Shown here one piece after another: positions 1-64,000 of a stretch of DNA of 64,000 nt. A model generated the notes under the pieces. It ran no database searches, had not been told where the DNA came from, and was given only the letters and a program-made list of their open reading frames with translations. The stretch lies in the NCBI RefSeq assembly GCF_036347055.1, contig NZ_CP108882.1, forward strand, positions 744,001 to 808,000. Direction: 5' to 3'. The stretch is from Streptomyces sp. NBC_00820 (GTDB lineage: Bacteria > Actinomycetota > Actinomycetes > Streptomycetales > Streptomycetaceae). The translations under genes were made by a program, and so were the position numbers. Position 1 is the stretch's first letter. Each line of letters opens with the position of its first letter.

Positions 1-702
1 CGCGAGGGCGTCGAGGCAGTGCGACCGGGCGTCGGACGGCACGCACACCAGGCGCTCCGTCCGCGTCAGCCGCGCCGGACGTTCGTGCGGAGCACTCTCC
101 ACGAAGCGTCGCAGGCGCGCGATGCACTCCCGGTAGAAACGCAACTGGGTCCGCCGGCCGAAGAGCTGCCACCCGAACCGGGTGACTCGGCCCAGGGTAG
201 GGGCGCCCTGCGAATAGCAGGAGACGACGAATCGCACCTCACCCGTGTCGCAGTGCTTCACCACCTCGTAGGTCACCCTTCCCCGTTCGAGGTGTCCTTC
301 GAGAGTCTCGTACGCCCATCCCCAGACTCGGACATCGCCGCGGATCCGGTCGACGACCTCGGTGACGCGCACCCCGCAATAGAAGCGCAGACCGTGGAAA
401 CGGGCTTCGAGCAGCATGTCCCTGCCGAGCAGGGGCGCCTCCGGGTCGTATACCGCCCGCACGATCCGCGGAGGCGAGAACTCGTAGTCGCGGACGAGCC
501 GGCAGGCCCGCTCCCACGTTCCGCCCGGGGCCGGGGGCCCCGGCCCTTCCGCCGGCAGGGACGAACTGTAGGTGTCGATGTTCCAGGCCGGGCGACGCAC
601 CTCCTCGACCGCGTAGTTGACGCGAGCGTCCGCCAGCCCTCGCCAGACGCGAACTGTGTCGACGCGTCCGAAGGCGCGATCGCGTGAGGCGACCGCTGTC
701 AC
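1..702 (-). CDS. DUF1990 family protein (3' end outside window)
   Basis: The frame stays open from a GTG at 702 leftwards to the window edge, so 234 codons are visible and the C-terminus is missing. A GAGGG ribosome site lies 7 bases before the GTG. The translation has the conserved DUF1990 pattern: NYAVEEVRRPAWNID near residue 29, then SPPRIVRAVYDPE, then the stretch around VVKHCDTGEVRFVVSCYS. The biochemical function of this family is not established. The GTG overlaps the stop of the small membrane gene upstream (GTGA), implying translational coupling. A second, more distant DUF1990 gene is transcribed divergently from 1021. Confidence 0.8.
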   Translation of the reverse strand, partial: MTAVASRDRAFGRVDTVRVWRGLADARVNYAVEEVRRPAWNIDTYSSSLPAEGPGPPAPGGTWERACRLVRDYEFSPPRIVRAVYDPEAPLLGRDMLLEARFHGLRFYCGVRVTEVVDRIRGDVRVWGWAYETLEGHLERGRVTYEVVKHCDTGEVRFVVSCYSQGAPTLGRVTRFGWQLFGRRTQLRFYRECIARLRRFVESAPHERPARLTRTERLVCVPSDARSHCLDALA

Positions 703-911
703 CGCGGTTCCCTCAGCGCCTCGCCGATCAGCCACAGCATGGGTGGCCACAGCCCGACGAACAGCGCGCGTCGCTCGGCGTTGCCCCGCTGCTCCTGGTC
801 GGAGGTCTTGGCGCGGATCCAGAGAGCGATGCACAGGCCGATCGCGGCGAACGAGGCGAGGTGGAGATGATCGCGGCGCAGGCCGGCACCGTGCAGGAGC
901 CGTATCAGCAT
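699..911 (-). CDS. small membrane protein, coupled to DUF1990 gene
   Basis: This encodes about 70 residues with one clear hydrophobic helix (LASFAAIGLCIALWI) and a second weaker one (FVGLWPPMLWLIGEAL), so it is probably a two-span inner-membrane protein. I chose the ATG at 911 because GGAGG sits 5 bases upstream; a GTG two codons earlier would place the ribosome site inside the gene. Its stop overlaps the GTG of the DUF1990 gene. No family is recognised. The two genes form a leftward operon whose promoter must lie in the 912-1020 intergenic region. Confidence 0.65.
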   Translation of the reverse strand: MLIRLLHGAGLRRDHLHLASFAAIGLCIALWIRAKTSDQEQRGNAERRALFVGLWPPMLWLIGEALREPR

Positions 912-979
912 GTGCACCTCCAGTTTTCGACCGTACGTGTCACCATCCCAGTACCGGGTATTCGGTCAAATATGCGTAT

Positions 980-991
980 TGATGCGCATCA
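980..991. promoter_or_regulatory. 12-bp perfect palindrome in a divergent promoter region
   Basis: TGATGCGCATCA is a perfect palindrome in the unusually AT-rich 109-bp gap between the leftward small-membrane/DUF1990 pair and the rightward DUF1990 gene. It lies 29 bases before the ATG at 1021 and 68 bases before the ATG at 911. Its position fits a dimeric repressor or activator site shared by both transcripts. No binding protein is known; this is inferred from symmetry and location only. Confidence 0.35.
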
Positions 992-1020
992 TCCACTGAA
1001 GGTCCTTTAAGGAAGTCCCG

Positions 1021-1800
1021 ATGCCACACCGGCCCTACCCTCCCGCGCTCACTGTCGTCGCACAGTGGGTGCTGGGAACGGTCCTGGTCACCTGGCGCTA
1101 CCTGTGGGCGACGACTCCCCTCCACCGCGGAGGCGAGCGCAGCGGCGACGACCGGGACCGCCCGCCGCCAATACCCGGCGAGATGTTCGACGACCGGGTG
1201 CAACTCTCGGAGGACGGCTACGGCCCTTTGTTCCACCGACGCTTCATGGTGCGCATCGCCTCGGCGCAGCTCGATGCCGACCGGCTCATGCTCCTACTCT
1301 GCCGGGACTTCCGGCACTTCGTGCCCAAGGAGGTCGTGGGCATACGCTCCGGGCAGTCACCGGCCCGCGCCGGCGGGCTGGGCCTCGCGGACGAACTCGT
1401 GGTGGTCATGCCGGGCCCCTGGAACGGCCCCGTGAGGGTCATCCGCCGCGACCGTGACCATCTCGGTCTGGTGACCCTGCGCGGTCACATGGAGGCCGGG
1501 CAGGTCCACTTCCGCGCGCGCGGCGGAGACGGCGCACCGCTGGAGTTCGAGGTCGAGCTGTGGGCACGTGCCGGAAGCCGTCTGGTCGACCTCCTGTACT
1601 CGCGTCTGCGCGTGGCCAAGGAGGCACAGCTCAACATGTGGGTCCGGTTCTGCCTGGGCGCGGTCGAAGCGTCGGGGGGCCGGTTGATGGACGGCGTGCA
1701 CATCGCCACCCGTCGGCTCGATTCCCCGGACGGGACACCGGTGCGCACGGCTCCACGGGCCGTCGGCCTCGGCACGGAGCGGCCGGACCGAACCGCATGA
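1021..1800 (+). CDS. DUF1990 family protein
   Basis: This encodes 259 residues. The first 35 or so residues contain a weakly hydrophobic segment (ALTVVAQWVLGTVLVTW) that may be a membrane anchor. The rest matches DUF1990: FVPKEVVGIRSGQ, then ELVVVMPGPWNGPVRVI, VTLRGHMEAGQVHFRA and VDLLYSRLRVAKEAQLNMW. AAGGA lies 7-8 bases before the ATG. The role is unknown. A methyltransferase remnant follows within 20 bases. The opposite strand also has a long open frame (1357-2205), but it shows no family signal and is a GC-driven shadow. Confidence 0.75.
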   Translation: MPHRPYPPALTVVAQWVLGTVLVTWRYLWATTPLHRGGERSGDDRDRPPPIPGEMFDDRVQLSEDGYGPLFHRRFMVRIASAQLDADRLMLLLCRDFRHFVPKEVVGIRSGQSPARAGGLGLADELVVVMPGPWNGPVRVIRRDRDHLGLVTLRGHMEAGQVHFRARGGDGAPLEFEVELWARAGSRLVDLLYSRLRVAKEAQLNMWVRFCLGAVEASGGRLMDGVHIATRRLDSPDGTPVRTAPRAVGLGTERPDRTA

Positions 1801-1814
1801 GCCCTGAAAGGAGG

Positions 1815-1944
1815 CTCGTCCTGGACCGGACGTCTGGCCTCGGGCCGCGTGTGCTGCGCGCACGCGGCGGACTGGCGGCATCCGGCGGCTCCCGCAGAGA
1901 GTACGACCGAGGAACTGGTGGTCATCCGTGTGCAACTCATCTGA
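1815..1944 (+). pseudogene. 3' remnant of a HemK-like methyltransferase gene
   Basis: The bases before the TGA at 1942-1944 translate to TTEELVVIR followed by VQLI. The same nine residues, TTEELVVIR, end the intact methyltransferase at 6806-7483. Upstream, DNA for a VLDR-like segment and for a VLR-ARGGLAASGS-like segment also parallels the intact copy (VVDRARLPF, VLRSRLTWLRERGLTAGS), but only across frame changes, and there is no upstream catalytic domain. I read it as the tail of a duplicated or replaced methyltransferase gene left after deletion and frameshift. A chance match is unlikely but an alignment would settle it. Confidence 0.6.
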
Positions 1945-2095
1945 TCGTCGCCCCCGCGTCCTGACTCGGCGGCCCCACCCCGAGCTCGCCCTCACTCCCG
2001 CTCCGAGCCGCGAATCGAGCCGGGGAAGGCTCGGACCCGCCCTCGTGGGCGACCTGGCGCCCACTTCACCGGCTGCAGATGCCACGGAGACGGCC

Positions 2096-2230
2096 ATGAA
2101 ACCGCTGGTCGTCACCGACCCGACCGCCCGGTCGGCCAGGAAACGCCTACCGGGCACGGTGTCTCGCCCGATCCGCGTAACGGCAACCGCTCCGCGCGGC
2201 GTCACGTCCGGTAGGGAGCGGCTGTCATGA
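2096..2230 (+). CDS. possible 44-aa protein coupled to DUF4126 gene
   Basis: The ATG at 2096 is preceded by GGAGA at 5 bases. The frame is short, basic and without hydrophobic segments (MKPLVVTDPTARSARKRLPG at the start). Its TGA overlaps the ATG of the next gene as ATGA, a common translational coupling arrangement here. It could be a leader that delivers ribosomes to the membrane-protein gene rather than a functional protein. No family is recognised and third-position GC bias is modest, so the call is tentative. Confidence 0.35.
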   Translation: MKPLVVTDPTARSARKRLPGTVSRPIRVTATAPRGVTSGRERLS

Positions 2231-2751
2231 CGCCGTCACTCCCGGCAGCGGTACGGCCGGTGCTGATCGGTGCCGCGACAGGGCTGCGCAGCCAGTGGGG
2301 AATGGCCGCGCTCTCCCTGAGCTCTCCGCCGTCGGCCGACTCGTCGCCGGTCCGACGCATCGTGAGTGGTCCGTGGGTGCGACGCATGGTCATGACGGCG
2401 GCCGCGGGGGAATTCATCGCCGACAAGTCGCCTGGCGTGCCGGGGCGCCTCTCGTGGCCCGGGCTCGTCCCGCGGCTCGTGCTGGGCGCTGTCGCGGGTG
2501 CGCTTGTCGCCCGCCGCTATCCGGGCGAGCCGACCGCAGTGGCGGCTTCCAGGGGTAGCGCCGCCGCTTTCGTCGGCGCGGGCGCCGGCGTCCTGTGGCG
2601 CCGCCTCGGCGGGCCCCTGCTCCATGCCGACGGGCTCGCAGCCGTACTGGAGGATGCCGTGGCCGCGGCCCTGGCCTGGGCCGCGGTCGGGAACGGGCCT
2701 CCGTCCACCGGGGGCGGGAAGTCAGGCCCAGCGGCACAGACGCACCGCTGA
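2227..2751 (+). CDS. DUF4126-type integral membrane protein
   Basis: This encodes 174 residues. It opens with PVLIGAATGLRSQWGMAALS, the start typical of DUF4126-like membrane proteins, followed by AAGEFIADKSPGVPGRLS and LVPRLVLGAVAGALVARR. Three or four hydrophobic segments can be seen (around residues 8-30, 80-98, 108-125 and 140-157). Function is unknown; the family is widespread in actinomycetes. The start is fixed by the ATGA overlap with the small upstream frame. The C-terminal tail is hydrophilic. Confidence 0.6.
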   Translation: MTPSLPAAVRPVLIGAATGLRSQWGMAALSLSSPPSADSSPVRRIVSGPWVRRMVMTAAAGEFIADKSPGVPGRLSWPGLVPRLVLGAVAGALVARRYPGEPTAVAASRGSAAAFVGAGAGVLWRRLGGPLLHADGLAAVLEDAVAAALAWAAVGNGPPSTGGGKSGPAAQTHR

Positions 2752-3176
2752 GCACAGCGATCTCGGCCGTGGGCCGGGATCACGGAGCCGCGGCGAACTC
2801 GTGGCGGGCCTTCCCCGACGGCGTTCGGGCGTCCTGGACGGCGCCGGTCGCGGCGCTCTCCAGCACCCGTGGGAGCTGCGTCGGCGCCCGGCGCTCGACG
2901 TCGGCCCACGCTTCGCACCCGTTGGCCGCCGACGTCGGCCGAACCGGGCTTCGGCCACGACAAGCCGGACGTGCGGTCGCGTCTGTCATCGTTCAGGCCG
3001 GCCGGTACAGGTGCAGCAGCCGTGGCCGGGGTACCCGGAGGACAACAGCTTCGTAGCAACCCTCCGGGGCCACTTCGCTTCCGGAGGCGACCAGGCCGTG
3101 ACCCCGCCGTCGGCTGCGCGGAGCGGACCCGGAGCGGACAGCCCCGGGTGCCATCCACACCGAAAGGGTCACGTCC
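2752..3176 (+). other. 425-bp gap with no convincing gene
   Basis: Open frames exist on both strands but are Arg/Pro/Gly-rich and show no motif or start signal. The last 20 bases contain CGAAAGGG, the probable ribosome site of the desaturase. I see no terminator hairpin or repeat. The stretch may hold the desaturase promoter. Confidence 0.4.
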
Positions 3177-4217
3177 GTGGTCAGCGAAACCTCTTTGCGT
3201 ACCGGGCGGGGTCCGGGAAGTGAATTCTCCCGGCTCTCGAAGGAGATCGCCGACAGGGGCCTGATGGGCCGCCGCCCCGCCTACTACACGGTCCGCATCA
3301 CCACCGTCGCCGCCGTGTACGCGGGTGGCTGGGTCGCCTTCGTCCTGATCGGCCCCGACTGGTGGACCCTGGCGGTCGCCGGGTGGCTCGCTGTGGCCTA
3401 CGGCCAGGTGGCTCTGGTCGCTCATGACATCGCCCACCGGCAGGTGTTCCGGCTGCGTCGGGCCAGTGAGGTGTCCGGGCGCATCGCCGGGAACGCGGGG
3501 ATCGGCATGGGTTACGGCTGGTGGCAGGACAAGCACACGCGTCACCATGCGAACCCCAACCACGAGGGACTCGATCCCGACATCGTGCCCTACCTGCTGG
3601 TCTGGACCCGGAATCAGGCTTGTGCGGCCAAAGGACTGCCCCGGCTGATCGGTCGAGCCCAGGCGTTCCTGTTCTTCCCCCTCCTCACGCTGGAGGGGTT
3701 CAACCTGCACGTGGCCGGTGTCCGATCGCTGGCCAACCCCTCGCTCAGGAGCCGGCCCCTCGAGGGACTTCTGCTCATCGGACACTTCTGCGCCTACCTC
3801 ACCGCGCTGTTCCTCGTGCTGCGACCCGGGATGGCGGTCGCCTTCCTCGCCGTCCACCAGTGCCTCTTCGGCGTGTACCTCGGCTCGATCTTCGCCCCCA
3901 ACCACAAGGGGATGCCGACCCTGACCGGCGCGGACCGACCGGATTTCCTGCGTCGGCAGGTCCTCACCTCGCGCGATGTGCGCGGCGGCTGGTTCACGGA
4001 CATCGTGCTCGGCGGACTGAACTACCAGATCGAGCACCATCTCTTCCCGAGCATGCCGACTCCGAACCTGCGCGGCGCGCAGGTCATCGTCCGCCGCTAC
4101 TGCGAGGAGCTGGGCGTGGCCTACGTGGAGACCAGCCTGACGGCCTCGTACCGGCAGACACTGCGCAGCCTGCACCAGGCTGGAGCCCCTCTGCGCATGG
4201 CCAGGGCAGCCCCATGA
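3177..4217 (+). CDS. membrane fatty-acid / acyl-CoA desaturase
   Basis: This 346-residue protein carries the three histidine clusters of membrane di-iron desaturases: HDIAH (residues 83-87), HTRHH (120-124) and QIEHH followed by LFP near residue 285. Hydrophobic pairs flank the clusters (about 40-80 and 185-225), as expected for four membrane spans with the iron site in the cytosol. By family it introduces a double bond into an acyl chain and needs electrons from a ferredoxin or reductase, none of which is adjacent. The GTG start is preceded by AAAGGG at 9 bases. It is monocistronic and convergent with the GAF-ANTAR operon. Regioselectivity cannot be told from sequence. Confidence 0.88.
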   Translation: MVSETSLRTGRGPGSEFSRLSKEIADRGLMGRRPAYYTVRITTVAAVYAGGWVAFVLIGPDWWTLAVAGWLAVAYGQVALVAHDIAHRQVFRLRRASEVSGRIAGNAGIGMGYGWWQDKHTRHHANPNHEGLDPDIVPYLLVWTRNQACAAKGLPRLIGRAQAFLFFPLLTLEGFNLHVAGVRSLANPSLRSRPLEGLLLIGHFCAYLTALFLVLRPGMAVAFLAVHQCLFGVYLGSIFAPNHKGMPTLTGADRPDFLRRQVLTSRDVRGGWFTDIVLGGLNYQIEHHLFPSMPTPNLRGAQVIVRRYCEELGVAYVETSLTASYRQTLRSLHQAGAPLRMARAAP

Positions 4218-4297
4218 GGGGAGTCGGCGCCCCACCACCCGCCTCTCCGCATGGAGCCGTTGCACGCCCCTGCCGATTCATCCTCGACCGGCTGGTG

Positions 4298-5056
4298 TCA
4301 GGCACCCGTTTCCGATCGCCTCTGCGGGAGAGTGCGCATCACGTCGGTGTCCTGCACGCCTTCGGCGATGTCCCTGGCGAGGCCGGAGAGTTTGCGGTTG
4401 TGGGCACGTGCGTAGGCACGGAAGGTGCGGAACGCCTCGTCGATGGACGTCTGCCAGCGCTCGGCCAGGATGCCCTTGACCTGTTCGATGACGATGCGGC
4501 TGTTCAGGGCGTACTGGAGCTGATCGCGTTCGGTTTCGATGTGCACGAGCGTGCGCTGCTGGAGGATGGCGATGGTGGCCACGTCGGCGAGCGCCTGCGC
4601 GAGGGCGACGTCTGATGTGGCCAGGGGTTCGGGGGTGGTCCGGAAGAGGCTGAGCGCGCCGATGACCCGTCCACGCAGCCGCAGGGGCAGGGCGTTGGTC
4701 GTGGTGAATCCGGTGTCATGGGCGCTGCGCGCGAACTGAGGCCACCTGGCGGCCGCGTCCGGGTCGGTGAGGCTGATGTTGATCCGTGGCTGACCGTCGT
4801 TGCAGCAGTCGACGCAGGGACCCTCGTCGTGCTGGAGTGCGAAGAGCTCGAGGAGGCGCGTGTCCTCGTCGGAGGCGGCAAGGACGTGGAGTCCTCCGCC
4901 TTCGTCCGAGAGCAGGATGCCGACGGCGGCGACATCCAGAAGCTCCATGCAGCGCACGGACAGCTTCTGCAGGAAATCGATGACGTCGAAGTCGTCGATC
5001 AGGGAGTCTGCTACCTCGACGAAGACCTCGGTGACTTGCTGTTCACGGGTTGCCAT
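4298..5056 (-). CDS. GAF-ANTAR regulator
   Basis: This encodes 252 residues. An N-terminal GAF domain covers roughly residues 15-165 (VGILLSDEGGGLHVLAASDE, PCVDCCNDGQP, ALPLRLRGRVIGALSLF). A C-terminal ANTAR domain (about 180-235, IVIEQVKGILAERWQTSIDEAF) is the RNA-binding antitermination module. The CVDCC motif in the GAF domain could be redox sensitive, which is inference. It is the last gene of a three-gene leftward operon: STAS protein, a second GAF-ANTAR protein, then this one. GAGGA lies 9 bases before the ATG. Likely role: signal-dependent antitermination at unidentified transcripts. Confidence 0.85.
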   Translation of the reverse strand: MATREQQVTEVFVEVADSLIDDFDVIDFLQKLSVRCMELLDVAAVGILLSDEGGGLHVLAASDEDTRLLELFALQHDEGPCVDCCNDGQPRINISLTDPDAAARWPQFARSAHDTGFTTTNALPLRLRGRVIGALSLFRTTPEPLATSDVALAQALADVATIAILQQRTLVHIETERDQLQYALNSRIVIEQVKGILAERWQTSIDEAFRTFRAYARAHNRKLSGLARDIAEGVQDTDVMRTLPQRRSETGA

Positions 5057-5061
5057 GGAGA

Positions 5062-5787
5062 TCAGTCCTCGTCTGCGTCTTCGGTGAGATTCATCGGGTG
5101 CGGATCGAGGGCGAGCCGCAGCCGCCTGGCCACGATGTCCCGGGCTGTGTCGGTGAGGGTGCGGTTGTTGCCGTAGGCGTGGGCGCGCAGCCGCAGCAGT
5201 GCCTCCGCCAGGGGTACGGCGAGCTGGACGCTGACCATGCCGGTCGCCTGATGCAGGACCGCGTGGTGCGGCAGCGGGCCTGACAGGTCCGGATCCTCCG
5301 ATGAGGACAGCAGAGGATCTCCGAGATCCAGGAGGTGTTTGCTCAGGGCGCGCGCGAGCACGGTGACGTCGTCATCCTGCTCGGAGGTGAGGCGCCCGGG
5401 TGTTCCCCGGACCAGCGTCAGCACGCCCAGCGTGATGGCGCCGATGCGCAGCGGGAAGCAGAACACCGCCTGCATGGTCAGGGTGGGGAGCTCGGTCAGG
5501 AGCGCGGGCCAGCGGTCAGCCCGGACCCCGGCCAGATCGGGCACCCGCACCGGGATGCCACCGGCCAGGCAGTCCGGCCCGGGGCCCTGCCCGAGCATGA
5601 GTTGCAGATCCTCGAAGCCGCGTGCCAGGCCCTCCGAGGACCAGAGGATCTCCGCCGCGCCCGATCCGCCGTTCGCGCTGACCGCGATCCCGTCCACGAC
5701 GAGCAGTTCAGCCGCGCTTGCCGCGACGTCCGGCCAGGACTCGTCCCGGAGCAGCCGCAGAGTCTCCGCCAGGCGGTCACTGATCAT
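5062..5787 (-). CDS. GAF-ANTAR regulator, second paralogue
   Basis: This encodes 241 residues: a GAF-like domain (about 15-165, with GPDCLAGGIPVRVPDLA and AVFCFPLRIGAITLGVLTLVRG) followed by an ANTAR domain (about 172-225, HHAVLHQATGMVSVQLAVPL). Its GAF domain lacks the CVDCC motif of the neighbour, so the pair probably sense different inputs. The ATG overlaps the stop of the STAS gene (ATGA) and only five bases separate it from the next gene, so all three are co-translated. The target RNAs are unknown. Confidence 0.82.
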   Translation of the reverse strand: MISDRLAETLRLLRDESWPDVAASAAELLVVDGIAVSANGGSGAAEILWSSEGLARGFEDLQLMLGQGPGPDCLAGGIPVRVPDLAGVRADRWPALLTELPTLTMQAVFCFPLRIGAITLGVLTLVRGTPGRLTSEQDDDVTVLARALSKHLLDLGDPLLSSSEDPDLSGPLPHHAVLHQATGMVSVQLAVPLAEALLRLRAHAYGNNRTLTDTARDIVARRLRLALDPHPMNLTEDADED

Positions 5788-6164
5788 GCGGCGTCTCTGG
5801 TCGGTTGGAGGGCCACGGCTGGAGACGGCTCGACGGGCGGGCGGTCCTCGGCCAGGAGGAACCCGGTGCCGGTCAGGTCCAGGAGCAGTCGAACGGCGGG
5901 AGCGGGGTGGTGCAGCCGTAGGCGTCCGTCCGCCGCGACGGAGCGCCGTGAAGCAGCGAGGAAGACGTTCAGGCCGCTGACGTCACAGAAGGTGACCGCG
6001 GTGAGATCTACGTCTATGTCCATGATGTGGTAGGCCTGGCAGGTGGTCAGAGCCGCGCGGACGGCGGGGACCGTGGGCAGGTCGATCTCGCCCTCCAGGC
6101 AGATGGTCGCCCGGCCGTTGCACCGGTGGAGGTTCATCGTATGCATGAGTGAGGTCGTGAACAC
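5784..6164 (-). CDS. STAS-domain anti-anti-sigma factor
   Basis: About 126 residues form a single STAS domain: ATICLEGEIDLPTVPAVRAAL, then VDLTAVTFCDVSGLNVFLAA. The Ser in DVSGL corresponds to the residue phosphorylated by anti-sigma kinases in SpoIIAA/RsbV proteins. I used the GTG at 6164, which has GAGGC 8 bases upstream; the ATG at 6146 has no ribosome site, and a longer frame to 6278 adds a basic non-homologous tail. It heads the operon with the two GAF-ANTAR genes, linking sigma-factor partner switching with RNA antitermination. Confidence 0.8.
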   Translation of the reverse strand: MFTTSLMHTMNLHRCNGRATICLEGEIDLPTVPAVRAALTTCQAYHIMDIDVDLTAVTFCDVSGLNVFLAASRRSVAADGRLRLHHPAPAVRLLLDLTGTGFLLAEDRPPVEPSPAVALQPTRDAA

Positions 6165-6714
6165 GGCGGCGCCTCGGCTTCCCGGACCCGTGCCACTGGG
6201 CAGGTGAGAGGCGCGGGCACGCTTGAAGGACAACAGCGGGTTGCCGAGAGACAGGTGCTTCCGCCGACGGGGGGTCACCTGGGACGCACCGCGTGGAGGG
6301 TCCGCTCACCGGAGAGCACGCCGTCACTCGACAGGCGCCGGGGTCAAGGACGCGGAAATATTCTACGCACGTGGGGCTCCACACGCAGCGCAGCGCCGGC
6401 TCGGGCCAGGCCGAGTGATCGGGAGTGGTCGGCGGTGCCGGTCGCGCCTTGCCTGGGCGAGGCTGACGGCCGGTTCCCGGTCGACGCCGACCTGGCCTTC
6501 GCCCGCGGCAGGTGCAGGGGGGCGGCCAGACCCGCTCTCGCGCCGAGCCGCTCGAGGCTGCTGTGCTCGCTCTCCACGAGTCCGCCTCCGAGGCTGGTGC
6601 GGCGCCATGCGCAGCCGTGGCCTCCGTTACGCCTGTCGTCAGAGGGTACTCGTGTGACATTGCCGCCTCGGCCCGCACGCCATGCGTACATCCCCTCGTG
6701 TCCGGAGCAACACC
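6165..6714. other. 550-bp gap with no convincing gene
   Basis: Open frames on both strands are basic and compositionally shadow-like, with no motif. A locally AT-rich patch (GGAAATATTCTAC near 6354-6366) is the most promoter-like stretch. It presumably holds the promoter of the leftward STAS operon. Confidence 0.35.
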
Positions 6715-6792
6715 GTGAAGACCGACGTCATCGACCGCACTCTCGAGCCACGCCCCCGCGGGGGCGGCCGGTTTTCCGACCGCGTCGCCTGA
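6715..6792 (+). CDS. possible 25-aa leader peptide upstream of methyltransferase
   Basis: A GTG with GGAG at 7 bases opens a 26-codon frame (VKTDVIDRTLEPRPRGGGRF at the start) whose TGA lies 11 bases before the next gene's start. Within it a perfect GC-rich palindrome (6751-6766) is followed by TTTT. Leader frame plus hairpin plus T-run is the layout of an attenuator, but the peptide has no run of a single amino acid other than Arg/Gly, so this is speculative. Confidence 0.25.
   Translation: MKTDVIDRTLEPRPRGGGRFSDRVA
6751..6775 (+). terminator. GC palindrome with T-run, possible attenuator
   Basis: CGCCCCCGCGGGGGCG (6751-6766) is a perfect inverted repeat and TTTT follows at 6772-6775, 31 bases before the methyltransferase start. 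With no spare loop bases the hairpin would have to open at its centre. It could be an attenuator or simply a GC-rich accident. Confidence 0.25.
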
Positions 6793-6805
6793 CAGAGGCA
6801 CCGTG

Positions 6806-7483
6806 ATGACTGCCAGCACCGTCACCCTCTCCCCGCGGCTCCGCTGTTGGGCTCCCTGGGGCGTGTACGTCCCCCAGACCGACACCCGGCTCCTGGGGCG
6901 GGCGATGCGCCGAGAGAAGATCACCAGCCGGACGGAGGTACTGGACCTGGGTACCGGCAGCGGCCTGCTCGCGGTGGAGGCAGCCCGGCTCGGTGGCCGC
7001 GTCACCGCGGTGGACATCTCCTGGAGGGCGGTCGCCACGGCCTGGTGCAACGCGCTGCTGAACGGACAGACCGTCCGAGTGCGCCACGGTGACCTGACAT
7101 CGGCCGTCCCGGGGTGCCGGTTCGACCTCGTGGTCACCAACCCGCCCTACGTGCCGTCTCCTGCCCACGTCCAGCCCCGGGGCCGGTCCAGGGCATGGGA
7201 CGCCGGGCAGGACGGTCGCCTGCTGATCGACCGCATCTGCGACGCCGCACCGGCCGTCCTGCGGCCGGCGGGAACGTTGTTGATCGTGCACTCGCACCTG
7301 TGCGGCGTCGACGACACACTGGCCCGTCTCAGGCAGGCAGGTCTTCACGGCGAGGTCGTCGACCGGGCCCGGCTGCCCTTCGGCCGTGTGCTGCGTTCCC
7401 GGCTCACCTGGCTGCGCGAGCGCGGGCTGACGGCCGGCTCCACGACCGAGGAGTTGGTGGTGATCCGTGCCGAACACACCTGA
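6806..7483 (+). CDS. HemK/PrmC-like class I methyltransferase
   Basis: This encodes about 225 residues. VLDLGTGSGLLAVEAARLGG (about 44-63) is the SAM-binding motif I loop and VVTNPPYVPSP contains the NPPY motif of enzymes that methylate planar amide or amine nitrogens (PrmC/HemK, N6-adenine MTases). The N-terminus YVPQTDTRLLGRA resembles the substrate-positioning segment of HemK-type proteins without their full helical N-domain. ATG at 6806 is preferred to GTG at 6803 because GAGG then lies 7 bases away. The 3' end overlaps the CDGSH gene by 17 bases. A natural substrate cannot be named; a decayed paralogue tail is at 1815-1944. Confidence 0.8.
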   Translation: MTASTVTLSPRLRCWAPWGVYVPQTDTRLLGRAMRREKITSRTEVLDLGTGSGLLAVEAARLGGRVTAVDISWRAVATAWCNALLNGQTVRVRHGDLTSAVPGCRFDLVVTNPPYVPSPAHVQPRGRSRAWDAGQDGRLLIDRICDAAPAVLRPAGTLLIVHSHLCGVDDTLARLRQAGLHGEVVDRARLPFGRVLRSRLTWLRERGLTAGSTTEELVVIRAEHT

Positions 7484-8768
7484 ACGCCCCCGCCGCGTCC
7501 ACGTCCAGCGCGACGGTCCTCTGCTGATCGAGGGACCGGTCGAAGTTGTCGACGACAACGGTGAGGTGGCGTTCTCGAAACGCTTCACGGCAGCCGTCTG
7601 CACGTGCCGCCGCAGCCGCCTGCACCCCTGGTGCGACACCAGCCACCGGCGCCGGACCAGGCGGACCGCCCCACCGGTAGAAGCCGGCGACCCGCCTCCG
7701 TGCACCACCACACCTGCCAAGGACGACCCCCGCATGACGGTCTTTCACGCGGAGCAGCGCAGGCGGCACCGTCCTCCACGACTGCCCGAACCACGCGGCG
7801 CGCTCTCGGCGGCGGTGGTGGCCGCCCTGCGCGGATCGGGACGCAACCAGCCGCCTGCCCCGGATACCTGTGCTTACGGCGACGATCTGCAACTTGCCCT
7901 GTACATCCTCTACGAGCTCCATTACCAGGGCTTCGAAGGCGTGGACGACGACCTCGAATGGGACATCGACCTGCTCAACCGCCGCGGCGAGCTCGAGGAC
8001 CGCTTCCTCGGCGCACTGCGCGCGGATGTACCGGTCGACGGTGCGCGGACGGCCGAGCAGGCGCTGGACGAGCTCCAGCTCGAACCGGTCGATGACGACG
8101 CCGGCGTCTCGCACTTTCTCCGGGACGAGGGCAGTCTCGGGCAGTTGCGTGAATACGCGGCGCTGCGTTCGCTGTACCACCTCAAGGAGGCGGATCCGCA
8201 CGCCTGGGTCATCCCCCGGCTGCGTGGGCGGGCCAAGGCGGCGATGGTCGCGGTGGAGTTCGACGAGTTCGGCGCGGGCCGCGCCGACGAGATCCACGCC
8301 GAGCTGTTCGCCGATCTCATGGAAGACCTGGGTCTGAACACGTCGTACGGGTACTACGTCGACGCCGCGCCCGCCGAAGTTCTCGCCACCGTGAACCTGA
8401 TGTCGCTGTTCGGTCTGCACCGGGCTCTGCGCGCGGCGCTCGTCGGGCATTTCGCCGCCGTCGAGGTGACCTCGTCCCCGGCATCACGCCGTCTGGCCGA
8501 GGCGTTGCGCCGCGTGGGCGCGGGCCCGGCGGCGGTGCGCTTCTACACCGAACACGTCGAGGCTGACGCGGTCCACGAACAGGTCGTACGCCACGAGGTG
8601 GTCGGCGGCCTGCTGGAGCAGGAACCGCACCTGGACGCCGACGTCGTGTTCGGTGTACGCGCTACCACCCACCTCGAGGAGCGGCTGACCGCTCGACTGC
8701 TGGGCGCCTGGCGACACGGATCCACGGCACTCCACGTCCCGACGCAGCTGGGCGATACCGGCCGATGA
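7467..8768 (+). CDS. CDGSH iron-sulfur domain fused to haem-oxygenase-like diiron protein
   Basis: This single 433-residue frame has two domains. Residues 1-60 form a CDGSH-type [2Fe-2S] domain with the ligand pattern CTCRRSRLHPWCDTSH (C-x-C, then C and H; the usual Gly of CDGSH is Thr). Residues 90-425 form an iron-containing redox enzyme of the haem-oxygenase-like fold (YILYELHYQGFEGVDDDLEW, EYAALRSLYHLKEADPH, FGAGRADEIHAELF). The linker (60-90) is Pro/Thr-rich. An internal ATG at 7734 with AAGGA 9 bases before it could give a second, diiron-only product. It overlaps the methyltransferase by 17 bases, so the two are co-expressed. Reaction unknown; homologues of this fold are N-oxygenases, decarboxylases and desaturases. 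Confidence 0.78.
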   Translation: MPNTPERPRRVHVQRDGPLLIEGPVEVVDDNGEVAFSKRFTAAVCTCRRSRLHPWCDTSHRRRTRRTAPPVEAGDPPPCTTTPAKDDPRMTVFHAEQRRRHRPPRLPEPRGALSAAVVAALRGSGRNQPPAPDTCAYGDDLQLALYILYELHYQGFEGVDDDLEWDIDLLNRRGELEDRFLGALRADVPVDGARTAEQALDELQLEPVDDDAGVSHFLRDEGSLGQLREYAALRSLYHLKEADPHAWVIPRLRGRAKAAMVAVEFDEFGAGRADEIHAELFADLMEDLGLNTSYGYYVDAAPAEVLATVNLMSLFGLHRALRAALVGHFAAVEVTSSPASRRLAEALRRVGAGPAAVRFYTEHVEADAVHEQVVRHEVVGGLLEQEPHLDADVVFGVRATTHLEERLTARLLGAWRHGSTALHVPTQLGDTGR

Positions 8769-9078
8769 CCGGGAGCCCGCCGCCGCGCTGCTCCGCCTGA
8801 TCACCAAGCGGCCGGCGGGCCCACCGTCCGCGGACCACGTCGCCGTACTCGCCCCACGCAAACCCTGACGGACGCCATACGGTCTGCCACGCGTCATCCT
8901 GTTCGCGGCTCGGAGCGTGGGTACCCGAAGTGTGTCGGTGATGCGCGCGGCGGCCCTACGCGCGAGATCGCGCGGACATCCCGCACGTGTGAGGAATCGG
9001 CCCGACAGGGCCTGCGGGGGCGTCCGAGTTTGCGACGGGCATCACAGGATGCCCTTTCTGCCGATCGAGGCGAGCGTC
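8769..9078 (+). other. 310-bp gap before Asp23 operon
   Basis: Immediately after the stop, another frame reads like a protein tail (DREPAAALLRLITKRPAGP, stop at 8868) but it has no start codon and no partner, so it may be a remnant. The remainder has no gene and must hold the promoter of the Asp23 operon. Confidence 0.35.
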
Positions 9079-9561
9079 ATGACGGAGAACAGCAACAGCA
9101 TCGGGCTCGGCAAGCGGCCGGATGAAGTGAGTGCGCTGAAGGGCCGTACCGGGGCAGGGGCTCCGGCCGAGACCCGGGGGAAGACCAGCATCGCGGACGG
9201 TGTGGTGGCCAAGATCGCGGGCATGGCCGCCCGCGAGATACCGGGCATCCACGCCCTCGAGGGATCGGCCATGGGGCGTGCCTTCGGGGCCGTGCGTGAG
9301 CGCGTCCCCGGCACCGCGAGCGGCGTCACCCGGGGAGTGAAGGTCGAGGTCGGTGAGCGCCAAGCCGCCATCGACCTGGACGTCGTCGTCGAGTACGGCG
9401 TCTCCATCGTCGACGTGGCGGCCGACGTGCGCACCAACGTGATCGGCGCGGTGGAGCGGATGACAGGCCTGGAGGTCGTCGAGGTGAACATCGCCGTCGA
9501 CGACGTCCACCTCCCCGACGAGGAAGAAGAGTCCGAGCCGGACGAGGGCCGCGTGAGGTGA
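9079..9561 (+). CDS. Asp23/Gls24 family envelope stress protein
   Basis: About 160 residues. The core is Asp23/Gls24: KTSIADGVVAKIAGMAAREI, then VTRGVKVEVGERQAAIDLDV, VVEYGVSIVDVAADVRTNVI and LEVVEVNIAVDDVHLP. The C-terminus is acidic (DEEEESEPDEG). GAGG lies 8 bases before the ATG. In Gram-positive bacteria Asp23 proteins are cytoplasmic and are tethered to the membrane by AmaP; an AmaP-type gene closes this operon. The operon order Asp23, small membrane protein, Asp23-like, DUF6286, AmaP is characteristic of actinomycetes. Confidence 0.88.
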   Translation: MTENSNSIGLGKRPDEVSALKGRTGAGAPAETRGKTSIADGVVAKIAGMAAREIPGIHALEGSAMGRAFGAVRERVPGTASGVTRGVKVEVGERQAAIDLDVVVEYGVSIVDVAADVRTNVIGAVERMTGLEVVEVNIAVDDVHLPDEEEESEPDEGRVR

Positions 9562-9645
9562 TCCGCCTCGGCTTACCGCCGCGTTCGCACGGGAGCGGTG
9601 AGCAGCAGGCGGACCTGCGGCCCTCACGAGTGGGGTGTGTGCACG

Positions 9646-9813
9646 ATGAATGCAGCGACTACGGGCCTCGTGGCCGGCATGGCCCTGGGCTTCGCCGCCT
9701 ACTTCGGCGGCTTCTGGGCGTTCCTCCTGGTCCTCTTCCTCGGCGCGGTGGGGCTGGCGGCCGGCCTCGTCCTCCGGGGCGACTTCGATCTGCACGGGCG
9801 GAGACGGCGATGA
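9646..9813 (+). CDS. small DUF2273-like membrane protein
   Basis: This encodes 55 residues that are almost entirely hydrophobic from 5 to 45 (GLVAGMALGFAAYFGGFWAF), making two short spans, and it ends in a basic tail (LHGRRRR). Size, composition and its position between two Asp23 genes match the small DUF2273-type membrane proteins of Asp23 operons. GGGGTG lies about 10 bases upstream. The stop overlaps the ATG of the next gene (ATGA). It is probably part of the membrane assembly that anchors Asp23. Confidence 0.7.
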   Translation: MNAATTGLVAGMALGFAAYFGGFWAFLLVLFLGAVGLAAGLVLRGDFDLHGRRRR

Positions 9814-10226
9814 GCCTTCGGCCCGCTTCGGTCACGTCCGTAGGGGGCGGGCACGGCTCGTCGGCGCGAGGCAGCGGCCCGCCGCCCCCGGCCGAGCGGG
9901 GCGCCACCGTGATCCGCGACAAGGCGGTCGCCCGGATCGCCGCCCGGGCGGCGCGCGTGGCCCAGTCCCGACGCGCTGCCCTCCCACCCGATCCGGGCGG
10001 CTCCTCCGCGCCGAGTGCCTTCGCGGCCGTCCGCACCGGAACGGTCCGTGTGCGCCTGGATCTCGACCTTCCCTACCCCACCGACCTTCCCGTCGTCTGC
10101 GAGCGGATACAGCACGACGTCGCCGAGCGGGTGGCACAACTGACCGGGCTGCGCGTGGGAGAGGTCACCCTCACCGTCCGGCGACTGGTGCCCAGCGCCG
10201 ACGCCCGCCGGGGGCGGGTCCGATGA
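9810..10226 (+). CDS. divergent Asp23-like protein
   Basis: This encodes 138 residues. After a Gly/Pro-rich N-terminal 30 residues comes an Asp23-type core: VIRDKAVARIAARAARVAQS, VRVRLDLDLPYPTDLPVVCE and AQLTGLRVGEVTLTVRRLVP. It lacks the extended middle of the first copy. The ATG overlaps the previous stop. Two Asp23 paralogues per operon are usual in Streptomyces and may form mixed assemblies at the membrane (inference). Confidence 0.75.
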   Translation: MSLRPASVTSVGGGHGSSARGSGPPPPAERGATVIRDKAVARIAARAARVAQSRRAALPPDPGGSSAPSAFAAVRTGTVRVRLDLDLPYPTDLPVVCERIQHDVAERVAQLTGLRVGEVTLTVRRLVPSADARRGRVR

Positions 10227-10302
10227 CAGCCCGGCACGCCTCCCGGGCGGCCGGACGGACTGCCGGTCGAGCCGGACACCCCGCCGATCGAGGAGGACCG
10301 GC

Positions 10303-11025
10303 ATGACGCCCGAACCAGACCATCCCGGCCGTTTCCGCTCGTCCAGCGCCTCCTCGGTGCCTCGAGAGCCGGCGCCGCCGGCGCACGAGCCGTCAGAGCC
10401 CGAGCCGGTCCCCGAGCCGATCCACCCCGCCGTCCCGACGCCAGAACCGGCGCCGGACGATCACGACGGGCGGCGCCGGGCCCCGCCGCCCGTGGTCGGC
10501 GCGCCGTCTTCCGGCCGCGCTGTCGCCTCGGTGATCCTCGTGGCGGCGGGAGCGGCACTGTTCGATGTCGTCGCCGTACGGGCGGGAAACCCGGCGGCGG
10601 GCTGGCGCCGGCACCTGGCCGACGAGCTGGCCACACGTCCGGTGAGCGATGTGTGGATGCTCACCGGTGCCGCCGTGGCCGCCGCCGGCGGCCTCTGGCT
10701 GATCGTCCTCGCACTCAGCCCCGGGCTGCGCCACCAGTTGCCCCTGCGTTCTCCGGCCGGCTGTTCCCCGCCTCGTCTGCGGGCCGCACTGGACCGCGAC
10801 GGCGCCGCCGCTCTTCTTCGCGACGCGGCCCTGAGGGTCTCGGGCGTCAGCGCGGCTCGCGTCCGGGTTCGCCGCCACCGCGTCAAGGTCCGGGCGGACG
10901 TCCGCTTCCGCGACGCGCGGGAGGTGAAGAACGACCTCACCAACGCACTCGACGAGGAACGTGAGCGACTCGCCCTCGCCCGGCCTCCCCGAGTCGTCGT
11001 GCGTGTACGGCACCACACGCCGTAA
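10303..11025 (+). CDS. DUF6286 membrane protein
   Basis: This encodes 240 residues. Residues 1-65 are Pro/Glu-rich and disordered-looking. Two membrane helices follow (about 70-92, AVASVILVAAGAALFDVVAV; and about 115-140, LTGAAVAAAGGLWLIVLALS). The C-terminal soluble domain ends with RVRVRRHRVKVRADVRF and is the Asp23-like fold seen in DUF6286/AmaP proteins. GAGGAGG lies 6 bases before the ATG. It probably anchors the cytoplasmic Asp23 proteins together with AmaP. Confidence 0.75.
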   Translation: MTPEPDHPGRFRSSSASSVPREPAPPAHEPSEPEPVPEPIHPAVPTPEPAPDDHDGRRRAPPPVVGAPSSGRAVASVILVAAGAALFDVVAVRAGNPAAGWRRHLADELATRPVSDVWMLTGAAVAAAGGLWLIVLALSPGLRHQLPLRSPAGCSPPRLRAALDRDGAAALLRDAALRVSGVSAARVRVRRHRVKVRADVRFRDAREVKNDLTNALDEERERLALARPPRVVVRVRHHTP

Positions 11026-11100
11026 CCGACACCCGCGATCGGGCCCCACACCCGATCTGTCCGAGGAAGCCCGCCCAGACCCGAGCACCGGAGCCCGCAC

Positions 11101-11709
11101 ATGACACCGCGACCCGCACTGAACCGCATTCTGCTGGGCCTCGCCGGTCTGGTACTGCTCGGCGGCGGCCTGCTGGTCCTCGCGGCCGGCCTCGACGTCT
11201 ACCGGAGCAACCATCTGACGCCACCCACCGGCTGGCCCCTGACTCTCCCCGGCGACGTCCTGCTCGGCTCCGCCGACCGAGTCCGCTGGAGCGGCCAGGG
11301 CTGGTGGTGGTGGCCCGCGGTCATCGCCGCCCTCTCCCTCACCGTTCTGCTGGCGCTGTGGTGGCTGCTCACCCAACTGCACCGGCATCGCCCCAACACC
11401 CTGCCGGTCGGCGGCACTCCCCCGCAGACAGGCGTCGAACTGCGCAGCCGGGCCCTTGGGGACGCGATCGCCGCGGAAGCCGGCACCCTTCCGGGCGTCC
11501 AGCGGGCCCACGTCAGCATCACCGGACGAGCCGTCCACCCCCGCACACGGGTCGACCTCACCCTCACACCGCAGGGGTCGCCGAGGGACGTCCTGCAAGC
11601 ACTCTGCGCCGGCCCCCTGCGCACCGCCGACCGTTCGACAGGCCGGCCGGACATGGCCGCCGAGGCCCGACTGCGCGTCGCTCACCACAAGGCCCGCCGC
11701 GCGCAATAG
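11101..11709 (+). CDS. amaP: AmaP-type alkaline-shock membrane anchor
   Basis: This encodes 202 residues with two membrane helices (about 8-32, ILLGLAGLVLLGGGLLVLAA; and about 65-90, WWWWPAVIAALSLTVLLALW) and a soluble C-terminal domain (LRSRALGDAIAAEAGTLPGV, then RTRVDLTLTPQGSPRDVLQA). This is the AmaP architecture, in which the soluble half recruits Asp23. It is the last gene of the operon; 75 bases separate it from DUF6286. Confidence 0.78.
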   Translation: MTPRPALNRILLGLAGLVLLGGGLLVLAAGLDVYRSNHLTPPTGWPLTLPGDVLLGSADRVRWSGQGWWWWPAVIAALSLTVLLALWWLLTQLHRHRPNTLPVGGTPPQTGVELRSRALGDAIAAEAGTLPGVQRAHVSITGRAVHPRTRVDLTLTPQGSPRDVLQALCAGPLRTADRSTGRPDMAAEARLRVAHHKARRAQ

Positions 11710-12126
11710 CCCCCTCATCGGCTTTCCGCGGGGCGATCCGAAGCCACCATGGCCATCGCCCGGGTCCACCGCCGCACACCCCGCACTCCCGGCGATGCCG
11801 TGCGGTGCCCCCTCCTCACCCGTGGAGAGCGCGTGAACGTCATCAATGGTGCAGGCAGGTAATCCCGGGCATCTGCTCCACTCCACGTGACCTTCACCGC
11901 AGCAAGGTCGATACTGCCGTCAGCAGGGCTCCGACCATGGCGCCACCGATCACCGACGGATATCAGATGCCCCGTTCCCGAAGTCAGCGTCGAGTCAGTT
12001 TCGGTACCGCTGGGTAACCGTGTAGGACCCGCCTTCGACCGCCGAGATCGAAAATCGACCGTACCCGCCCCGACCAGCAGAAACATTTATCAGACGCCCA
12101 ACTGCGAGCCCCGTCAGGAGTCGCTC
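11710..12126. other. 417-bp gap before dha operon
   Basis: No gene is supported. A very short reverse-strand frame near 11915-11950 reads VIGGAMVGALLTAVSTLLR, like a membrane-protein end, but it has stop codons close upstream. The AT-richer stretch just before dhaK (AAACATTTATCAGACG near 12080-12095) is the likely dha promoter area. Confidence 0.35.
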
Positions 12127-13119
12127 ATGAAGATGCTGATCAATGTCCCCGAGACCGTGGTGGCGGATGCGCTGCGGGGTATGGCCGCCGCGTATCCGGA
12201 TCTGACCGTCGACGTGGAGAACCGGGTGATCGTCCGCCGGGACGCGCCCGTGGCCGGGCAGGTCGCCCTTGTCTCGGGCGGCGGGTCGGGGCATGAGCCG
12301 CTGCACGGCGGGTTCGTCGGACCGGGCATGCTCTCGGCGGCCTGTCCGGGTGAGGTGTTCACCTCGCCGGTTCCGGACCAGATGGTGCGGGCCGCGGCGG
12401 CCGTCGACAGCGGGGCCGGCGTGCTGTTCGTCGTGAAGAACTACACCGGCGACGTGCTCAACTTCGACATGGCGGCCGAGCTCGCCGAGGACGAGGGCAT
12501 CCAGGTCGCAAAGGTGCTGGTGAACGACGACGTCGCGGTCACCGACAGCCTTTACACGGCCGGCCGTCGCGGCACCGGCGCCACCCTGTTCGTGGAGAAG
12601 ATCGCGGGTGCCGCGGCGGCCGAGGGCCGGCCGCTGGAGCAGGTGGAGGCCATCGGGCGGCGGGTGAACGAGAACTCCCGCAGCTTCGGTGTCGGACTGA
12701 CCGCCGTCACCACTCCGGCCAAGGGCTCCCCGAACTTCGACCTGCCCGCCGGTGAACTGGAGTTGGGCATCGGCATCCACGGCGAGCCGGGGCGGGAGCG
12801 GCGCGCCATGATGACCTCCGGGGAGATCGCCGACTTCGCGGTGAACGCGATCCTGGAGGACATGACCCCGCGCAATCCGGTCCTGGTCCTGGTCAACGGC
12901 ATGGGAGCGACCCCGCTGCTGGAACTGTTCGGGTTCAACGCCGAGGTGCAGCGAGTGCTCGCGGAGCGGGGCGTGGCCGTGGCCCGCACACTCGTCGGCA
13001 ACTACGTCACCTCCCTCGACATGGCGGGCGCCTCGGTCACCCTGTGCCAGGTCGACGAGGACCTGCTGCGTCTGTGGGACGCGCCGGTGAAGACCCCCGC
13101 GCTGCGCTGGGGGGTGTGA
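12127..13119 (+). CDS. dhaK: dihydroxyacetone kinase subunit DhaK
   Basis: This encodes 330 residues, full family length. GGGSGHEPLHGGFVGPG (51-67) is the substrate-binding loop with His56. GIGIHGEPG places His218, which forms the hemiaminal with dihydroxyacetone. NYTGDVLNFDMAAELAE is also conserved. AGGAG lies 6 bases before the ATG at 12127; the frame extends further upstream but without homology. With DhaL and DhaM it forms the PTS-dependent kinase that transfers phosphate from PEP through EI, HPr and DhaM to dihydroxyacetone. DhaL starts 46 bases downstream. Confidence 0.95.
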   Translation: MKMLINVPETVVADALRGMAAAYPDLTVDVENRVIVRRDAPVAGQVALVSGGGSGHEPLHGGFVGPGMLSAACPGEVFTSPVPDQMVRAAAAVDSGAGVLFVVKNYTGDVLNFDMAAELAEDEGIQVAKVLVNDDVAVTDSLYTAGRRGTGATLFVEKIAGAAAAEGRPLEQVEAIGRRVNENSRSFGVGLTAVTTPAKGSPNFDLPAGELELGIGIHGEPGRERRAMMTSGEIADFAVNAILEDMTPRNPVLVLVNGMGATPLLELFGFNAEVQRVLAERGVAVARTLVGNYVTSLDMAGASVTLCQVDEDLLRLWDAPVKTPALRWGV

Positions 13120-13165
13120 GGCGGCGGACTCATCGGCCAACACCCCTACCACGCAAGGAGATCCA

Positions 13166-13777
13166 GTGCTCGACGCCGATTTCTTCCGCCGTTGGATGAC
13201 GGCGACCGCCGCATCCGTCGACCGGGAGGCGGAACGGCTCACCGCCCTCGACGCGGCCATCGGGGACGCCGACCACGGCAGCAACATGCAGCGCGGGTTC
13301 ACGGCGGTCCTCGCCACCCTGGACAAGGAGCGGCCCCAGAGCCCGGGCGCCGTGCTCAAGCTGGCCGGAAACCAGCTGATCTCCACGGTGGGCGGGGCCT
13401 CCGGGCCGTTGTACGGGACCCTGCTGCGCCGGACCGGGAAGGCGCTCGGCGATGACGCCGAGGTCGGCGAGGAGCAGCTGGCCCAGGCGCTCAGGGCGGG
13501 TGTGGAGGGCGTGATGGCCCTCGGCGGCGCGGCGCCCGGCGACAAGACCATGATCGACGCGCTCGTGCCGGCCGTGGACGCGCTCGGCGACGGCTTCGCC
13601 GCGGCACGGTCGGCCGCCGAGGCGGGTGCGGCGGCCACCGTCCCGCTCCAGGCACGCAAGGGCCGGGCCAGCTACCTCGGCGAGCGCAGCATCGGCCACC
13701 AGGACCCCGGCGCCACGTCCGCGGCCCTGCTGGTCGCCGGACTCCAGGAAGCGGCGTCGGGAGGCTCCGATGAGTGA
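13166..13777 (+). CDS. dhaL: dihydroxyacetone kinase ADP-binding subunit DhaL
   Basis: This encodes 203 residues starting with GTG, with AAGGAG upstream. DAAIGDADHGSNMQRGF (29-45) supplies the Asp residues that hold Mg-ADP. GGASGPLYGTLL, GDKTMIDALVPAVDAL and GRASYLGERSIGHQDPGA are the other family signatures. DhaL keeps a bound nucleotide that is phosphorylated by DhaM and passes the phosphate to the substrate on DhaK. Its end overlaps dhaM by eight bases. Confidence 0.95.
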   Translation: MLDADFFRRWMTATAASVDREAERLTALDAAIGDADHGSNMQRGFTAVLATLDKERPQSPGAVLKLAGNQLISTVGGASGPLYGTLLRRTGKALGDDAEVGEEQLAQALRAGVEGVMALGGAAPGDKTMIDALVPAVDALGDGFAAARSAAEAGAAATVPLQARKGRASYLGERSIGHQDPGATSAALLVAGLQEAASGGSDE

Positions 13778-14180
13778 CGAGAAGTTGGTCGGAATCGTGC
13801 TGGTGTCACACAGCGCCGATGTCGCCGCCTCCGTCGCCGAGCTGGCGAAGGGGCTGGCGGGCGGTGCCACGGCCGTACCGATCGCGGCGGCCGGCGGCAC
13901 TGAGGGCGGCGGGCTCGGCACCAGCTCCGAGCTGATCTCCGCCGCGGCGGCCGCCGTGGACCGGGGCGCCGGCGTCGCCGTACTCACCGATCTCGGCAGC
14001 GCCGTACTCACTGTGAAGGCCCTGCTCGCCGAGGGCGACGAACTCCCGGACGGCACCCGGCTGGTGGACGCGCCGTTCGTCGAGGGCGCGGTGGCGGCCG
14101 TCGTCACCGCGTCCACGGGAGCGGACCTGGACGCGGTGGAGGCGGCGGCCACGGAGGCGTACAGCTACCGGAAGGTGTGA
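13770..14180 (+). CDS. dhaM: PTS-type phosphotransfer subunit DhaM (EIIA domain only)
   Basis: This encodes 136 residues, a single mannose-family EIIA domain. VGIVLVSHSADVA carries the phosphorylated His14; GTSSELISAAAAAVDRGAGV and VLTDLGSAVLT follow. The short form lacks the HPr and EI-like domains fused to DhaM in E. coli, so it must be phosphorylated by the general PTS proteins. The ATG lies inside the end of dhaL, so the two are translationally coupled. A repeat tract begins just after the stop and no simple terminator is visible. Confidence 0.93.
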   Translation: MSDEKLVGIVLVSHSADVAASVAELAKGLAGGATAVPIAAAGGTEGGGLGTSSELISAAAAAVDRGAGVAVLTDLGSAVLTVKALLAEGDELPDGTRLVDAPFVEGAVAAVVTASTGADLDAVEAAATEAYSYRKV

Positions 14181-14183
14181 GTG

Positions 14184-14314
14184 ACCCGGAGACCCAGGGG
14201 TGCAGGGGTCGGGAGACTCAGGGGATCCGGGCACCCAGGGATCCAGGGGCCCGGAGACTCAGGGGGTCCGGGTAACCCAGGGAACCCAGGGGATCCGGGT
14301 ACCCAGGGACCAGG
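14184..14314. repeat. degenerate short tandem repeat after dhaM
   Basis: About 130 bases are built from variants of CCCAGGGGATCCGGG, for example GGGATCCGGGCACCCAGGGA and GGGGATCCGGGTACCCAGGGA. In one forward frame it reads as collagen-like Gly-x-y triplets (GHPGIQGPGDSGGPGNPGNP), but that frame has no credible start or homologous body. It lies between the convergent dhaM and chitosanase genes. Confidence 0.7.
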
Positions 14315-14367
14315 CCCCGCAGTGGAGTTGCGAGGCGTTCAGCCGGAGCGGGGCGCCCGCCGGCCGG

Positions 14368-15069
14368 TCAGCCGCCGTGCCGGACGAGTCGGCGGGCCAG
14401 CCGTTCGCCCGTGGTCACCGCCGACCGGTGGTTCTCGATGGGCGTCACCCGCGCGTTCTTGAAGACGATGTACGTGACACCGGAGGACGCGCCGCCGCCG
14501 CTTGGATCGGGGTGCATGCCGAGGCGCTGGGCGGTGGCGTAGGAGGCCTCGCCGATGATGTCGCGGGGGCCGGTGTCGCCGACGACCGCGTACTGCACCC
14601 GGTCCCGGTAGATCACGGCGGCCACCGAGCCCCCGCGGACCCCCTGCACCCGGTGGTCCCAGATGCCGCTGGGGGCCGGGACCACGATGTAGGGCAGCCT
14701 CTCGGCGACGAGATGGCGGCCGTCGGACTGCTGGTAGGCGGTGGCGGCGGAGAAGTACGGGTCGGTGCGGCGGTTGCAGCGGGCGGTGGGCCGCCCGTCG
14801 CAGTCGACGTCCAGGTCGGCCTTCCAGTACACCGCCCCGCGCGTGCCGCAGACGGGCACCGTGGCGGGGGAACCGTTGTCGGTGCGGTACCGGCCGCGGG
14901 AGACCTGGGTGGCGCACCCGCGCACCCGGGCCAGCAGATCGGCGGCGGTCACCCGGCCCTCGCTATGGGCCACAGGGCGTTCGCGGGGCGGGTCGGCAGC
15001 GGTGGGCAGCGTCGTCGGGGCAAGGAGGGCGGCACCGGCCGCGGCCAGCGTCAGCGACTGAACACGCAC
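14368..15069 (-). CDS. secreted GH75-type chitosanase
   Basis: This encodes 233 residues. The N-terminus (VRVQSLTLAAAGAALLAPTT) is a signal peptide. The mature part shows the family 75 glycoside hydrolase pattern: VYWKADLDVDCDGRPTARCN, LPYIVVPAPSGIWDHR, then AVVGDTGPRDIIGEASYATA, which holds the acidic pair used for catalysis in this family, and SGVTYIVFKN. It would cut chitosan outside the cell. I chose the GTG at 15069, with GAGAGGG 9 bases upstream; an ATG at 15096 is possible and would lengthen the signal peptide. Monocistronic. Confidence 0.85.
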   Translation of the reverse strand: MRVQSLTLAAAGAALLAPTTLPTAADPPRERPVAHSEGRVTAADLLARVRGCATQVSRGRYRTDNGSPATVPVCGTRGAVYWKADLDVDCDGRPTARCNRRTDPYFSAATAYQQSDGRHLVAERLPYIVVPAPSGIWDHRVQGVRGGSVAAVIYRDRVQYAVVGDTGPRDIIGEASYATAQRLGMHPDPSGGGASSGVTYIVFKNARVTPIENHRSAVTTGERLARRLVRHGG

Positions 15070-15470
15070 TCTGAGAGACCCTCTCCTAGGGAGCATTCCG
15101 GACACCATTTCCCAATTTGGTGCGATTCGGTGCGCACGGTCGCCCTGATAAGGCCGGATGGAGCATCGCCCTGACGCCCCGTGAGACGGGGTCAGGGGCG
15201 GGGGATCTGAGCGGATGTCAGCCCAGACCCCCCGGCCGCCCACGTCGGCGCGGGATCGGCGACGACAGCGTGTCCGCGCCACGGGGGTGAACTGGACATC
15301 CATCTACGCGAGTTCACCCATCGGGAGACCTCAGCATACGTAACTCCCCCGCACGGTGAGCAACGCCCCCCTCTCCGCACTCCCTCGCCGCACCTGCGCG
15401 CCACGCCCCCTCAGCACGCCCCCTTGCCATGTCCTCACAGCCCGGGCCATATTGGTCCGGACCTTTGCAC

Positions 15471-15530
15471 GTGATGCCGTGATGCCGTGATGCCGTGATG
15501 CCGTTGATTGCCGTTGATGCCGTGATGCCG
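15471..15530. repeat. GTGATGCC microsatellite
   Basis: GTGATGCC is repeated four times in a row, then two GTTGAT(T)GCC variants and two further copies, ending 18 bases before the lipoprotein start. The rest of 15070-15470 holds no supported gene; it contains the promoter of the leftward chitosanase. Slippage here could alter spacing upstream of the (broken) lipoprotein gene. Confidence 0.75.
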
Positions 15531-15548
15531 GCCCCGGGAGGCAGAGCC

Positions 15549-16521
15549 GTGCGACGTGTCCTCCTCCACCTCGCGTCGGCCGTCGGAGCCCTGGTCCTGG
15601 TCGCATCGTGCGGTGGGGGCGGCGCGACCGGCGACGAGGGGCGGGCGCCCGGTGCCCCCACGGGTGTCACCGCGACGGCCGGGAGCGCCACCAGCGTGCA
15701 CGTGATGTGGAACGACGTGTGGGCCGGCTCCGGAGTGGGGGCCTAAGAGGTGTATCGCGGCACCACGAAAGTCACGGAAGTGCCGGGTGCGCAGCACATG
15801 GTGGACGTCACCAGGCTCAGGCCGTCCACCATGTATGCCTTCACCGTGCGGGCCCGGGACAGGAACGGCCGCCTCGGCCCGCCCAGCCGTGAGGTGCGGG
15901 CCAGGACACCCGCCATGTCCGCGGCGGACCGCTCGGCGCCGACCCGCCCCACCAAGCCCACCGGACGGGTGCTCGGCAGCCGGGTGGTCCAGTTGTCCTG
16001 GGCCGCCTCCCGGGACGACCGGGGCGTGGTGTCGTACGACGTGTACCAGGGCGGTGCGAAGATCCACAGTGTGGGCGGGAGCCAGAGCGCGACCGTGCTC
16101 ACGGGGCTGCGCCCCGGCACCCGCTACACGTTCACCGTCCGGGCCAGGGACGCGGCCGGCAACCTCTCGCCCGCCGGTGCGCCGGTACGGCTCGCCACTC
16201 CGGGCACCGACGACGGCCATGACACCGCGCCCACCGGCTTCACCGCCACGGCGCGTGGCTCAGCCGGCGCGTACTACATCGACCTCGCCTGGGATCCGCC
16301 GGCCGTGGACGGGACGATCACCGAGTACCAGATCCAGCTCGACGGCCGCCCGGCCACCTCCCTGGTGTGGGGCGGCGACCCGCCGCGCGGCCGGGCCCCG
16401 CTACAGCTTCTACGCCGGGAGCGCAGCCGGGCACCGGGTACGGCTGCGGGCCCGGCTGCCCGACGGCACGTGGGGCGGGTTCTCCGCGGAGCGCACAGTG
16501 CCGTCGGGCACGGACGGCTGA
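15549..16521 (+). pseudogene. fibronectin type III lipoprotein gene, nonsense + frameshift
   Basis: The GTG at 15549 opens a lipoprotein: VRRVLLHLASAVGALVLVAS followed by Cys21 (lipobox). The first FnIII repeat starts (APTGVTATAGSATSVHVMWN) but TAA at 15744-15746 interrupts it; reading on in the same frame gives EVYRGTTKVTEVPG and two more FnIII repeats (LSWAASRDDRGVVSYDVYQG; LAWDPPAVDGTITEYQIQL). Homologous FnIII repeats have Tyr at the TAA position (AYEVYRG), so a single base change explains it. Near 16,395-16,405 (GGGCCCCGC) the frame shifts by one and the end continues as RYSFYAGSAAGHRVRLRARL to a TGA at 16519. Two independent lesions make this a pseudogene unless they are sequencing errors. 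Confidence 0.75.
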
Positions 16522-16832
16522 GGGCTCGGTGCGCGTGAAGACGTGAGGGCGCACGAACACGGGCACTGACGCGCGGACACACGGACACACCGACGCAGCC
16601 GGGTGAAGGCGTGAGAGGGGTAAGGGCGCAAGGGGGTAAGGGGTGGGGCCGTAAGGGCCGCACCCCGGCGTGTCGGCTTGTGCCGGACGGAGGAATCCGT
16701 CACCTGAGCGGGCGCGCTGCGCATGCGGTGGGGTCGGGAGCCGCGTTGGCTGCGGTTGAGGGCAGCACGGCCGTTACCCGACCTCGGCGGAGCATGGGAC
16801 GCATCGCCAACCGTGCCGCTGGAGGACAGCCA

Positions 16833-17426
16833 ATGCGCAACTCCCGACTTCTCCTCCGCTCCGGCCTGCCCCTGGCTGCCGCCGCCGCGCTCCCGGTCGT
16901 ACTGGCCGGGCCGTCCGCCGCGGTCTCGGGAATCTCCGTGAGCACCTCCGGCTCAACGGTTTCCGTCGTCACCAGCGCGTGTACCCAGAACGGCGGCAGC
17001 TGGGGCAACGCCTCGCTGCTCGCCAACGGCCAGGCGAATTTCGCCCAGGGCAGGCAGGTCGCCCTGTCGGGCACGACCGTGAGTCAGTCTGCCGCCTGGT
17101 CGGGGGTGAGTCCCGGCACGTACACCGTCGTCGTGATCTGCTCCAACGGCATCACCGCGGGCACGCAGTCCGTGATCGTGTCCACACCGTCCGCGCCCTC
17201 CCTGGCTTCCAGCTCCTCCGCCTCTTCGGCCTCTTCGGGCTCTTCGGCACCGACGATCTCGGCGACCTCGTCGCCCGCACAGCCTCGCGGGGTGAAGGGC
17301 GGCCTCGGCGGCGCCGTCCGCGACTTCGGCCCCCTCACCCTGGGGGTGGGCGCGGGCCTGGTGGGCTCGGCCGTCATCGCCTCGGCCTGGTTCCTGCGCC
17401 GCCGCTCGAAGCCGTACCGGTTCTGA
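16833..17426 (+). CDS. exported, C-terminally membrane-anchored protein of unknown function
   Basis: This encodes 197 residues. There is a signal peptide at 1-28 (RLLLRSGLPLAAAAALPVVL), an extracellular domain (about 30-120) with Cys residues in VTSACTQNGGSWGN and VVVICSNGITAG that could pair, a Ser-rich stalk (about 125-150), and a C-terminal helix (LGVGAGLVGSAVIASAWFLR) with a basic end. GGAGG lies 7 bases before the ATG. There is no sortase motif. The layout is a surface protein tethered by one span. I do not recognise the family. A strong terminator follows at 17457. No gene is supported in 16522-16832. Confidence 0.7.
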   Translation: MRNSRLLLRSGLPLAAAAALPVVLAGPSAAVSGISVSTSGSTVSVVTSACTQNGGSWGNASLLANGQANFAQGRQVALSGTTVSQSAAWSGVSPGTYTVVVICSNGITAGTQSVIVSTPSAPSLASSSSASSASSGSSAPTISATSSPAQPRGVKGGLGGAVRDFGPLTLGVGAGLVGSAVIASAWFLRRRSKPYRF

Positions 17427-17456
17427 TTCCGCGCCGCCCGAGAGCGGCCACGTCCT

Positions 17457-17484
17457 TGTCGGCAGAGGGACACCTCTGCCGACA
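17457..17484 (+). terminator. strong hairpin after exported protein gene
   Basis: A perfect 12-bp stem, TGTCGGCAGAGG paired with CCTCTGCCGACA, closes a GACA loop 30 bases after the stop at 17426. There is no U-run, as is common in Streptomyces. It also faces the convergent padR transcript. Confidence 0.8.
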
Positions 17485-17488
17485 CAGG

Positions 17489-17537
17489 CATGCCTCATGC
17501 CTCATGCCCCATGCCCCATGCCCCATGCCACATGTCC
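17489..17537. repeat. seven tandem 7-bp CATGCCY units
   Basis: CATGCCT, CATGCCT, CATGCCC three times, CATGCCA and CATGTCC run without gaps directly after the hairpin at 17457-17484. It lies in the intergenic space between convergent genes; no coding role is seen. Confidence 0.8.
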
Positions 17538-17629
17538 GACCAGCACGCACACGCCCTGCCCCACCGGCGGGCGCCCGACGCGCCGCCCGCGCGCCCCGCG
17601 GAGCTCGCGCGCCCGACAGGCGGTGACCC

Positions 17630-18247
17630 TCAGCCGGGTGTGCCGTCCGTCGGCTCCGCCAACCTCTGTGACGGCGCCCCGCCAGACACATCCGTGTCGG
17701 ACACACCTGCCTCAGGCAGCTCGGTGAACTCCTTCAGCGCATGGGTGAGCCACTGGGTCCAGAAGGTCTCCAGGTCGATGCCGGCTCGCAGGACCAGGTG
17801 ACGCAGCCGGTCCTGCGGAGTGTTCCGGCCCGGCGGGAAGTCGCGCCGCTCGATCTCCTCGTACTCGGCCAACTGCCGTTGGTGAAGCTCAAGATGGCGA
17901 CGCAGGTCGCCTTCGAGGCCCGCCGTGCCGACCACGGCCGCCGCGCGCAGGCGCAGCAGCAGGACGTCCCGCTGCGGCTTGGGGTCCTGGGCCGCGGCGG
18001 TCCAGCGGGCCAGCTCGGCGCGGCCCGCGGGCAGGACCTCGTACCTCTTCTTCTGCCCGCGGGCCGGCTGCTCGGCCGGCAGTGCGCGGATGAACCCCTC
18101 GGCCTCCAGCTTCCCCAGCTCGCGATAGATCTGCTGGTGTGTCGCCGACCAGAAGTAGCCGATCGACTTGTCGAACCGGCGGGTCAGCTCCAGCCCTGAC
18201 GAGGGCTTCTCCAGCAGGGCGGTGAGGATGGCGTGCGGGAGTGACAT
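17630..18247 (-). CDS. PadR family transcriptional regulator
   Basis: This encodes 205 residues. The N-terminal winged helix-turn-helix (1-80) reads MSLPHAILTALLEKPSSGLE, IGYFWSATHQQIYRELGKLE and KKRYEVLPAGRAELARW, the PadR pattern. A helical C-terminal dimerisation domain follows (about 95-185, HLELHQRQLAEYEEIERRDF). It is 30 bases downstream of fadH on the same strand, so the two are probably co-transcribed and the regulator may control the fadH/tautomerase region. AGGA lies 8 bases before the ATG. The effector is unknown. Confidence 0.85.
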   Translation of the reverse strand: MSLPHAILTALLEKPSSGLELTRRFDKSIGYFWSATHQQIYRELGKLEAEGFIRALPAEQPARGQKKRYEVLPAGRAELARWTAAAQDPKPQRDVLLLRLRAAAVVGTAGLEGDLRRHLELHQRQLAEYEEIERRDFPPGRNTPQDRLRHLVLRAGIDLETFWTQWLTHALKEFTELPEAGVSDTDVSGGAPSQRLAEPTDGTPG

Positions 18248-18277
18248 GGGCTCATCCTAGGGAGGCGGCCGCGCCGC

Positions 18278-20347
<2,070 letters not shown>

Positions 20348-20350
20348 TTA

Positions 20351-20364
20351 TGCAACTTGTTGCA
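20351..20364. promoter_or_regulatory. inverted repeat in fadH promoter region
   Basis: TGCAAC-TT-GTTGCA has perfect 6-bp arms and lies 58 bases before the fadH ATG, in an AT-rich patch unlike its surroundings. It is typical of a MarR/TetR-size operator for the leftward fadH transcript. Which protein binds is unknown. Confidence 0.45.
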
Positions 20365-20427
20365 CAAAGACTTTCCGCGATCCTCGCCACACCTCCGACC
20401 CCCGGGCCGCCTCTGCGCCCACTCCTG

Positions 20428-20443
20428 TACCTACTAGTATGTA
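20428..20443. promoter_or_regulatory. palindrome upstream of tautomerase
   Basis: TACCTACTAGTATGTA is symmetrical apart from one mismatched pair around the core TACTAGTA, 40 bases before the tautomerase ATG. It overlaps where a -10 region would sit (TAGTATGTAAAGT). It could be the operator of the nearby PadR regulator; this is inference. Confidence 0.45.
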
Positions 20444-20482
20444 AAGTGATGCTCCGTCACTCCGCCGGAAGGAAGCACCGCC

Positions 20483-20902
20483 ATGCCCTTCGTCCGCATA
20501 GACGCCCTCGGCGCCGGTCCCGACCGGCTCGACGCGCTCGGCCGTGCCGTCCAGGACGCCCTGGTGGAGACGCTGGGCGTGCCGCCCGACGACCGGTTCC
20601 AGGTCCTGACGGGCCACGACGGCACAACCGGCTCCCTGCGGTACGGCGACTACCTCGGCGTTCACCGGGACGAGGGGATCGTCTTCGTGGCCATCACGAT
20701 GCGGTCCGGGCGCACCCCGGACCGGAAGCGGGCCATGTACCGGCGGATCGCCGAGCTCGCCGAGGACTACGCGGGCACCGAGCCGCGCAACATGTTCGTG
20801 ACCGTGACGGAGAACGACTCGATCGACTGGTCGCTCGGCGACGGTCTGGCGCAGTACGCCCCGGCCGGGAACGGCCCGGCCGGGGCGTCTGGGGCGTCCT
20901 GA
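20483..20902 (+). CDS. tautomerase family protein
   Basis: This encodes 139 residues. It starts MPFVRIDALGAGPDRLDALG, placing Pro2 where tautomerase-superfamily catalysis occurs, though the residue after Met is the only catalytic feature visible. VQDALVETLGVPPDDRFQVL, FVAITMRSGRTPDRKRAMYR and PRNMFVTVTENDSIDWSLG match longer single-chain tautomerases. AAGGAAG lies 9 bases upstream. It is divergent from fadH and probably co-regulated; a substrate cannot be assigned. Confidence 0.8.
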   Translation: MPFVRIDALGAGPDRLDALGRAVQDALVETLGVPPDDRFQVLTGHDGTTGSLRYGDYLGVHRDEGIVFVAITMRSGRTPDRKRAMYRRIAELAEDYAGTEPRNMFVTVTENDSIDWSLGDGLAQYAPAGNGPAGASGAS

Positions 20903-20917
20903 GGAACGCCGGCCGCG

Positions 20918-21292
20918 TCAGCGGCTTTCGAGGCGCAGGTGGAGATCGCGCTCCTGGTCGCCCGAGGCCCTGCAGGTCTCGTAGACGTCGAACACCGTGT
21001 CGAGGGTGTCGCGGAAGCGGTCGACGGCCCAGTACCCGCCCTGGATGTCCGCGAGGACGGACGAGGTCAGGTGGGCCGGCGGGCAGCCTTCACCGCGGGC
21101 GTCGGCGATGTCGTAGCTGCCGAGCCACACCATGGGGCGGGTCTCGTGGAGCTGCTGCGGGACCTCGTCGGCGCCGCGGTCCGACGCGAAGCAGGCCCTC
21201 AGGACGTCGAAGACGACACGGGCGTCCTCCTTGGAGCACCCGCTGATCTCCACCGAGACGTTTTCCGGATGCGACCCCATCGAGTTGTCCAT
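20918..21292 (-). CDS. conserved hypothetical protein
   Basis: This encodes 124 residues. I used the ATG at 21292 because AAGGAG lies 5 bases before it; the frame is open further upstream but without signals. The sequence (VSVEISGCSKEDARVVFDVL, WLGSYDIADARGEG, DRFRDTLDTVFDVYE) looks like a small globular alpha/beta protein with no signal peptide. No family is recognised. It is convergent with the tautomerase, with 15 bases between the stops. Confidence 0.6.
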   Translation of the reverse strand: MDNSMGSHPENVSVEISGCSKEDARVVFDVLRACFASDRGADEVPQQLHETRPMVWLGSYDIADARGEGCPPAHLTSSVLADIQGGYWAVDRFRDTLDTVFDVYETCRASGDQERDLHLRLESR

Positions 21293-21386
21293 GATCGCTC
21301 CTTTCCTGGCCGTGCTGCGGTGGAACGGGGTGTGCCGTCGAACCGCGTCCATCCCCAGCAAAGCACCACCGGCCGCCCGGCACACC

Positions 21387-22268
21387 TCAGCCGCGGGAGA
21401 ACTTGTACGTCTTGCTGTCCGTGAGCACGCAGAACCCCGGTGACACGACGATCACGCGCAGGATGCCACTGCGGCGGTCGTAGTCGATGCCCTCCGCCTC
21501 GAAGGATCCGGAGCAGGAACTGCGCAGCGGCAGCTGACGCAGGGCGGTGACGTGCCCGGAGACGTCGGCGGAGCCGCTCGGAGCGGCCGACAGGTCGATC
21601 TGGAGCAGCGGCTTGGTCATGCCGAACAGTGAGCCGTCCGGATCGTCGGAGGAGCACAGCAGCGTGGTCGGGCCGGAGAAGTCGCAGCCCTGGACGTCGC
21701 GCACGGCGTGGTCGAGGTGGACCGTGGATGCCTGCGGGAGGTTCGCGGAGGGCGAGGTGGCGGGGTTGACGCCCGGGGTCGGGAAGACCAGCAGGCGGTT
21801 CATCGTGCCCCACTCGCCGTTGAGCATCCACTGCCCGTCGGGCGAGAGAGCGACCCAGGAGTTGTTCAGGGCCTCGCCGGCGCCCAGCGTGTGCACGTAC
21901 TCGGACCAGGCCCCGCCGGGCGCCTGGACCCGGAACATCTTCGCGTTGCCCGAGTCGGCCTGGTAGGGCTCGACGACATGGCCGTCGTACGAAGCGTCGG
22001 GGTCGCCGACGTGGTTCCAGCCGCGGCTGGAGACGCCGACGGGGATGGTGCCGATGCCGGTGTAGTGGTTGGGGCTGTTGGCCGGAACCTCCACGGAGGC
22101 CAGACCCTGGCTCTCGGTCAGCGGGTCGGCCCGGTCGGAACCGGTCTCGGTCCAGTTGTCCGCGGCGGTGGCGGGGGTGGTCCCGGCGAGGGACACGACG
22201 GCGGCGATGGCCAGGGGGACGAGTCCGGAGAGGACGGTATGACAACGTTGCCGGGCGAGCGCGGGCAT
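21387..22268 (-). CDS. secreted protein, probable beta-propeller-like, unknown function
   Basis: This encodes 293 residues. A signal peptide (about 1-36) ends at TTPATAADN. The mature part has repeated short strands ending in phrases such as NNSWVALSPDGQWMLNGEWG, FSGPTTLLCSSDDPDGSLFG and YDRRSGILRVIVVSPGFCVL, which suggests a repeat beta fold binding nothing recognisable. Cys residues may pair in the oxidising exterior. AGGAG lies 7 bases before the ATG at 22268. It is single and upstream of an intergenic repeat tract. Confidence 0.65.
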   Translation of the reverse strand: MPALARQRCHTVLSGLVPLAIAAVVSLAGTTPATAADNWTETGSDRADPLTESQGLASVEVPANSPNHYTGIGTIPVGVSSRGWNHVGDPDASYDGHVVEPYQADSGNAKMFRVQAPGGAWSEYVHTLGAGEALNNSWVALSPDGQWMLNGEWGTMNRLLVFPTPGVNPATSPSANLPQASTVHLDHAVRDVQGCDFSGPTTLLCSSDDPDGSLFGMTKPLLQIDLSAAPSGSADVSGHVTALRQLPLRSSCSGSFEAEGIDYDRRSGILRVIVVSPGFCVLTDSKTYKFSRG

Positions 22269-22545
22269 GGGCCGACTCCTGCGGGATGGGGGGTGGGGCA
22301 CTCGGTCGGCGCACAGTCTGGCCCGCACTGCAAGTCATGTACAGACCAAGTGACACCATGGGGGCCAACTCACACGGGCCCGCGGCGGCCCCCGTCCCCA
22401 AGCGCGGTGACTTCCGACGTACGCCCCGCGCGGTAATGAGAGATGGTGGAGTGACAACGCGGACGGTTGACGACGGTCGACGGCGTCGACGGCGGTCGAA
22501 GACGGTCCGGACAGTCAGGAGCCCGCGAGTCGGAACCGGTCCGCG

Positions 22546-22682
22546 GCGAAGCGAGACGGAACGAGACGTCGTGAGTCCCGCGAGAAGCCAGGCGCAACGA
22601 GCCCGGAGCGAAGCGAGACGGAACGAGACGGAACGAGTTCGGAGAGAAAGCGGTAGAACGTAGAACAGAAAGCGGTAGAACG
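22546..22682. repeat. two pairs of direct repeats upstream of phosphatase gene
   Basis: A 23-bp unit (core AGCGAGACGGAACGAGACG) occurs exactly at 22546-22568 and 22608-22630, and AGAAAGCGGTAGAACG occurs exactly at 22645-22660 and 22667-22682. The preceding stretch (22461-22508) is also repetitive (GACGGTCGACGGCGTCGACG). The 477-bp gap 22269-22745 holds no supported gene. The repeats end 64 bases before the phosphatase start. Confidence 0.7.
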
Positions 22683-22745
22683 GGGAACCAGGGGAGTCGG
22701 CACGGGGGACGACGTGCCGTGCGGACGGGCGAAGGCGGTGCTGGC

Positions 22746-24824
22746 ATGAGTGCAGCCGAGGCTCCGGCGACGGAGAGCGGCGAACCCGAGCGCGGGCCGG
22801 AACGGCCCGGCGGGTTGCTCGACGTGCTGGGCGTGGCGTCGGTGGTCCTGGACTCCCGCGGCCGGATCGTCCTGTGGAGCCCGCAGGCCGAGGAACTGTT
22901 CGGGTACAACGCGCACGAGGCACTCGGCGAGTACGCGGCCCGGCTGATCGTGCACGAACGCCACGTCGAGCTGGTCAGCAAGCTGTTCGCGGACGTCATG
23001 CGCACCGGCCAGAGCTGGGCCGGCGGCTTCCCGGTCCGCCACAAGGACGGCAGCACCCGGCTGGTGGAGTTCCGCAACATGCGGCTGATGGACGACCGGG
23101 GCGACGTCTACGCGCTCGGGCTGGCGGCCGACCAGCCGACGGTACGACGTCTCGAACAGGACGTGGCGCTGTCCGAGCGGATGGTGCAGCAGTCACCGAT
23201 CGGGCTCGCCGTGCTCGACAGCCGGCTGCGGTTCGTCTCGGTCAACCCGGCGCTGGAGACGATGCACGGCGTCCCGGCCGCACAGCACACGGGACGGTCG
23301 ATCCGCGAGGTGCTGCCGCAGCTGGACACCGACGCGCTGGAGGGCCCGGCCCGCCAGGTCCTCGCCACCGGTACCCCGCTGATCGCCCACCGCGTCGTGG
23401 GCCGTACCCCGGCCGACCCGGACCGGGACCACACCTGGTCGCTGTCGCTGTACCGGCTCGACGACGCGACCGGCCACGTGCTCGGCGTGGCGTTCTCGCT
23501 CCTGGACGTCACCGAGCAGCACCGGGTCTCCGTCGAGGCGGAGACCGCGCGGCGCCGGCTCGCCGTGATCGCCGACGCCTCCGCCCGGATCGGTACGACG
23601 CTGGAGCTGGAGCGCACCGCGCTCGAACTGGCCGAGGTCGCGGTGCCCGAGCTGGCGGACGTCGCCGCGGTGGACCTGCTGGACGCGGTCGTGGAAGGCC
23701 GGCCCAGCACGCTCCGCCCGGCGGAGCCCGCCGTCATCCGCGCGCTCGCGCTGCGCGCCGAGCGGGAGTCGGAGGCCGTGGAGGCCGCCGACCCGCCCGG
23801 CCAGGTCACGCGGTACGCGCCCGACCGGCTGGTCACCCAGTGCGTCCGCACCGCCGAGGCGGTCATGGTGCCGCGGGTGAAGGACGAGGACCTGCCGCGC
23901 ATCGCCCGCAGTCCCGAGGCGGCCGTGCTGCTGGGCCGCGCGGGACTGCACTCGTACCTCGCCGTACCACTGATCGCCCGCGGCGAGGTGCTCGGCGCCC
24001 TGGACCTCAAGCGCACCCGCAACCCCGCGCCCTTCGACGAGGACGATCTCCTGCTGGCACGGGAGCTGGCGGCCCGCGCGGCCGTGCAGATCGACAACGC
24101 CCGCTGGTACCAGAACGCCCGCAACACCGCGCTCACGCTCCAGCGCAGTCTGCTGCCCGGCGATCCGCCGGTGACGGCCGGCCTGGAGGTGGCCTCCCGC
24201 TACCAGCCCGCGGGCGCCACCACCGAGGTCGGCGGGGACTGGTTCGACGTCATCCCGCTGGAGGGCGACAGGACGGCGCTGGTGGTCGGCGACGTGATGG
24301 GCAGCGGCATCAGCGCGGCCGCCACCATGGGCCGGCTGCGCACCGCGACCACCACGCTCGCCTCGCTCGGACTCGACCCGGCGATGCTGCTGGAGCAGCT
24401 GAACAAGACCAGTTCGGCCCTGGACCACTCCATCGCGACCTGCGTGTACGCCGTCCACGACCCGCATCTGCGTCAGTGCCGGATCGCCAACGCCGGACAT
24501 CTGCCGCCGGTCCGGATCCGCCCCGGCCACCCGCCGGAGCTGCTCGACCTGCCCACCGGGGTGCCGCTGGGCGTCGGCGGTGTCGATTTCTCCACCGTCA
24601 CGGTCGACTTCGAGCCCGGTGACGAGCTGGTCTTCTACACCGACGGGCTGGTCGAGACCCGCTGCCACTCGCTCGACGAACGGCTGGACCTCCTGCTGAC
24701 CCTGCTCGACGACCCCGGCCGGCCGCTGGAGGAGACCTGCGACCTGCTCCTGCGCACGCTGCACCACCCCGACAACCACGACGACGTGGCCCTGCTCATC
24801 GCGCGGGCGCAGGAGCTGCCCTGA
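22746..24824 (+). CDS. PAS-PAS-GAF-PP2C (SpoIIE-type) phosphatase
   Basis: About 692 residues. Two PAS domains (about 20-125: LDVLGVASVVLDSRGRIVLW, ELFGYNAHEALGEY; and 145-255: QQSPIGLAVLDSRLRFVSVN), a GAF domain (about 275-455: LHSYLAVPLIARGEVLGALD) and a C-terminal PP2C/SpoIIE phosphatase (about 475-690) with EVGGDWFDVIPLEGDRTALV, VVGDVMGSGISAAATMGRL and NHDDVALLI carrying the metal-binding Asp residues. Such proteins dephosphorylate STAS anti-anti-sigma factors; the STAS protein at 5784 shows the type of target but is not linked. There is no kinase domain. The start could also be GTG at 22719. Confidence 0.88.
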   Translation: MSAAEAPATESGEPERGPERPGGLLDVLGVASVVLDSRGRIVLWSPQAEELFGYNAHEALGEYAARLIVHERHVELVSKLFADVMRTGQSWAGGFPVRHKDGSTRLVEFRNMRLMDDRGDVYALGLAADQPTVRRLEQDVALSERMVQQSPIGLAVLDSRLRFVSVNPALETMHGVPAAQHTGRSIREVLPQLDTDALEGPARQVLATGTPLIAHRVVGRTPADPDRDHTWSLSLYRLDDATGHVLGVAFSLLDVTEQHRVSVEAETARRRLAVIADASARIGTTLELERTALELAEVAVPELADVAAVDLLDAVVEGRPSTLRPAEPAVIRALALRAERESEAVEAADPPGQVTRYAPDRLVTQCVRTAEAVMVPRVKDEDLPRIARSPEAAVLLGRAGLHSYLAVPLIARGEVLGALDLKRTRNPAPFDEDDLLLARELAARAAVQIDNARWYQNARNTALTLQRSLLPGDPPVTAGLEVASRYQPAGATTEVGGDWFDVIPLEGDRTALVVGDVMGSGISAAATMGRLRTATTTLASLGLDPAMLLEQLNKTSSALDHSIATCVYAVHDPHLRQCRIANAGHLPPVRIRPGHPPELLDLPTGVPLGVGGVDFSTVTVDFEPGDELVFYTDGLVETRCHSLDERLDLLLTLLDDPGRPLEETCDLLLRTLHHPDNHDDVALLIARAQELP

Positions 24825-24840
24825 CCGGGGCCGCCGCCGG

Positions 24841-25626
24841 CTACTCCCGCACGCCGGTCACCACATGGGCGTCCCAGTCCTCCGACACCGCCAGCCGGGT
24901 CCTCAGTCCGGCGCGCTCGAAGGCCTCCACGGCGGCCGGTGCCTGGTGCCGGCCGGTCTCGGACAGCAGGCAGCCGCCGGGCGCGAGCCACTCGGGCGCG
25001 CCGGCGGCCACCCGGCGCAGCACGTCGAGACCGTCCGCGCCGCCGTCCAGGGCGACGGCCGGCTCGTGGTCGCGGGCCTCGGACGGGAGCAGGGCGACCT
25101 CGGCGGTCGGCACGTAGGGCACGTTGGCCGTGAGGATGCCGACCCGGCCGCGCAGGGTCGCGGGCAGGGCGTCGTAGAGGTCGCCCGTGTGCGCCCGGCC
25201 GCCGTACGGGGCCAGGTTGCGCCGGGCGCAGCGCACGGCGGCCGGGTCGATGTCGGCGGCGTGCACCTCCACGGCGCCGAGCGCGGCGGCCAGCGCGGCG
25301 CCGAGCGCACCGGAACCGCAGCACAGGTCGACCACGACCGTGGCGTCCGGTGCCTGGGCGAGCGCTCTGCCGGCGAGGAACTCGGTACGGCGGCGGGGGA
25401 CGAACACGCCCGGCTCCACCGCGATGCGCAGGCCGCGGAACCCGGCCCAGCCGAGGACGTGTTCGAGTGGGAGTCCGGCCGTGCGCCGGTCCACCATCGC
25501 GGCCACCTCCCCCGGTGTACGGGCGGTGGCGAGGATCAACTCCGCCTCGTCCTCGGCGAATACGCACCCGGCGGAGCGCAGGACGGAGACCACGGCGGAA
25601 GGGGAGAGAACGTTCAAGGAGGCCAT
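24841..25626 (-). CDS. putative protein N5-glutamine methyltransferase
   Basis: About 261 residues. A helical N-terminal domain (LRSAGCVFAEDEAELILATA, GLPLEHVLGWAGFRGLRIAV) with VPRRRTEFLAGRAL is the HemK/PrmC layout, then VVDLCCGSGALGAALAAALG for SAM and TANVPYVPT in place of NPPY. The NVPY variant is found in an actinobacterial HemK-like branch. The primary PrmC is presumably elsewhere, so this is a paralogue of unknown substrate. The ATG at 25626 has only a weak upstream AAAGG at 12 bases, so the start is uncertain. It is convergent with the phosphatase (16-bp gap). Confidence 0.8.
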   Translation of the reverse strand: MASLNVLSPSAVVSVLRSAGCVFAEDEAELILATARTPGEVAAMVDRRTAGLPLEHVLGWAGFRGLRIAVEPGVFVPRRRTEFLAGRALAQAPDATVVVDLCCGSGALGAALAAALGAVEVHAADIDPAAVRCARRNLAPYGGRAHTGDLYDALPATLRGRVGILTANVPYVPTAEVALLPSEARDHEPAVALDGGADGLDVLRRVAAGAPEWLAPGGCLLSETGRHQAPAAVEAFERAGLRTRLAVSEDWDAHVVTGVRE

Positions 25627-25742
25627 AGAAGCCGAGAGCCTTTCGGAGACCTGAGGCCGAAGGGCGCTCTCGCGGTCACCGGTCACCTGTACCCGCACCA
25701 GTACCTGAACCGGTACGGACATGGGTCACGATGGTCCGTGCT

Positions 25743-25807
25743 GTCACATGAAGTGGCCGCACGAGGCGGTCACACGAAGCGGTCACGTGAAGCTGTCACG
25801 AGGAGAG
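25743..25807. repeat. five tandem 13-bp units upstream of methyltransferase
   Basis: GTCACATGAAGTG, GCCGCACGAGGCG, GTCACACGAAGCG, GTCACGTGAAGCT and GTCACGAGGAGAG follow head to tail. The gap 25627-26031 has no supported gene; it separates divergent genes, so the array may act as clustered regulator sites with the GTCAC half repeated every 13 bases. Confidence 0.7.
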
Positions 25808-26031
25808 AGCACCCAGCTGACACAGCGGTAATGGGTCTCACCTCCCTCGGCAGCCTGGGCCGCGAACGGTGCGCGGCGGACGACACCATACCCCAGTGCC
25901 GCGGATCTGCCGCCTGGCGGCGCCGAGTTCGAAACGGTGTGGCACGGCGGGAGGAGCGCCGTTACGCTCGCGGCGATGACTACTCACTCCACTCCCGGAT
26001 TGGGGGTCCCGGCCGCGCAAGGTGAGTGCTG

Positions 26032-27525
26032 ATGCTCACTCGGACCGCGTACGGGGATTCCCGGCTTTCCTTGTGGCTGCGCGTGCGCGAGTTCGCCGTG
26101 CCGCCGTCCATGATCGAGACCGCGACCGTCCGCCGCGCCGCCGGGGACTGGGCGGGGGCGTGCGCCGCCGCCGGTGTCGACATCGATCTCGATCTGCGTT
26201 CCGTCGCCCGCGCCCATGGCCGCGAGCTAGCGTCCCGGATCCGCGCCGACCTCCGCCACCTCGCTCCCGACCTGCTGCGCTGGCACATGCCGAGAATCGC
26301 GCCCGACGGGCTCCTGCGCCCGGGCCTGACTCTCACCCTGGCCCGCTACGACCACCCGGACCGGCCCTCGGCGCCCCCGCTGCACCTGGTGGTCCGCACA
26401 CCGCCGGCCTGGGCGGACGCCGGGCAGCGGATCGGCCTCGCGCTGTGGGACGGGTCCGCGCGGACGGGGGCCGCCGGACATTCACACACTCATCCGCGTC
26501 AGCATCCGCATCCGCGCCCGAGCCGGCGGTTCCGCTTCGATCTGCACCGGCATCTGTGGGACGCGCGCAGGGCGGGAGAGTTGTGGGCGCGGTCGGGCGC
26601 CGAGAGGTCCGGGGCCGACGGGTCCGGGGCCAACCGGTCCGTGGTGGGCCTGAGGGAGAAGGTCGCCGGGCTGTCGGAACTGGGGCAGCAGGGCCTGGAG
26701 CAGCCGGAGTTGGGGCAGCCAAATCTCGGCTGTGCCGTCGACCGGTGGGCGGCCGAGGCAGCCGTCCTGCTGGGTTCCGAGGGGCGCCGCGCCGGCACCT
26801 TCGTCGTACGGCTCGGCGGCCGGCGCCGGCTGGTGCTGGACCTGATGGCACCGGGCGCCGGTGGCGCACCGGCCGGACTCCGGATCGCGGCTTCGCTTCC
26901 TGAGGGCGACGTGTCCGCGCTGCCCGTCCTGCCCGACGCGGCGACCTGGTCGCTGCCCGACCTGGAACTGCTGCGAGCCGGTCTGCTCGAACCCGGCCAG
27001 GTGCACGCGCTCGTCGCGGCCGCGCTCGTCCCCGGTCACCCGCCCTCCGGTGCGCCCCGCGGTCGCGAACCGGCCGGAAGTACGCGGCTGGTGGAGTGCC
27101 GGGGTGCCAGGCACCGGATCGGTCACGTCGACGGCGTCCTGGCCCCGCTGGACCACACGCCGCAAGAGCTGCGCCGGGAGGAGCTGCTGGTCGCGCTGGG
27201 CGGACCGCCCCTCCCCTGCCTGCGGTTCATCGACGAGGCACACCGGCGTCCCGACTGCCTCGCCGACGTCCGTGAACGCCTGAACCACGGCGACACCGCG
27301 GGTGCGCTGGCCGTGGTCGAGGGCCTGCTGGGTCCGAGCGCGCTGCTGCGGGACGGCTCCCTGCGGGACGCGCTGGAAGCGGCGGCCGAGTGGCGGATCA
27401 CGTACGGCCTCTACCGGGCCGGTCTCGTCGGCCCCGGCCACGCCCCGCTCGATCGGCACGGTCGCGCCACCGTCCGGCACCATCGTCGCCGCCCGCGTCA
27501 GGCGACCTTTCCCGTTCCACGCTGA
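26032..27525 (+). CDS. unrecognised protein upstream of MoxR/DUF2201 pair
   Basis: This encodes 497 residues. The ATG at 26032 follows AAGGTGAG by 5 bases. No known domain is recognised. Features: an N-terminal conserved-looking part (RLSLWLRVREFAVPPSMIET, HLAPDLLRWHMPRIAPDGLL), a His-rich insertion (GHSHTHPRQHPHPRPSRRF, about 150), a repetitive Glu/Gln/Leu stretch (GLSELGQQGLEQPELGQPNL), and a C-terminal region (LREELLVALGGPPLPCLRFI, then NHGDTAGALAVVEGLLGPSA). It precedes the MoxR ATPase by 141 bases of tandem repeat. By position it is the likely partner or substrate adaptor of that chaperone system. Confidence 0.7.
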   Translation: MLTRTAYGDSRLSLWLRVREFAVPPSMIETATVRRAAGDWAGACAAAGVDIDLDLRSVARAHGRELASRIRADLRHLAPDLLRWHMPRIAPDGLLRPGLTLTLARYDHPDRPSAPPLHLVVRTPPAWADAGQRIGLALWDGSARTGAAGHSHTHPRQHPHPRPSRRFRFDLHRHLWDARRAGELWARSGAERSGADGSGANRSVVGLREKVAGLSELGQQGLEQPELGQPNLGCAVDRWAAEAAVLLGSEGRRAGTFVVRLGGRRRLVLDLMAPGAGGAPAGLRIAASLPEGDVSALPVLPDAATWSLPDLELLRAGLLEPGQVHALVAAALVPGHPPSGAPRGREPAGSTRLVECRGARHRIGHVDGVLAPLDHTPQELRREELLVALGGPPLPCLRFIDEAHRRPDCLADVRERLNHGDTAGALAVVEGLLGPSALLRDGSLRDALEAAAEWRITYGLYRAGLVGPGHAPLDRHGRATVRHHRRRPRQATFPVPR

Positions 27526-27560
27526 ACGCGCCTTCTCCTGACCCGACTTCACCCGCCGAC

Positions 27561-27644
27561 TTCACCCACGCCTGCACCCACGCCTGCACCCACGCCGGCA
27601 TCCATGCCGGCATCCATGCCTGCACCCATGCCGGCATCCATGAC
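27561..27644. repeat. seven 12-bp tandem units before moxR
   Basis: Units are variants of TGCACCCACGCC and GGCATCCATGCC in uninterrupted register from 27561. The tract fills most of the space between the unknown gene and the MoxR start. It has no start codon of its own; copy-number change would alter spacing inside the operon but not a protein. Confidence 0.8.
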
Positions 27645-27666
27645 TTCACACCCAAGGTGACCGCAT

Positions 27667-28920
27667 ATGACCACATCCACGCCCTTCGTCGCGCCCGACC
27701 CCCTCGCCCACGCCTCTCGACTCGACGTCGCCGCAGATCTGTTGGCCCTGCTGCGGGACACGCACACCGAACCGCGCCCGGACACTCAGCTGGAGGCGCT
27801 GACGCTGGCCGTGGCCGCCGACCTCCCCGTGCTGCTCTGGGGTGAGCCGGGCATCGGCAAGACGGCGGCTCTGACGCAGCTCGCGTCCGCGCTCGACCTG
27901 CCCCTGACGACCGTGATCGCCAGCGTTCACGAGCCGTCCGACTTCTCGGGGCTGCCCGTCGTAGGAGACGATCCGGCGGAGCAGGGCGTCCCGATGGCAC
28001 CGCCGGACTGGGCGGTGCGGCTGGTCCGGGCAGGGCGCGGGCTGCTGTTCCTGGACGAGCTGTCCACCGCGCCGCCGGCCGTGCAGGCGGCGTTGCTGCG
28101 GCTCGTGCTGGAACGGCGCATCGGGGCGTTGCGGCTGCCGCCCGGCGTGCGGATCGTGGCCGCCGCCAATCCGCGGTCCTCGGCGGCCGACGGCTGGGAG
28201 CTGAGCCCGCCGCTCGCCAACAGGTTCGTGCATCTGCAGTGGACGCACGACCACGACGTGGTCGTACGCGGCCTGGGCGGGACCTGGCCGCGGGCCACGC
28301 TGCCCCGGCTCGACGCGGAGCGGCTGCCGCAGGCGGTGGATCTCGCGCGGCGCGCGGTGTGCGGGTTTCTGTCCGCGCGGCCGACGCTGGTGCACCGGCT
28401 GCCGAGCGGTGAGACCCGCCGGGGCGGCGCCTGGCCGTCGCCGCGCAGCTGGGAGATGGCCCTGCGCCTGATCGCCTTCGCGACGGCCGCCGGTTCCGGC
28501 CGTGACGTGCTGTCCCTGCTGGTGCGGGGGACCGTCGGGGACGGACCGGGGCTTGAGCTGATGGCGAGTCTGGACCGGATGGACCTTCCGGATCCCGAGG
28601 TGTTGCTCGCCCGCCCGGCGGACGCCGTGCTGCCCGAGCGCGGGGATCTGCGGCAGGCGGCACTGGACGGGGTGGTGGACGCGGTCCGGGGGCGGCCGGA
28701 TCGGGACCGCTGGGACGCGGCGTGGGCCCTGCTGGTCCGCGCGATGGAGACGGGGGCCCCGGACGTGGTCGTCGTACCCGCGACCACGCTGGCCTCTCTG
28801 CGCCGTGCGGACTGGCCGGTGCCCGCGGCGGTCGAACGGCTGACGGGCGTGGTGTCGCTGTCCCGCCGCGCCGACGAGGCGGGACGCCGGGCCGCCCTCG
28901 CGGCGAAGGCGGGCCGATGA
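27667..28920 (+). CDS. MoxR-type AAA+ ATPase
   Basis: This encodes 417 residues. Walker A GEPGIGKT (59-66), Walker B GLLFLDELS (about 118-126), and a sensor-type VRIVAAANPRSSAADGWELS with the arginine in SPPLANRFVHL are those of the MoxR/RavA branch. A helical lid follows, then an extended C-terminal helical part (about 250-410). AAGGTGA lies 6 bases before the ATG. The next gene overlaps by four bases (ATGA). MoxR ATPases act with VWA proteins as chaperones or in inserting metals and maturing complexes; here the partner is DUF2201. Confidence 0.9.
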   Translation: MTTSTPFVAPDPLAHASRLDVAADLLALLRDTHTEPRPDTQLEALTLAVAADLPVLLWGEPGIGKTAALTQLASALDLPLTTVIASVHEPSDFSGLPVVGDDPAEQGVPMAPPDWAVRLVRAGRGLLFLDELSTAPPAVQAALLRLVLERRIGALRLPPGVRIVAAANPRSSAADGWELSPPLANRFVHLQWTHDHDVVVRGLGGTWPRATLPRLDAERLPQAVDLARRAVCGFLSARPTLVHRLPSGETRRGGAWPSPRSWEMALRLIAFATAAGSGRDVLSLLVRGTVGDGPGLELMASLDRMDLPDPEVLLARPADAVLPERGDLRQAALDGVVDAVRGRPDRDRWDAAWALLVRAMETGAPDVVVVPATTLASLRRADWPVPAAVERLTGVVSLSRRADEAGRRAALAAKAGR

Positions 28921-30161
28921 CCGTGGACGCGCCGCCGGGGATCCTGGACCGTGAGAAGCTCTTCGCCGCCCGGCTGCACGCCGCCCGGGTACGCCCCTAC
29001 CTCGCGACCGCGCTCTTCGCGCTGCATCCCGTGGAGTCCCGGCAGGTGCCGACGATGGCCGTCGACCGGTACTGGCGCTGCTATGTGTCGCCGGCGTTCG
29101 TGGACCGGACGCCCGTCGAGGAACTGGCCGGGGTGTGGGTGCACGAGGTGGCGCATCTGCTGCGCGACCATCACGGGCGCAGCGACCGGGTCGCCCGGCA
29201 GCGCGGGCTGACCGGGCCCGGTGAACGGCTGAGGATGAACATCGCCGCCGACCTGGAGATCAACGACGACGTGTACGGCGAAGGGCTCACCCGGCCCCGA
29301 GGCGCTGTCCGCCCGCAGGACCTGGGGCTGTCGGAGAACCAGCTGATGGAGGAGTACCTGCGGGAGTTCCGGCTCGGGCCCGGGCTGCGGGACCTGGCCT
29401 GGCTGGAGTGCGGAAGCGGCGCCGACGGACGGGAGCGGGAGTGGGATCTGGGGCCGGACGGCGCCCACGGACTCGGCGAGCAGGACCGGGACCTGGTACG
29501 GCTCCGGGTGGCGCGAGGCATCACCGGGCGGCCGGGGAGCGCGCCGATGGGCTGGCAGAGGTGGGCCGACGAGGTGTGTCATCCGCCGCAGCCCTGGCGG
29601 GAGTTGCTGGGTGCGGCGGTCCGTTCGGCGGCCTCGGGCGGGGGCGCGGGCGACGATTACAGCTACGGCCGCCCGGCCCGGCGCTCGACGGCACTGCCCG
29701 GGACCGTTCTGCCGAGCCTGCGGCGCCGGCCGCCCCGGGTCTGTGTGGTCGTCGACACCTCCGGGTCGGTCAGTGACGCCGAGCTGGGCAGCGCGCTCCT
29801 GGAGGTGGCGGCGATCTCCCGTGCGGTGGGCGGGCGTCGCGACCTGGTCACCGTGGTGTCGTGCGACGCGGCGGCACAGACCGTGCACCCGCTGTGCCGG
29901 TCGGCGGGGATACCGCTGGTGGGCGGTGGGGGCACGGATCTGCGCACCGGTTTCACCCAGGCGCTGCGGGCGCGGCCCCGGCCCGATGTCGTCGTGGTCC
30001 TGACCGACGGCCAGACGCCATGGCCCGTGTCGCGTCCCCCGTGCCGGACGGTGGTGGGGCTGTTCCCCCGCCCCGCCTCCTCGTGGGACGAGAGCGACCC
30101 CGACCACCAGCCGGACCGACCGCCCGAGTGGGCCCGGGTGGTGACCATCGGGCCGGCGTAG
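28917..30161 (+). CDS. DUF2201 protein: metallopeptidase-like domain plus VWA domain
   Basis: This encodes 414 residues. The N-terminal half contains VWVHEVAHLLRDHHGRS, with the HExxH zinc motif at 76-80, and AADLEINDD, which could supply the third ligand. The C-terminal half is a von Willebrand A-like domain with the metal-ion adhesion motif DTSGS (280-284), a downstream GGGGTDLRTGFTQALRARPR and VVVLTDGQTPWP. This two-part build is the DUF2201 family. The ATG overlaps the MoxR stop, so the two are co-translated. Whether the HExxH domain is an active protease is untested. Confidence 0.87.
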   Translation: MTVDAPPGILDREKLFAARLHAARVRPYLATALFALHPVESRQVPTMAVDRYWRCYVSPAFVDRTPVEELAGVWVHEVAHLLRDHHGRSDRVARQRGLTGPGERLRMNIAADLEINDDVYGEGLTRPRGAVRPQDLGLSENQLMEEYLREFRLGPGLRDLAWLECGSGADGREREWDLGPDGAHGLGEQDRDLVRLRVARGITGRPGSAPMGWQRWADEVCHPPQPWRELLGAAVRSAASGGGAGDDYSYGRPARRSTALPGTVLPSLRRRPPRVCVVVDTSGSVSDAELGSALLEVAAISRAVGGRRDLVTVVSCDAAAQTVHPLCRSAGIPLVGGGGTDLRTGFTQALRARPRPDVVVVLTDGQTPWPVSRPPCRTVVGLFPRPASSWDESDPDHQPDRPPEWARVVTIGPA

Positions 30162-30202
30162 AGGGGAGGACGGGAGGGGGAGCCGAACCAGGTCGGGCCG
30201 GA

Positions 30203-31315
30203 TCAGACGCCGACCGCCTCCTCGACCTCTTCCTCGACGCTGTCCTCGACCTTTTCCGCCGCCTCCGCGTCGGCTTCCTCATCGGCTCGCCGTCCGGCCC
30301 GCTGCCCCTCCTGCCGCTCGGCGGCCTGTCCGGCCTGGCCGCTCTCGTGCCGCTCACGCCTGGATGTCCGTTCCCAGGCGGCGGCCGCCGCGGTGACGGC
30401 GAGGCCGGCCACCAGCCAGAGGACCAGCGTCCAGAGGGCGCGGGCCAGGCCGTCGTGGCCGAAGTACAGCAGACTGCGGGCGCCCTCGACGAACCCGGCA
30501 CCGTTCCAGAAGGCGTGCAGGCTGCCGAAGAAGCCGTTCTGCAGCTCGGGGCGGAAGAGCCCGCCGGAGCTGGTGAAGTTGAGCATCACGAACAGCACCA
30601 TCATGGTCAGCGTGGTCCACCTCTTGAGGAAGGTGTGCAGGCCGATACCGATGAAGACGATGCCCGCGGAGTAGAGCCAGGCCATGCCCCACACGCCCGC
30701 GAGTGCGTGGTGGGCGAGGTGGAACACCGGACCGGCGAGCAGCGCGCCGATGCCGGCGACCACGGCGGAGACACCGAGGGCGAGCAGCGCCCGTACCCGC
30801 ATGGGGAGCGCGGCGCCGGCGGCACCGAGGGCGGCGACCGAGGCGTACGAGCCGATGCTGACCGCGATCAGCAGGAAGAACAGCCCCTGCCCGGTGGGGT
30901 CGTCGGCGACCGGCTTGGCCACATCGGTGACCTTCAGCGGGGTGCCCTGCTCGGCGGCGACCGGCGTGAAGACCTTCTCGACGGTCATCGCGCCCATGTC
31001 GGAGGCGGCGCTCGCCACCAGCACCTCGGGGGTCTTCCCGCCGGGCACGTAGGCGCCGGTGACGTCCCGGGACTTCAGCAGGGCGACGGCGTCGGCACGG
31101 GTGGCGACCGTACGGACGTCCAGCTTGTCGCCCGCGGTGTCCTTCACGATCTGGGCGAAGACCTTCGCCTCGGGTCCGGTACCGACGACGGCGACGGGCA
31201 GGTGGTGTGGCTCCGGGGTCACGAAGGCCCCCATGTACGCGAGCCCCATGCCTATGCACATCAGCAGCGGGGTGATCAGGTGCGTGAGCACATGGCGCAG
31301 TGCCGGTGACCTCAT
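30203..31315 (-). CDS. ABC-2/YhgE-like membrane protein
   Basis: This encodes 370 residues. An N-terminal helix (TPLLMCIGMGLAYMGAF) is followed by an extracytoplasmic domain (about 35-140, LPVAVVGTGPEAKVFAQIVK), then five hydrophobic segments (about 145-330), as in ABC-2-type or YhgE/Pip-like export proteins. A charged C-terminal tail follows (about 330-370, ESGQAGQAAERQEGQRAGRR, then Glu-rich). It is probably a drug/lipid-related efflux component without its own ATPase. It is divergent from a MarR regulator across four operator repeats, so it is very likely that regulator's target. Confidence 0.75.
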   Translation of the reverse strand: MRSPALRHVLTHLITPLLMCIGMGLAYMGAFVTPEPHHLPVAVVGTGPEAKVFAQIVKDTAGDKLDVRTVATRADAVALLKSRDVTGAYVPGGKTPEVLVASAASDMGAMTVEKVFTPVAAEQGTPLKVTDVAKPVADDPTGQGLFFLLIAVSIGSYASVAALGAAGAALPMRVRALLALGVSAVVAGIGALLAGPVFHLAHHALAGVWGMAWLYSAGIVFIGIGLHTFLKRWTTLTMMVLFVMLNFTSSGGLFRPELQNGFFGSLHAFWNGAGFVEGARSLLYFGHDGLARALWTLVLWLVAGLAVTAAAAAWERTSRRERHESGQAGQAAERQEGQRAGRRADEEADAEAAEKVEDSVEEEVEEAVGV

Positions 31316-31330
31316 CGGGCGACCTCCATT

Positions 31331-31423
31331 AGTTGGCTTTTACAACTGACAGGTTGGCTTTTGCAACCTTGCGAGAATCGAAGGTTGGCGTATGCAACCT
31401 TATTTAAGTTGTACTATACAACC
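31331..31423. promoter_or_regulatory. four GTTG-N7-CAAC operators between efflux gene and marR
   Basis: Four inverted repeats share the half-sites GTTG and CAAC with exactly seven bases between: 31331-31347 (AGTTG-N7-CAACT), 31351-31369 (AGGTTG-N7-CAACCT), 31381-31401 (AAGGTTG-N7-CAACCTT, the best) and 31406-31423 (AAGTTG-N7-CAACCG). Their starts are 20-30 bases apart, about two or three helical turns. The region is AT-rich against a GC-rich background. They sit between the divergent membrane-protein and MarR genes and are almost certainly the MarR binding array, also repressing marR itself. Confidence 0.85.
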
Positions 31424-31476
31424 GGACCCACGGGGGAGAAATTCCCGTGGAGGTGATCCCAGTGGAGGTGTCCCCC

Positions 31477-31911
31477 ATGACGGTGGCGCAGACGGCCGTG
31501 GAGACGATCCAGCGCGAGATGACGACCTTCGCCCGCCGGGCCCGTGCGGTGGCGGCGCGCATGCATCCCGAACTGTCGCTGGTGTCGTACACCCTGCTCG
31601 GCCACCTGGAACAGAGCGGGGGCTGCCGGGCGACCGACCTGGCCGCGCACTACGCCCTGGACAAGTCCACGGTGAGCCGGCAGGTCGGCGCGCTGGAGCG
31701 GGCCGGGCTGATCGAGCGGCGCCTGGACCCCGAGGACCACCGGGTCCAGGTGCTGCATCTCACCGAGGCAGGCGAGGAGATCCTCGCCCAGGTCACCCGC
31801 AACCGCCGGACCGTCCTCCAGAAGCGGCTCGCGGACTGGCCCGAGGAGGACCTCGTCCGCTTCGCCGCCTATCTCGAGCGCTACAACGCCGGCCCGGCGG
31901 AGGCCGAGTAG
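31477..31911 (+). CDS. MarR family transcriptional regulator
   Basis: About 144 residues. The winged helix is clear: LVSYTLLGHLEQSGGCRATD, LAAHYALDKSTVSRQVGALE, RRLDPEDHRVQVLHLTEAGE. I chose the ATG at 31477, with GGAGG 8 bases upstream; GTGs at 31447 and 31462 are in-frame alternatives. It is divergently arranged with an efflux-type membrane protein, and four operator copies lie between. The expected mode is repression relieved by a ligand. Confidence 0.85.
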   Translation: MTVAQTAVETIQREMTTFARRARAVAARMHPELSLVSYTLLGHLEQSGGCRATDLAAHYALDKSTVSRQVGALERAGLIERRLDPEDHRVQVLHLTEAGEEILAQVTRNRRTVLQKRLADWPEEDLVRFAAYLERYNAGPAEAE

Positions 31912-31969
31912 GGCACGGCCACGACGGTGGCGGGCCTACGGCACGGGCACGGGCACCGGCCGGCGGGCG

Positions 31970-32911
31970 TTACGGCACCGGCACCGGCACCGCCGGCCTG
32001 CCGTCCGTGAGGTGCTCGGGCGCCCGGGCCGAGCGGAACGCCGTACGGCGTCGCAGCCGGAAGCCGAGGGACTCGTACAGCCGGATGGCAGCCGTGTTCC
32101 CGGCGCCGGTGTGCAGGAAGGGGGTCTCGCCGCGCTCCTGGATGCCGTGCGCCACCGCGAGGATCAGCCGGGAGGCCAGCCCTTCGCCGCGGAAGGCCGG
32201 GTCGGTGCAGACCGCGCTGATCTCGGTCCAGCCCGGCGGCCGCAGCCGCTCCCCCGCCATGGCGATCAGGGCGCCGTCGCGGCGGATGCCGAGGTAGGTG
32301 CCGAGTTCCACCGTGCGCGGCAGGAAGGGGCCCGGCTGGGTGCGGGCCACGAGGTCCAGCATCTCGGGTACGTCCGCCGGACCGAGGAGCACCGTCTCCG
32401 GATCGGGTGCGGCGGCCAGTCCGTCGCCCACGAGCTGCACCCCCTCCATCCGGAAGGTGACCTCCCAGCCCTCCGGCACCTGGCCCACATAGCCGAGCAG
32501 CGGGACGTCCACGCCGGGGCCGGTCAGCGCAGCGATGTCCACCCAGTCACCGGCGTCGGGGTCGTCGGGCACAGCCAGCCACGGGGTCACGTCGGCCTGG
32601 TAGCGCAGCACCCGGCCGCGCTGCTCGGCGAAGTGGGCGTGCGGGCCGGTCAGGGCGGCGCGGGCCGGGTTGTCGAGAACATGGGCATGGGCATGAATAT
32701 GGGCAGGGGCAGGGCCGCCGTGGGCGTGGCCGTGGCCGGGCCGCGTCGGCCCGCGCAGGTCGTCCGTGTCCCTCGTGTCACCGGTGTCACTCACGCCGGT
32801 CGCGCCCGGCGCGCCCGTCATGTCCGTAGTGCCCGCCATGCCCGTCGTACCACTCATTCCAGTCGTGCCAGTCAATCCGGCCGTGCCACTCGTTCCGGTC
32901 GTGCCACTCAT
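31970..32911 (-). CDS. GNAT acetyltransferase with repetitive N-terminal tail
   Basis: This encodes 313 residues. The C-terminal GNAT domain (about 150-300) shows AVCTDPAFRGEGLASRLILA (acetyl-CoA loop) and TGAGNTAAIRLYESLGFRLR. Residues 1-40 are Gly/Thr/Met repeats (TSGTAGLTGTTGMSGTTGMA) encoded by short tandem DNA repeats, and residues 56-80 are His-rich (GHGHAHGGPAPAHIHAHAHV), which could bind metal. A shorter protein starting after the repeats is possible. Its ATG overlaps the stop of the upstream oxidoreductase (ATGA). Substrate unknown. Confidence 0.82.
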   Translation of the reverse strand: MSGTTGTSGTAGLTGTTGMSGTTGMAGTTDMTGAPGATGVSDTGDTRDTDDLRGPTRPGHGHAHGGPAPAHIHAHAHVLDNPARAALTGPHAHFAEQRGRVLRYQADVTPWLAVPDDPDAGDWVDIAALTGPGVDVPLLGYVGQVPEGWEVTFRMEGVQLVGDGLAAAPDPETVLLGPADVPEMLDLVARTQPGPFLPRTVELGTYLGIRRDGALIAMAGERLRPPGWTEISAVCTDPAFRGEGLASRLILAVAHGIQERGETPFLHTGAGNTAAIRLYESLGFRLRRRTAFRSARAPEHLTDGRPAVPVPVP

Positions 32912-33834
32912 GCGGGCACCTCGATCACGATCTTGCCGCGAGCATGCCCGTCCTCCACCGCGCGCAGAGCCTCCTCGGCGCGGTCGAGCGGGAAGGTGCG
33001 GGTGACGTGCGGGGTGAGGGCGCCGCGCAGGACGAGGTCCGCCACCGTGTCCAGGACGGCGGTGGTGCGTGCGCGGACGACGCGGGAGCCGCCCCGTCGG
33101 GCGATGGCCTCGGGCAGCAGCGCGGCGGTGATCAGCCGGGTGCCGTCCGCTACCAGGGTGGCCGCCTCGGTGAACGTCTCACCGCCCACCAGGTCGTACA
33201 CCGCGTCGACACCGTCCGCGGCGGCGGCGCGCACGCGCTCGGCCAGGTCCGGGCCGCTCGGCACGTGCACGGCGCCCAGCGACTCGACGAAGTCCTTCTT
33301 GCCCTCGCTCGCCACGCCCACGACCCGCAGCCCGAGGGCCCGGGCGATCTGCACGGCCGCGGCGCCGACCCCGCCGCCCGCGCCCGTGACCAGCAGGGTC
33401 GCTCCCTCGGGCAGGTCCAGTTGGCGGACGCCGTCGTAGGCGGTGGCCGCGGCGACCGGCAGGGTGGCCGCGTCGGTGAAGGACAGCCCGGCGGGCTTGC
33501 GCGCCGTCGCGCGGGCGTCGAGCAGGGCGTACTCGGCGTACCCGCCGTCGACGGTGTTCCCGAACACCTCGTCGCCGGCCGCGAACCCGGTCACGCCCTC
33601 GCCGGTCTCCTCGACGATCCCGGCGGCCTCGCTGCCGAAGACGGCGGGGAAGACGCGTTCGGCGGTGTCACCGGGCCGGCGGAAGCCCCCGCGCAGCTTC
33701 CAGTCCACGGGGTTCACCCCCGCCGCGCGGACCGACACCAGGATCTGGCCCGGTCCGGGGATCGGCCGGTCCACGTCGGTCAGCGCCTCGGTCTCCGGGC
33801 CGCCGTACCGCGTGAAGACGTACGCCTTGGGCAT
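32908..33834 (-). CDS. zinc-independent quinone oxidoreductase-type NADP-dependent reductase
   Basis: This encodes 308 residues. MPKAYVFTRYGGPETEALTD at the start, VNPVDWKLRGGF, FGSEAAGIVEETGEG and TLLVTGAGGGVGAAAVQIAR identify the medium-chain reductase/quinone oxidoreductase family. Structural and catalytic zinc Cys residues are absent. GAGGA lies 6 bases before the ATG at 33834, and a further upstream open frame is not homologous. It is in a two-gene operon with the acetyltransferase (ATGA overlap). Confidence 0.88.
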   Translation of the reverse strand: MPKAYVFTRYGGPETEALTDVDRPIPGPGQILVSVRAAGVNPVDWKLRGGFRRPGDTAERVFPAVFGSEAAGIVEETGEGVTGFAAGDEVFGNTVDGGYAEYALLDARATARKPAGLSFTDAATLPVAAATAYDGVRQLDLPEGATLLVTGAGGGVGAAAVQIARALGLRVVGVASEGKKDFVESLGAVHVPSGPDLAERVRAAAADGVDAVYDLVGGETFTEAATLVADGTRLITAALLPEAIARRGGSRVVRARTTAVLDTVADLVLRGALTPHVTRTFPLDRAEEALRAVEDGHARGKIVIEVPA

Positions 33835-34034
33835 CCGTGTTCCTCGCTCTCCTCGTCCGTCCGTGCTTTTCGTGCGCTCCGTGCCTGTGCGGTGCCGGCG
33901 CACGGGGTCGGTACTCATGGCCAAGGAGGCGCACCGGCCGGCTATTCCCGGCCCCGCGCGGAGTTCACAAGACCGCAATGACCGGGGCGCTGACCAGGGA
34001 CGGAGCATGGACGGCGACAAAGTACGGTTGAAGT

Positions 34035-34640
34035 ATGAACGTCACCCGAGGGTTCACGGGTCGTCGGCGCGCTCACAACCCGGGACTGCCCCCGGGACAG
34101 TACGACGCCGGCGACGACTGGCCCGTCCTGTCCGCCGAGGTCACTCCCGACCTCGCGCCCGCCGACTGGTCCTTCCGCATCGACGGACTGGTGGAACAGA
34201 CGCATGCCTGGGACTGGGACGAGGCGCGGGCGCTGCCCGCGTCGGCGTACCGGGGTGACATCCACTGTGTGACCGGCTGGTCGAAGTTCGGCGTGCGCTT
34301 CGGCGGCGTCTCGCTGGACGCGTTCTTCGATGTGGTGCGGCCCCATGGGTCCGCCACACATGCGCTCGCCTACTCGCACACCGGCTACACCACGAACCTG
34401 CCGCTCGCGGACCTCACCGGCGGTCGCGCCTGGATCGCCTGGGAGTACGACGGCAAGTCGCTGCCGGCGGAGCACGGCGGCCCGGCACGGCTGCTGGTGC
34501 CGCACCTGTACTTCTGGAAGAGCGCGAAGTGGATCGCGGGCATCACGCTCCTCGACCACGACGAGCAGGGCTTCTGGGAGGGCAACGGCTATCACGAGCG
34601 GGGCAACCCGTGGGAGGAACAGCGGTACTCCGGTGACTGA
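34035..34640 (+). CDS. molybdopterin-dependent sulfite-oxidase-like protein
   Basis: This encodes 201 residues, the short soluble form of the sulfite oxidase/YuiH-like family. NPGLPPGQYDAGDDWPVLSA leads the domain; IHCVTGWSKFGVRFGGVSLD supplies the Cys that coordinates molybdenum; LLVPHLYFWKSAKWIAGI is also conserved. No signal peptide is present. The stop overlaps the GTG of the flavin reductase that follows, so the latter is the probable electron donor. The true substrate is unknown. Confidence 0.87.
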   Translation: MNVTRGFTGRRRAHNPGLPPGQYDAGDDWPVLSAEVTPDLAPADWSFRIDGLVEQTHAWDWDEARALPASAYRGDIHCVTGWSKFGVRFGGVSLDAFFDVVRPHGSATHALAYSHTGYTTNLPLADLTGGRAWIAWEYDGKSLPAEHGGPARLLVPHLYFWKSAKWIAGITLLDHDEQGFWEGNGYHERGNPWEEQRYSGD

Positions 34641-35475
34641 GTCGACTTCCCAGGCGACGACGGCGGCCGCCGCCCGGACGACGGCCACGGCCTCCTCCGC
34701 TCAGGCCGCCCCCTCCTCCCCCATCGCTCCGGCCGCTCCGGCGACGCGTTTCGCGGTTCCCGGGCGCATCGCCGTGAGCGAGCAGGTGGCGGCGGTGTGG
34801 CAGACGGCCACGCTGACCGAGATCCGGCGCGAGACGCCGCACGCGGCCACGTTCCGGTTCGCGGTCCCGGGCTGGGCGGGCCATCTGCCCGGTCAGCACC
34901 TGATGCTGCGGCTGTCCGCCGCCGACGGTTATGTGGCCCAGCGCCACTATTCGATCGCGTCCGCGCCGGACGACTCCGGGCACATCGAGCTGACCCTGGA
35001 CCACGTGCCGGACGGCGAGGTCTCGGGCTGGTTCCACACGACGGCGCGTCCCGGTGACACCGTGGAGGTGCGGGGGCCGCTGAGCGGCTTCTTCGCCTGG
35101 CCGGGCGACCGGTCCGCGCTGCTGCTCGGGGCCGGTTCCGGGGTCGTACCGCTGATGTCGATGGTGCGCCACCACCGGGCGCGGGGTCTGTCCGTGCCGC
35201 TGCGGATGCTGGTGTCGGCGCGCAGCCCCGAGGAGCTGATCTACGCACGGGAGTTGGGCGCGGAGACGACGGCCGTGTTCACGCGCAGCGCCCCGGCGGG
35301 CACGCCGGTGGGTCGTATGACGGCCGCACATGTGGCGCCGCTCCTGGCCGAGGCGCCGCCGGGTGGGTGGGAGGCCTATGTGTGCGGCTCCAACGGGTTC
35401 GCCGAGCACGCCTCCCGGCTGCTGGTCGAGGCCGGCCAGCCGGTGAACCGGATCCGCATCGAGCGCTTCGGCTGA
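34633..35475 (+). CDS. FAD-dependent ferredoxin-reductase-like protein
   Basis: This encodes 280 residues. After an Ala/Thr-rich leader (about 1-40) it has the FNR fold: HLPGQHLMLRL, QRHYSIASAPD (flavin-binding), LSGFFAWPGDRSALLLGAGS, GVVPLMSMVRHH (NAD(P)H-binding) and VCGSNGFAEHASRLL at the end. No 2Fe-2S domain is fused. The GTG at 34633 lies inside the end of the molybdenum enzyme gene, strongly implying a two-protein oxidoreductase. Confidence 0.87.
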   Translation: MTESTSQATTAAAARTTATASSAQAAPSSPIAPAAPATRFAVPGRIAVSEQVAAVWQTATLTEIRRETPHAATFRFAVPGWAGHLPGQHLMLRLSAADGYVAQRHYSIASAPDDSGHIELTLDHVPDGEVSGWFHTTARPGDTVEVRGPLSGFFAWPGDRSALLLGAGSGVVPLMSMVRHHRARGLSVPLRMLVSARSPEELIYARELGAETTAVFTRSAPAGTPVGRMTAAHVAPLLAEAPPGGWEAYVCGSNGFAEHASRLLVEAGQPVNRIRIERFG

Positions 35476-35787
35476 GCGCCGGCGGCTCCGTCGAACGCGT
35501 CGACCAAGTCCACGGAGTCCACGGAGTCCACGGACGACGTGAGTCGACGGACGAGGCGAGTCGACGGGACGACCGCGCCGCGCCGCTACGGTGGCGCGGG
35601 CGTCCTGTGGGGCGCGTGTCGCGTGTCGTGCTCCCGGTGGGCTCGAAGTCCCACTGCGTGGGACGGGCGACCCGCTCCGTACGGGGTACGAAACGGGTGT
35701 GCGCGTTCAGGCGCTCGCGCGGGTGGCGGCGGACCGCTGTCCCGGCTCGTCCGGCCCTCCGGCTCCGCCGGCGGGGAGGAGGTCGAC
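35476..35787 (+). other. 312-bp gap with a 9-bp triplicate
   Basis: AGTCCACGG is repeated three times at 35507-35533. Further on, GAGTCGACGG-like motifs recur (35539-35567). The frame is open on the plus strand but is Arg/Gly-rich with no motif, and the following gene has its own ribosome site, so I see no gene here. Confidence 0.45.
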
Positions 35788-36378
35788 ATGCGTTCCCGTT
35801 CCCCGGTGCGTGGCTGGCGTTGGCGGCAAAATCCGCTGCGGCGCCGCTCGGACGTCGTGGAGGCCTGGACGGTCCTGGTGATCGCCGTCCTCCTGTTCGT
35901 GGCGGCGCCCCTGACCGGGGTGGCGGCGGGTCTGCGCGCCCACGGCCACGCGCGGGACCAGGCCCGGACGCAGCGTGCCGAGCGTCATCAGGTGCGTGCC
36001 GTGGTGCTCGGGCGCACCGACGAGCGGCTGCCCATGGTGCGGGGCGACCGCGAGCACCCCTACCGGGCGGAGGTCCGCTGGTCCGAGCCGGGCGGCGGAA
36101 CGCGTACCGCGCCGGCCCGGGTGCCGGCGGGAACCCGGACCGCCGACGTGGTGACCGTCTGGTTCGACGGCCGGGGCCGCAACGTGGCCCCGCCGCCGGA
36201 CGACGCGGCCGTATGGCAGCACGCCGTCACGATCGGCGTGTGCGCGGCGGCCGGTGCGGCGGCGGTGGTGCTCCTCGGCCACGCCGTGCAGCGCCGGATC
36301 GCGCTGGGCCACCGGCTGGGCGAGTGGGAGCGGGAATGGGCCCGTACGGGACCGAGGTGGACCCAGCCCCGGACCTGA
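35788..36378 (+). CDS. Rv1733c-like two-span membrane protein
   Basis: This encodes 196 residues. It starts MRSRSPVRGWRWRQNPLRRR, has a first helix (about 32-52, WTVLVIAVLLFVAAPLTGVA), an exposed middle domain (LPMVRGDREHPYRAEVRWSE, RTADVVTVWFDGRGRNVAPP) and a second helix (about 150-173). The N-terminal Arg-rich stretch and the two-span build are those of Rv1733c-type proteins. GGAGG lies 7 bases before the ATG at 35788. Function is unknown. A small coding frame overlaps its end. Confidence 0.75.
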   Translation: MRSRSPVRGWRWRQNPLRRRSDVVEAWTVLVIAVLLFVAAPLTGVAAGLRAHGHARDQARTQRAERHQVRAVVLGRTDERLPMVRGDREHPYRAEVRWSEPGGGTRTAPARVPAGTRTADVVTVWFDGRGRNVAPPPDDAAVWQHAVTIGVCAAAGAAAVVLLGHAVQRRIALGHRLGEWEREWARTGPRWTQPRT

Positions 36379-36524
36379 CCGGCAGGCGGGTGACCGTGTT
36401 CGCGGCGTTCGACGCGTGGGCGCACGAGGACAAGGCGGTCGAGGCGTACGAATTCAACGACCCCGAGGGTGAAGGCCCGTTCCAGGACGAGCGCGAGGTG
36501 CGTCGGCCGCGGTCGTACGCCTGA
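36336..36524 (+). CDS. 62-aa hypothetical protein overlapping the membrane protein gene
   Basis: The ATG at 36336 lies inside the preceding gene; a GTG at 36390 is an alternative start that avoids most of the overlap. The tail VTVFAAFDAWAHEDKAVEAY, then EFNDPEGEGPFQDEREVRRP has strong third-position G/C bias and an even amino-acid mix, unlike shadow frames. It is acidic and soluble. No family is recognised. Confidence 0.45.
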   Translation: MGPYGTEVDPAPDLTGRRVTVFAAFDAWAHEDKAVEAYEFNDPEGEGPFQDEREVRRPRSYA

Positions 36525-36662
36525 GCACTCTCTCCCCCCCGGGTCCTGAGCAATTCCCCCTGTGTCCTGAGCACTTGCCCCCGCGTCCGGCCGGTCGGGT
36601 ACGTTCGGGGATCTCCGGGCCGCGGTGGCGCTGCCCGGGTTTCCGGCGACCACGGAGGTCCG

Positions 36663-37830
36663 ATGTCCGCGCACGAGGCACAGGTCCACGGCCACTGCGA
36701 CCCGCGATTCACGGCGGTGCGCGAGGCGTTCGAGGAGAACTTCCGGGAACGCGCCGAACTGGGCGCGGCGGTGGCGGTGACCCTCGGCGGCGAGACCGTG
36801 GTGGACCTGTGGGGCGGCTGGTCGGACGAGGCCGGCACCCGCCCGTGGGCGCGGGACACCGTGGTGAACGTCTGGTCGACCACCAAGGGCGCGGTGGCGC
36901 TGTGCGCGCACATCCTCGCCGACCGGGGTCTGCTGGACCTCGACCGGCCGGTGGCCGCGTACTGGCCGGAGTTCGCGACGGCGGGCAAGGAGAAGGTGCT
37001 CGTACGGCACCTGCTGTCCCACCGTGCCGGGACTGTCCGGGCTGCGGGAGCCGCACTCGCTGGAGGAGCTCTACGACTGGGAGTTGACGACCGCGCGGCT
37101 CGCGGCGACCGAGCCGTGGTGGGAGCCGGGCACCCGGTCCGGATATCACGCGCTGACCTACGGTTTCCTGGTCGGGGAGGTCGTGCGGCGGGTGTCGGGA
37201 CTGCGGCCGGGGGCGTTCCTGGAGCGGGAGGTGACCGGTCCGCTCGGCATCGACTTCACCATCGGGCTGCCGGAGAAGGAGTCCGGCCGGGTGGCCGAGC
37301 TGGTGCGGACGCGTCTGGCGGACATCGGCGAACAGGAGTCCTTCTTCGCCGAGTTGACGCCGACCGCGATCGCGGCGCTGGCCAATCCACTGGTGGGCGC
37401 GGTGGACGCGAACACACCCGAGTGGCGGGCGGCGGAGATCCCGGCGGCCAACGGGCACGGTACCGCGCGGGCGATCGCGGCGCTGTACGGCGTCTTCGCC
37501 GGGCGTGGCTCCTACGGCGGCCGGCGGATCCTGTCGGCCCGGGCGGTGGAGGCGGCCCGCGAGGGGCAGGGCAGCTGCCGTGACCTCGTCCTGGGCGCGG
37601 GCTTCCAGCGGGACACGGAGATCGCACTCGGGCTGTGGCTCAGCGGCCCCGGCGGCTCCTACGGCCCCAATCCGCGGGCTTTCGGGCACGACGGGCTCGG
37701 CGGCTCCTGCGGGCTCGCCGACCCCGAGGCGGGGGTCTCGCTGGGCTATGCGATGAACCGTCTCGGCACCAGCGTCGCGGACGACCCCCGCAAGGCGGCC
37801 CTGGTCGACGCCCTCTACAGCGCCCTGTGA
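36663..37830 (+). pseudogene. serine hydrolase (beta-lactamase/EstB family) with +1 frameshift
   Basis: The first part, from the ATG at 36663, reads VTLGGETVVDLWGGWSDEAG and NVWSTTKGAVALCAHILADR, where S72-T-T-K75 is the SxxK nucleophile. After VRHLLSHRAG the frame is lost; an extra A at about 37032 pushes it on. The next frame restarts LSGLREPHSLEELYDWELTT and runs to the natural end with FGHDGLGGSCGLADPEAGVS at 37830. Removing one base restores one continuous family-length protein (about 388 residues). It is either a recent pseudogene or a sequencing error. GGAGG lies 6-7 bases before the ATG. Confidence 0.75.
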
Positions 37831-37918
37831 CCCTCCGGGAGGGAGCCCCTCGGGCGCTGGACACACACCCGGTGGAGGTCGCTCCGGTGGCACCCCAGGC
37901 CGAACAGAGCCTGCCGCG

Positions 37919-38716
37919 CTACGCGTTCGCGCCGCCCGCGGCGGCCCGGGCCTGAGCTCCCTCGCGTTCCTTGCGGGCCAGCACCAGCCGGGCGCGGGGG
38001 CTGCCGTCACCGCGCCGTCCGAACTCGGGCAGCTCCCGCAGCTCGACGGTGAAGCCGGCCCGCCGTAGCTCCCGGGTCACGTCGGCGAGGCGGAAGGCCC
38101 GGTAGTACATGACGAAGGGCGGCCGCCACACGGCGTTGCGCACCCGCATGACCGCGTCGAAGCCGAGCAGCGTCCAGAACGCGGGGCTCGACGGGCGGGG
38201 CGGCGCCAGGACCGGGAAGGCGAAGCGGCCGTCCGGCCGCAGCACCGAGTGGACCTGGGCGAACAGGCCGGGCAGTTCGCGGGGCAGGAAGTGCCCGAAC
38301 GCCCCGAAGCTGACCACCAGGTCGAAGGCGGCCGAGAACGGCAGGGCGCGGGCGTCCGCGCGTACCCAGGAGACGCCCGGGGCCTGCTGTCCGGCGTCGC
38401 GTCCTTCGCCGCCCGGGGTGGTGGCCCGGCGCCCGGCCACGTCCAGCATGCCCGTGCTGAAGTCGACTCCGATGACGCTCCGGCGGCACAGCCCGGCCAG
38501 CACCTCCGCACCGGCGCCCGTGCCGCAGCACAGGTCGAGGCCGTCCTCGAACGGGCCGAACGGCTCGAGCGCCTTCGCCGTCGACTCCAGTACGGCGTCG
38601 GGCGTCCGGAAGGGTGTGTGGTCGAACTTCGGGGCGAGGAGGTCGTAGCCGTGCTCGACGGACGACAGCGCCTGCACGGCGAGTTCGCGCAGCGTGGGAC
38701 CTTCTGGGCTGAACAT
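37919..38716 (-). CDS. class I SAM-dependent methyltransferase
   Basis: This encodes 265 residues. LDLCCGTGAGAEVLAGLCRR is motif I and VIGVDFSTGMLDVAGRRATT the acidic loop. WVRADARALPFSAAFDLVVS and VLRPDGRFAFPVLAPPRP follow. This is a Methyltransf_11/25-type protein acting on a small molecule or lipid; the substrate is unknown. A C-terminal extension (AFRLADVTRELRRAGFTVEL) is typical. It is convergent with the serine hydrolase and divergent from the NTF2-like gene. Confidence 0.85.
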   Translation of the reverse strand: MFSPEGPTLRELAVQALSSVEHGYDLLAPKFDHTPFRTPDAVLESTAKALEPFGPFEDGLDLCCGTGAGAEVLAGLCRRSVIGVDFSTGMLDVAGRRATTPGGEGRDAGQQAPGVSWVRADARALPFSAAFDLVVSFGAFGHFLPRELPGLFAQVHSVLRPDGRFAFPVLAPPRPSSPAFWTLLGFDAVMRVRNAVWRPPFVMYYRAFRLADVTRELRRAGFTVELRELPEFGRRGDGSPRARLVLARKEREGAQARAAAGGANA

Positions 38717-38823
38717 CCCGTCAGCCTAGGTCCTGTCCTGCGGACCGGGCACGCGCTCGCCCGGCACGGGTGAGTACCCTCGTCCGCACCTGCTTTCCAT
38801 TCAACTGACCATGAGGTGATCGG

Positions 38824-39222
38824 ATGCGCGCGTTCCGCGAGGCCGTCGAGGCCGGCGACCTGGAGGCCGTCGAGGCACTGCTGGCCGAGGACGTCGTCTT
38901 CACCAGCCCGGCGGTCTTCAAGCCGTACACCGGCAAGCCGATCACGGCGGCGATCCTGCGCGGGGTGACCCGGGTGTTCGAGGACTTCCGGTACGTGCGG
39001 GAGATCGGCGACGCCGACGGCCCCGACCACGCGCTGGTCTTCGCGGCCCGGGTGGGCGACCGCGAGCTGACGGGCTGCGACTTCCTGCACGTCAACGACG
39101 CCGGTCTGATCGACGAGTTGATGGTCATGGTCCGCCCGCTGTCGGGCCTCCAGGCGCTCGCCGAGGCCATGGGCGCCCAGTTCGGCCAGATCGCGAAGGA
39201 GGCGGAGGCGCGCGCCGTCTGA
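38824..39222 (+). CDS. SnoaL/NTF2-like protein
   Basis: This encodes 132 residues that form one NTF2-like fold: MRAFREAVEAGDLEAVEALL, AEDVVFTSPAVFKPYTGKPI, VFAARVGDRELTGCDFLHVN and DAGLIDELMVMVRPLSGLQA. Such domains are small enzymes or ligand-binding proteins. It is monocistronic, 100 bases from the divergent methyltransferase and convergent with the P450. Confidence 0.85.
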   Translation: MRAFREAVEAGDLEAVEALLAEDVVFTSPAVFKPYTGKPITAAILRGVTRVFEDFRYVREIGDADGPDHALVFAARVGDRELTGCDFLHVNDAGLIDELMVMVRPLSGLQALAEAMGAQFGQIAKEAEARAV

Positions 39223-39246
39223 CGGGTCGCGGCGGACCGTCGGCCC

Positions 39247-40494
39247 TCACGGCGCCAATCGCACCGGAAGGTCCCGCACGCTGTTGCCGACGAAGCTGGC
39301 GTGCCGGGACAAGTCCACTTCGGGAACCGCGAGTTCGAGTTCAGGGAAGCGAGCGAACAGCCGCTCCAGCGCGATGATGGCCTCCAGGCGGGCCAGCGGG
39401 GCGCCCAGACAGAAGTGGGCGCCGTGCCCGAGGGAGAGGTGGCGCACGGCGTCGGCGCGGGCGGGGCGGGTGACGTCGAACCGGTCGGCGTCCTCGCCGT
39501 ACGCGGCCACGTCGCGCCCCGCGGCGGAGTAGCCGGCGAGGACCGGGGTGCCCGCCGGTATCAGGGTGCCGTCGACCGTGAGGTCCCGCACCGGATAGCG
39601 GAACGGGAAGTAGCTGACCGGCGCGTCCCAGCGCAGCGTCTCCTCCACGACGTCCGCCCAGTCCGCCCCGCCCGAGCGGACCAGATCGAGCTGGTCACGG
39701 TGGCCGCACAGGGCGCGTACGGCGTTGGTGATCAGGTTGAGGGTGGTCTCGTGCCCCGCGATGATCATCAGCACCAGGGTGCCGATCAGCTCCTGCTGGC
39801 TGAGCCGGTCGCCGCCCTCGTCGCGGGCGGCGATGAGGGCACTGGTGAGATCGTCGCCGGGGTGCGCCGCCTTGCCCGCCGCGACCTCGCCGAGGACGGC
39901 CACGAGTTCACGGTTGGCGGCGACGGCCTCGGCGGGCTCGATGTCGGTGGCGACCACCTGGTTGCTGAGGTGATGCAGGCGGTCCCGGAACTTGGGCTCC
40001 ACACCGAGGAGTTCACTGATGACCCCCATGGGCAGCGGCAGCGCGAAGTGCCGCCGCAGGTCGGCGACGCCACCGCCCGCCCCGGCGGCCGCCGCCAGCC
40101 CGTCCAGCAGTTCGTCGGTCAGCTCGGCCACCCGCGGGCGGAGTTCCTCGACCCGTCGGGGGGTGAACGCGCGGCTGACCAGGGACCGCAGCCGCCGATG
40201 GTCCTCCCCGTCGGCGGTGGTCATGCCCCGCACCGTCGCGAAGGTCAGCAGCGGCCAGCCCGCGCCGACCCGCCCCTCCCGCAGCGCGGTGAAGTGCCGC
40301 GCGTCCTTGGCGACTTCGGGGTGCTGCAGGAAATCCCTCAGCGCTTCATGCCCCAGTACGGCCATCCCCTCGATCCCGCCCGGCAGTTCGACGGGGGCCA
40401 CCGCGCCGAGGGCCAGCAGCCGCGCGTTGTCGGCGTGCGGGCAGCCCCCGGCGGGGTCGAGGCGGTGCGGGGTTCCGGCGGGCGAGGTCTCCAC
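39247..40494 (-). CDS. cytochrome P450
   Basis: This encodes 415 residues, the usual bacterial P450 length. The I-helix has AGHETT (246-251), the K-helix EETLR (ExxR, 285-288), and the haem loop SLGHGAHFCLGAPLAR with the proximal Cys362. The GTG at 40494 has AGGAG 4 bases upstream; further upstream reading is unsupported. No ferredoxin is adjacent, so redox partners come from elsewhere. Substrate unknown. It is divergent from the rho-type gene. Confidence 0.93.
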   Translation of the reverse strand: METSPAGTPHRLDPAGGCPHADNARLLALGAVAPVELPGGIEGMAVLGHEALRDFLQHPEVAKDARHFTALREGRVGAGWPLLTFATVRGMTTADGEDHRRLRSLVSRAFTPRRVEELRPRVAELTDELLDGLAAAAGAGGGVADLRRHFALPLPMGVISELLGVEPKFRDRLHHLSNQVVATDIEPAEAVAANRELVAVLGEVAAGKAAHPGDDLTSALIAARDEGGDRLSQQELIGTLVLMIIAGHETTLNLITNAVRALCGHRDQLDLVRSGGADWADVVEETLRWDAPVSYFPFRYPVRDLTVDGTLIPAGTPVLAGYSAAGRDVAAYGEDADRFDVTRPARADAVRHLSLGHGAHFCLGAPLARLEAIIALERLFARFPELELAVPEVDLSRHASFVGNSVRDLPVRLAP

Positions 40495-40739
40495 GGTTCT
40501 CCTGACGGTCGTACGGCCGCGTGACGCGTGGGCGCGGGCGTAGGGATGTGCGGACGTGTGGGTGGGCGGGCCTTGCAGGCGTACGGGCATGCAGGCCTTG
40601 CGGGCGTGCTGCCGGCGGTGCGTCGCCGATCGTAGGCGCGCGCGGACCCGCGCGGAGGGGGTTGCGCGGAGCGGAGTCGTACGTCGGCCCGGCCGGGCGA
40701 CCGCACGGGAAGCGGGAACAAAGTCCGTACGGCATCCTG

Positions 40740-40767
40740 TTGACACGGGGTAGCAGAGCGGTATAGT
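40740..40767 (+). promoter_or_regulatory. sigma-70/HrdB-type promoter of short rho gene
   Basis: TTGACA (40740-40745) and TATAGT (40762-40767) are separated by 16 bases, close to the consensus for the principal sigma factor. They lie about 270 bases before the rho ATG. Together with the C-rich leader they form a credible regulatory unit. The rest of the gap 40495-40739 holds the P450 promoter and short repeats (GCAGGCCTTGC) with no gene. Confidence 0.75.
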
Positions 40768-40940
40768 GCGATCAGCGCATGTGCGCGCCCTCTGTGTGGG
40801 CGCCGGTGTCGCACTCCTCTCCCTCAGCCCTCATGCCGACGGTCTCCGACCGGGCCGGGCTTCCTATCGGCACCACCTCGTGACCGCGGTCTTCGCCGCC
40901 GTACCCGAGGTGCTGTTCGCGCCGCCCCGAGGCAGGTGTG

Positions 40941-41020
40941 CCCGCCTCCCGCCCGCGGCCTTCCCCTTCCCTTTCCTTACCTCCTTGCCCTCCCTCTTCG
41001 ACTTCACGTCTTCCGTCCCG
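40941..41020 (+). promoter_or_regulatory. C-rich, G-poor leader with rut-like character
   Basis: In this 80-base stretch I count 10 G against 44 C, the reverse of its surroundings, with runs such as TTCCCCTTCCCTTTCCTTAC. Unstructured C-rich RNA is what Rho binds. It lies in the 5' leader of a rho-like gene, 17 bases before its ATG, so autogenous premature termination is plausible. No open frame ending here was accepted. Confidence 0.55.
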
Positions 41021-41036
41021 AAAGGACGCGCCACCC

Positions 41037-42185
41037 ATGACCACCACGATCGAACCCTCCACCGAGGTGCGCCAGGCCCCGGTCGCCCGGACCGTCACCG
41101 GTCTCCTCGACGTCGACGCGCACGGGAAGGGGCACCTGCGGGCCGCGAACTGCCTGCCCTCCCCCGCCGACCCGCAGGTCTCCCCCGCGCTGATCCGCCG
41201 GTACGGCCTGCGCAAGGGCGACCTCGTGGAAGGCCTCCACGGGGCGCAGCGCGCCCTGACCGAGGTCACACGGATCGACGGCCGCGATCCCGGGGAGCTG
41301 CGGGGCCGCCGGCACTTCCGTGACCTGACTCCCCTGCATCCGCACGAGCGGCTCCGCATGGAACACCCGGCCTCCGGCCTGGCGGGGCGGGTCACCGATC
41401 TGCTGGCGCCGCTCGGCAAGGGCCAGCGCGGGCTCATCGTGGCCCCGCCCAAGAGCGGGAAGACCGTACTGATCCAGCAGCTCGCCGCCGCGGTCGCCGG
41501 CAACCACCCCGAGTGCCGGCTGATGGTCCTCCTGCTGGACGAACGCCCGGAGGAGGTCACCGAGATGCGCCGTTCGGTGCGCGGCGAGGTGTACGCCTCC
41601 ACCTTCGACCGGCCGGCCAAGGACCACATCGCCCTGGCGGACCTTGTGGTGGAGCGGGCCAAGCGGCTGGTCGAGGCCGGCGAGGACGTCGTCGTCCTGC
41701 TGGACTCCCTCACCCGGCTGTGCCGGGCCCACAACAACGCCTCCGCCGCGGGCGGGCGCACCCTCAGCGGCGGCGTCGACGCGGGCGCGCTGCTCGGCCC
41801 CAAGCGGTTCTTCGGTGCCGCCCGGCAGGCCGAGGAGGGCGGCTCGCTCACCATCCTCGCCAGTGTGCTGGTGGACACCGGCTCCCGTGCCGACGGCTAC
41901 TTCTTCGAGGAGTTGAAGAGCACGGGCAACATGGAACTCCGGCTGGACCGGGACCTGGCCGCCCGTCGCGTCTTCCCGCCCGTCGACATCGAGCCCACCG
42001 GCACCCGCCGCGAGGAACTCCTGCTCACTGCGGCGGAGTTGGCGGTCGTACGGGGCCTGCGCCGGGCTCTGCGTTCCCGGGAGGGCGGACCGGCCGCCCT
42101 GGAGACCCTGCTGGAGCGGATGCGGGACACCCCCGACAACGCCACGTTCCTGCGCCGCGTCCAGCCGACGCTGCCGACGGGCTGA
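41037..42185 (+). CDS. rho: short paralogue of transcription termination factor Rho
   Basis: This encodes 382 residues. RNA-binding N-domain: [40 protein letters not shown]. ATPase core: [17 protein letters not shown] (128-143), [76 protein letters not shown]. The core is intact. The long disordered Arg/Asp-rich N-terminal insertion of the housekeeping streptomycete Rho is missing, so this is probably a second Rho. The ribosome site AAAGGA is 10 bases before the ATG. An upstream in-frame stretch (from 40938) is the C-rich leader, not protein. Confidence 0.88.
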
Positions 42186-42381
42186 GTGGGGCGGACGTGC
42201 GCGGGGCGGCCGAAGCGGCCGCACCGGCCGGAGCAACCGGACTCGGCCGGAACGACCGCAACGGCCGGACACGGCCGACGTGAACGGACACGGGCGAATC
42301 GGCAGGACAGGACACAAACGCCCCAGCGACGGGACGTCGGCGACGACGACCCGAGCGGCCACTCCGACCGAAGCGATCGCA

Positions 42382-42492
42382 GCGCCCGGAGCGACCGGAC
42401 CGACGGGAGCAACCGGAGAGACCGGACCGACGGGAGCAACCGGAGTGACCGGAGTGACCGGACCGACGGGAGTAACCGGAGTGACCAGCCGG
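42382..42492. repeat. 9-bp-register tandem repeat, collagen-like if translated
   Basis: Repeats of GGAGCGACC / GGAGCAACC / GGAGTGACC alternate with GGACCGACG. One forward frame (42280-42600) reads [20 protein letters not shown], perfect Gly-x-y triplets. There is no ribosome site and no anchoring domain, so I call it DNA repeat rather than gene. The gap 42186-42609 holds nothing else; a candidate promoter for dacA may lie near 42590. Confidence 0.7.
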
Positions 42493-42609
42493 AGCACTCG
42501 GGCCGGATATGACTCCGGATCACCCAGGAGTGCGGCATCCGGGTTGCTCCGCTGGGCCGACCGGCCCCGGCAGCGCGCCACACCGCCTCCACCTTCCTAG
42601 CGTGATCAT

Positions 42610-43785
42610 ATGAACATCGGATTCTCTCGTCGGATGGCCGCATCAGCCTGTTCCCTGTGCGTGGCGGGCGCACTGGCCCTCGGGCCGACCGCTGTCGCCG
42701 CCGGCCACCGTGCGGGCGAACCCGCTCCGCCCCGGCCGCGGGCCGCGGTCCCGCAGCCGTCCCTGCTGTTCAGGTCCGGCACGCAGGTGCGGCTGAACCC
42801 CGGTGCCCCGGCGGTTCCGGAGGTCTCCGCACTGTCCTGGCTGGTCGCCGACGCGAGCAGCGGCGACGTACTGGCGGCGGGCGACGCGCACCGCAGACTG
42901 CCGCCCGCCAGCACGCTGAAGACCCTGTTCGCCCTCACCGTGCTGCCGACGCTGCCCGCCGGTCTGCAGCACACCGTGCGCTACGAGGAGCTGGCGGACA
43001 TCGGCGAGGGCAGCAGCCTCGTCGGCGTCGAGGAGGGCCACACCTACCAGGTGGCCGACCTGTGGCGCGGGGTCTTCCTCAGCTCGGGCAACGACGCCGT
43101 GCACGTGCTCGCCGCCCTGAACGGCGGCTGGCAGACCACGGTCACCCGGATGCAGTCCAAGTCCCGCGCCCTGGGCGCCATGGACACCCACGTCGTCTCC
43201 CCCGACGGCTACGACACCCCCGGCCAGGTGTCCTCGGCGTTCGACCTCGCGGTGTTCGGCCGGGAAGGGCTGCGCAACCCCGACTTCGCCCGGTACTGCT
43301 CCACCGCCCAGGCCCAGTTCCCCGGTGACGGATGGCCGTACGCCATCGAGAACACCAACCGCCTGCTGACCGGCGAGGACGGCGTGGCCCGGTACCCGGG
43401 GCTGATCGGGGTCAAGAACGGCTACACCAGCAACGCGGGCAACACCCTGGTCGCGGCGGCCCGCCGGGGCGGCCGGACCCTGGTCGTGACGGTGATGAAC
43501 CCTCAGGCCGGTGACGGACTGACCGTGTACGAGGAGGCCCGGGAGCTGCTCGACTGGGGGTTCGACGCGGCCGGCCGGGTGGACCCGGTGGGCTCGCTGG
43601 ACGCGATGCGCCCCAAGCCCCGCGTCGAGCCGACCGCCGCACCGGTCGCTGCGGCCACCTCCCCGGCACCCGACGACGACTCGGTCTGGTCGCAGACCGC
43701 GACCGTCGCGGGGCTCGCCGTACTCGGCGCGGGCGCCGTGGCGCTCGCGCTGCGCGTCAAGGGGGGCCGGGCCGCGGGCAGCTGA
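42610..43785 (+). CDS. D-alanyl-D-alanine carboxypeptidase (penicillin-binding, S11-type)
   Basis: This encodes 391 residues. Signal peptide at about 1-31 (SACSLCVAGALALGPTAVAA). S11 motifs: PPASTLKTLFALTV with Ser101-x-x-Lys104, SSGNDA (SxN, 159-161) and VKNGYTSNAGNTLV in place of KTG. A C-terminal membrane helix (TATVAGLAVLGAGAVALALR) with a Lys/Arg end anchors it. It trims peptidoglycan stem peptides outside the membrane. It is the last chromosomal gene before the transposon. Confidence 0.9.
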   Translation: MNIGFSRRMAASACSLCVAGALALGPTAVAAGHRAGEPAPPRPRAAVPQPSLLFRSGTQVRLNPGAPAVPEVSALSWLVADASSGDVLAAGDAHRRLPPASTLKTLFALTVLPTLPAGLQHTVRYEELADIGEGSSLVGVEEGHTYQVADLWRGVFLSSGNDAVHVLAALNGGWQTTVTRMQSKSRALGAMDTHVVSPDGYDTPGQVSSAFDLAVFGREGLRNPDFARYCSTAQAQFPGDGWPYAIENTNRLLTGEDGVARYPGLIGVKNGYTSNAGNTLVAAARRGGRTLVVTVMNPQAGDGLTVYEEARELLDWGFDAAGRVDPVGSLDAMRPKPRVEPTAAPVAAATSPAPDDDSVWSQTATVAGLAVLGAGAVALALRVKGGRAAGS

Positions 43786-43829
43786 CCGCGCGCCCGGCTC
43801 CCGGAACGGGGGACGGCCGAGGTACGGGT

Positions 43830-43861
43830 CAAAGGGGCAATGAGTTGATCTTGAAGCCCTG
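43830..43861 (+). repeat. left terminal inverted repeat
   Basis: The 32 bases start CAAAGGGGCAATGAG-T-TGATCTTGAAGC and match the reverse complement of 50566-50597 except at two positions (T/A at 16, C/T at 29). Beyond 32 bases both copies read on to GCCCCG with a small spacer difference, so the true repeat may be close to the family's 38 bases. Confidence 0.9.
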
Positions 43862-43938
43862 GGCGCCCCGTCCCGTCACCCGTTCGGCTCAGTGTCGTTG
43901 GTGTTGATGCTGTTGTCGTCTAAGCGTGGCGCGGGATT

Positions 43939-44121
43939 GTGACCTCGATCGAGCGGACCGCGTATCCGCGGTTCAAGCGGCTGATCACCGCGCATGAGCT
44001 GCATCTGTTCTTCTCGCCGACTCGCGATGAGCTTCAGGGGGCGGCCGATGCCACGGATGGTGATGAGCATCTGCTGGCCTTGTTGCTGATGCTGAAGTCG
44101 TACCTCGGCACAGCCGCCTGA
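43939..44121 (+). pseudogene. tnpA: Tn3 transposase N-terminal fragment (DUF4158)
   Basis: GTG at 43939 opens 60 codons: SIERTAYPRFKRLITAHELH, LFFSPTRDELQGAADATDGD, EHLLALLLMLKSYLGTAA then stop. This is the start of a Tn3 transposase (DUF4158 domain) of normally about 1,000 residues. The sequence leaves the family after LMLKSY, so a deletion rather than a point mutation ended it. It is 78 bases inside the left repeat, the usual position for tnpA here. Confidence 0.85.
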
Positions 44122-44162
44122 CATGGGGGCGCGCGCTTCCGAAGCTCCCGACCGACGAACTG

Positions 44163-44594
44163 TCAGGCGAGGTACTGGCCGTTAAGAAGAGGCCAGTTGG
44201 CAGTGATCGTTTCCGTCCTCCGGGAGGCAGTCTGCGAGGTTGTCCGAATCTGCCGCACTTCCCGGTCTTCGACCGATCGCCCAAGAAGGCCGCGGATTCC
44301 AGAGAGGCGCTGGCTGAAGATCCTACTGAGATTGACGTCGCACTGGTGCACAGAGATCACAGTTTCAATACGTGTTTCGTGATCTCCGAGGAAGCCGACA
44401 AGGCGGACAGCCTTGCCCACATCGATCCACCACACTGCGGGCGCTTCTGGTGCTCCTATGCGCCACAGTGCGTATGAGAGCAAGCCCGGACCTTCCGATC
44501 GAACCTGCATCTTCTGATTCAAGAGAGTGTTCGCGGCTGGCATCCGGAGCCGGTTGATGAGGATTCCCGCCTCGTCAAGTGCTACTAAGTCCAC
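44163..44594 (-). CDS. orphan cargo gene inside disrupted tnpA
   Basis: This encodes 143 residues of unknown family (AGILINRLRMPAANTLLNQK, LWRIGAPEAPAVWWIDVGKA, IETVISVHQCDVNLSRIFSQ). The GTG has GGGAG 7 bases before it. Its codon use differs from neighbours: residue 3 is TTA, with CTT and AAC/AAT-type codons common. Residues 45-75 could form strands around WWIDVG. It occupies the space between the two transposase fragments on the opposite strand, so it arrived with or after the deletion. I cannot name a function. Confidence 0.55.
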   Translation of the reverse strand: MDLVALDEAGILINRLRMPAANTLLNQKMQVRSEGPGLLSYALWRIGAPEAPAVWWIDVGKAVRLVGFLGDHETRIETVISVHQCDVNLSRIFSQRLSGIRGLLGRSVEDREVRQIRTTSQTASRRTETITANWPLLNGQYLA

Positions 44595-44679
44595 AGCCGT
44601 GCTCCCGCAGAGTAGTCGGCGTTGTCGTTCGGCAATCGCGTCATCGGGACCTTAGCCTGGGTCGCCGGGGCCCGACACC

Positions 44680-45115
44680 TGTACCGCCTTCCGCGAGGTC
44701 GGCCGCGTGATCCGCACCGTGCAGCTACTGCGCTGCCTCTCCGATCCGGCGCTTCGCCGGCGGGTGACCGCGGCGACGAACAAGGTGAAGTCGTTCAACC
44801 GGTTCTCCGAGCGGGTCGGCTTCGGTAGCCGCAGGGGCATCGCGGACAACGACCCCGTCGCGCAGGAGAAGGCAATGAAACGCTCTGGACATCGCCGAGA
44901 TCGTCCGGCAGCTGCTGGAAGAGGGTTGGGAGATCGGCCCCGGATACCTGGCCCACATCTCGCCCTACCTGACCGAGCACATCTACCGGTTCGGCAAGTA
45001 CTCCACCCACGAGCTCGGCATCCAGCCCGAGGCGTACGACCCGAAGCTCGACGTCGCCTTCACGCCGCTGCGTGAGCAGGACCTGACGGCTGGGGGCTTC
45101 AACCGGGCCGCCTGA
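44680..45115 (+). pseudogene. tnpA: Tn3 transposase C-terminal fragment with frameshift
   Basis: In one frame, TAFREVGRVIRTVQLLRCL, RRVTAATNKVKSFNRFSERV and GIADNDPVAQEKAMK match the DDE-end region of Tn3 transposases. Right after MK the sequence jumps to another frame as NALDIAEIVRQLLEEGWEIG, PYLTEHIYRFGKYSTHELGI and LREQDLTAGGFNRAA stop. About a dozen residues normally between (an FNTLIANAVIFH-type segment) are missing. With the N-terminal fragment 560 bases away, most of the gene body has gone. The transposon cannot make its own transposase. Confidence 0.85.
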
Positions 45116-45166
45116 GCCGGGCATCATTAGGGTCACGGGCGAGACTGCCTGACATGTGGGGGTGCG

Positions 45167-45586
45167 GTGAGCGCGGACGACTTGCGGAAGAAGTATGAGA
45201 TGTTCCTGGACACCGCCGCTGGCGAGGACGTGGCCCTCCCGACGGTGGATGTGTCCGGCGGGCCGTCGCGCAAGGAACTCTTGGGTGTCCTGCGTGATCG
45301 TTTCGCCGCTGAGCCTGGGCTTGCCGCGGTGCGGCTCACGGCTGGCCACACCCTGGTGGGCACCGTCCCTCGCGAGCGTGCCGAGGGCGCGGAAGGGCTG
45401 CGCAGCGATCCGGGGGCGGGCATGCTCGGCCTTCCCGGCTACTCGACGTATCCGGAGCAGCTGACCGCCCGCTGCCGGGATTCCGGGTGCCGCGATGCGC
45501 AGTACCTGTTCGAGTTCGACGACGAGAACCCACCGCTGTGTGCGGTGGATCCGGTGCATGGTCCTTTGGAACTGGAATCGAACTGA
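45167..45586 (+). CDS. small Cys/His protein, first gene of cargo module
   Basis: This encodes 139 residues. The GTG has a G-rich ribosome site (GGGGG) and is 51 bases after the transposase remnant. The N-terminal half is helical and charged (SADDLRKKYEMFLDTAAGED, RKELLGVLRDRFAAEPGLAA). The end, ARCRDSGCRDAQYLFEFDD then CAVDPVHGPLE, places three Cys and one His (C-x4-C-x15-C-x5-H), which could bind zinc. The family is not recognised. Only 15 bases separate it from the membrane-protein gene, so the two are co-transcribed. Confidence 0.65.
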   Translation: MSADDLRKKYEMFLDTAAGEDVALPTVDVSGGPSRKELLGVLRDRFAAEPGLAAVRLTAGHTLVGTVPRERAEGAEGLRSDPGAGMLGLPGYSTYPEQLTARCRDSGCRDAQYLFEFDDENPPLCAVDPVHGPLELESN

Positions 45587-45601
45587 CAGCGGGGGAACCG
45601 C

Positions 45602-46582
45602 GTGAAACTGGATGCGCTGGCCAAGCCGCTCGACCGAGCCTACGGGCCGCGTTTCTTCGTGGTGGCCTTAGTGCCGACGACCGCCGTCAGCCTGTTTCTG
45701 CTGGTGCTGGTCTGGGCCGGGGCGCCGGATACGGTCCGCTTCTCCAGGGCGTGGGAGACAGCGGCGAAGCTGGGCATCGGGGAAATCGTGCTCCTCGTAT
45801 TGGCGACTGCCCTCGCTGGGACAATCTCCATGCCTCTGCAACTGCCGCTGCTGCGTCTACTGGAAGGCCACTGGCCGACCCGGCCACAGTGGTTCGCCCG
45901 GCGGGCCGTGCATCCGGTGGCCCAGGTGGGGATCGCGTTCCAGAAGTGGCGCCGGGGGTTGGTCAATGCGGCGGCTCCCGCTGGCCGGCCGGAACGTCAG
46001 GCGGCTTGGGTGCGACTAGCCTGGCAGCGTAGCCGCTACCCGGACCAGGACTATCTGTTGCGTCCGACGGCGTTTGGCAATGCCTTGGCCGCGGCGGAGC
46101 GACGGGCCGGTCGCCAGTATGGGCTGGACGCAGTTGTCGTCTGGCCGCGGCTCGAACCACTGCTGGCCGAGCCGGTACGGGCCGCCGTCGCTGACCGGAG
46201 GATGTGGCTGGACGCCTCGGCCCGCCTGAGCGCCACCAGTCTGCTGGTGGCGCCAGTCGCGCTGGTACTGCTGTGGCAATCCGGATGGTGGCGGTTGCTC
46301 TGTCTGGCTCCTGTGCTGGTGGCGTTGCTGGCCTACTCCGCCGCTGTCCAGGCCGCTGTCGCCTACGGTGAGTGCGTCGCTGCCGCCTTCGACCTGCATC
46401 GCTTCGACCTGCTCACCGCGTTGCACCTGCCGCTGCCCGCCGACCGGGATGCCGAGTACGCACAGAACCGGAAGCTGAGCACACTTCTGCGGCAGCCCGT
46501 CGGACGGGTCTGGCAGATGCGCTACGAGCACCCGACGGCCCCACCTGCCGGGCCGCCACCTCCGGGCGGATCTACGCCGTGA
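45602..46582 (+). CDS. membrane protein, second gene of cargo module
   Basis: This encodes 326 residues. Four hydrophobic segments in two pairs: about 18-40 (FFVVALVPTTAVSLFLLVLV), 58-78 (EIVLLVLATALAGTISMPLQ), 213-230 and 237-258 (LCLAPVLVALLAYSAAVQAA). A cytosolic-looking loop (about 85-210) contains RGLVNAAAPAGRPERQAAWV and GLDAVVVWPRLEPLLAEPV. The C-terminus is Pro-rich. Residue 23 is TTA, a codon that in Streptomyces needs the bldA tRNA. Its stop faces the CHAT gene's stop with 12 bases between. No family recognised; by position it may be the membrane effector or anchor of the module. Confidence 0.7.
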   Translation: MKLDALAKPLDRAYGPRFFVVALVPTTAVSLFLLVLVWAGAPDTVRFSRAWETAAKLGIGEIVLLVLATALAGTISMPLQLPLLRLLEGHWPTRPQWFARRAVHPVAQVGIAFQKWRRGLVNAAAPAGRPERQAAWVRLAWQRSRYPDQDYLLRPTAFGNALAAAERRAGRQYGLDAVVVWPRLEPLLAEPVRAAVADRRMWLDASARLSATSLLVAPVALVLLWQSGWWRLLCLAPVLVALLAYSAAVQAAVAYGECVAAAFDLHRFDLLTALHLPLPADRDAEYAQNRKLSTLLRQPVGRVWQMRYEHPTAPPAGPPPPGGSTP

Positions 46583-46594
46583 TGGTGCGGGAGT

Positions 46595-49432
46595 TCACAG
46601 TCCGAAGTGCACGTAGGGCGCCCAGATGTGGGGCGAGCCCGGGTGCGTTCGCCGCAGCGCCCGTACGGTGCCGTGCAGGGCGCGAGCCGCGCCCTGGGCC
46701 GAAAGCCTGTTGGCGCCCTCCGGGACGAGGGTGTTGTAGAACGCCTTGACCGCGTTGACCGCGGAACCGTCCTGGAGCGTCCACATCGCCGAGATGACGT
46801 GCTCGTACCCTGCCACTTGGAGCGCGGCGGCCGGATGGATGGCCTCACCCGGCAACTTGCTGCTACCCCCAGCGCCCCAGCACACCGACAGAAAGGCCAG
46901 CCCGCCCGGCCGCTCCCGCGCCCCAGCCAGCTCCAGTACCTGCAGCATCCGGTCATGCAGTCCCAGCCCTCCGGCGTCTCCTGCAGACGGATAACCCGCA
47001 GGGCGAACTCCGTGGCAGGCGAAGTGCACCCAGTCGTACGCGGCGAGCTGCCGCAGTACGGCATCCGCTGTCGCTTCCTTCCCGAGCAGCACCTGCGCCG
47101 AGTGCTGGCGCAGGTGCTCCGCTACCGCGCGGGCTTCGGAAACGGCATGGACCAGTGGAGGATTCCCGGGCACGGCAACCGGCAGCACCATCGGCTCGGG
47201 GCCGGTGTCCCGCCAAGCAGCACGGCGGCGCCGCAGTCGCAGCAGGCTGATGAGGTTCGGCGTGTAGGAGGACACGACACGGTCGAGCACCGACTCGCCT
47301 ACGACCGGTATCCCGGCCGCGTGCAGCGGCAGCAAGGCCAAGCGACCGACCGGAGACCACCACAGCCTCGGCAGCACACCGTCCGCGCGGGCCGGGAATG
47401 AAAGCTTGTCGAGCACCGGCTTCGCCGCCGATGCCCACAGCCACGGCAGCGTCTCATCCAAGCAGTCGGCGAGATCAGCTACGCCCATCGCGCCGACTGG
47501 GCCCGAGGGGTCCCGGGCGATTTCGTCCCATGCCTCAACCAAGCGCTCGGTGTGCCGGTCGACTGCCTCCATTGTCAGCTTGGGCAATTCGATCTTCTGC
47601 GGCTGTGCGCGATCCGCCGTGACCACCAAGGCGACACCGCCGACTGCGCCTGCCGCCATGACGACGACCGGCCCGTCACTTGCGGCGGCGCGCAACTCTT
47701 CATACTCCGCAGGCAACAAGAAACGTGAGAAGCCAGGTACCTCAGCGCGCACCCGCTCGGTCGCCTCCGCCCATCGGCGGACCGCGCCCGCCCGCCGCAG
47801 GCCGTTGTGGCCGCGCACCGCCCGGAACATGTCGCTGCGCAGGGCAGTGAGGCGGTCGGCTTGGTCCCGGTCCACCCTGCCCAGGTCGCCGAGCGCCGCT
47901 TCAACGCCGTAATGGTGCGACCACAGCACGCCTCGGCCCGCGTCGAGCAACTCGACTGCTTGTCGCTTACGACGTAGAGACAGCGCCAACCCCATGGCGT
48001 CTTGCGGCACTCGCTGCCACTGCGCGAGTAGTTCCTCCTGCTCGCCGCGCTGGAGAGATGGAGTCGCCAGCAGTGGCAGTAGCTCGACCGCTTGCGTCAT
48101 CGAGCCGAGCGCACCGATCTCGTTGCCGGCAGCGGTCAGGGCGTCCGCGCGGTAACGCGCGGCGAGCACCCGCCAGCCGGCCGGTGCCGCCACGTCGTCG
48201 ACGACGGCCTTCCAGTTCTCGGTCGCGGCCTCGGCATCACCCAGAACTGGATCGTTCCTGCGCCACAACTCCAGGGATAGATTCCCAAGATAGCCAGGGC
48301 GCGCGGGGTCACCGGACGGCGCCGCGTCACAGGCACGACGCCACGCCTCAATTGCCGCGCCCCGCGGCCCTGGCTCACCGGTGACACGAGCCAGTTCGCT
48401 GAGCGTGCCGGCCCGGGCCGCCAGATACATCGGGCGCTCCCGGGCTGCCTCGCCGACCATGTCGAGGACCCTGTCGTGCAGGGCGATGGCGTCGCGAAGG
48501 CGGTCCGCCTTGGTGGGGTCACCGGACGGGAGGGCAAGGCACCAGGTTCGCAGCGCGTCCGCACAGTTCGACAGCCACCAAGGGTGGTTGAGGGATTCCT
48601 CTCCCATGCCGATCGCCGCGCGCAACTCCCGCACGGCGCATTCCGCGTCGCCATCCTGTGCACCATCCGACTGGGCACGGGCAAGCAACGCGATTCCCAA
48701 AGCGGCCTGGTCGCTGTCGTGCTGGCCCTCCCGTTCGGCCCGCGCCACTGCTTCGAACAGGCAGATGGCTTCGTTGATGTCCTCTACGGAACCGGTGAAA
48801 TCCGAGCGTGCCCGCAGTGCGTCGGCGAGCCGGGAGGAGAACCACAACTGGTCCGCCTCCCGCCGTTCCGGGTCTTCGGGCGGCGCCTCACAAACCGCTC
48901 GCAGGGTGAGGACGGCTTGGTCAAGATCAAGCATGCTGCCTGTCCGCTCGAACCGGATACGCAGAAGGCCGGCGTGAAGAGTCCGAGCGACGCGCGTCCC
49001 TTCCAACAGCGGAAGGGCGATTGCGTCATCCAGGTCATCTGGATCATCGCCGCCGTCCTCCTGCGGCGCGAGGTCGTATCGGGCGTTGAGCAGTGTGGCG
49101 AGGACGAACACGTGATGGGGGACATCCGCCCAGACACGACTCGCCTCGACCACTTTCCTCAGCATGTCGATCGCAGCGGACAGATGCACAGGCTGTTGTC
49201 CACAGCCTCGATAGCGTCCGAAGACCACGCGCGTCACCGCGCGGCGCAGGACCTCCCGGTCCGCTTGGTCGAACTCCGGGACCAACAACATGAGCTCCGC
49301 CGCCCGGACGGCCTGGGACCAAGCGACCTCACTGCCAGTGACGTATGCCTGTTCCGAAGAGACTTCGACAATGTCGAGCAGCTGCCTCTCACGATCGGAG
49401 AGCCCAGCCTGCTCACCCCTGCTGGTAGTCAT
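46595..49432 (-). CDS. helical-repeat / CHAT-domain protease-like protein
   Basis: This encodes 945 residues. Residues about 90-560 are repeated amphipathic helix pairs of TPR character (LDQAVLTLRAVCEAPPEDPE, ATENWKAVVDDVAAPAGWRV), typical for protein binding. Residues about 650-945 form a CHAT (caspase-like) domain: VLPRLWWSPVGRLALLPLHA, VSSYTPNLISLLRLRRRRAA, then YDWVHFACHG with His807 and GGLAFLSVCWGAG with Cys851, the catalytic dyad, and SPHIWAPYVHFGL at the end. The ATG at 49432 follows GGGGAGG by a short spacer; GTG at 49435 and a longer open frame are alternatives. CHAT-TPR proteins act in bacterial immunity (for example the TPR-CHAT of gRAMP/Craspase) and signalling. Confidence 0.88.
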   Translation of the reverse strand: MTTSRGEQAGLSDRERQLLDIVEVSSEQAYVTGSEVAWSQAVRAAELMLLVPEFDQADREVLRRAVTRVVFGRYRGCGQQPVHLSAAIDMLRKVVEASRVWADVPHHVFVLATLLNARYDLAPQEDGGDDPDDLDDAIALPLLEGTRVARTLHAGLLRIRFERTGSMLDLDQAVLTLRAVCEAPPEDPERREADQLWFSSRLADALRARSDFTGSVEDINEAICLFEAVARAEREGQHDSDQAALGIALLARAQSDGAQDGDAECAVRELRAAIGMGEESLNHPWWLSNCADALRTWCLALPSGDPTKADRLRDAIALHDRVLDMVGEAARERPMYLAARAGTLSELARVTGEPGPRGAAIEAWRRACDAAPSGDPARPGYLGNLSLELWRRNDPVLGDAEAATENWKAVVDDVAAPAGWRVLAARYRADALTAAGNEIGALGSMTQAVELLPLLATPSLQRGEQEELLAQWQRVPQDAMGLALSLRRKRQAVELLDAGRGVLWSHHYGVEAALGDLGRVDRDQADRLTALRSDMFRAVRGHNGLRRAGAVRRWAEATERVRAEVPGFSRFLLPAEYEELRAAASDGPVVVMAAGAVGGVALVVTADRAQPQKIELPKLTMEAVDRHTERLVEAWDEIARDPSGPVGAMGVADLADCLDETLPWLWASAAKPVLDKLSFPARADGVLPRLWWSPVGRLALLPLHAAGIPVVGESVLDRVVSSYTPNLISLLRLRRRRAAWRDTGPEPMVLPVAVPGNPPLVHAVSEARAVAEHLRQHSAQVLLGKEATADAVLRQLAAYDWVHFACHGVRPAGYPSAGDAGGLGLHDRMLQVLELAGARERPGGLAFLSVCWGAGGSSKLPGEAIHPAAALQVAGYEHVISAMWTLQDGSAVNAVKAFYNTLVPEGANRLSAQGAARALHGTVRALRRTHPGSPHIWAPYVHFGL

Positions 49433-49546
49433 CACCCTCCCCAGGCCAGGAAACGACACCGCTGGGGTGGGCGGAAGGCCACTGCAAGATGAGCAGCCTC
49501 GCAAGCCACCTCCCCGACGTGTGGGTGGCGATTGTTGCACTTCGTG

Positions 49547-49676
49547 CTCGCAGAAATGAGTAGTTCTGAGAGATCGCGCCCCTCGCCGAACCGTGTCCGG
49601 TTTGCCCACGATCTCCGTTCTCATAACCTCTCGCAGAACAGGATTCGCACAAAGCCCCTCACGATAGGTTCTGCGA
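49547..49676. other. candidate resolvase res site
   Basis: Between the CHAT gene and the resolvase start, short inverted motifs recur: CTCGCAGAA and TTCTGAGAG facing each other at 49547-49572, TCGCAGAAC at 49631-49639 and GTTCTGCGA at 49668-49676. The shared half is (T/C)TCGCAGAA. A cluster of such half-sites beside tnpR is the layout of Tn3 res sites, where the resolvase binds to cut and exchange DNA. This is inferred from symmetry and position. Confidence 0.55.
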
Positions 49677-49677
49677 C

Positions 49678-50551
49678 ATGTCAGAGCCTGCCGAACCGGC
49701 AACCACCGTCGAACAGTTCGACTGCCCCACCTGTGAAGTGCCCGCTGGAAGCGCCTGCCGCGCCCGCGGCGGCAAGGTCGCTCCGAAGTACCACACCCCG
49801 CGCTTCATGCTGGTGCCCCAGCTCCGTGCCGAGCTGGAGGTGAAGACCCCCGCCGGCCGGAGCCCCGGCCGCGCATGGGAGAGGGGGCCGGCCATCGACG
49901 CCGCGATGCCGGAGGCCGCCCCGAAGCCCACGAGAGTGGGGTACGCGAGGTGCAGTACCGCCCAGCAAGAGCTCCAGAGCCAGCTCGACGCCCTCGCCGA
50001 GGCCGGGTGCGATCCGGTCTTCTCGGAGAAGATCAGCACCCGGATCAAGGTCCGCCCGGAGTTCGTCAAGGCGATGGACTTCGCCCGCACCATCAAAAAG
50101 GCCGTCCCCACCAGCGGGTGATCCTTACGGTGTGAAGCGCCTGGGACGCGGCGCAGCCGAGCTTCTGGCCATCGCAGAGGACCTGCGCCACCACGACATT
50201 GAGCTCGAACTCCTCACCGGCCCCCTCCAGGGGATCTATGACCCGTCCGGGCATGGCACCGCCCTGTTCGCGTTCTTCGCCGGCATGGCCGAGTCCGAGC
50301 GCGAGTACATCCGGGAGAAGTCCCTGGAAGGCCAGACGTCCGCCCGCGAGCGAGGCCGTCACGGCGGGCGCCCCAAGGTCGTCGACGACGACATGGCCGA
50401 CTACGCCCGCACCCTGCGTGCCCAGGGCGTCCCTGTCCCGCAGATCGCCTGCAAACTCGTCATCCCCTCGGGAAAGAACCAAGGCGAGCACCCCTCAGTC
50501 CCCACCGTCTACCGCCTCCTCGCCGAAGCCGACGGCAACGCCGCCGAGTGA
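49678..50551 (+). pseudogene. tnpR: Tn3 serine resolvase with zinc-finger-like leader, frameshifted
   Basis: The first part (ATG at 49678) has CPTCEVPAGSACRARGGKVA then PKYHTPRF, a Cys/Cys/Cys/His zinc-binding pattern of actinomycete resolvases, followed by RVGYARCSTAQQELQSQLDA with the catalytic Ser and FSEKISTRIKVRPEFVKAMD. After AVP the frame is lost around 50,110-50,132 (an HQRVILTV tail is visible in the next frame and some residues are missing). The rest reads KRLGRGAAELLAIAEDLRHH, YDPSGHGTALFAFFAGMAES, REYIREKSLEGQTSARERGR and a C-terminal HTH (VPVPQIACKLVIPSGKNQGE) to the stop at 50551. One or more indels disrupt it, so resolution is probably lost. Confidence 0.82.
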
Positions 50552-50565
50552 GTTGCGGGGCTACT

Positions 50566-50597
50566 CAGAGCTTCAAGATCATCTCATTGCCCCTTTG
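50566..50597 (-). repeat. right terminal inverted repeat
   Basis: This is the inverted copy of 43830-43861. It begins 14 bases after the resolvase stop. Read on the minus strand it starts CAAAGGGGCAATGAG-A-TGATCTTGAAGC. Confidence 0.9.
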
Positions 50598-50629
50598 GCG
50601 CGTATCTGGGCCACACCCGCAACCGCGTG

Positions 50630-50648
50630 CCCGGCTCCCGCAGCCGGG
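50630..50648 (-). terminator. hairpin after glutaminase gene
   Basis: CCCGGCT and AGCCGGG form a 7-bp stem around a CCCGC loop, 10 bases beyond the glutaminase stop in the leftward direction. It probably terminates the glutaminase transcript. Confidence 0.5.
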
Positions 50649-50658
50649 TGGCGGGCCG

Positions 50659-51597
50659 TCAGAACACCGAGAGACCGGTCAGCGTCGTGAAGCGGTCCAG
50701 GGCGGCGACGCCGGCCACCGAGTTGCCGCGCTCGTCGAGGCCCGGACTCCACACGCACAGCGCGCACCGGCCCGGTACGACCGCGATGATCCCGCCGCCG
50801 ACGCCGCTCTTGCCGGGCAGCCCCACGCGGTGGGCGAAGTCACCGGCCGCGTCGTACGTGCCGCAGGTCAGCATCACGGCGTTGACCTGCTTGGCCTGGC
50901 TGCGGGTGAGCAGGCGGGTGCCGTCGGCGCGGATGCCGTGCCGGGCCAGGAAGGTGGTGGCGAGGGCGAGGTCGGCGCAGGACGCGGCGATCGAGCACTG
51001 CCTGAAGTACTGGTCGAGCAGGACCGGCACCGGGTTGTCGATGTTGCCGTAGGACGCCATGAAGTGGGCGAGGGCGGCGTTGCGGTCGCCGTGCTGGGTC
51101 TCGGAGGCGGCGATTTCCCGGTCGAAGCCCAGCTCCGCGTTGCCGCTCTCGGCGCGCAGGAAGGCCAGCAGTTCGCCGGCAGCGTCTCCGGTGCGGGTCT
51201 GGAGACGGTCGGTGACGACGAGCGCGCCGGCGTTGATGAACGGGTTGCGCGGGATGCCGTGCTCGTACTCCAGCTGCACCAGGGAGTTGAACGGGTTGCC
51301 GGAGGGTTCGCGGCCCACGTGCTCCCAGAGGTCGTCGCCCTCGCGGGCCAGGTCGAGGGCGAGCGTGAAGACCTTGGTGATGGACTGCGTGGAGAACGGC
51401 TGCCGCCAGTCCCCCACGCCGTACACCGTTCCGTCCAGCTCGGCGACGGCCATGCCGAAGCTGCGGGGGTCGCGGGCCGCGAGCGCCGGGATGTAGTCGG
51501 CGGGACGGCCGCGGCCCGGTGTGCGCGCCGTCTCCTCGGCGATGCGCTCCAGGATCGGCAGGAAGGCGAGGGACGACGTCGACGTCATGATCACCAT
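50659..51597 (-). CDS. glsA: glutaminase
   Basis: This encodes 312 residues, the glutaminase family A length. QPFSTQSITKVFTLALDLAR holds the Ser-x-x-Lys nucleophile; NPFNSLVQLEYEHGIPRNPF, INAGALVVTDRL and AGDFAHRVGLPGKSGVGGGI are conserved. It hydrolyses glutamine to glutamate and ammonia in the cytosol. GGAGGG lies just before the ATG at 51597; ATG at 51588 is an alternative. It forms a leftward cluster with aspA and asparaginase, all of amide/Asp catabolism. Confidence 0.95.
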   Translation of the reverse strand: MVIMTSTSSLAFLPILERIAEETARTPGRGRPADYIPALAARDPRSFGMAVAELDGTVYGVGDWRQPFSTQSITKVFTLALDLAREGDDLWEHVGREPSGNPFNSLVQLEYEHGIPRNPFINAGALVVTDRLQTRTGDAAGELLAFLRAESGNAELGFDREIAASETQHGDRNAALAHFMASYGNIDNPVPVLLDQYFRQCSIAASCADLALATTFLARHGIRADGTRLLTRSQAKQVNAVMLTCGTYDAAGDFAHRVGLPGKSGVGGGIIAVVPGRCALCVWSPGLDERGNSVAGVAALDRFTTLTGLSVF

Positions 51598-51646
51598 TGT
51601 CCCTCCTGCCGGTCCCGGTGCGCTGCCGGGGCGGTGTCCGCGCAGG

Positions 51647-53056
51647 TCAGAGGGCTGTTTTCCCGGTGCCCGCGACGACCTCGGGGCGCAGCAGAGCGGC
51701 GAGCCTCTCGGCGGGCAGCAGGCCCTTCTCCAGGACCAGTTCGGCGACACCGCGGCCGGTGGCGAGGGCCTCCTTGGCGATGTCGGTGGCGGCCGTGTAC
51801 CCGATGTACGGGTTGAGCGCCGTGACCAGACCGATGGAGTTCTCCACGGTGGCGCGCAGTGCCTCGGTGTTGGCGGTGATGCCGTCCACGCACCGCTCGG
51901 CGAGCGTGAGGCAGGCCCGGCGCAGGTGGGTGATGCTCTCCGACAGGGAGTGCAGGATGATCGGCTCGAAGGCGTTGAGCTGGAGCTGTCCGGCCTCGGC
52001 CGCCATGGTGATGGCGACGTCGTTGCCGATGACCTCGAAGGCGACCTGGTTGACGACCTCGGGGATCACCGGGTTGACCTTGCCCGGCATGATCGAGGAA
52101 CCGGCCTGCACCGGGGGCAGGTTGATCTCGCCGAGGCCGGCGCGCGGGCCGGAGGAGAGCAGCCGCAGGTCGTTGCAGCTCTTGGAGAGCTTGACCGCGA
52201 CCCGCTTGAGGACGCCGGACATCTGGACGAAGGCGCCGCAGTCCTGGGTGGCCTCGACCAGGTTGGCCGCGGTGACCAGGGGCAGTCCGGTGATGGCGGC
52301 GAGGTGCCGGCGGGCGGCCTCGGCATAGCCGTCGGGGGCGTTGAGGCCCGTGCCGATGGCGGTGGCGCCCAGGTTGATCTCGTGGATCAGCTCGACGGCC
52401 TCGGCCAGCCGGCTGCGGTCCTCGTCCAGCATCACGGCGTACGCCGAGAACTCCTGCCCGAGGGTCATCGGCACCGCGTCCTGGAGCTGGGTGCGGCCCA
52501 TCTTCAGCACGTCGCGGAACTCGAAGGCCTTGCGGGCGAAGGAGTCCTGCAGGACGGCCATGGCCTTGAGCAGACCGCGCACCGCGAACACCGTCGCGAT
52601 CTTCACGGCGGTCGGGTAGACGTCGTTGGTGGACTGGCCGAGGTTGACGTCCTCGTTGGGGTGCAGGTGCGCGTACTCGCCCTTGGCGTGCCCGAGCAGC
52701 TCCAGCGCCCGGTTGGCCACGACCTCGTTGGCGTTCATGTTGGTGGACGTGCCGGCGCCGCCCTGGATGACGTCCACGACGAACTGGTCGTGCAGCTTGC
52801 CGGAACGGATCTCGCGGCAGGCTTCGACGATCGCGGCGGCCTTCTCCGGGGCCAGCAGGCCGAGTTCCTCGTTGGCGAGGGCGGCGGCCTCCTTGACGGC
52901 GGCGAGGGCGTCGATCAGGTGGGGGTAGGCGGAGATCGGGGTGCCGGTGATGGGGAAGTTCTCCGTCGCGCGCAGGGTGTGGATGCCCCAGTACGCGTCG
53001 GCGGGGACGTCACGGTCGCCGAGCAGGTCGTGCTCGCTCCGGATGGCGGCGGTCAT
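51647..53056 (-). CDS. aspA: aspartate ammonia-lyase
   Basis: This encodes 469 residues. RSEHDLLGDRDVPADAYWGI opens the family; VVDVIQGGAGTSTNMNANEV, HPNEDVNLGQSTNDVYPTAV and GSSIMPGKVNPVIPEVVNQ (the fumarate lyase signature) follow. It removes ammonia from aspartate to give fumarate. Gap to glutaminase is 49 bases and to asparaginase about 200 bases of repeats. With asparaginase upstream it completes the path Asn to Asp to fumarate. Confidence 0.94.
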   Translation of the reverse strand: MTAAIRSEHDLLGDRDVPADAYWGIHTLRATENFPITGTPISAYPHLIDALAAVKEAAALANEELGLLAPEKAAAIVEACREIRSGKLHDQFVVDVIQGGAGTSTNMNANEVVANRALELLGHAKGEYAHLHPNEDVNLGQSTNDVYPTAVKIATVFAVRGLLKAMAVLQDSFARKAFEFRDVLKMGRTQLQDAVPMTLGQEFSAYAVMLDEDRSRLAEAVELIHEINLGATAIGTGLNAPDGYAEAARRHLAAITGLPLVTAANLVEATQDCGAFVQMSGVLKRVAVKLSKSCNDLRLLSSGPRAGLGEINLPPVQAGSSIMPGKVNPVIPEVVNQVAFEVIGNDVAITMAAEAGQLQLNAFEPIILHSLSESITHLRRACLTLAERCVDGITANTEALRATVENSIGLVTALNPYIGYTAATDIAKEALATGRGVAELVLEKGLLPAERLAALLRPEVVAGTGKTAL

Positions 53057-53216
53057 GAGGTGGGGGTGCTCTTTCGCAGACGCTCGGTGATACGAGGGTG
53101 TGGGTGGGGGTGTGAGTGAGGGTGTGGCCACGCGCGGGCCGGCAAGGCGGCCCGGCGCGGCGGGGCGGGATTGTGTGGCGTTGGCGTGGCGTGGCGGGCC
53201 GGCGGGGCGGCCCGCG

Positions 53217-53264
53217 CGTGGCCGGTGGGGTGTGGTCAGGCGTGGCCGGTGGGGTGTGGTCAGG
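53217..53264. repeat. exact 24-bp direct duplication at asparaginase 3' end
   Basis: The unit (start CGTGGCCGGTGGGGTGTGG) occurs at 53217-53240 and 53241-53264. The second copy runs over the asparaginase stop codon (stop at 53260-53262), so the duplication reaches the coding end. The area 53057-53216 is G/T-rich low-complexity sequence. Confidence 0.75.
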
Positions 53265-54315
53265 CGTGGGCCGGCGAAGTGGCCGGGTCCAGTGCGCGAA
53301 CCGGTCGTACGGACCCCACCGGGAGCCCGCCGCCGAGCAGCGGTGCGCCGGCGAAGGCGGTGAGCAGGGCGGGGTCGACGCCGACGCGGGCGAGGGCGGC
53401 CGCGGCGACCGGGACGCGGGCACGGTCGTTGCCGTCGGCGATCTTCACGGCGACGGCGCGGCCGTCGGGCAGCGCGGCCACCTGAACGCCCTCGAAGCCG
53501 TCCTTGCCGAGCAGGCCGGGGACGGCCCGCATGAGAGCGGCCACGTCGCGTCGCGTACCGGAGGCCAGCTCGGCGTGCTCGCGCATCGCGTCGGCCACCC
53601 GCGCCTCGGGCGTTCCCGGCGCGGCCGTGGTGATGCGGGCGAGGGCCCGCGCGAGACCGTGCAGGGATATGGAGAACAGCGGCGCGCCGCAGCCGTCCAC
53701 GGTCACACGGGCCACAGGCTGCCCGGTCAGCTCCTCGACCGTCTCCGCGACGGCCCGCTGGAGCGGGTGCGCCGGGTCCAGGTAGTCCGCCAGGGACCAG
53801 CCGTTGACCTTGGCGGTCCACAGCATGGCGGCGTGCTTGCCCGAGCAGTTCTGGGCGAGCCGGCTGGGCGTGCGGCCGTCGCGGATCCAGGTGTCGCGCA
53901 CGACCGGGTCGTACGGCATGTCGGGGACGTTGCGCAGGTGGTCCTCGGTGAGCCCGGCGAGGTCGAGCATGCGCCGGGCGGCCTGGAGGTGGAACTCTTC
54001 GCCGGAGTGGCTGGCGGCGGTCAGCGAGAGGAGTTCGCCGCCGTCGAGCGGGAGTCCGGCCCGCAGCATGGCCACGGCCTGGACGGGCTTGAGGGCCGAG
54101 CGCGGGTAGAACGCGGCCTCGATGTCGCCGAGCTGGAACTGGACCCGGCCGTCGGCGCCGAGCACGACGACGGAGCCGTGGTGGACGCCCTCGACGACCC
54201 CGCCGCGTACGACGTGGGCGACGGGTGCGTGCAGGGGCTCCCGGACGACGGGCGCGCCGGCGGGGGGACGGGGGGAACCGACGGCGGAGGCGTCGGCGGG
54301 AGAACTGCTGTGCAT
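53260..54315 (-). CDS. asparaginase (asparaginase II-type family)
   Basis: This encodes 351 residues. HVVRGGVVEGVHHGSVVVLG, FYPRSALKPVQAVAMLRAGL, TAASHSGEEFHLQAARRML and AQNCSGKHAAMLWTAKVNGW are motifs of the PF06089-type (asparaginase II) family, which differs from the E. coli AnsB enzyme. Deamidates Asn to Asp. AGGCAG lies 2-6 bases before the ATG at 54315. Gene order asparaginase, aspA, glsA indicates a shared role; the FCD regulator gene lies 11 bases upstream in the same direction. Confidence 0.88.
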   Translation of the reverse strand: MHSSSPADASAVGSPRPPAGAPVVREPLHAPVAHVVRGGVVEGVHHGSVVVLGADGRVQFQLGDIEAAFYPRSALKPVQAVAMLRAGLPLDGGELLSLTAASHSGEEFHLQAARRMLDLAGLTEDHLRNVPDMPYDPVVRDTWIRDGRTPSRLAQNCSGKHAAMLWTAKVNGWSLADYLDPAHPLQRAVAETVEELTGQPVARVTVDGCGAPLFSISLHGLARALARITTAAPGTPEARVADAMREHAELASGTRRDVAALMRAVPGLLGKDGFEGVQVAALPDGRAVAVKIADGNDRARVPVAAAALARVGVDPALLTAFAGAPLLGGGLPVGSVRPVRALDPATSPAHA

Positions 54316-54326
54316 CTCTGCCTGTA

Positions 54327-55142
54327 TCACTGGGTCGGGGCCGGCCGGCGCGCGGGTCGCGTGTCGTCCGGGGTGGACGGTGGGCGTGTTCCGCCCTGGA
54401 GGGTGTCGCTCGCGGTCGCGGGCCCGCCCTGTGCGGGCAGGTCCGCGCGCGTGGCGCGCACGATGGCGGTGAGGGAGGTCTCGACGCGGTCGAGGTGGTG
54501 GCTCATCGCTTCGACGGCGTCGTGCTCGGAGCCGTCGAGCAGCGCTTCGACGATCGCGCGGTGCTCGCGGTTGGACTGCTCGCGGCGGTCGCCCAGCTCG
54601 GTGAGGAAGGCGGACTGGCGGGCCAGTGCGTCGCGGATCTCCTCGATGACCCGGCGGAAGACCGGGTTCTGGGCGGCCTCGGCGACCGCGATGTGGAAGA
54701 GGGTGTCCATCGCGACCCACGCGGTGGTGTCCGTCTCCCGCTCCATGCGCTCCAGCAGGTGGGCCAGGCGGTCGAGGTCCTCGGGGCCGCGGCGCAGGGC
54801 CGCGTACCCGGCGACCGGGATCTCTATGTGGCGGCGCACCTCCAGCAGGTCGCTGGCCGCGTAGTCGCCGAAGGTGGGGTCCTCCACGGCGCTCGCGACG
54901 ACGAAGGTGCCCTTTCCGGTCCGGGAGACGGTCAGGCCCATCGTCTGCAGCGCACGCAGCGCCTCGCGGAGGACGGGCCGGGACACCTCGAGGGTGCGGC
55001 ACAGCTCGGCTTCGGAGGGGAGTTTGTCGCCGATGGCGTACTCACCGCGCTCGATGGCGCCGCGGAGGTGGCCGAGGACCGCTTCCATGGCGCTGACGCG
55101 CCGTGGGACCCGACCACCTGTCTGGCTGTCTGACAGGTTCAC
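54327..55142 (-). CDS. GntR/FadR (FCD) family transcriptional regulator
   Basis: About 271 residues. The winged helix is AVLGHLRGAIERGEYAIGDK, LPSEAELCRTLEVSRPVLRE, ALRALQTMGLTVSRTGKGTF; the FCD ligand-binding domain follows (about 85-235) with HIAVAEAAQNPVFRRVIEEI and IVEALLDGSEHDAVEAMSHH, whose His residues normally bind metal. I use the GTG at 55142 with AGGA 9 bases upstream; the ATG at 55088 would place the operator at 55126-55136 in the leader. It heads the cluster with asparaginase, aspA and glsA and is likely their repressor. Confidence 0.85.
   Translation of the reverse strand: MNLSDSQTGGRVPRRVSAMEAVLGHLRGAIERGEYAIGDKLPSEAELCRTLEVSRPVLREALRALQTMGLTVSRTGKGTFVVASAVEDPTFGDYAASDLLEVRRHIEIPVAGYAALRRGPEDLDRLAHLLERMERETDTTAWVAMDTLFHIAVAEAAQNPVFRRVIEEIRDALARQSAFLTELGDRREQSNREHRAIVEALLDGSEHDAVEAMSHHLDRVETSLTAIVRATRADLPAQGGPATASDTLQGGTRPPSTPDDTRPARRPAPTQ
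55126..55136. promoter_or_regulatory. FadR-family operator at regulator start
   Basis: CTGTCTGACAG is a perfect palindrome around a central T, matching the TGTCNGACA-like operators of FCD regulators. It is nested in a wider repeat (ACCTGTC at 55116-55122 and GACAGGT at 55132-55138). It lies just after the GTG of the regulator (or before its alternative ATG), a position for autorepression. Confidence 0.55.
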
Positions 55143-55283
55143 GGAGCGATCCTGCGGCGTACGGGACGGCACTGTCAAGGCGTCACGGGCGGACGTGCCG
55201 GGAGACACACGCGCGACCGCGCGCGGACACGCAGAGACGCAGACCCGTGGAGACGTGGACACGCGAACACGCGGACACGCGGA

Positions 55284-55321
55284 CGGGGTGCGGACGCCCG
55301 GTGAAAGGCGTCCGCACCCCG
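55284..55321 (-). terminator. strong hairpin after uppP
   Basis: A perfect 15-bp stem (CGGGGTGCGGACGCC paired with GGCGTCCGCACCCCG) closes an 8-base loop, 22 bases beyond the uppP stop in the leftward direction. It separates uppP from the FCD regulator's promoter. Confidence 0.8.
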
Positions 55322-55343
55322 CGGGTGGTTCGGGTGGGCTCGC

Positions 55344-56180
55344 TCAGCTTTCGAGCGTGCCGGTGGCCAGCAGGCCGATCAGGAGCACGCCGATGATGAT
55401 CCGGTAGATCACGAAGGCGTTGAAGGAGTGCTTGGCGACGAACTTCAGGAGCCAGGAGATGGAGGCGTAGGCGACGACGAAGGACACGATCGTGCCGGTG
55501 GCCAGCGGGGCGGCGCCGACGCCCGCGCCGAGGGCGTCCTTCAGCTCGTAGATGCCGGCGCCGGTCAGGGCCGGGATGCCGAGGAAGAAGGAGAGACGCG
55601 TGGCGGCGACGCGGTCGAGGTCCAGGACGAGCGCGGTGGACATCGTGGCGCCGGAGCGGGAGAAGCCGGGGAAGAGCAGGGCGAGGATCTGGGAGGAGCC
55701 GACGAGCATCGCGTCCTTGAAGGAGGTGTCGTCCTCACCACGCTTGTGGCGGCCCATCTGGTCCGCGCACCACATCACGGCGGATCCCACGATCAGCGAA
55801 CCGGCGACCACCCAGAGGGAGGCGAGCGGGCCGTCGATCAGGGGCTTGGCGGCCAGGCCCACCACGACGATCGGGACGGTCGCGGCGATCACCCACCAGG
55901 CGAACTTGTAGTCGTGGTGGTAGCGCTCTTCGCGGTTGGTCAGACCCCGGAACCAGGCGGAAACGATCCGCTTGATGTCCTTGAAGAAGTACACGAGCAC
56001 GGCGGCGATGGCGCCGACCTGGATGACTGCGGAGAACCCGACGACGGACTTGTCGTCGACGGGGATGTTCATGAGCCCCTCGGCGATCTTGAGGTGGCCG
56101 GTGGAGGACACGGGGAGGAATTCGGTCACCCCCTCGACTACTCCGAGGACGACGGCCTGACCGACGGAGATGGCGCTCAT
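55344..56180 (-). CDS. uppP: undecaprenyl-diphosphatase UppP (BacA)
   Basis: This encodes 278 residues. GVVEGVTEFLPVSSTGHLKI is the first catalytic motif (with the Glu-rich EGxTEFLP...SSTGH) and LLFPGFSRSGATMSTALVLD the second (GxSRSG). There are about eight hydrophobic segments. It dephosphorylates the lipid carrier of cell-wall synthesis at the outer face of the membrane and can give bacitracin resistance. The start is at ATG 56180; the longer frame to 56267 is not homologous. Confidence 0.95.
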   Translation of the reverse strand: MSAISVGQAVVLGVVEGVTEFLPVSSTGHLKIAEGLMNIPVDDKSVVGFSAVIQVGAIAAVLVYFFKDIKRIVSAWFRGLTNREERYHHDYKFAWWVIAATVPIVVVGLAAKPLIDGPLASLWVVAGSLIVGSAVMWCADQMGRHKRGEDDTSFKDAMLVGSSQILALLFPGFSRSGATMSTALVLDLDRVAATRLSFFLGIPALTGAGIYELKDALGAGVGAAPLATGTIVSFVVAYASISWLLKFVAKHSFNAFVIYRIIIGVLLIGLLATGTLES

Positions 56181-56254
56181 GGAATCCAGTTCTGAGGAGA
56201 GTTGGTCGACAGTGCTGTAGACAGTCTTACTATGCCAAGTCGTAGAGCAAGCGG

Positions 56255-56632
56255 CTACGCCACCCACAGGGCGCCGGCGAGCGAGACCCCGGCGAAGGCC
56301 GCCCCGAGTCCCGCCGCCACGCTCACGACCGCGTTGGCCGCAGCGTAGAGCCCGGCACCGGTCTCGGTCAGCCTGAGGGTCTCGTAGGAGAAGGTCGAGT
56401 AGGTCGTCAGGGCGCCGCAGAGCCCGGTACCGAGCAGCAGCTGGAGGTGCGGGCCCGCGACGCCGGCGGAGGCCGCACCGCTGAGGAGGCCCAGGATCAG
56501 GCAGCCGGCGACGTTCACCGCGAAGGTGCCCCAGGGGAGGACGGAGTCATGGCGGGCCCGGACGGCACGGTCGGTGAGATGACGCAGGGGGGCGCCGACC
56601 GCGGCTCCCAGGATGACCAGCAGCCAGTTCAC
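56255..56632 (-). CDS. crcB: fluoride channel CrcB/Fluc, subunit 2
   Basis: This encodes 125 residues with four membrane helices. [26 protein letters not shown] (pore Asn) and [19 protein letters not shown] (Phe box) are Fluc motifs. The protein works as a dual-topology or heterodimeric fluoride exporter. It overlaps the first channel gene by four bases (ATGA). Paired crcB genes usually encode one heterodimer in opposite orientations. Confidence 0.92.
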
Positions 56633-57168
56633 AACGAGTTCTCACCCTTCACGTCCGTCGTACCGGAAGCCGGATCCGGGCGCCGGGTCCGGGCCCGGGA
56701 CACGGGGGCGTCGCCGCCTGCCGCGAACAGCCGGCGCGCGGCGCCCGAGCCCAGCCGGACCGCCGCGAGGGCGGCGAGCAGGGTTGCGGCGAGGTAGCCC
56801 AGGCCGATGCCGACGTGGCCGTCGCCGGCCAGCTTGCGGATGTCGACCGCGTAGGTGGAGAAGGTGGTGAAGCCGCCGAGCACACCGGTGCCGAAGAAGG
56901 GGCGCACCAGGCGGTGGACACTGCGCACCTCGGTGATCAGCACCATGAACACGCCGATCACGGCACAGCCGGTGACATTGGTCCAGAACGTCGCCCAGGG
57001 GAACGCGCCGGGAACCGTGGGCCACGCCAGGCCCAGTGCGTACCGGGCCGTGGCACCGAGGGCACCGCCCGCCGCGACCACCGCGATCACCGGGGCCTGC
57101 GTCCGCCACTCGGCCCGCTTGGGCGACACGGGGCGCACGCGGACGCTCTCGGCTTCCGGGGCTGTCAT
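56629..57168 (-). CDS. crcB: fluoride channel CrcB/Fluc, subunit 1
   Basis: This encodes 179 residues. The Fluc core has [40 protein letters not shown] and [20 protein letters not shown]. Compared with its partner it has longer N- and C-terminal hydrophilic tails (1-24 and 150-179). It is first in the two-gene operon. I looked for the fluoride riboswitch (crcB motif) upstream and saw none. Confidence 0.92.
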
Positions 57169-57551
57169 GGTCCTACGTCTCCTGTCCGGCCCTGCCCCGA
57201 CGGGTGATCTCGGCCGGGCACCAGGGTACCGTCGGCCCGATCGGCGGCCGTCCCCGCATGGACCTCACTCCCGCACTCCCCCGAGCAGCCCACGGGTCGC
57301 CGGCCGTGCGGCGACCTGGCCGCCGCCGGTGACCTGCGGAAGCAGGGGCAGCCGGCCGGGCCGCGGGTACCGGAGCCGGCGAGAGGGGGCGGAGGGCGGA
57401 CCTCCGGGCCGACCAACCGGGGCGGAGAGTCGGCCCTCGGGCCGACCAGCCGGGGCGGCAGGCCGGATCGGCAGGACGGGTCGGCAGGACGGATCGGGCG
57501 AACTTCGGCCTCACCCCCTCAGGAGCGAGCCGGGTGCCGCCGAGCCGCCGC
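57169..57551. other. 383-bp gap with no gene
   Basis: Direct repeats occur near 57408-57463 (GGGCCGACCAACCGGGGCGG, then GGGCCGACCAGCCGGGGCGG) and 57467-57493 (CGGCAGGACGG twice). No fluoride riboswitch pattern is visible before crcB. No open frame shows a family. Confidence 0.45.
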
Positions 57552-57842
57552 TCACCAGCCCTTCTCGAACATGCGGGACACCTCGGCGATGCGGATCTCG
57601 TCGCGCCGGTAGTAGGTGCGCCAGCACAGGCGCCGGGCGCGCAGCAGGCCGAGGCGGGCGAGGAGGTCGAGGTGGGCGGCGGCGGTCCGGCGGGGTATGC
57701 CGAGCTTGGCGGCCATGGCTCTCGCGGTGACGCCGGTCCGGGCGGGGTCGGTATGGAAACGTCCCGACGGGAAGTGGGCCGCCGGGTCCTTGAGCCGGTC
57801 CAGAACGGTCTGCCGTACGCGGCCCGAGGGAGTCCCCATCAT
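57552..57842 (-). CDS. small ArsR-like helix-turn-helix protein
   Basis: This encodes 96 residues. ARAMAAKLGIPRRTAAAHLD is a winged HTH recognition region, followed by LLARLGLLRARRLCWRTYYR and RDEIRIAEVSRMFEKGW at the end. Metal-binding Cys pairs of classical ArsR are absent. GGAGG lies 7 bases before the ATG at 57842. It is single and divergent from the VOC gene. Confidence 0.7.
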   Translation of the reverse strand: MMGTPSGRVRQTVLDRLKDPAAHFPSGRFHTDPARTGVTARAMAAKLGIPRRTAAAHLDLLARLGLLRARRLCWRTYYRRDEIRIAEVSRMFEKGW

Positions 57843-58092
57843 CCGCCCGCCTCCGTTCCCGGCCTTCCTCGTGCGCCCTGGTTCCACTGTGGCGCAGGCG
57901 GTGCCGTCGCGTCCGCGTCTCGGCCGCCGTTGTCCGGTATCGAACGCGCGATCGGGCAGGAGTGATCCGCCGGGCTCCATCGGGCACGCACGATCGGTCA
58001 GGATCGAAGAAGCGGGCGGCGGGGGTCCCGCCCTAGCGTGAGAGCACCGGTGGAGAACCCGCCGGGCCCCGAACGCCGAGGAGCGACTTCCG

Positions 58093-58452
58093 ATGACCAC
58101 GACGACCGCCGGACTGCAGACGATCATCTACCCCGTGAAGGACCTGGAGCGGGGCAAGGCCCTGTTCACCGCGCTGCTGGGCGTCGAGCCCTACGCGGAC
58201 GAGCCCTACTACGTCGGCTTCAAGGCCGCCGGGCAGGACGTCGGCCTCGACCCGAACGGCCACCGCAAGGGCATGACCGGGCCGGTGCCGTACTGGCACG
58301 TGACGGACCTGAAGGAGCGTCTGGCGGCCCTGCTGGCGGCCGGTGCGGAGCTGCTCGAGGACGCCCACGACGTCGGCGGCGGCCGGCTGATCGCCTCCGT
58401 GAAGGACGCCGACGGCAACCTCGTGGGGCTGCTCCAGGACCCGTCCGCCTGA
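58093..58452 (+). CDS. VOC (glyoxalase/bleomycin-resistance-like) protein
   Basis: This encodes 119 residues, one VOC module: TIIYPVKDLERGKALFTALL, YYVGFKAAGQDVGLDPNGHR, PYWHVTDLKERLAALLAAGA and LIASVKDADGNLVGLLQDPS. VOC proteins bind a metal or ligand with paired beta-alpha-beta units; here His/Glu residues are few, so catalysis is uncertain. It is followed 72 bases later by a MarR regulator in the same direction. Confidence 0.87.
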   Translation: MTTTTAGLQTIIYPVKDLERGKALFTALLGVEPYADEPYYVGFKAAGQDVGLDPNGHRKGMTGPVPYWHVTDLKERLAALLAAGAELLEDAHDVGGGRLIASVKDADGNLVGLLQDPSA

Positions 58453-58524
58453 GGCCGTACCGCCGGTTGCGCCCGCACTAGTTGCACACTCAATGACTGG
58501 CTGGATCGGTGCTACGGTGCGGGT

Positions 58525-58965
58525 ATGGCAGTCAAGACGGCCGACACCCGGCTGGAGGAACGGTGGCGGGACATACTCGCGGTGCACGCGCGCACGATGT
58601 GCGAGATCGACCGCACCCTGCACCCGCACGGCCTGGGCGCCAGTGACTTCGAGGTGCTGGACATCCTCGCCACCGAGTCGCCCGCAGAGGGCGACCAGTG
58701 CCGGGTGCAGAATCTTGTCGGACGGGTCCATCTCAGCCAGTCCGCGCTGTCCCGCCTGATCGCCCGCCTGGAGAAGGACGGCCTCGTCGAGCGCTCGGTC
58801 TGCGCGGAGGACCGGCGCGGGGTGTACGTCACCCTCACCCGCAAGGGGCGCGACCTGCACACCGAGGTGCTTCCGCTGCAACGGGCGGTGCTGGAGCGGA
58901 TGCTGGCCGAACGGCCCGGCGCGGCCACCGGCACCGGTCGGCCGGCCCAGGGCCTGTCCGCGTAG
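58525..58965 (+). CDS. MarR family transcriptional regulator
   Basis: This encodes 146 residues. FEVLDILATESPAEGDQCRV, NLVGRVHLSQSALSRLIARL and EKDGLVERSVCAEDRRGVYV form the winged helix of MarR. The sequence 30-55 bases upstream (AGTTGCACACTCAATGACT) contains a partial inverted repeat (TTG...CAA) that could be its operator. It is probably co-regulated with the VOC gene. Cys residues (26, 59, 94) might sense oxidants, which is inference. Confidence 0.85.
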   Translation: MAVKTADTRLEERWRDILAVHARTMCEIDRTLHPHGLGASDFEVLDILATESPAEGDQCRVQNLVGRVHLSQSALSRLIARLEKDGLVERSVCAEDRRGVYVTLTRKGRDLHTEVLPLQRAVLERMLAERPGAATGTGRPAQGLSA

Positions 58966-59041
58966 CAGGTCACCGTTCCGCGCGGCCGCGGATCTTCCCG
59001 CCGGAGGGCACGCTTTCCACCCCGAGGCGGGAGGAAGGCGG

Positions 59042-60154
59042 CTACCCGAAGGCGGGAGGAAGTCCCGGCCGTCCTCCGTCGGGCCGCCGGTCGACCGGAC
59101 GCCGTGGCGACATGGGGCCGCCGGAGAAGTCGCGCGGGCCGGTCCACAGTGCGGGTACGGCGTCGCAGCGCCGGCACAGCTCGTAGACGATCGCCTCGTA
59201 GTTGACCCGCCAGCCGCGGAAGTGCGGCCATGCCTCCTTCGGCGTGCGTTCGGCACGGAAACCGGCCGCCTCCAGCATGGCCACCGCCGCGTCGAACTCG
59301 TCGTAGGTGAGCCGGACGGGTCCGTCGGGCGACGGATCGGGGTCGTAGGGGATGCGCAGCGCGCGGGCGATGTCACGCAGCGCGGTGAACCCGGCGCGCA
59401 GCACCAGCCGGGCCTCCGCCGGGGCTGTCCGCGGGTCGAGGGCGAGCTGGAGCGCGGCCGCGTCCATGACGGCGACGAGTCCGACCAGCCAGCTGCGGTA
59501 CGGGCTCGGTGAGCGGAAGGTCAGCAGGATCGGGTACGTGGACTGGCTCTCCCCCATGTCCGCGGCGAGCCGCTCCCAGGCCCGGTACAGCTCGGGCAGT
59601 GCGGTCTCGGTGTCGACCAGCCACTGCCGGGCGAGGATCTCAGGCCCCCAGGCGGGCTCGCCGGCCCGCGCCTGTAGAAGGGTGACCTCCAGTTCGCGGC
59701 GGTTGTAGGCGCCGTAGAGGGTGGGCAGGTAGGCGATCTGGAGGGCGATCAGGACGGGTCCGGTGGCCGCGGCCAGGAAGTCCAGTACGGACAGTTTCAG
59801 CCGGGCGCCACTGGCGAAGCCGAGCGTGAACAGACTGGACCCGGCCTCGCGGAACGCGGTCGTCCAGGACAGCGGCGACAGGGCGTACAGCAGCAGCCCG
59901 AAGCCGAGCAGAGCCCCGGCCAGCCAGGTGGCGAGCATGCCGATCAGCATCAGCGGGGCGAGCCAGGTCTGGGCGCGGTCGATGGCGTCGTAGCCGCCGC
60001 GCCCGGCGGTGAGCCGGAGCAGCCTGCGCAGCAGCCACCACAGGCGGAACACCAGCGCGGAGTAGAGGCCTCTGGGCACGACGAGGGTGCGGAGGATGCT
60101 GCTGAGGACCAGGACCAGCACCAGTCCGCCGGCCACGCCGGAGATCCATTCCAT
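59042..60154 (-). CDS. integral membrane protein, ion-channel-like
   Basis: About 370 residues. The N-terminal part has four hydrophobic segments (about 3-20, 60-95, and 118-145), one containing SSLFTLGFASGARLKLSVLD, which resembles a potassium-channel pore loop (TLGF) without the full selectivity filter. The second half (about 170-340) is soluble and helical. No signal peptide. Start at ATG 60154 lacks a clear ribosome site, so the exact start is uncertain. Function unknown. Confidence 0.65.
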   Translation of the reverse strand: MEWISGVAGGLVLVLVLSSILRTLVVPRGLYSALVFRLWWLLRRLLRLTAGRGGYDAIDRAQTWLAPLMLIGMLATWLAGALLGFGLLLYALSPLSWTTAFREAGSSLFTLGFASGARLKLSVLDFLAAATGPVLIALQIAYLPTLYGAYNRRELEVTLLQARAGEPAWGPEILARQWLVDTETALPELYRAWERLAADMGESQSTYPILLTFRSPSPYRSWLVGLVAVMDAAALQLALDPRTAPAEARLVLRAGFTALRDIARALRIPYDPDPSPDGPVRLTYDEFDAAVAMLEAAGFRAERTPKEAWPHFRGWRVNYEAIVYELCRRCDAVPALWTGPRDFSGGPMSPRRPVDRRPDGGRPGLPPAFG

Positions 60155-60327
60155 GAGCACATTGTGTCGCCCGGGGCGCCCGGGGAGCACGGCCCCGGCT
60201 GCCGCGCACGGCCGCGGGCGCGCTGCGGCGGCAGCGGACGCCGCTGTGGCCGGCCACGGACGCGCTGTGGCTGATCGCGTCGGCCGGCCGGGCGTACAGC
60301 TCCCGCGGCCGTCTCAGCCGCGCGGGC

Positions 60328-60729
60328 TCACCTGGCGAGCAGCGTGCGCACCCCTTGCGAGGTGAGGGTCAGCCCGTGCTCCGAGCTGCCGTCTATCGCG
60401 AGCGAGAGGTCGTCCTCGGGCCACTGGGAGGCGAGCGCGGCGAGCGGGACCAGCCGGTATCGGGAGACGGTCGGCAGCAGCCCCGCCATCTCCTCCTCCG
60501 AGGTGAACACGGGCACGACCGGCTCGCCGCCGGGCTGTTCGATGACGGGCAGCGCGACCGTGGCGGCGTCCGAGACGCCCTCCATGTCGACCGCGCCGTC
60601 CGGCACGGGGACGAGCACGTCGCTGTGGGCGAGGGTCTCCAGCGCGGCTTGGTCCTCTGCGTTCACGGCCAGCGCGTCGAGCGCCTGCTGGGCGGGCGTC
60701 GGAAGGGCGTCGTGTGCGGGTGTCTCCAT
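60328..60729 (-). CDS. SseB-family protein
   Basis: This encodes 133 residues. DALPTPAQQALDALAVNAED at the start, DVLVPVPDGAVDMEGVSDAA, PVFTSEEEMAGLLPTVSRYR and LVPLAALASQWPEDDLSLAI are typical of SseB N-terminal domain proteins, which are widespread in actinomycetes without a known molecular function. It is monocistronic. The upstream gap 60730-60951 is G-rich low-complexity sequence. Confidence 0.75.
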   Translation of the reverse strand: METPAHDALPTPAQQALDALAVNAEDQAALETLAHSDVLVPVPDGAVDMEGVSDAATVALPVIEQPGGEPVVPVFTSEEEMAGLLPTVSRYRLVPLAALASQWPEDDLSLAIDGSSEHGLTLTSQGVRTLLAR

Positions 60730-60951
60730 GGTGTGTCCCCAGGTAGCGGTGGTTGTACGGGCACACGCACGGGTCGGCGCCCGGGCGTGCTCCCGCCCCG
60801 CGTACCCAACGTTCGCCGGGGCATGCGTGAGGATTCCGGGCAGCGACGGCGCCGGGCTCGCGGGGACGCCGACACGCGCGGGCGTGGGGGCGGGGCGGTG
60901 TGCGGGGGCGGGTGCGGGTGTGGGTAGAGACGGGGCGCGGGCGGGGTGGGG

Positions 60952-62652
60952 TCAGTCCGCGGCGCGCAGGGTGGGCGGGGCGACGGCGACGGGGCCCGGA
61001 GCGGCCGTGCTCTTGCAGATGTCGTGGCAGTCCTTCTCCAGGCTGCAGCACAGGGAGCAGACCGGGCCCTGGTGGAAGGGACAGTGGGCCATGTCAGGAC
61101 GCTCGAAGCCGGTCGCACACACCGAGCAGGTCAGGGTGACGGCCGACGGCAGTCCGTCGGTGCCGAGCGGCGGTTCGTCGAGGTCGTCGGCGCGGGCGAT
61201 GTAGTAGCGCCCCTTGGTGAGTACCGCGAGGACGGGCGAGAGGACCATGGCCAGGAACAGCGCGATGAACGGCGAGAACGCCTTGCCGTAGGCGCCGAAC
61301 GCCTCGAAGTAGGCGGCGATGGAGACCGCGGAGGCGACCAGCATCGAACCGAAGCCGACGGGATTGAAGTGGTGCAGGTGCGCGCGTTTGAACTCGATGT
61401 ACGAAGGGCTCAGCTTCAGGGGCTTGTTGATGACCAGGTCGGCGACGACGGCGCCGATCCAGGCGATGGCCACGTTGGAGTAGAAGCCGAGCACCGTGTT
61501 GAGGAGCCCGAAGACGCCGCACTCCATGAGCGCCAGGGCGATGCCGACGTTGAGGAAGATGTACACCACGCGGCCCGGGTGACGGTGCGTCAGCCGGGAG
61601 AAGAAGTTGGACCAGGACAGCGAACCCGAGTACGCGTTGGTGGAGTTGATCTTTATCTGGGACAGGATGACGAAGAACGTGGCCAGGCCCAGGGCGACCG
61701 GCGCGGCGAAGGTCCCGAACCCGTGGACGTACTGCTGGATGGGTTCGTCGGCCTTGCCCAGGCCCACGGCGCCGGCGACGCAGAAGGCCAGGAAGGCCCC
61801 GCCGATCTGCTTCAGCGCGCCCAGCACCACCCAGCCGGGACCGGCGCCGAGCACCGCGGCCCACCACCTCCTGGCGTTCTCGGGTGTCTTGTCGGGCATG
61901 AAGCGGAGGTAGTCGACCTGCTCGCCGATCTGCGCGATCAGCGACAGGGCAACGCCCGCACCGGCTCCGACGCCCAGCATGCTGAGGGTCGATCCGGTCG
62001 GCGAGTCACCCGCGAAGTGCGTGAACTCCGAGAACTTTCCCGGCTCCTGGATAGCGATGGACACGAACGGCGCGACCATCAGCACCAGCCAGACCGGCTG
62101 CGTCCACACCTGCATCCTGGACAGGGCGGTCATGCCGTGGACCACGAGGGGCAGGATGACCAGGGAGCAGATGACGTAGCCGACGGCGAGGGGGACGTGC
62201 AGGCCGAGCTCCAGGGCCTGCGCCATGATCGACCCTTCGAGGGCGAAGAAGATGAAGGTGAAACTGGCGTAGATGACCGAGGTGAGGGTCGAGCCGAGGT
62301 ATCCGAAGCCGGCGCCCCGGGTCAGCAGGTCCATGTCGATGGAGTACTTCGCGGAGTAGTACGAGATCGGCACGCCGGTGAGGAAAATGACCACCGCCGC
62401 CGCCAGGATCGCCACCATGGCACTGGAGAAGCCGTGGGACAGGGCGATCGAGCCGCCGATCGCGAAGTCCGCGAGGTAGGCGATCCCGCCCAGCGCCGTG
62501 GTCGCCACGACGTACGGCGTCCAGCGTCGGAAGGACTTGGGCGCGTAGCGCAGCGAGTAGTCCTCCAACGTGTCGTTCCGCGCCCAGTCGTTGTACGTCC
62601 GCCCGCTCGGCGGCGCCGACGACGACGCCCGCTTGTCGACGATCTCCGTCAC
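60952..62652 (-). CDS. NCS1-type purine/cytosine permease with Cys-rich C-terminal tail
   Basis: This encodes 566 residues. Twelve hydrophobic segments fill about 40-470; YNDWARNDTLEDYSLRYAPK, TGVPISYYSAKYSIDMDLLT, ILSQIKINSTNAYSGSLSWS and NFFSRLTHRHPGRVVYIFL are NCS1 (PF02133) features. After residue 500 a tail carries CSVCATGFERPDMAHCPFH, GPVCSLCCSLEKDCHDIC: nine Cys and several His, enough for two zinc sites. The tail is not a normal transporter part. GGGGAG lies 4 bases before the GTG at 62652. Substrate is likely a purine, pyrimidine or allantoin-like compound. Confidence 0.85.
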   Translation of the reverse strand: MTEIVDKRASSSAPPSGRTYNDWARNDTLEDYSLRYAPKSFRRWTPYVVATTALGGIAYLADFAIGGSIALSHGFSSAMVAILAAAVVIFLTGVPISYYSAKYSIDMDLLTRGAGFGYLGSTLTSVIYASFTFIFFALEGSIMAQALELGLHVPLAVGYVICSLVILPLVVHGMTALSRMQVWTQPVWLVLMVAPFVSIAIQEPGKFSEFTHFAGDSPTGSTLSMLGVGAGAGVALSLIAQIGEQVDYLRFMPDKTPENARRWWAAVLGAGPGWVVLGALKQIGGAFLAFCVAGAVGLGKADEPIQQYVHGFGTFAAPVALGLATFFVILSQIKINSTNAYSGSLSWSNFFSRLTHRHPGRVVYIFLNVGIALALMECGVFGLLNTVLGFYSNVAIAWIGAVVADLVINKPLKLSPSYIEFKRAHLHHFNPVGFGSMLVASAVSIAAYFEAFGAYGKAFSPFIALFLAMVLSPVLAVLTKGRYYIARADDLDEPPLGTDGLPSAVTLTCSVCATGFERPDMAHCPFHQGPVCSLCCSLEKDCHDICKSTAAPGPVAVAPPTLRAAD

Positions 62653-62836
62653 GGCTCTCCCCTCGTCCCGCACCGTGTCCCGGACGCCCCGGGCCACTGC
62701 CGGAAGGTTCGCGCCGCGCCGTTGCTCCGCCGTTTCGTCGGCTTTAAGAACTCCTAACGAAATGATCTTCGAAGTGGTCGGACCGCTCCGGGACCATGTC
62801 ACCAACGGGGGCGGCCGCTTGTTACTCTTCCCGATC

Positions 62837-63262
62837 GTGCGAGCCCTCTTCCCAGGATCCTTCGACCCGGTCACTCAGGGGCACCAGGATGTACTCCGGC
62901 GCGCTGCCCTCCTGTTCGACGAGGTCGTCGTGTGCGTGATGTTCAATGCGAACAAGACCGGCCGCTTCCCCGTCACGGAACGGCTGGACCGACTCCGCGC
63001 GGCAGCAACCGACTTGAGCAACGTCACGGTCGACTCCCACACCGGCGGCCTGCTGGTCGACTACTGCCGCCGAGCCGGAATCGACGTCGTCATCCGCGGA
63101 GTCCGCGGCGTTCGCGACCTGGACCACGAAATGCCGATGGCCCGCATGAACCACGAACTGGCCGGAGTCGAAACGTTCTTCATCGCCGCGGACCCCGCCC
63201 TCGCCCACATCTCCTCCACCCTCGTCACCGCGATGGGTCGACAGGACCGTGTCCCCGAATGA
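62837..63262 (+). CDS. CoaD-like pantetheine-phosphate adenylyltransferase, short
   Basis: This encodes 141 residues. LFPGSFDPVTQGHQDVLRRA is the nucleotidyltransferase T/HxGH region, VDYCRRAGIDVVIRGVRGVR, DLDHEMPMARMNHELAGVET and FFIAADPALAHISSTLV match CoaD; the final helix after SSTLV (normally about 20 more residues) is replaced by TAMGRQDRVPE and a stop. A GTG start (62837) lacks a ribosome site. The housekeeping coaD may be elsewhere, and this may be a truncated paralogue. Transfers AMP to phosphopantetheine if active. Confidence 0.7.
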   Translation: MRALFPGSFDPVTQGHQDVLRRAALLFDEVVVCVMFNANKTGRFPVTERLDRLRAAATDLSNVTVDSHTGGLLVDYCRRAGIDVVIRGVRGVRDLDHEMPMARMNHELAGVETFFIAADPALAHISSTLVTAMGRQDRVPE

Positions 63263-63374
63263 CGACTTGAGCGAGCTTCTTCCAGCGGCTGGGGGCGACA
63301 GCGAGGGTTTCTTGAACGCCCGTGTTCCCTGTGGTGAGGCTGTCGTCGCGGAGCGCGCGCATAGGATCGCCGGC

Positions 63375-64000
63375 ATGTCGCTGCGACCGGTACTGGTGAA
63401 CATAAAGGCTCTTGACGACTCGGCGGTCGGCCGGTTCTGGGGGGAGGCGCTCGGCTGGGGTGTCATCGACGAGGCACCTGGTGTGACCGCCGTCAAGCCC
63501 GCCGGCTTCGACTGGTCGGCCCCGGTCACTGTCTGCGTCGATGTCGTTGCCGTCCCGGAGCCCAGGACGACAACGAAGAACCGTGTGCACCTCGATCTCG
63601 CCACCACCTCCGCGGCGCATCAGGCGGAGCTGGTCGCACGCCTGCGGGCTCTCGGCGCGAGGCCCGCCCACGTGGGCCAGGGCGACGTGCCGTGGACGGT
63701 GCTCGCCGACCCGGAGGGCAACGAGTTCTGCGTGCTGGAGCCCCGGGAGACCTACCGGGACACCGGGCCGATCGCCGCGGTGGTGGTCGACTGCGCGGAC
63801 CCGCGGGCCATGGCCCGGTTCTGGGGTGAGGCGATGGACTGGACCCCGCACGAGGTGACCGACGATCACGCGGTGTGGCGCCCCGCCAAGGGCGTCGGCC
63901 CGTATCTCGAGTTCCTCCGCACGCCCGACGTGAAGACCGTGCCGGACCGCGTCCATCTTGACCTGCTCCCGTACCCCGGTGAGGACAAGGCCGCGGAGGT
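63375..64000 (+). CDS. VOC-family protein, two modules (3' end outside window)
   Basis: The frame from ATG 63375 (AGGA 8 bases before it) stays open to the window end (208 codons seen). Two related VOC halves: LVNIKALDDSAVGRFWGEAL, then VHLDLATTSAAHQAELVARL and WTVLADPEGNEFCVLEPRET; and AVVVDCADPRAMARFWGEAM, then VDLLPYPGEDKAAEV region. RFWGEAxxW repeats in both, marking an internal duplication. Substrate unknown. Confidence 0.85.
   Translation, partial: MSLRPVLVNIKALDDSAVGRFWGEALGWGVIDEAPGVTAVKPAGFDWSAPVTVCVDVVAVPEPRTTTKNRVHLDLATTSAAHQAELVARLRALGARPAHVGQGDVPWTVLADPEGNEFCVLEPRETYRDTGPIAAVVVDCADPRAMARFWGEAMDWTPHEVTDDHAVWRPAKGVGPYLEFLRTPDVKTVPDRVHLDLLPYPGEDKAAE

Follow-up and report, generated by a model that had tools for sequence, protein, structure and literature searches.

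Bacterial gasdermins are activated by neighbouring caspase-like proteases, and to our knowledge few CHAT or caspase-like proteases of the bacteria considered here have a known partner. A two-gene, membrane-associated conflict system consisting of EACC1 and a caspase has been described as System 4 by Kaur et al. (2020; PMC7159879), who also described MoxR-vWA ternary systems. In the Craspase of type III-E CRISPR, the CHAT protease is Csx29 (PMC9729208, PMC10028731). Among the open-licence papers returned by literature searches, none described, in its title or abstract opening, the gene set analysed here, which encodes a small Cys/His protein, a membrane protein (MEM), and a CHAT protease. Judged by its sequence, this set appears to encode a so far undescribed, membrane-linked switch for immunity or suicide.

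The gene set is located in a 64,000-nucleotide stretch of DNA from Streptomyces sp. NBC_00820 (the window). An ORF check confirmed the three genes named in the preliminary description. The genes for the small protein (45167–45586, plus strand; 139 aa, GTG start) and MEM (45602–46582, plus strand; 326 aa, GTG start) share a strand and are separated by 15 bases, while 12 bases separate MEM from the convergent CHAT protease gene (46595–49432, minus strand; 945 aa, ATG start, within a longer open frame of 1035 aa). Neither the small protein nor MEM had an accepted Pfam family, which agrees with the initial remark that the small genes match no recognised family. PADLOC matched none of its families to the four window proteins tested.

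With gasdermins, the module shares a proposed logic, in which a protease would free a membrane-damaging partner; MEM, however, is predicted to be an integral membrane protein, with an all-helical model, rather than a soluble pore former of the gasdermin kind. System 4 (Kaur et al., 2020; PMC7159879) and the present module are alike in combining a small alpha+beta protein and a membrane-located part with a neighbouring protease of the caspase superfamily, with CHAT counted as caspase-like; both occur in actinobacteria, with scattered cases in other groups, and vary in the domains attached. However, the passages of that study that describe the EACC1 system place a single membrane helix within the small protein and the effector domains on the caspase itself, as fusions (PMC7159879), whereas the module analysed here has a small protein modelled without a membrane segment and a separate, four-segment MEM. 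No EACC1 domain match was found for the window small protein, and only one of 37 members of its family showed a weak match (E 0.04). The window protease resembles Csx29, as outlined in the Craspase reports, in being a CHAT protease with a large helical/repeat N-terminal part and a candidate partner beside it (PMC9729208, PMC10028731), but it did not match the Csx29 model (NCBIfam, E up to 1), and no CRISPR-like direct repeats or repeat array were seen in positions 36000–58000 of the window. Some relatives of the small-MEM pair occur in operons with ChlI-type AAA, ChlD-like, CHAT-like, and STAND genes and thereby recall the MoxR-vWA ternary systems as outlined by Kaur et al. (2020), although these relatives add the small-MEM pair and, in the window, MoxR AAA and vWA genes were absent among the genes tested and no such AAA gene stands beside the module.

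Structure prediction for the small protein yielded one CBS-like half (approximately residues 9–82), a loose linker and a zinc-ribbon motif, with no membrane segment. The zinc-ribbon ligands in the window protein are C103, C108, C125, and H131; in an alignment of 39 small proteins, including that of the window, the first and third Cys were present in 39/39, the second Cys in 34/39 and the His in 35/39. As a sequence family, the CBS domain (PF00571) was matched by only one of 37 small proteins (E 0.17), and the CBS ligand signature GxxTxxD occurred in 3 of the 39. A direct homology search with the small protein returned itself alone, and its family surfaced through gene position and a profile whose source loci had been picked for their position upstream of MEM. 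Small ORFs ended in ATGA or GTGA in 30 of 39 cases, a pattern as in overlapping genes. A conserved stretch ending in LPG precedes the zinc ribbon (approximately residues 85–95 of the window protein, in the low-confidence linker) and might serve for docking or cleavage.

MEM contains four hydrophobic segments, whose limits were set by hand; a basic domain separates the second from the third. The cytosolic part is placed at approximately residues 81–206. Almost no outside loop and no sizeable outside domain were predicted, so that an effector or anchor fits better than an outside receptor; this anatomy suggests a possible pore or effector role. No convincing solved structural relative was found, and no gasdermin occurred among the matches listed. 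MEM has many database homologues and was not found in plasmid, phage or viral collections. A search for a known housekeeping role of the MEM encoded by the module returned none.

The CHAT domain (PF12770) spans residues 661–944 of the window protease (E 3.7e-32; 112.4 bits versus a cut-off of 24). The His807/Cys851 dyad claimed for this protein is intact, with codons at 47012–47014 and 46880–46882, respectively, on the minus strand (positions computed from the ORF). Loss of the dyad in homologues was also sought: in module-linked CHAT proteins His807 aligned to His in 34/34 and Cys851 to Cys in 33/34, the one missing equivalent (L054) being due to truncation of the protein by a contig end. In a wider set of 72 CHAT proteins, including that of the window, the His was present in 71 and the Cys in 68. 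The window protein has many database homologues, many of them annotated with TPR, for which the window protein itself had no Pfam match. One relative (P0122) is full-length and 92% identical, and is named as from Streptomyces sp. NBC_00690; an identical protein is encoded at locus L112 (genome G094).

Locus L112 also helped to define the mobile element on which the module resides. It carries the same cargo, with 91% DNA identity to window positions 44673–50618, in a larger element, whose left end region shares 92% identity with window positions 43807–44104. In the window, degenerate inverted ends (43787–43882 and 50545–50640; 71% complementary to each other) enclose a 3' piece of a Tn3-family transposase gene (44707–45075, plus strand; PF01526, E 1.3e-8) and two plus-strand resolvase pieces in different frames, of which the N-terminal piece (49678–50121; PF24623, E 1.1e-10; PF00239, E 6.4e-9) includes a zinc-finger-like part and the C-terminal piece lies at 50132–50551 (PF00239, E 4.5e-10). 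A transposase, a resolvase and inverted ends of the Tn3 family are thus all present, though as broken or degenerate pieces. The initial placement of the genes on a transposon therefore holds for the element as such, but the window copy has decayed. At L112 the ends are cleaner (60 nt, 93% complementary) and the resolvase occupies one frame; the transposase is also spread over two ORFs. Comparison of the window with 19.9 kb of L112 showed a match confined to the element, which indicated that the insertion sites of the two copies differ and fits movement as a unit. No clear target-site duplication was seen. The mobile element carrying the module was found in these two genomes. Between the two transposase pieces of the window, a lower-GC segment (44104–44673) that is unmatched in the L112 element contains an ORF of 143 aa on the minus strand, for which Pfam gave no accepted family.

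Conservation of the gene set was investigated with a MEM-alignment scan of species genomes, which yielded 116 relatives, 80 of which were covered by the counts (the five extra stretches L112–L116 lie outside these counts). Small and CHAT genes were both detected at 31 of the 80 loci, the small gene only at 17, the CHAT gene only at two and neither at 30, most of the last group belonging to a distant MEM branch. Among the 45 strongest MEM matches (E below 1e-90), the small gene was present in 44 and the CHAT gene in 28; adding L112, L113, and L114 gave 48 loci, 47 with the small gene and 31 with CHAT. The CHAT profile used was stricter than Pfam: L076 was scored as having neither partner, yet a neighbouring gene has a Pfam CHAT match (E 1.6e-18), and L048 was scored as CHAT-less, yet encodes a CHAT-like protein (Pfam CHAT, E 1.1e-5). 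Likewise, L096 was scored as having neither, yet a small-gene match adjoins a MEM gene broken over frames. Relative to the small-MEM pair, CHAT genes at 34 loci were located upstream on the same strand (15) or the opposite strand (5), or downstream on the same strand (12) or the opposite strand (2). Most of the loci come from actinomycetes; three belong to Variovorax, two to cyanobacteria and one to an archaeal bin. In the distant MEM branch (most of L082–L111), neither a small gene nor CHAT was detected, and DUF4132 or succinate-dehydrogenase-like genes were found nearby in those loci tested; we know of no role for this branch near such genes.

Searches within the genus gave a similar picture. 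The small-protein profile, to which some of the genomes concerned had also contributed, gave 15 matches in 13 of 295 genomes. Ten had E below 1e-6, and nine of these, including that of the window itself, lay directly upstream of MEM on the same strand; no MEM stood beside the tenth (G259) or beside any of the five weaker matches. CHAT matches occurred in 48 of 61 genomes (G000–G060), in which 15 of 24 MEM-family matches lay within 5.5 kb of a CHAT match, versus an expectation of approximately 0.3%, given 2.2 CHAT matches per genome (the CHAT list for this test was typed by hand for the genomes concerned). At eight of nine divergent MEM-CHAT loci (L006–L031), the best small match fell within the gap that precedes MEM, often weakly (E 7e-8 to 1.3); L026 had none. 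Distance matrices of 31 loci correlated at 0.82 for MEM-small, 0.81 for MEM-CHAT and 0.83 for small-CHAT, and at 0.78, 0.77, and 0.72, respectively, for 26 loci without the most distant ones (permutation value 2e-4, the smallest possible); part of this correlation may stem from shared descent. The distance test left out L078, L099, and L040, whose CHAT pieces were short or cut; dropped rows were L113, which duplicates the genome of L038, and L117 and L002, which equal the window. Conservation of the small-MEM-CHAT gene set, on which the preliminary description had staked its proposal, is thus well supported. None of the three findings that this description had named as counting against it was encountered in these searches: the genes do occur together, homologues keep the dyad, and no known housekeeping role of the module's MEM came to light.

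Not all close relatives of the small-MEM pair have CHAT as a partner. At sixteen of the closest loci, the small gene was present but CHAT was not detected, and in 11 of these a ChlI-like AAA gene lies downstream. In nine of the 11, genes for a ChlD-like and a divergent CHAT-like protein come next, together with STAND-related sequence; L055 and L071 end too soon to show these. Three STAND proteins tested with Pfam (L043, L067, L079) combined TIR or TPR with NACHT or another ATPase part; NCBIfam covered the ChlI- and ChlD-like proteins of L048. At L032 and L033, an 1848-aa SAV_2336 plus NACHT-like protein occurs where close relatives have CHAT. In a MEM tree of 59 rows, six of them from the distant group, these two loci fell within a clade of CHAT loci that has strong support and includes L112, although the inner branch is weak. 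One unmatched protein is common to L058 and L060; the contig of L074 is short. In an archaeal bin (L072, 6200–11029; a single contig of a metagenome bin), a trypsin-TPR gene (Trypsin_2, E 5.4e-10) lies approximately 2 kb upstream of a small gene that is shorter than usual and encodes just the zinc part; MEM follows this small gene, and a clostripain-family gene is nearby. PADLOC gave weak matches only, for six of the partner proteins. The constant unit is therefore the small-MEM pair, and its protease or NTPase partner is exchangeable. For the sensor-protease-effector layout suggested earlier, the protease beside a membrane protein stands, but there is no fixed trio, as the partner swaps around the pair.

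At L048, the small, MEM, ChlI-like AAA, ChlD-like, CHAT-like, and STAND genes form an operon (10963–14946), and similar ChlI/ChlD operon genes occur in L043, L052, L053, L059, L067, L070, L073, and L079. Together with the small-MEM pair, this ChlI/ChlD/CHAT-like/STAND operon is possibly a distinct conflict system.

A constant pair, recurring protease or NTPase partners and a MEM without an outside domain together argue for a protease-controlled membrane effector in which the small protein is the link. A conflict role is favoured by a distribution that is sparse, crosses phyla and involves a mobile element, and the NACHT, TIR, TPR, and AAA-type partners at other loci, which are typical of conflict systems, support the same interpretation. 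We infer such a conflict or defence role, and a mechanism for it, in the form of a mobile membrane-linked protease module, probably of the abortive-infection type, a tentative assignment held with a little less than even confidence. The lack of PADLOC families for the window proteins and the negative searches for MEM in plasmid, phage and viral collections speak against it. In such a module, the small protein would sit on the cytosolic domain of MEM and connect MEM with the protease. Infection or stress would be sensed by the repeats of the CHAT protein, and the protease, once switched on by them, would cut the small protein or the cytosolic part of MEM. Freed MEM might damage or depolarise the membrane, after which the infected cell would die or stop growing. 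A more specific proposal, which we consider doubtful, is a novel type of membrane death effector, gated by a protease and structurally different from gasdermins, in which a four-segment, channel-like MEM is kept inactive by a cap, the CBS-like/zinc-ribbon protein, and freed by an acquired protease platform, whether CHAT, a ChlI/ChlD-CHAT-like-STAND relay or, perhaps, an archaeal trypsin-TPR protein. If a protease does free a membrane effector, the module would parallel caspase-gasdermin death with unrelated parts. The constant pair provides a candidate substrate and effector for the CHAT protease, and two conserved families without an accepted Pfam match would gain a genomic context.

A close rival to the membrane-effector reading reverses the roles, with the small-MEM pair as a sensor or membrane anchor that detects membrane or metabolite disturbance via MEM and the CBS-like domain, and CHAT as an executioner released to cut other cell proteins. 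Its constant pair with exchanged partners resembles the constant membrane component that, in the relevant passages on the EACC1 system, is proposed as a sensor (PMC7159879). Among the CBS-like folds in the structure-match lists are domains that regulate channels and enzymes, and most ChlI-type operons carry STAND proteins with possible effectors of their own. However, MEM is almost without a predicted outside part and the GxxTxxD signature is rare among the small proteins, which leaves this sensor arrangement a real possibility rather than a likely one.

That the genes form a membrane protease module for regulation or stress responses in actinomycetes, without a conflict role, appears unlikely. 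Some CHAT proteins do have cellular roles, for example HetF, which is described as a divisome component (PMC8406250), and the negative PADLOC result for the window proteins would fit such a function, but the sparse, cross-phylum and mobile-element distribution and the STAND, NACHT, and TIR partners are better suited to a conflict role. Chance association of three unrelated cargo genes is extremely improbable: the window copy does sit in what remains of a transposon whose transposition genes are broken, but the conserved co-occurrence of the genes in different genera and phyla, with four arrangements, contradicts this explanation.

Immediately left of the element, the window contains a Rho-factor-like gene (40938–42185, plus strand) with Rho RNA-binding and ATP-synthase-type domains. 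A collagen-like ORF (42280–42600, plus strand) is rich in GATGPTG-type triplets and shows a 9-base repeat pattern.
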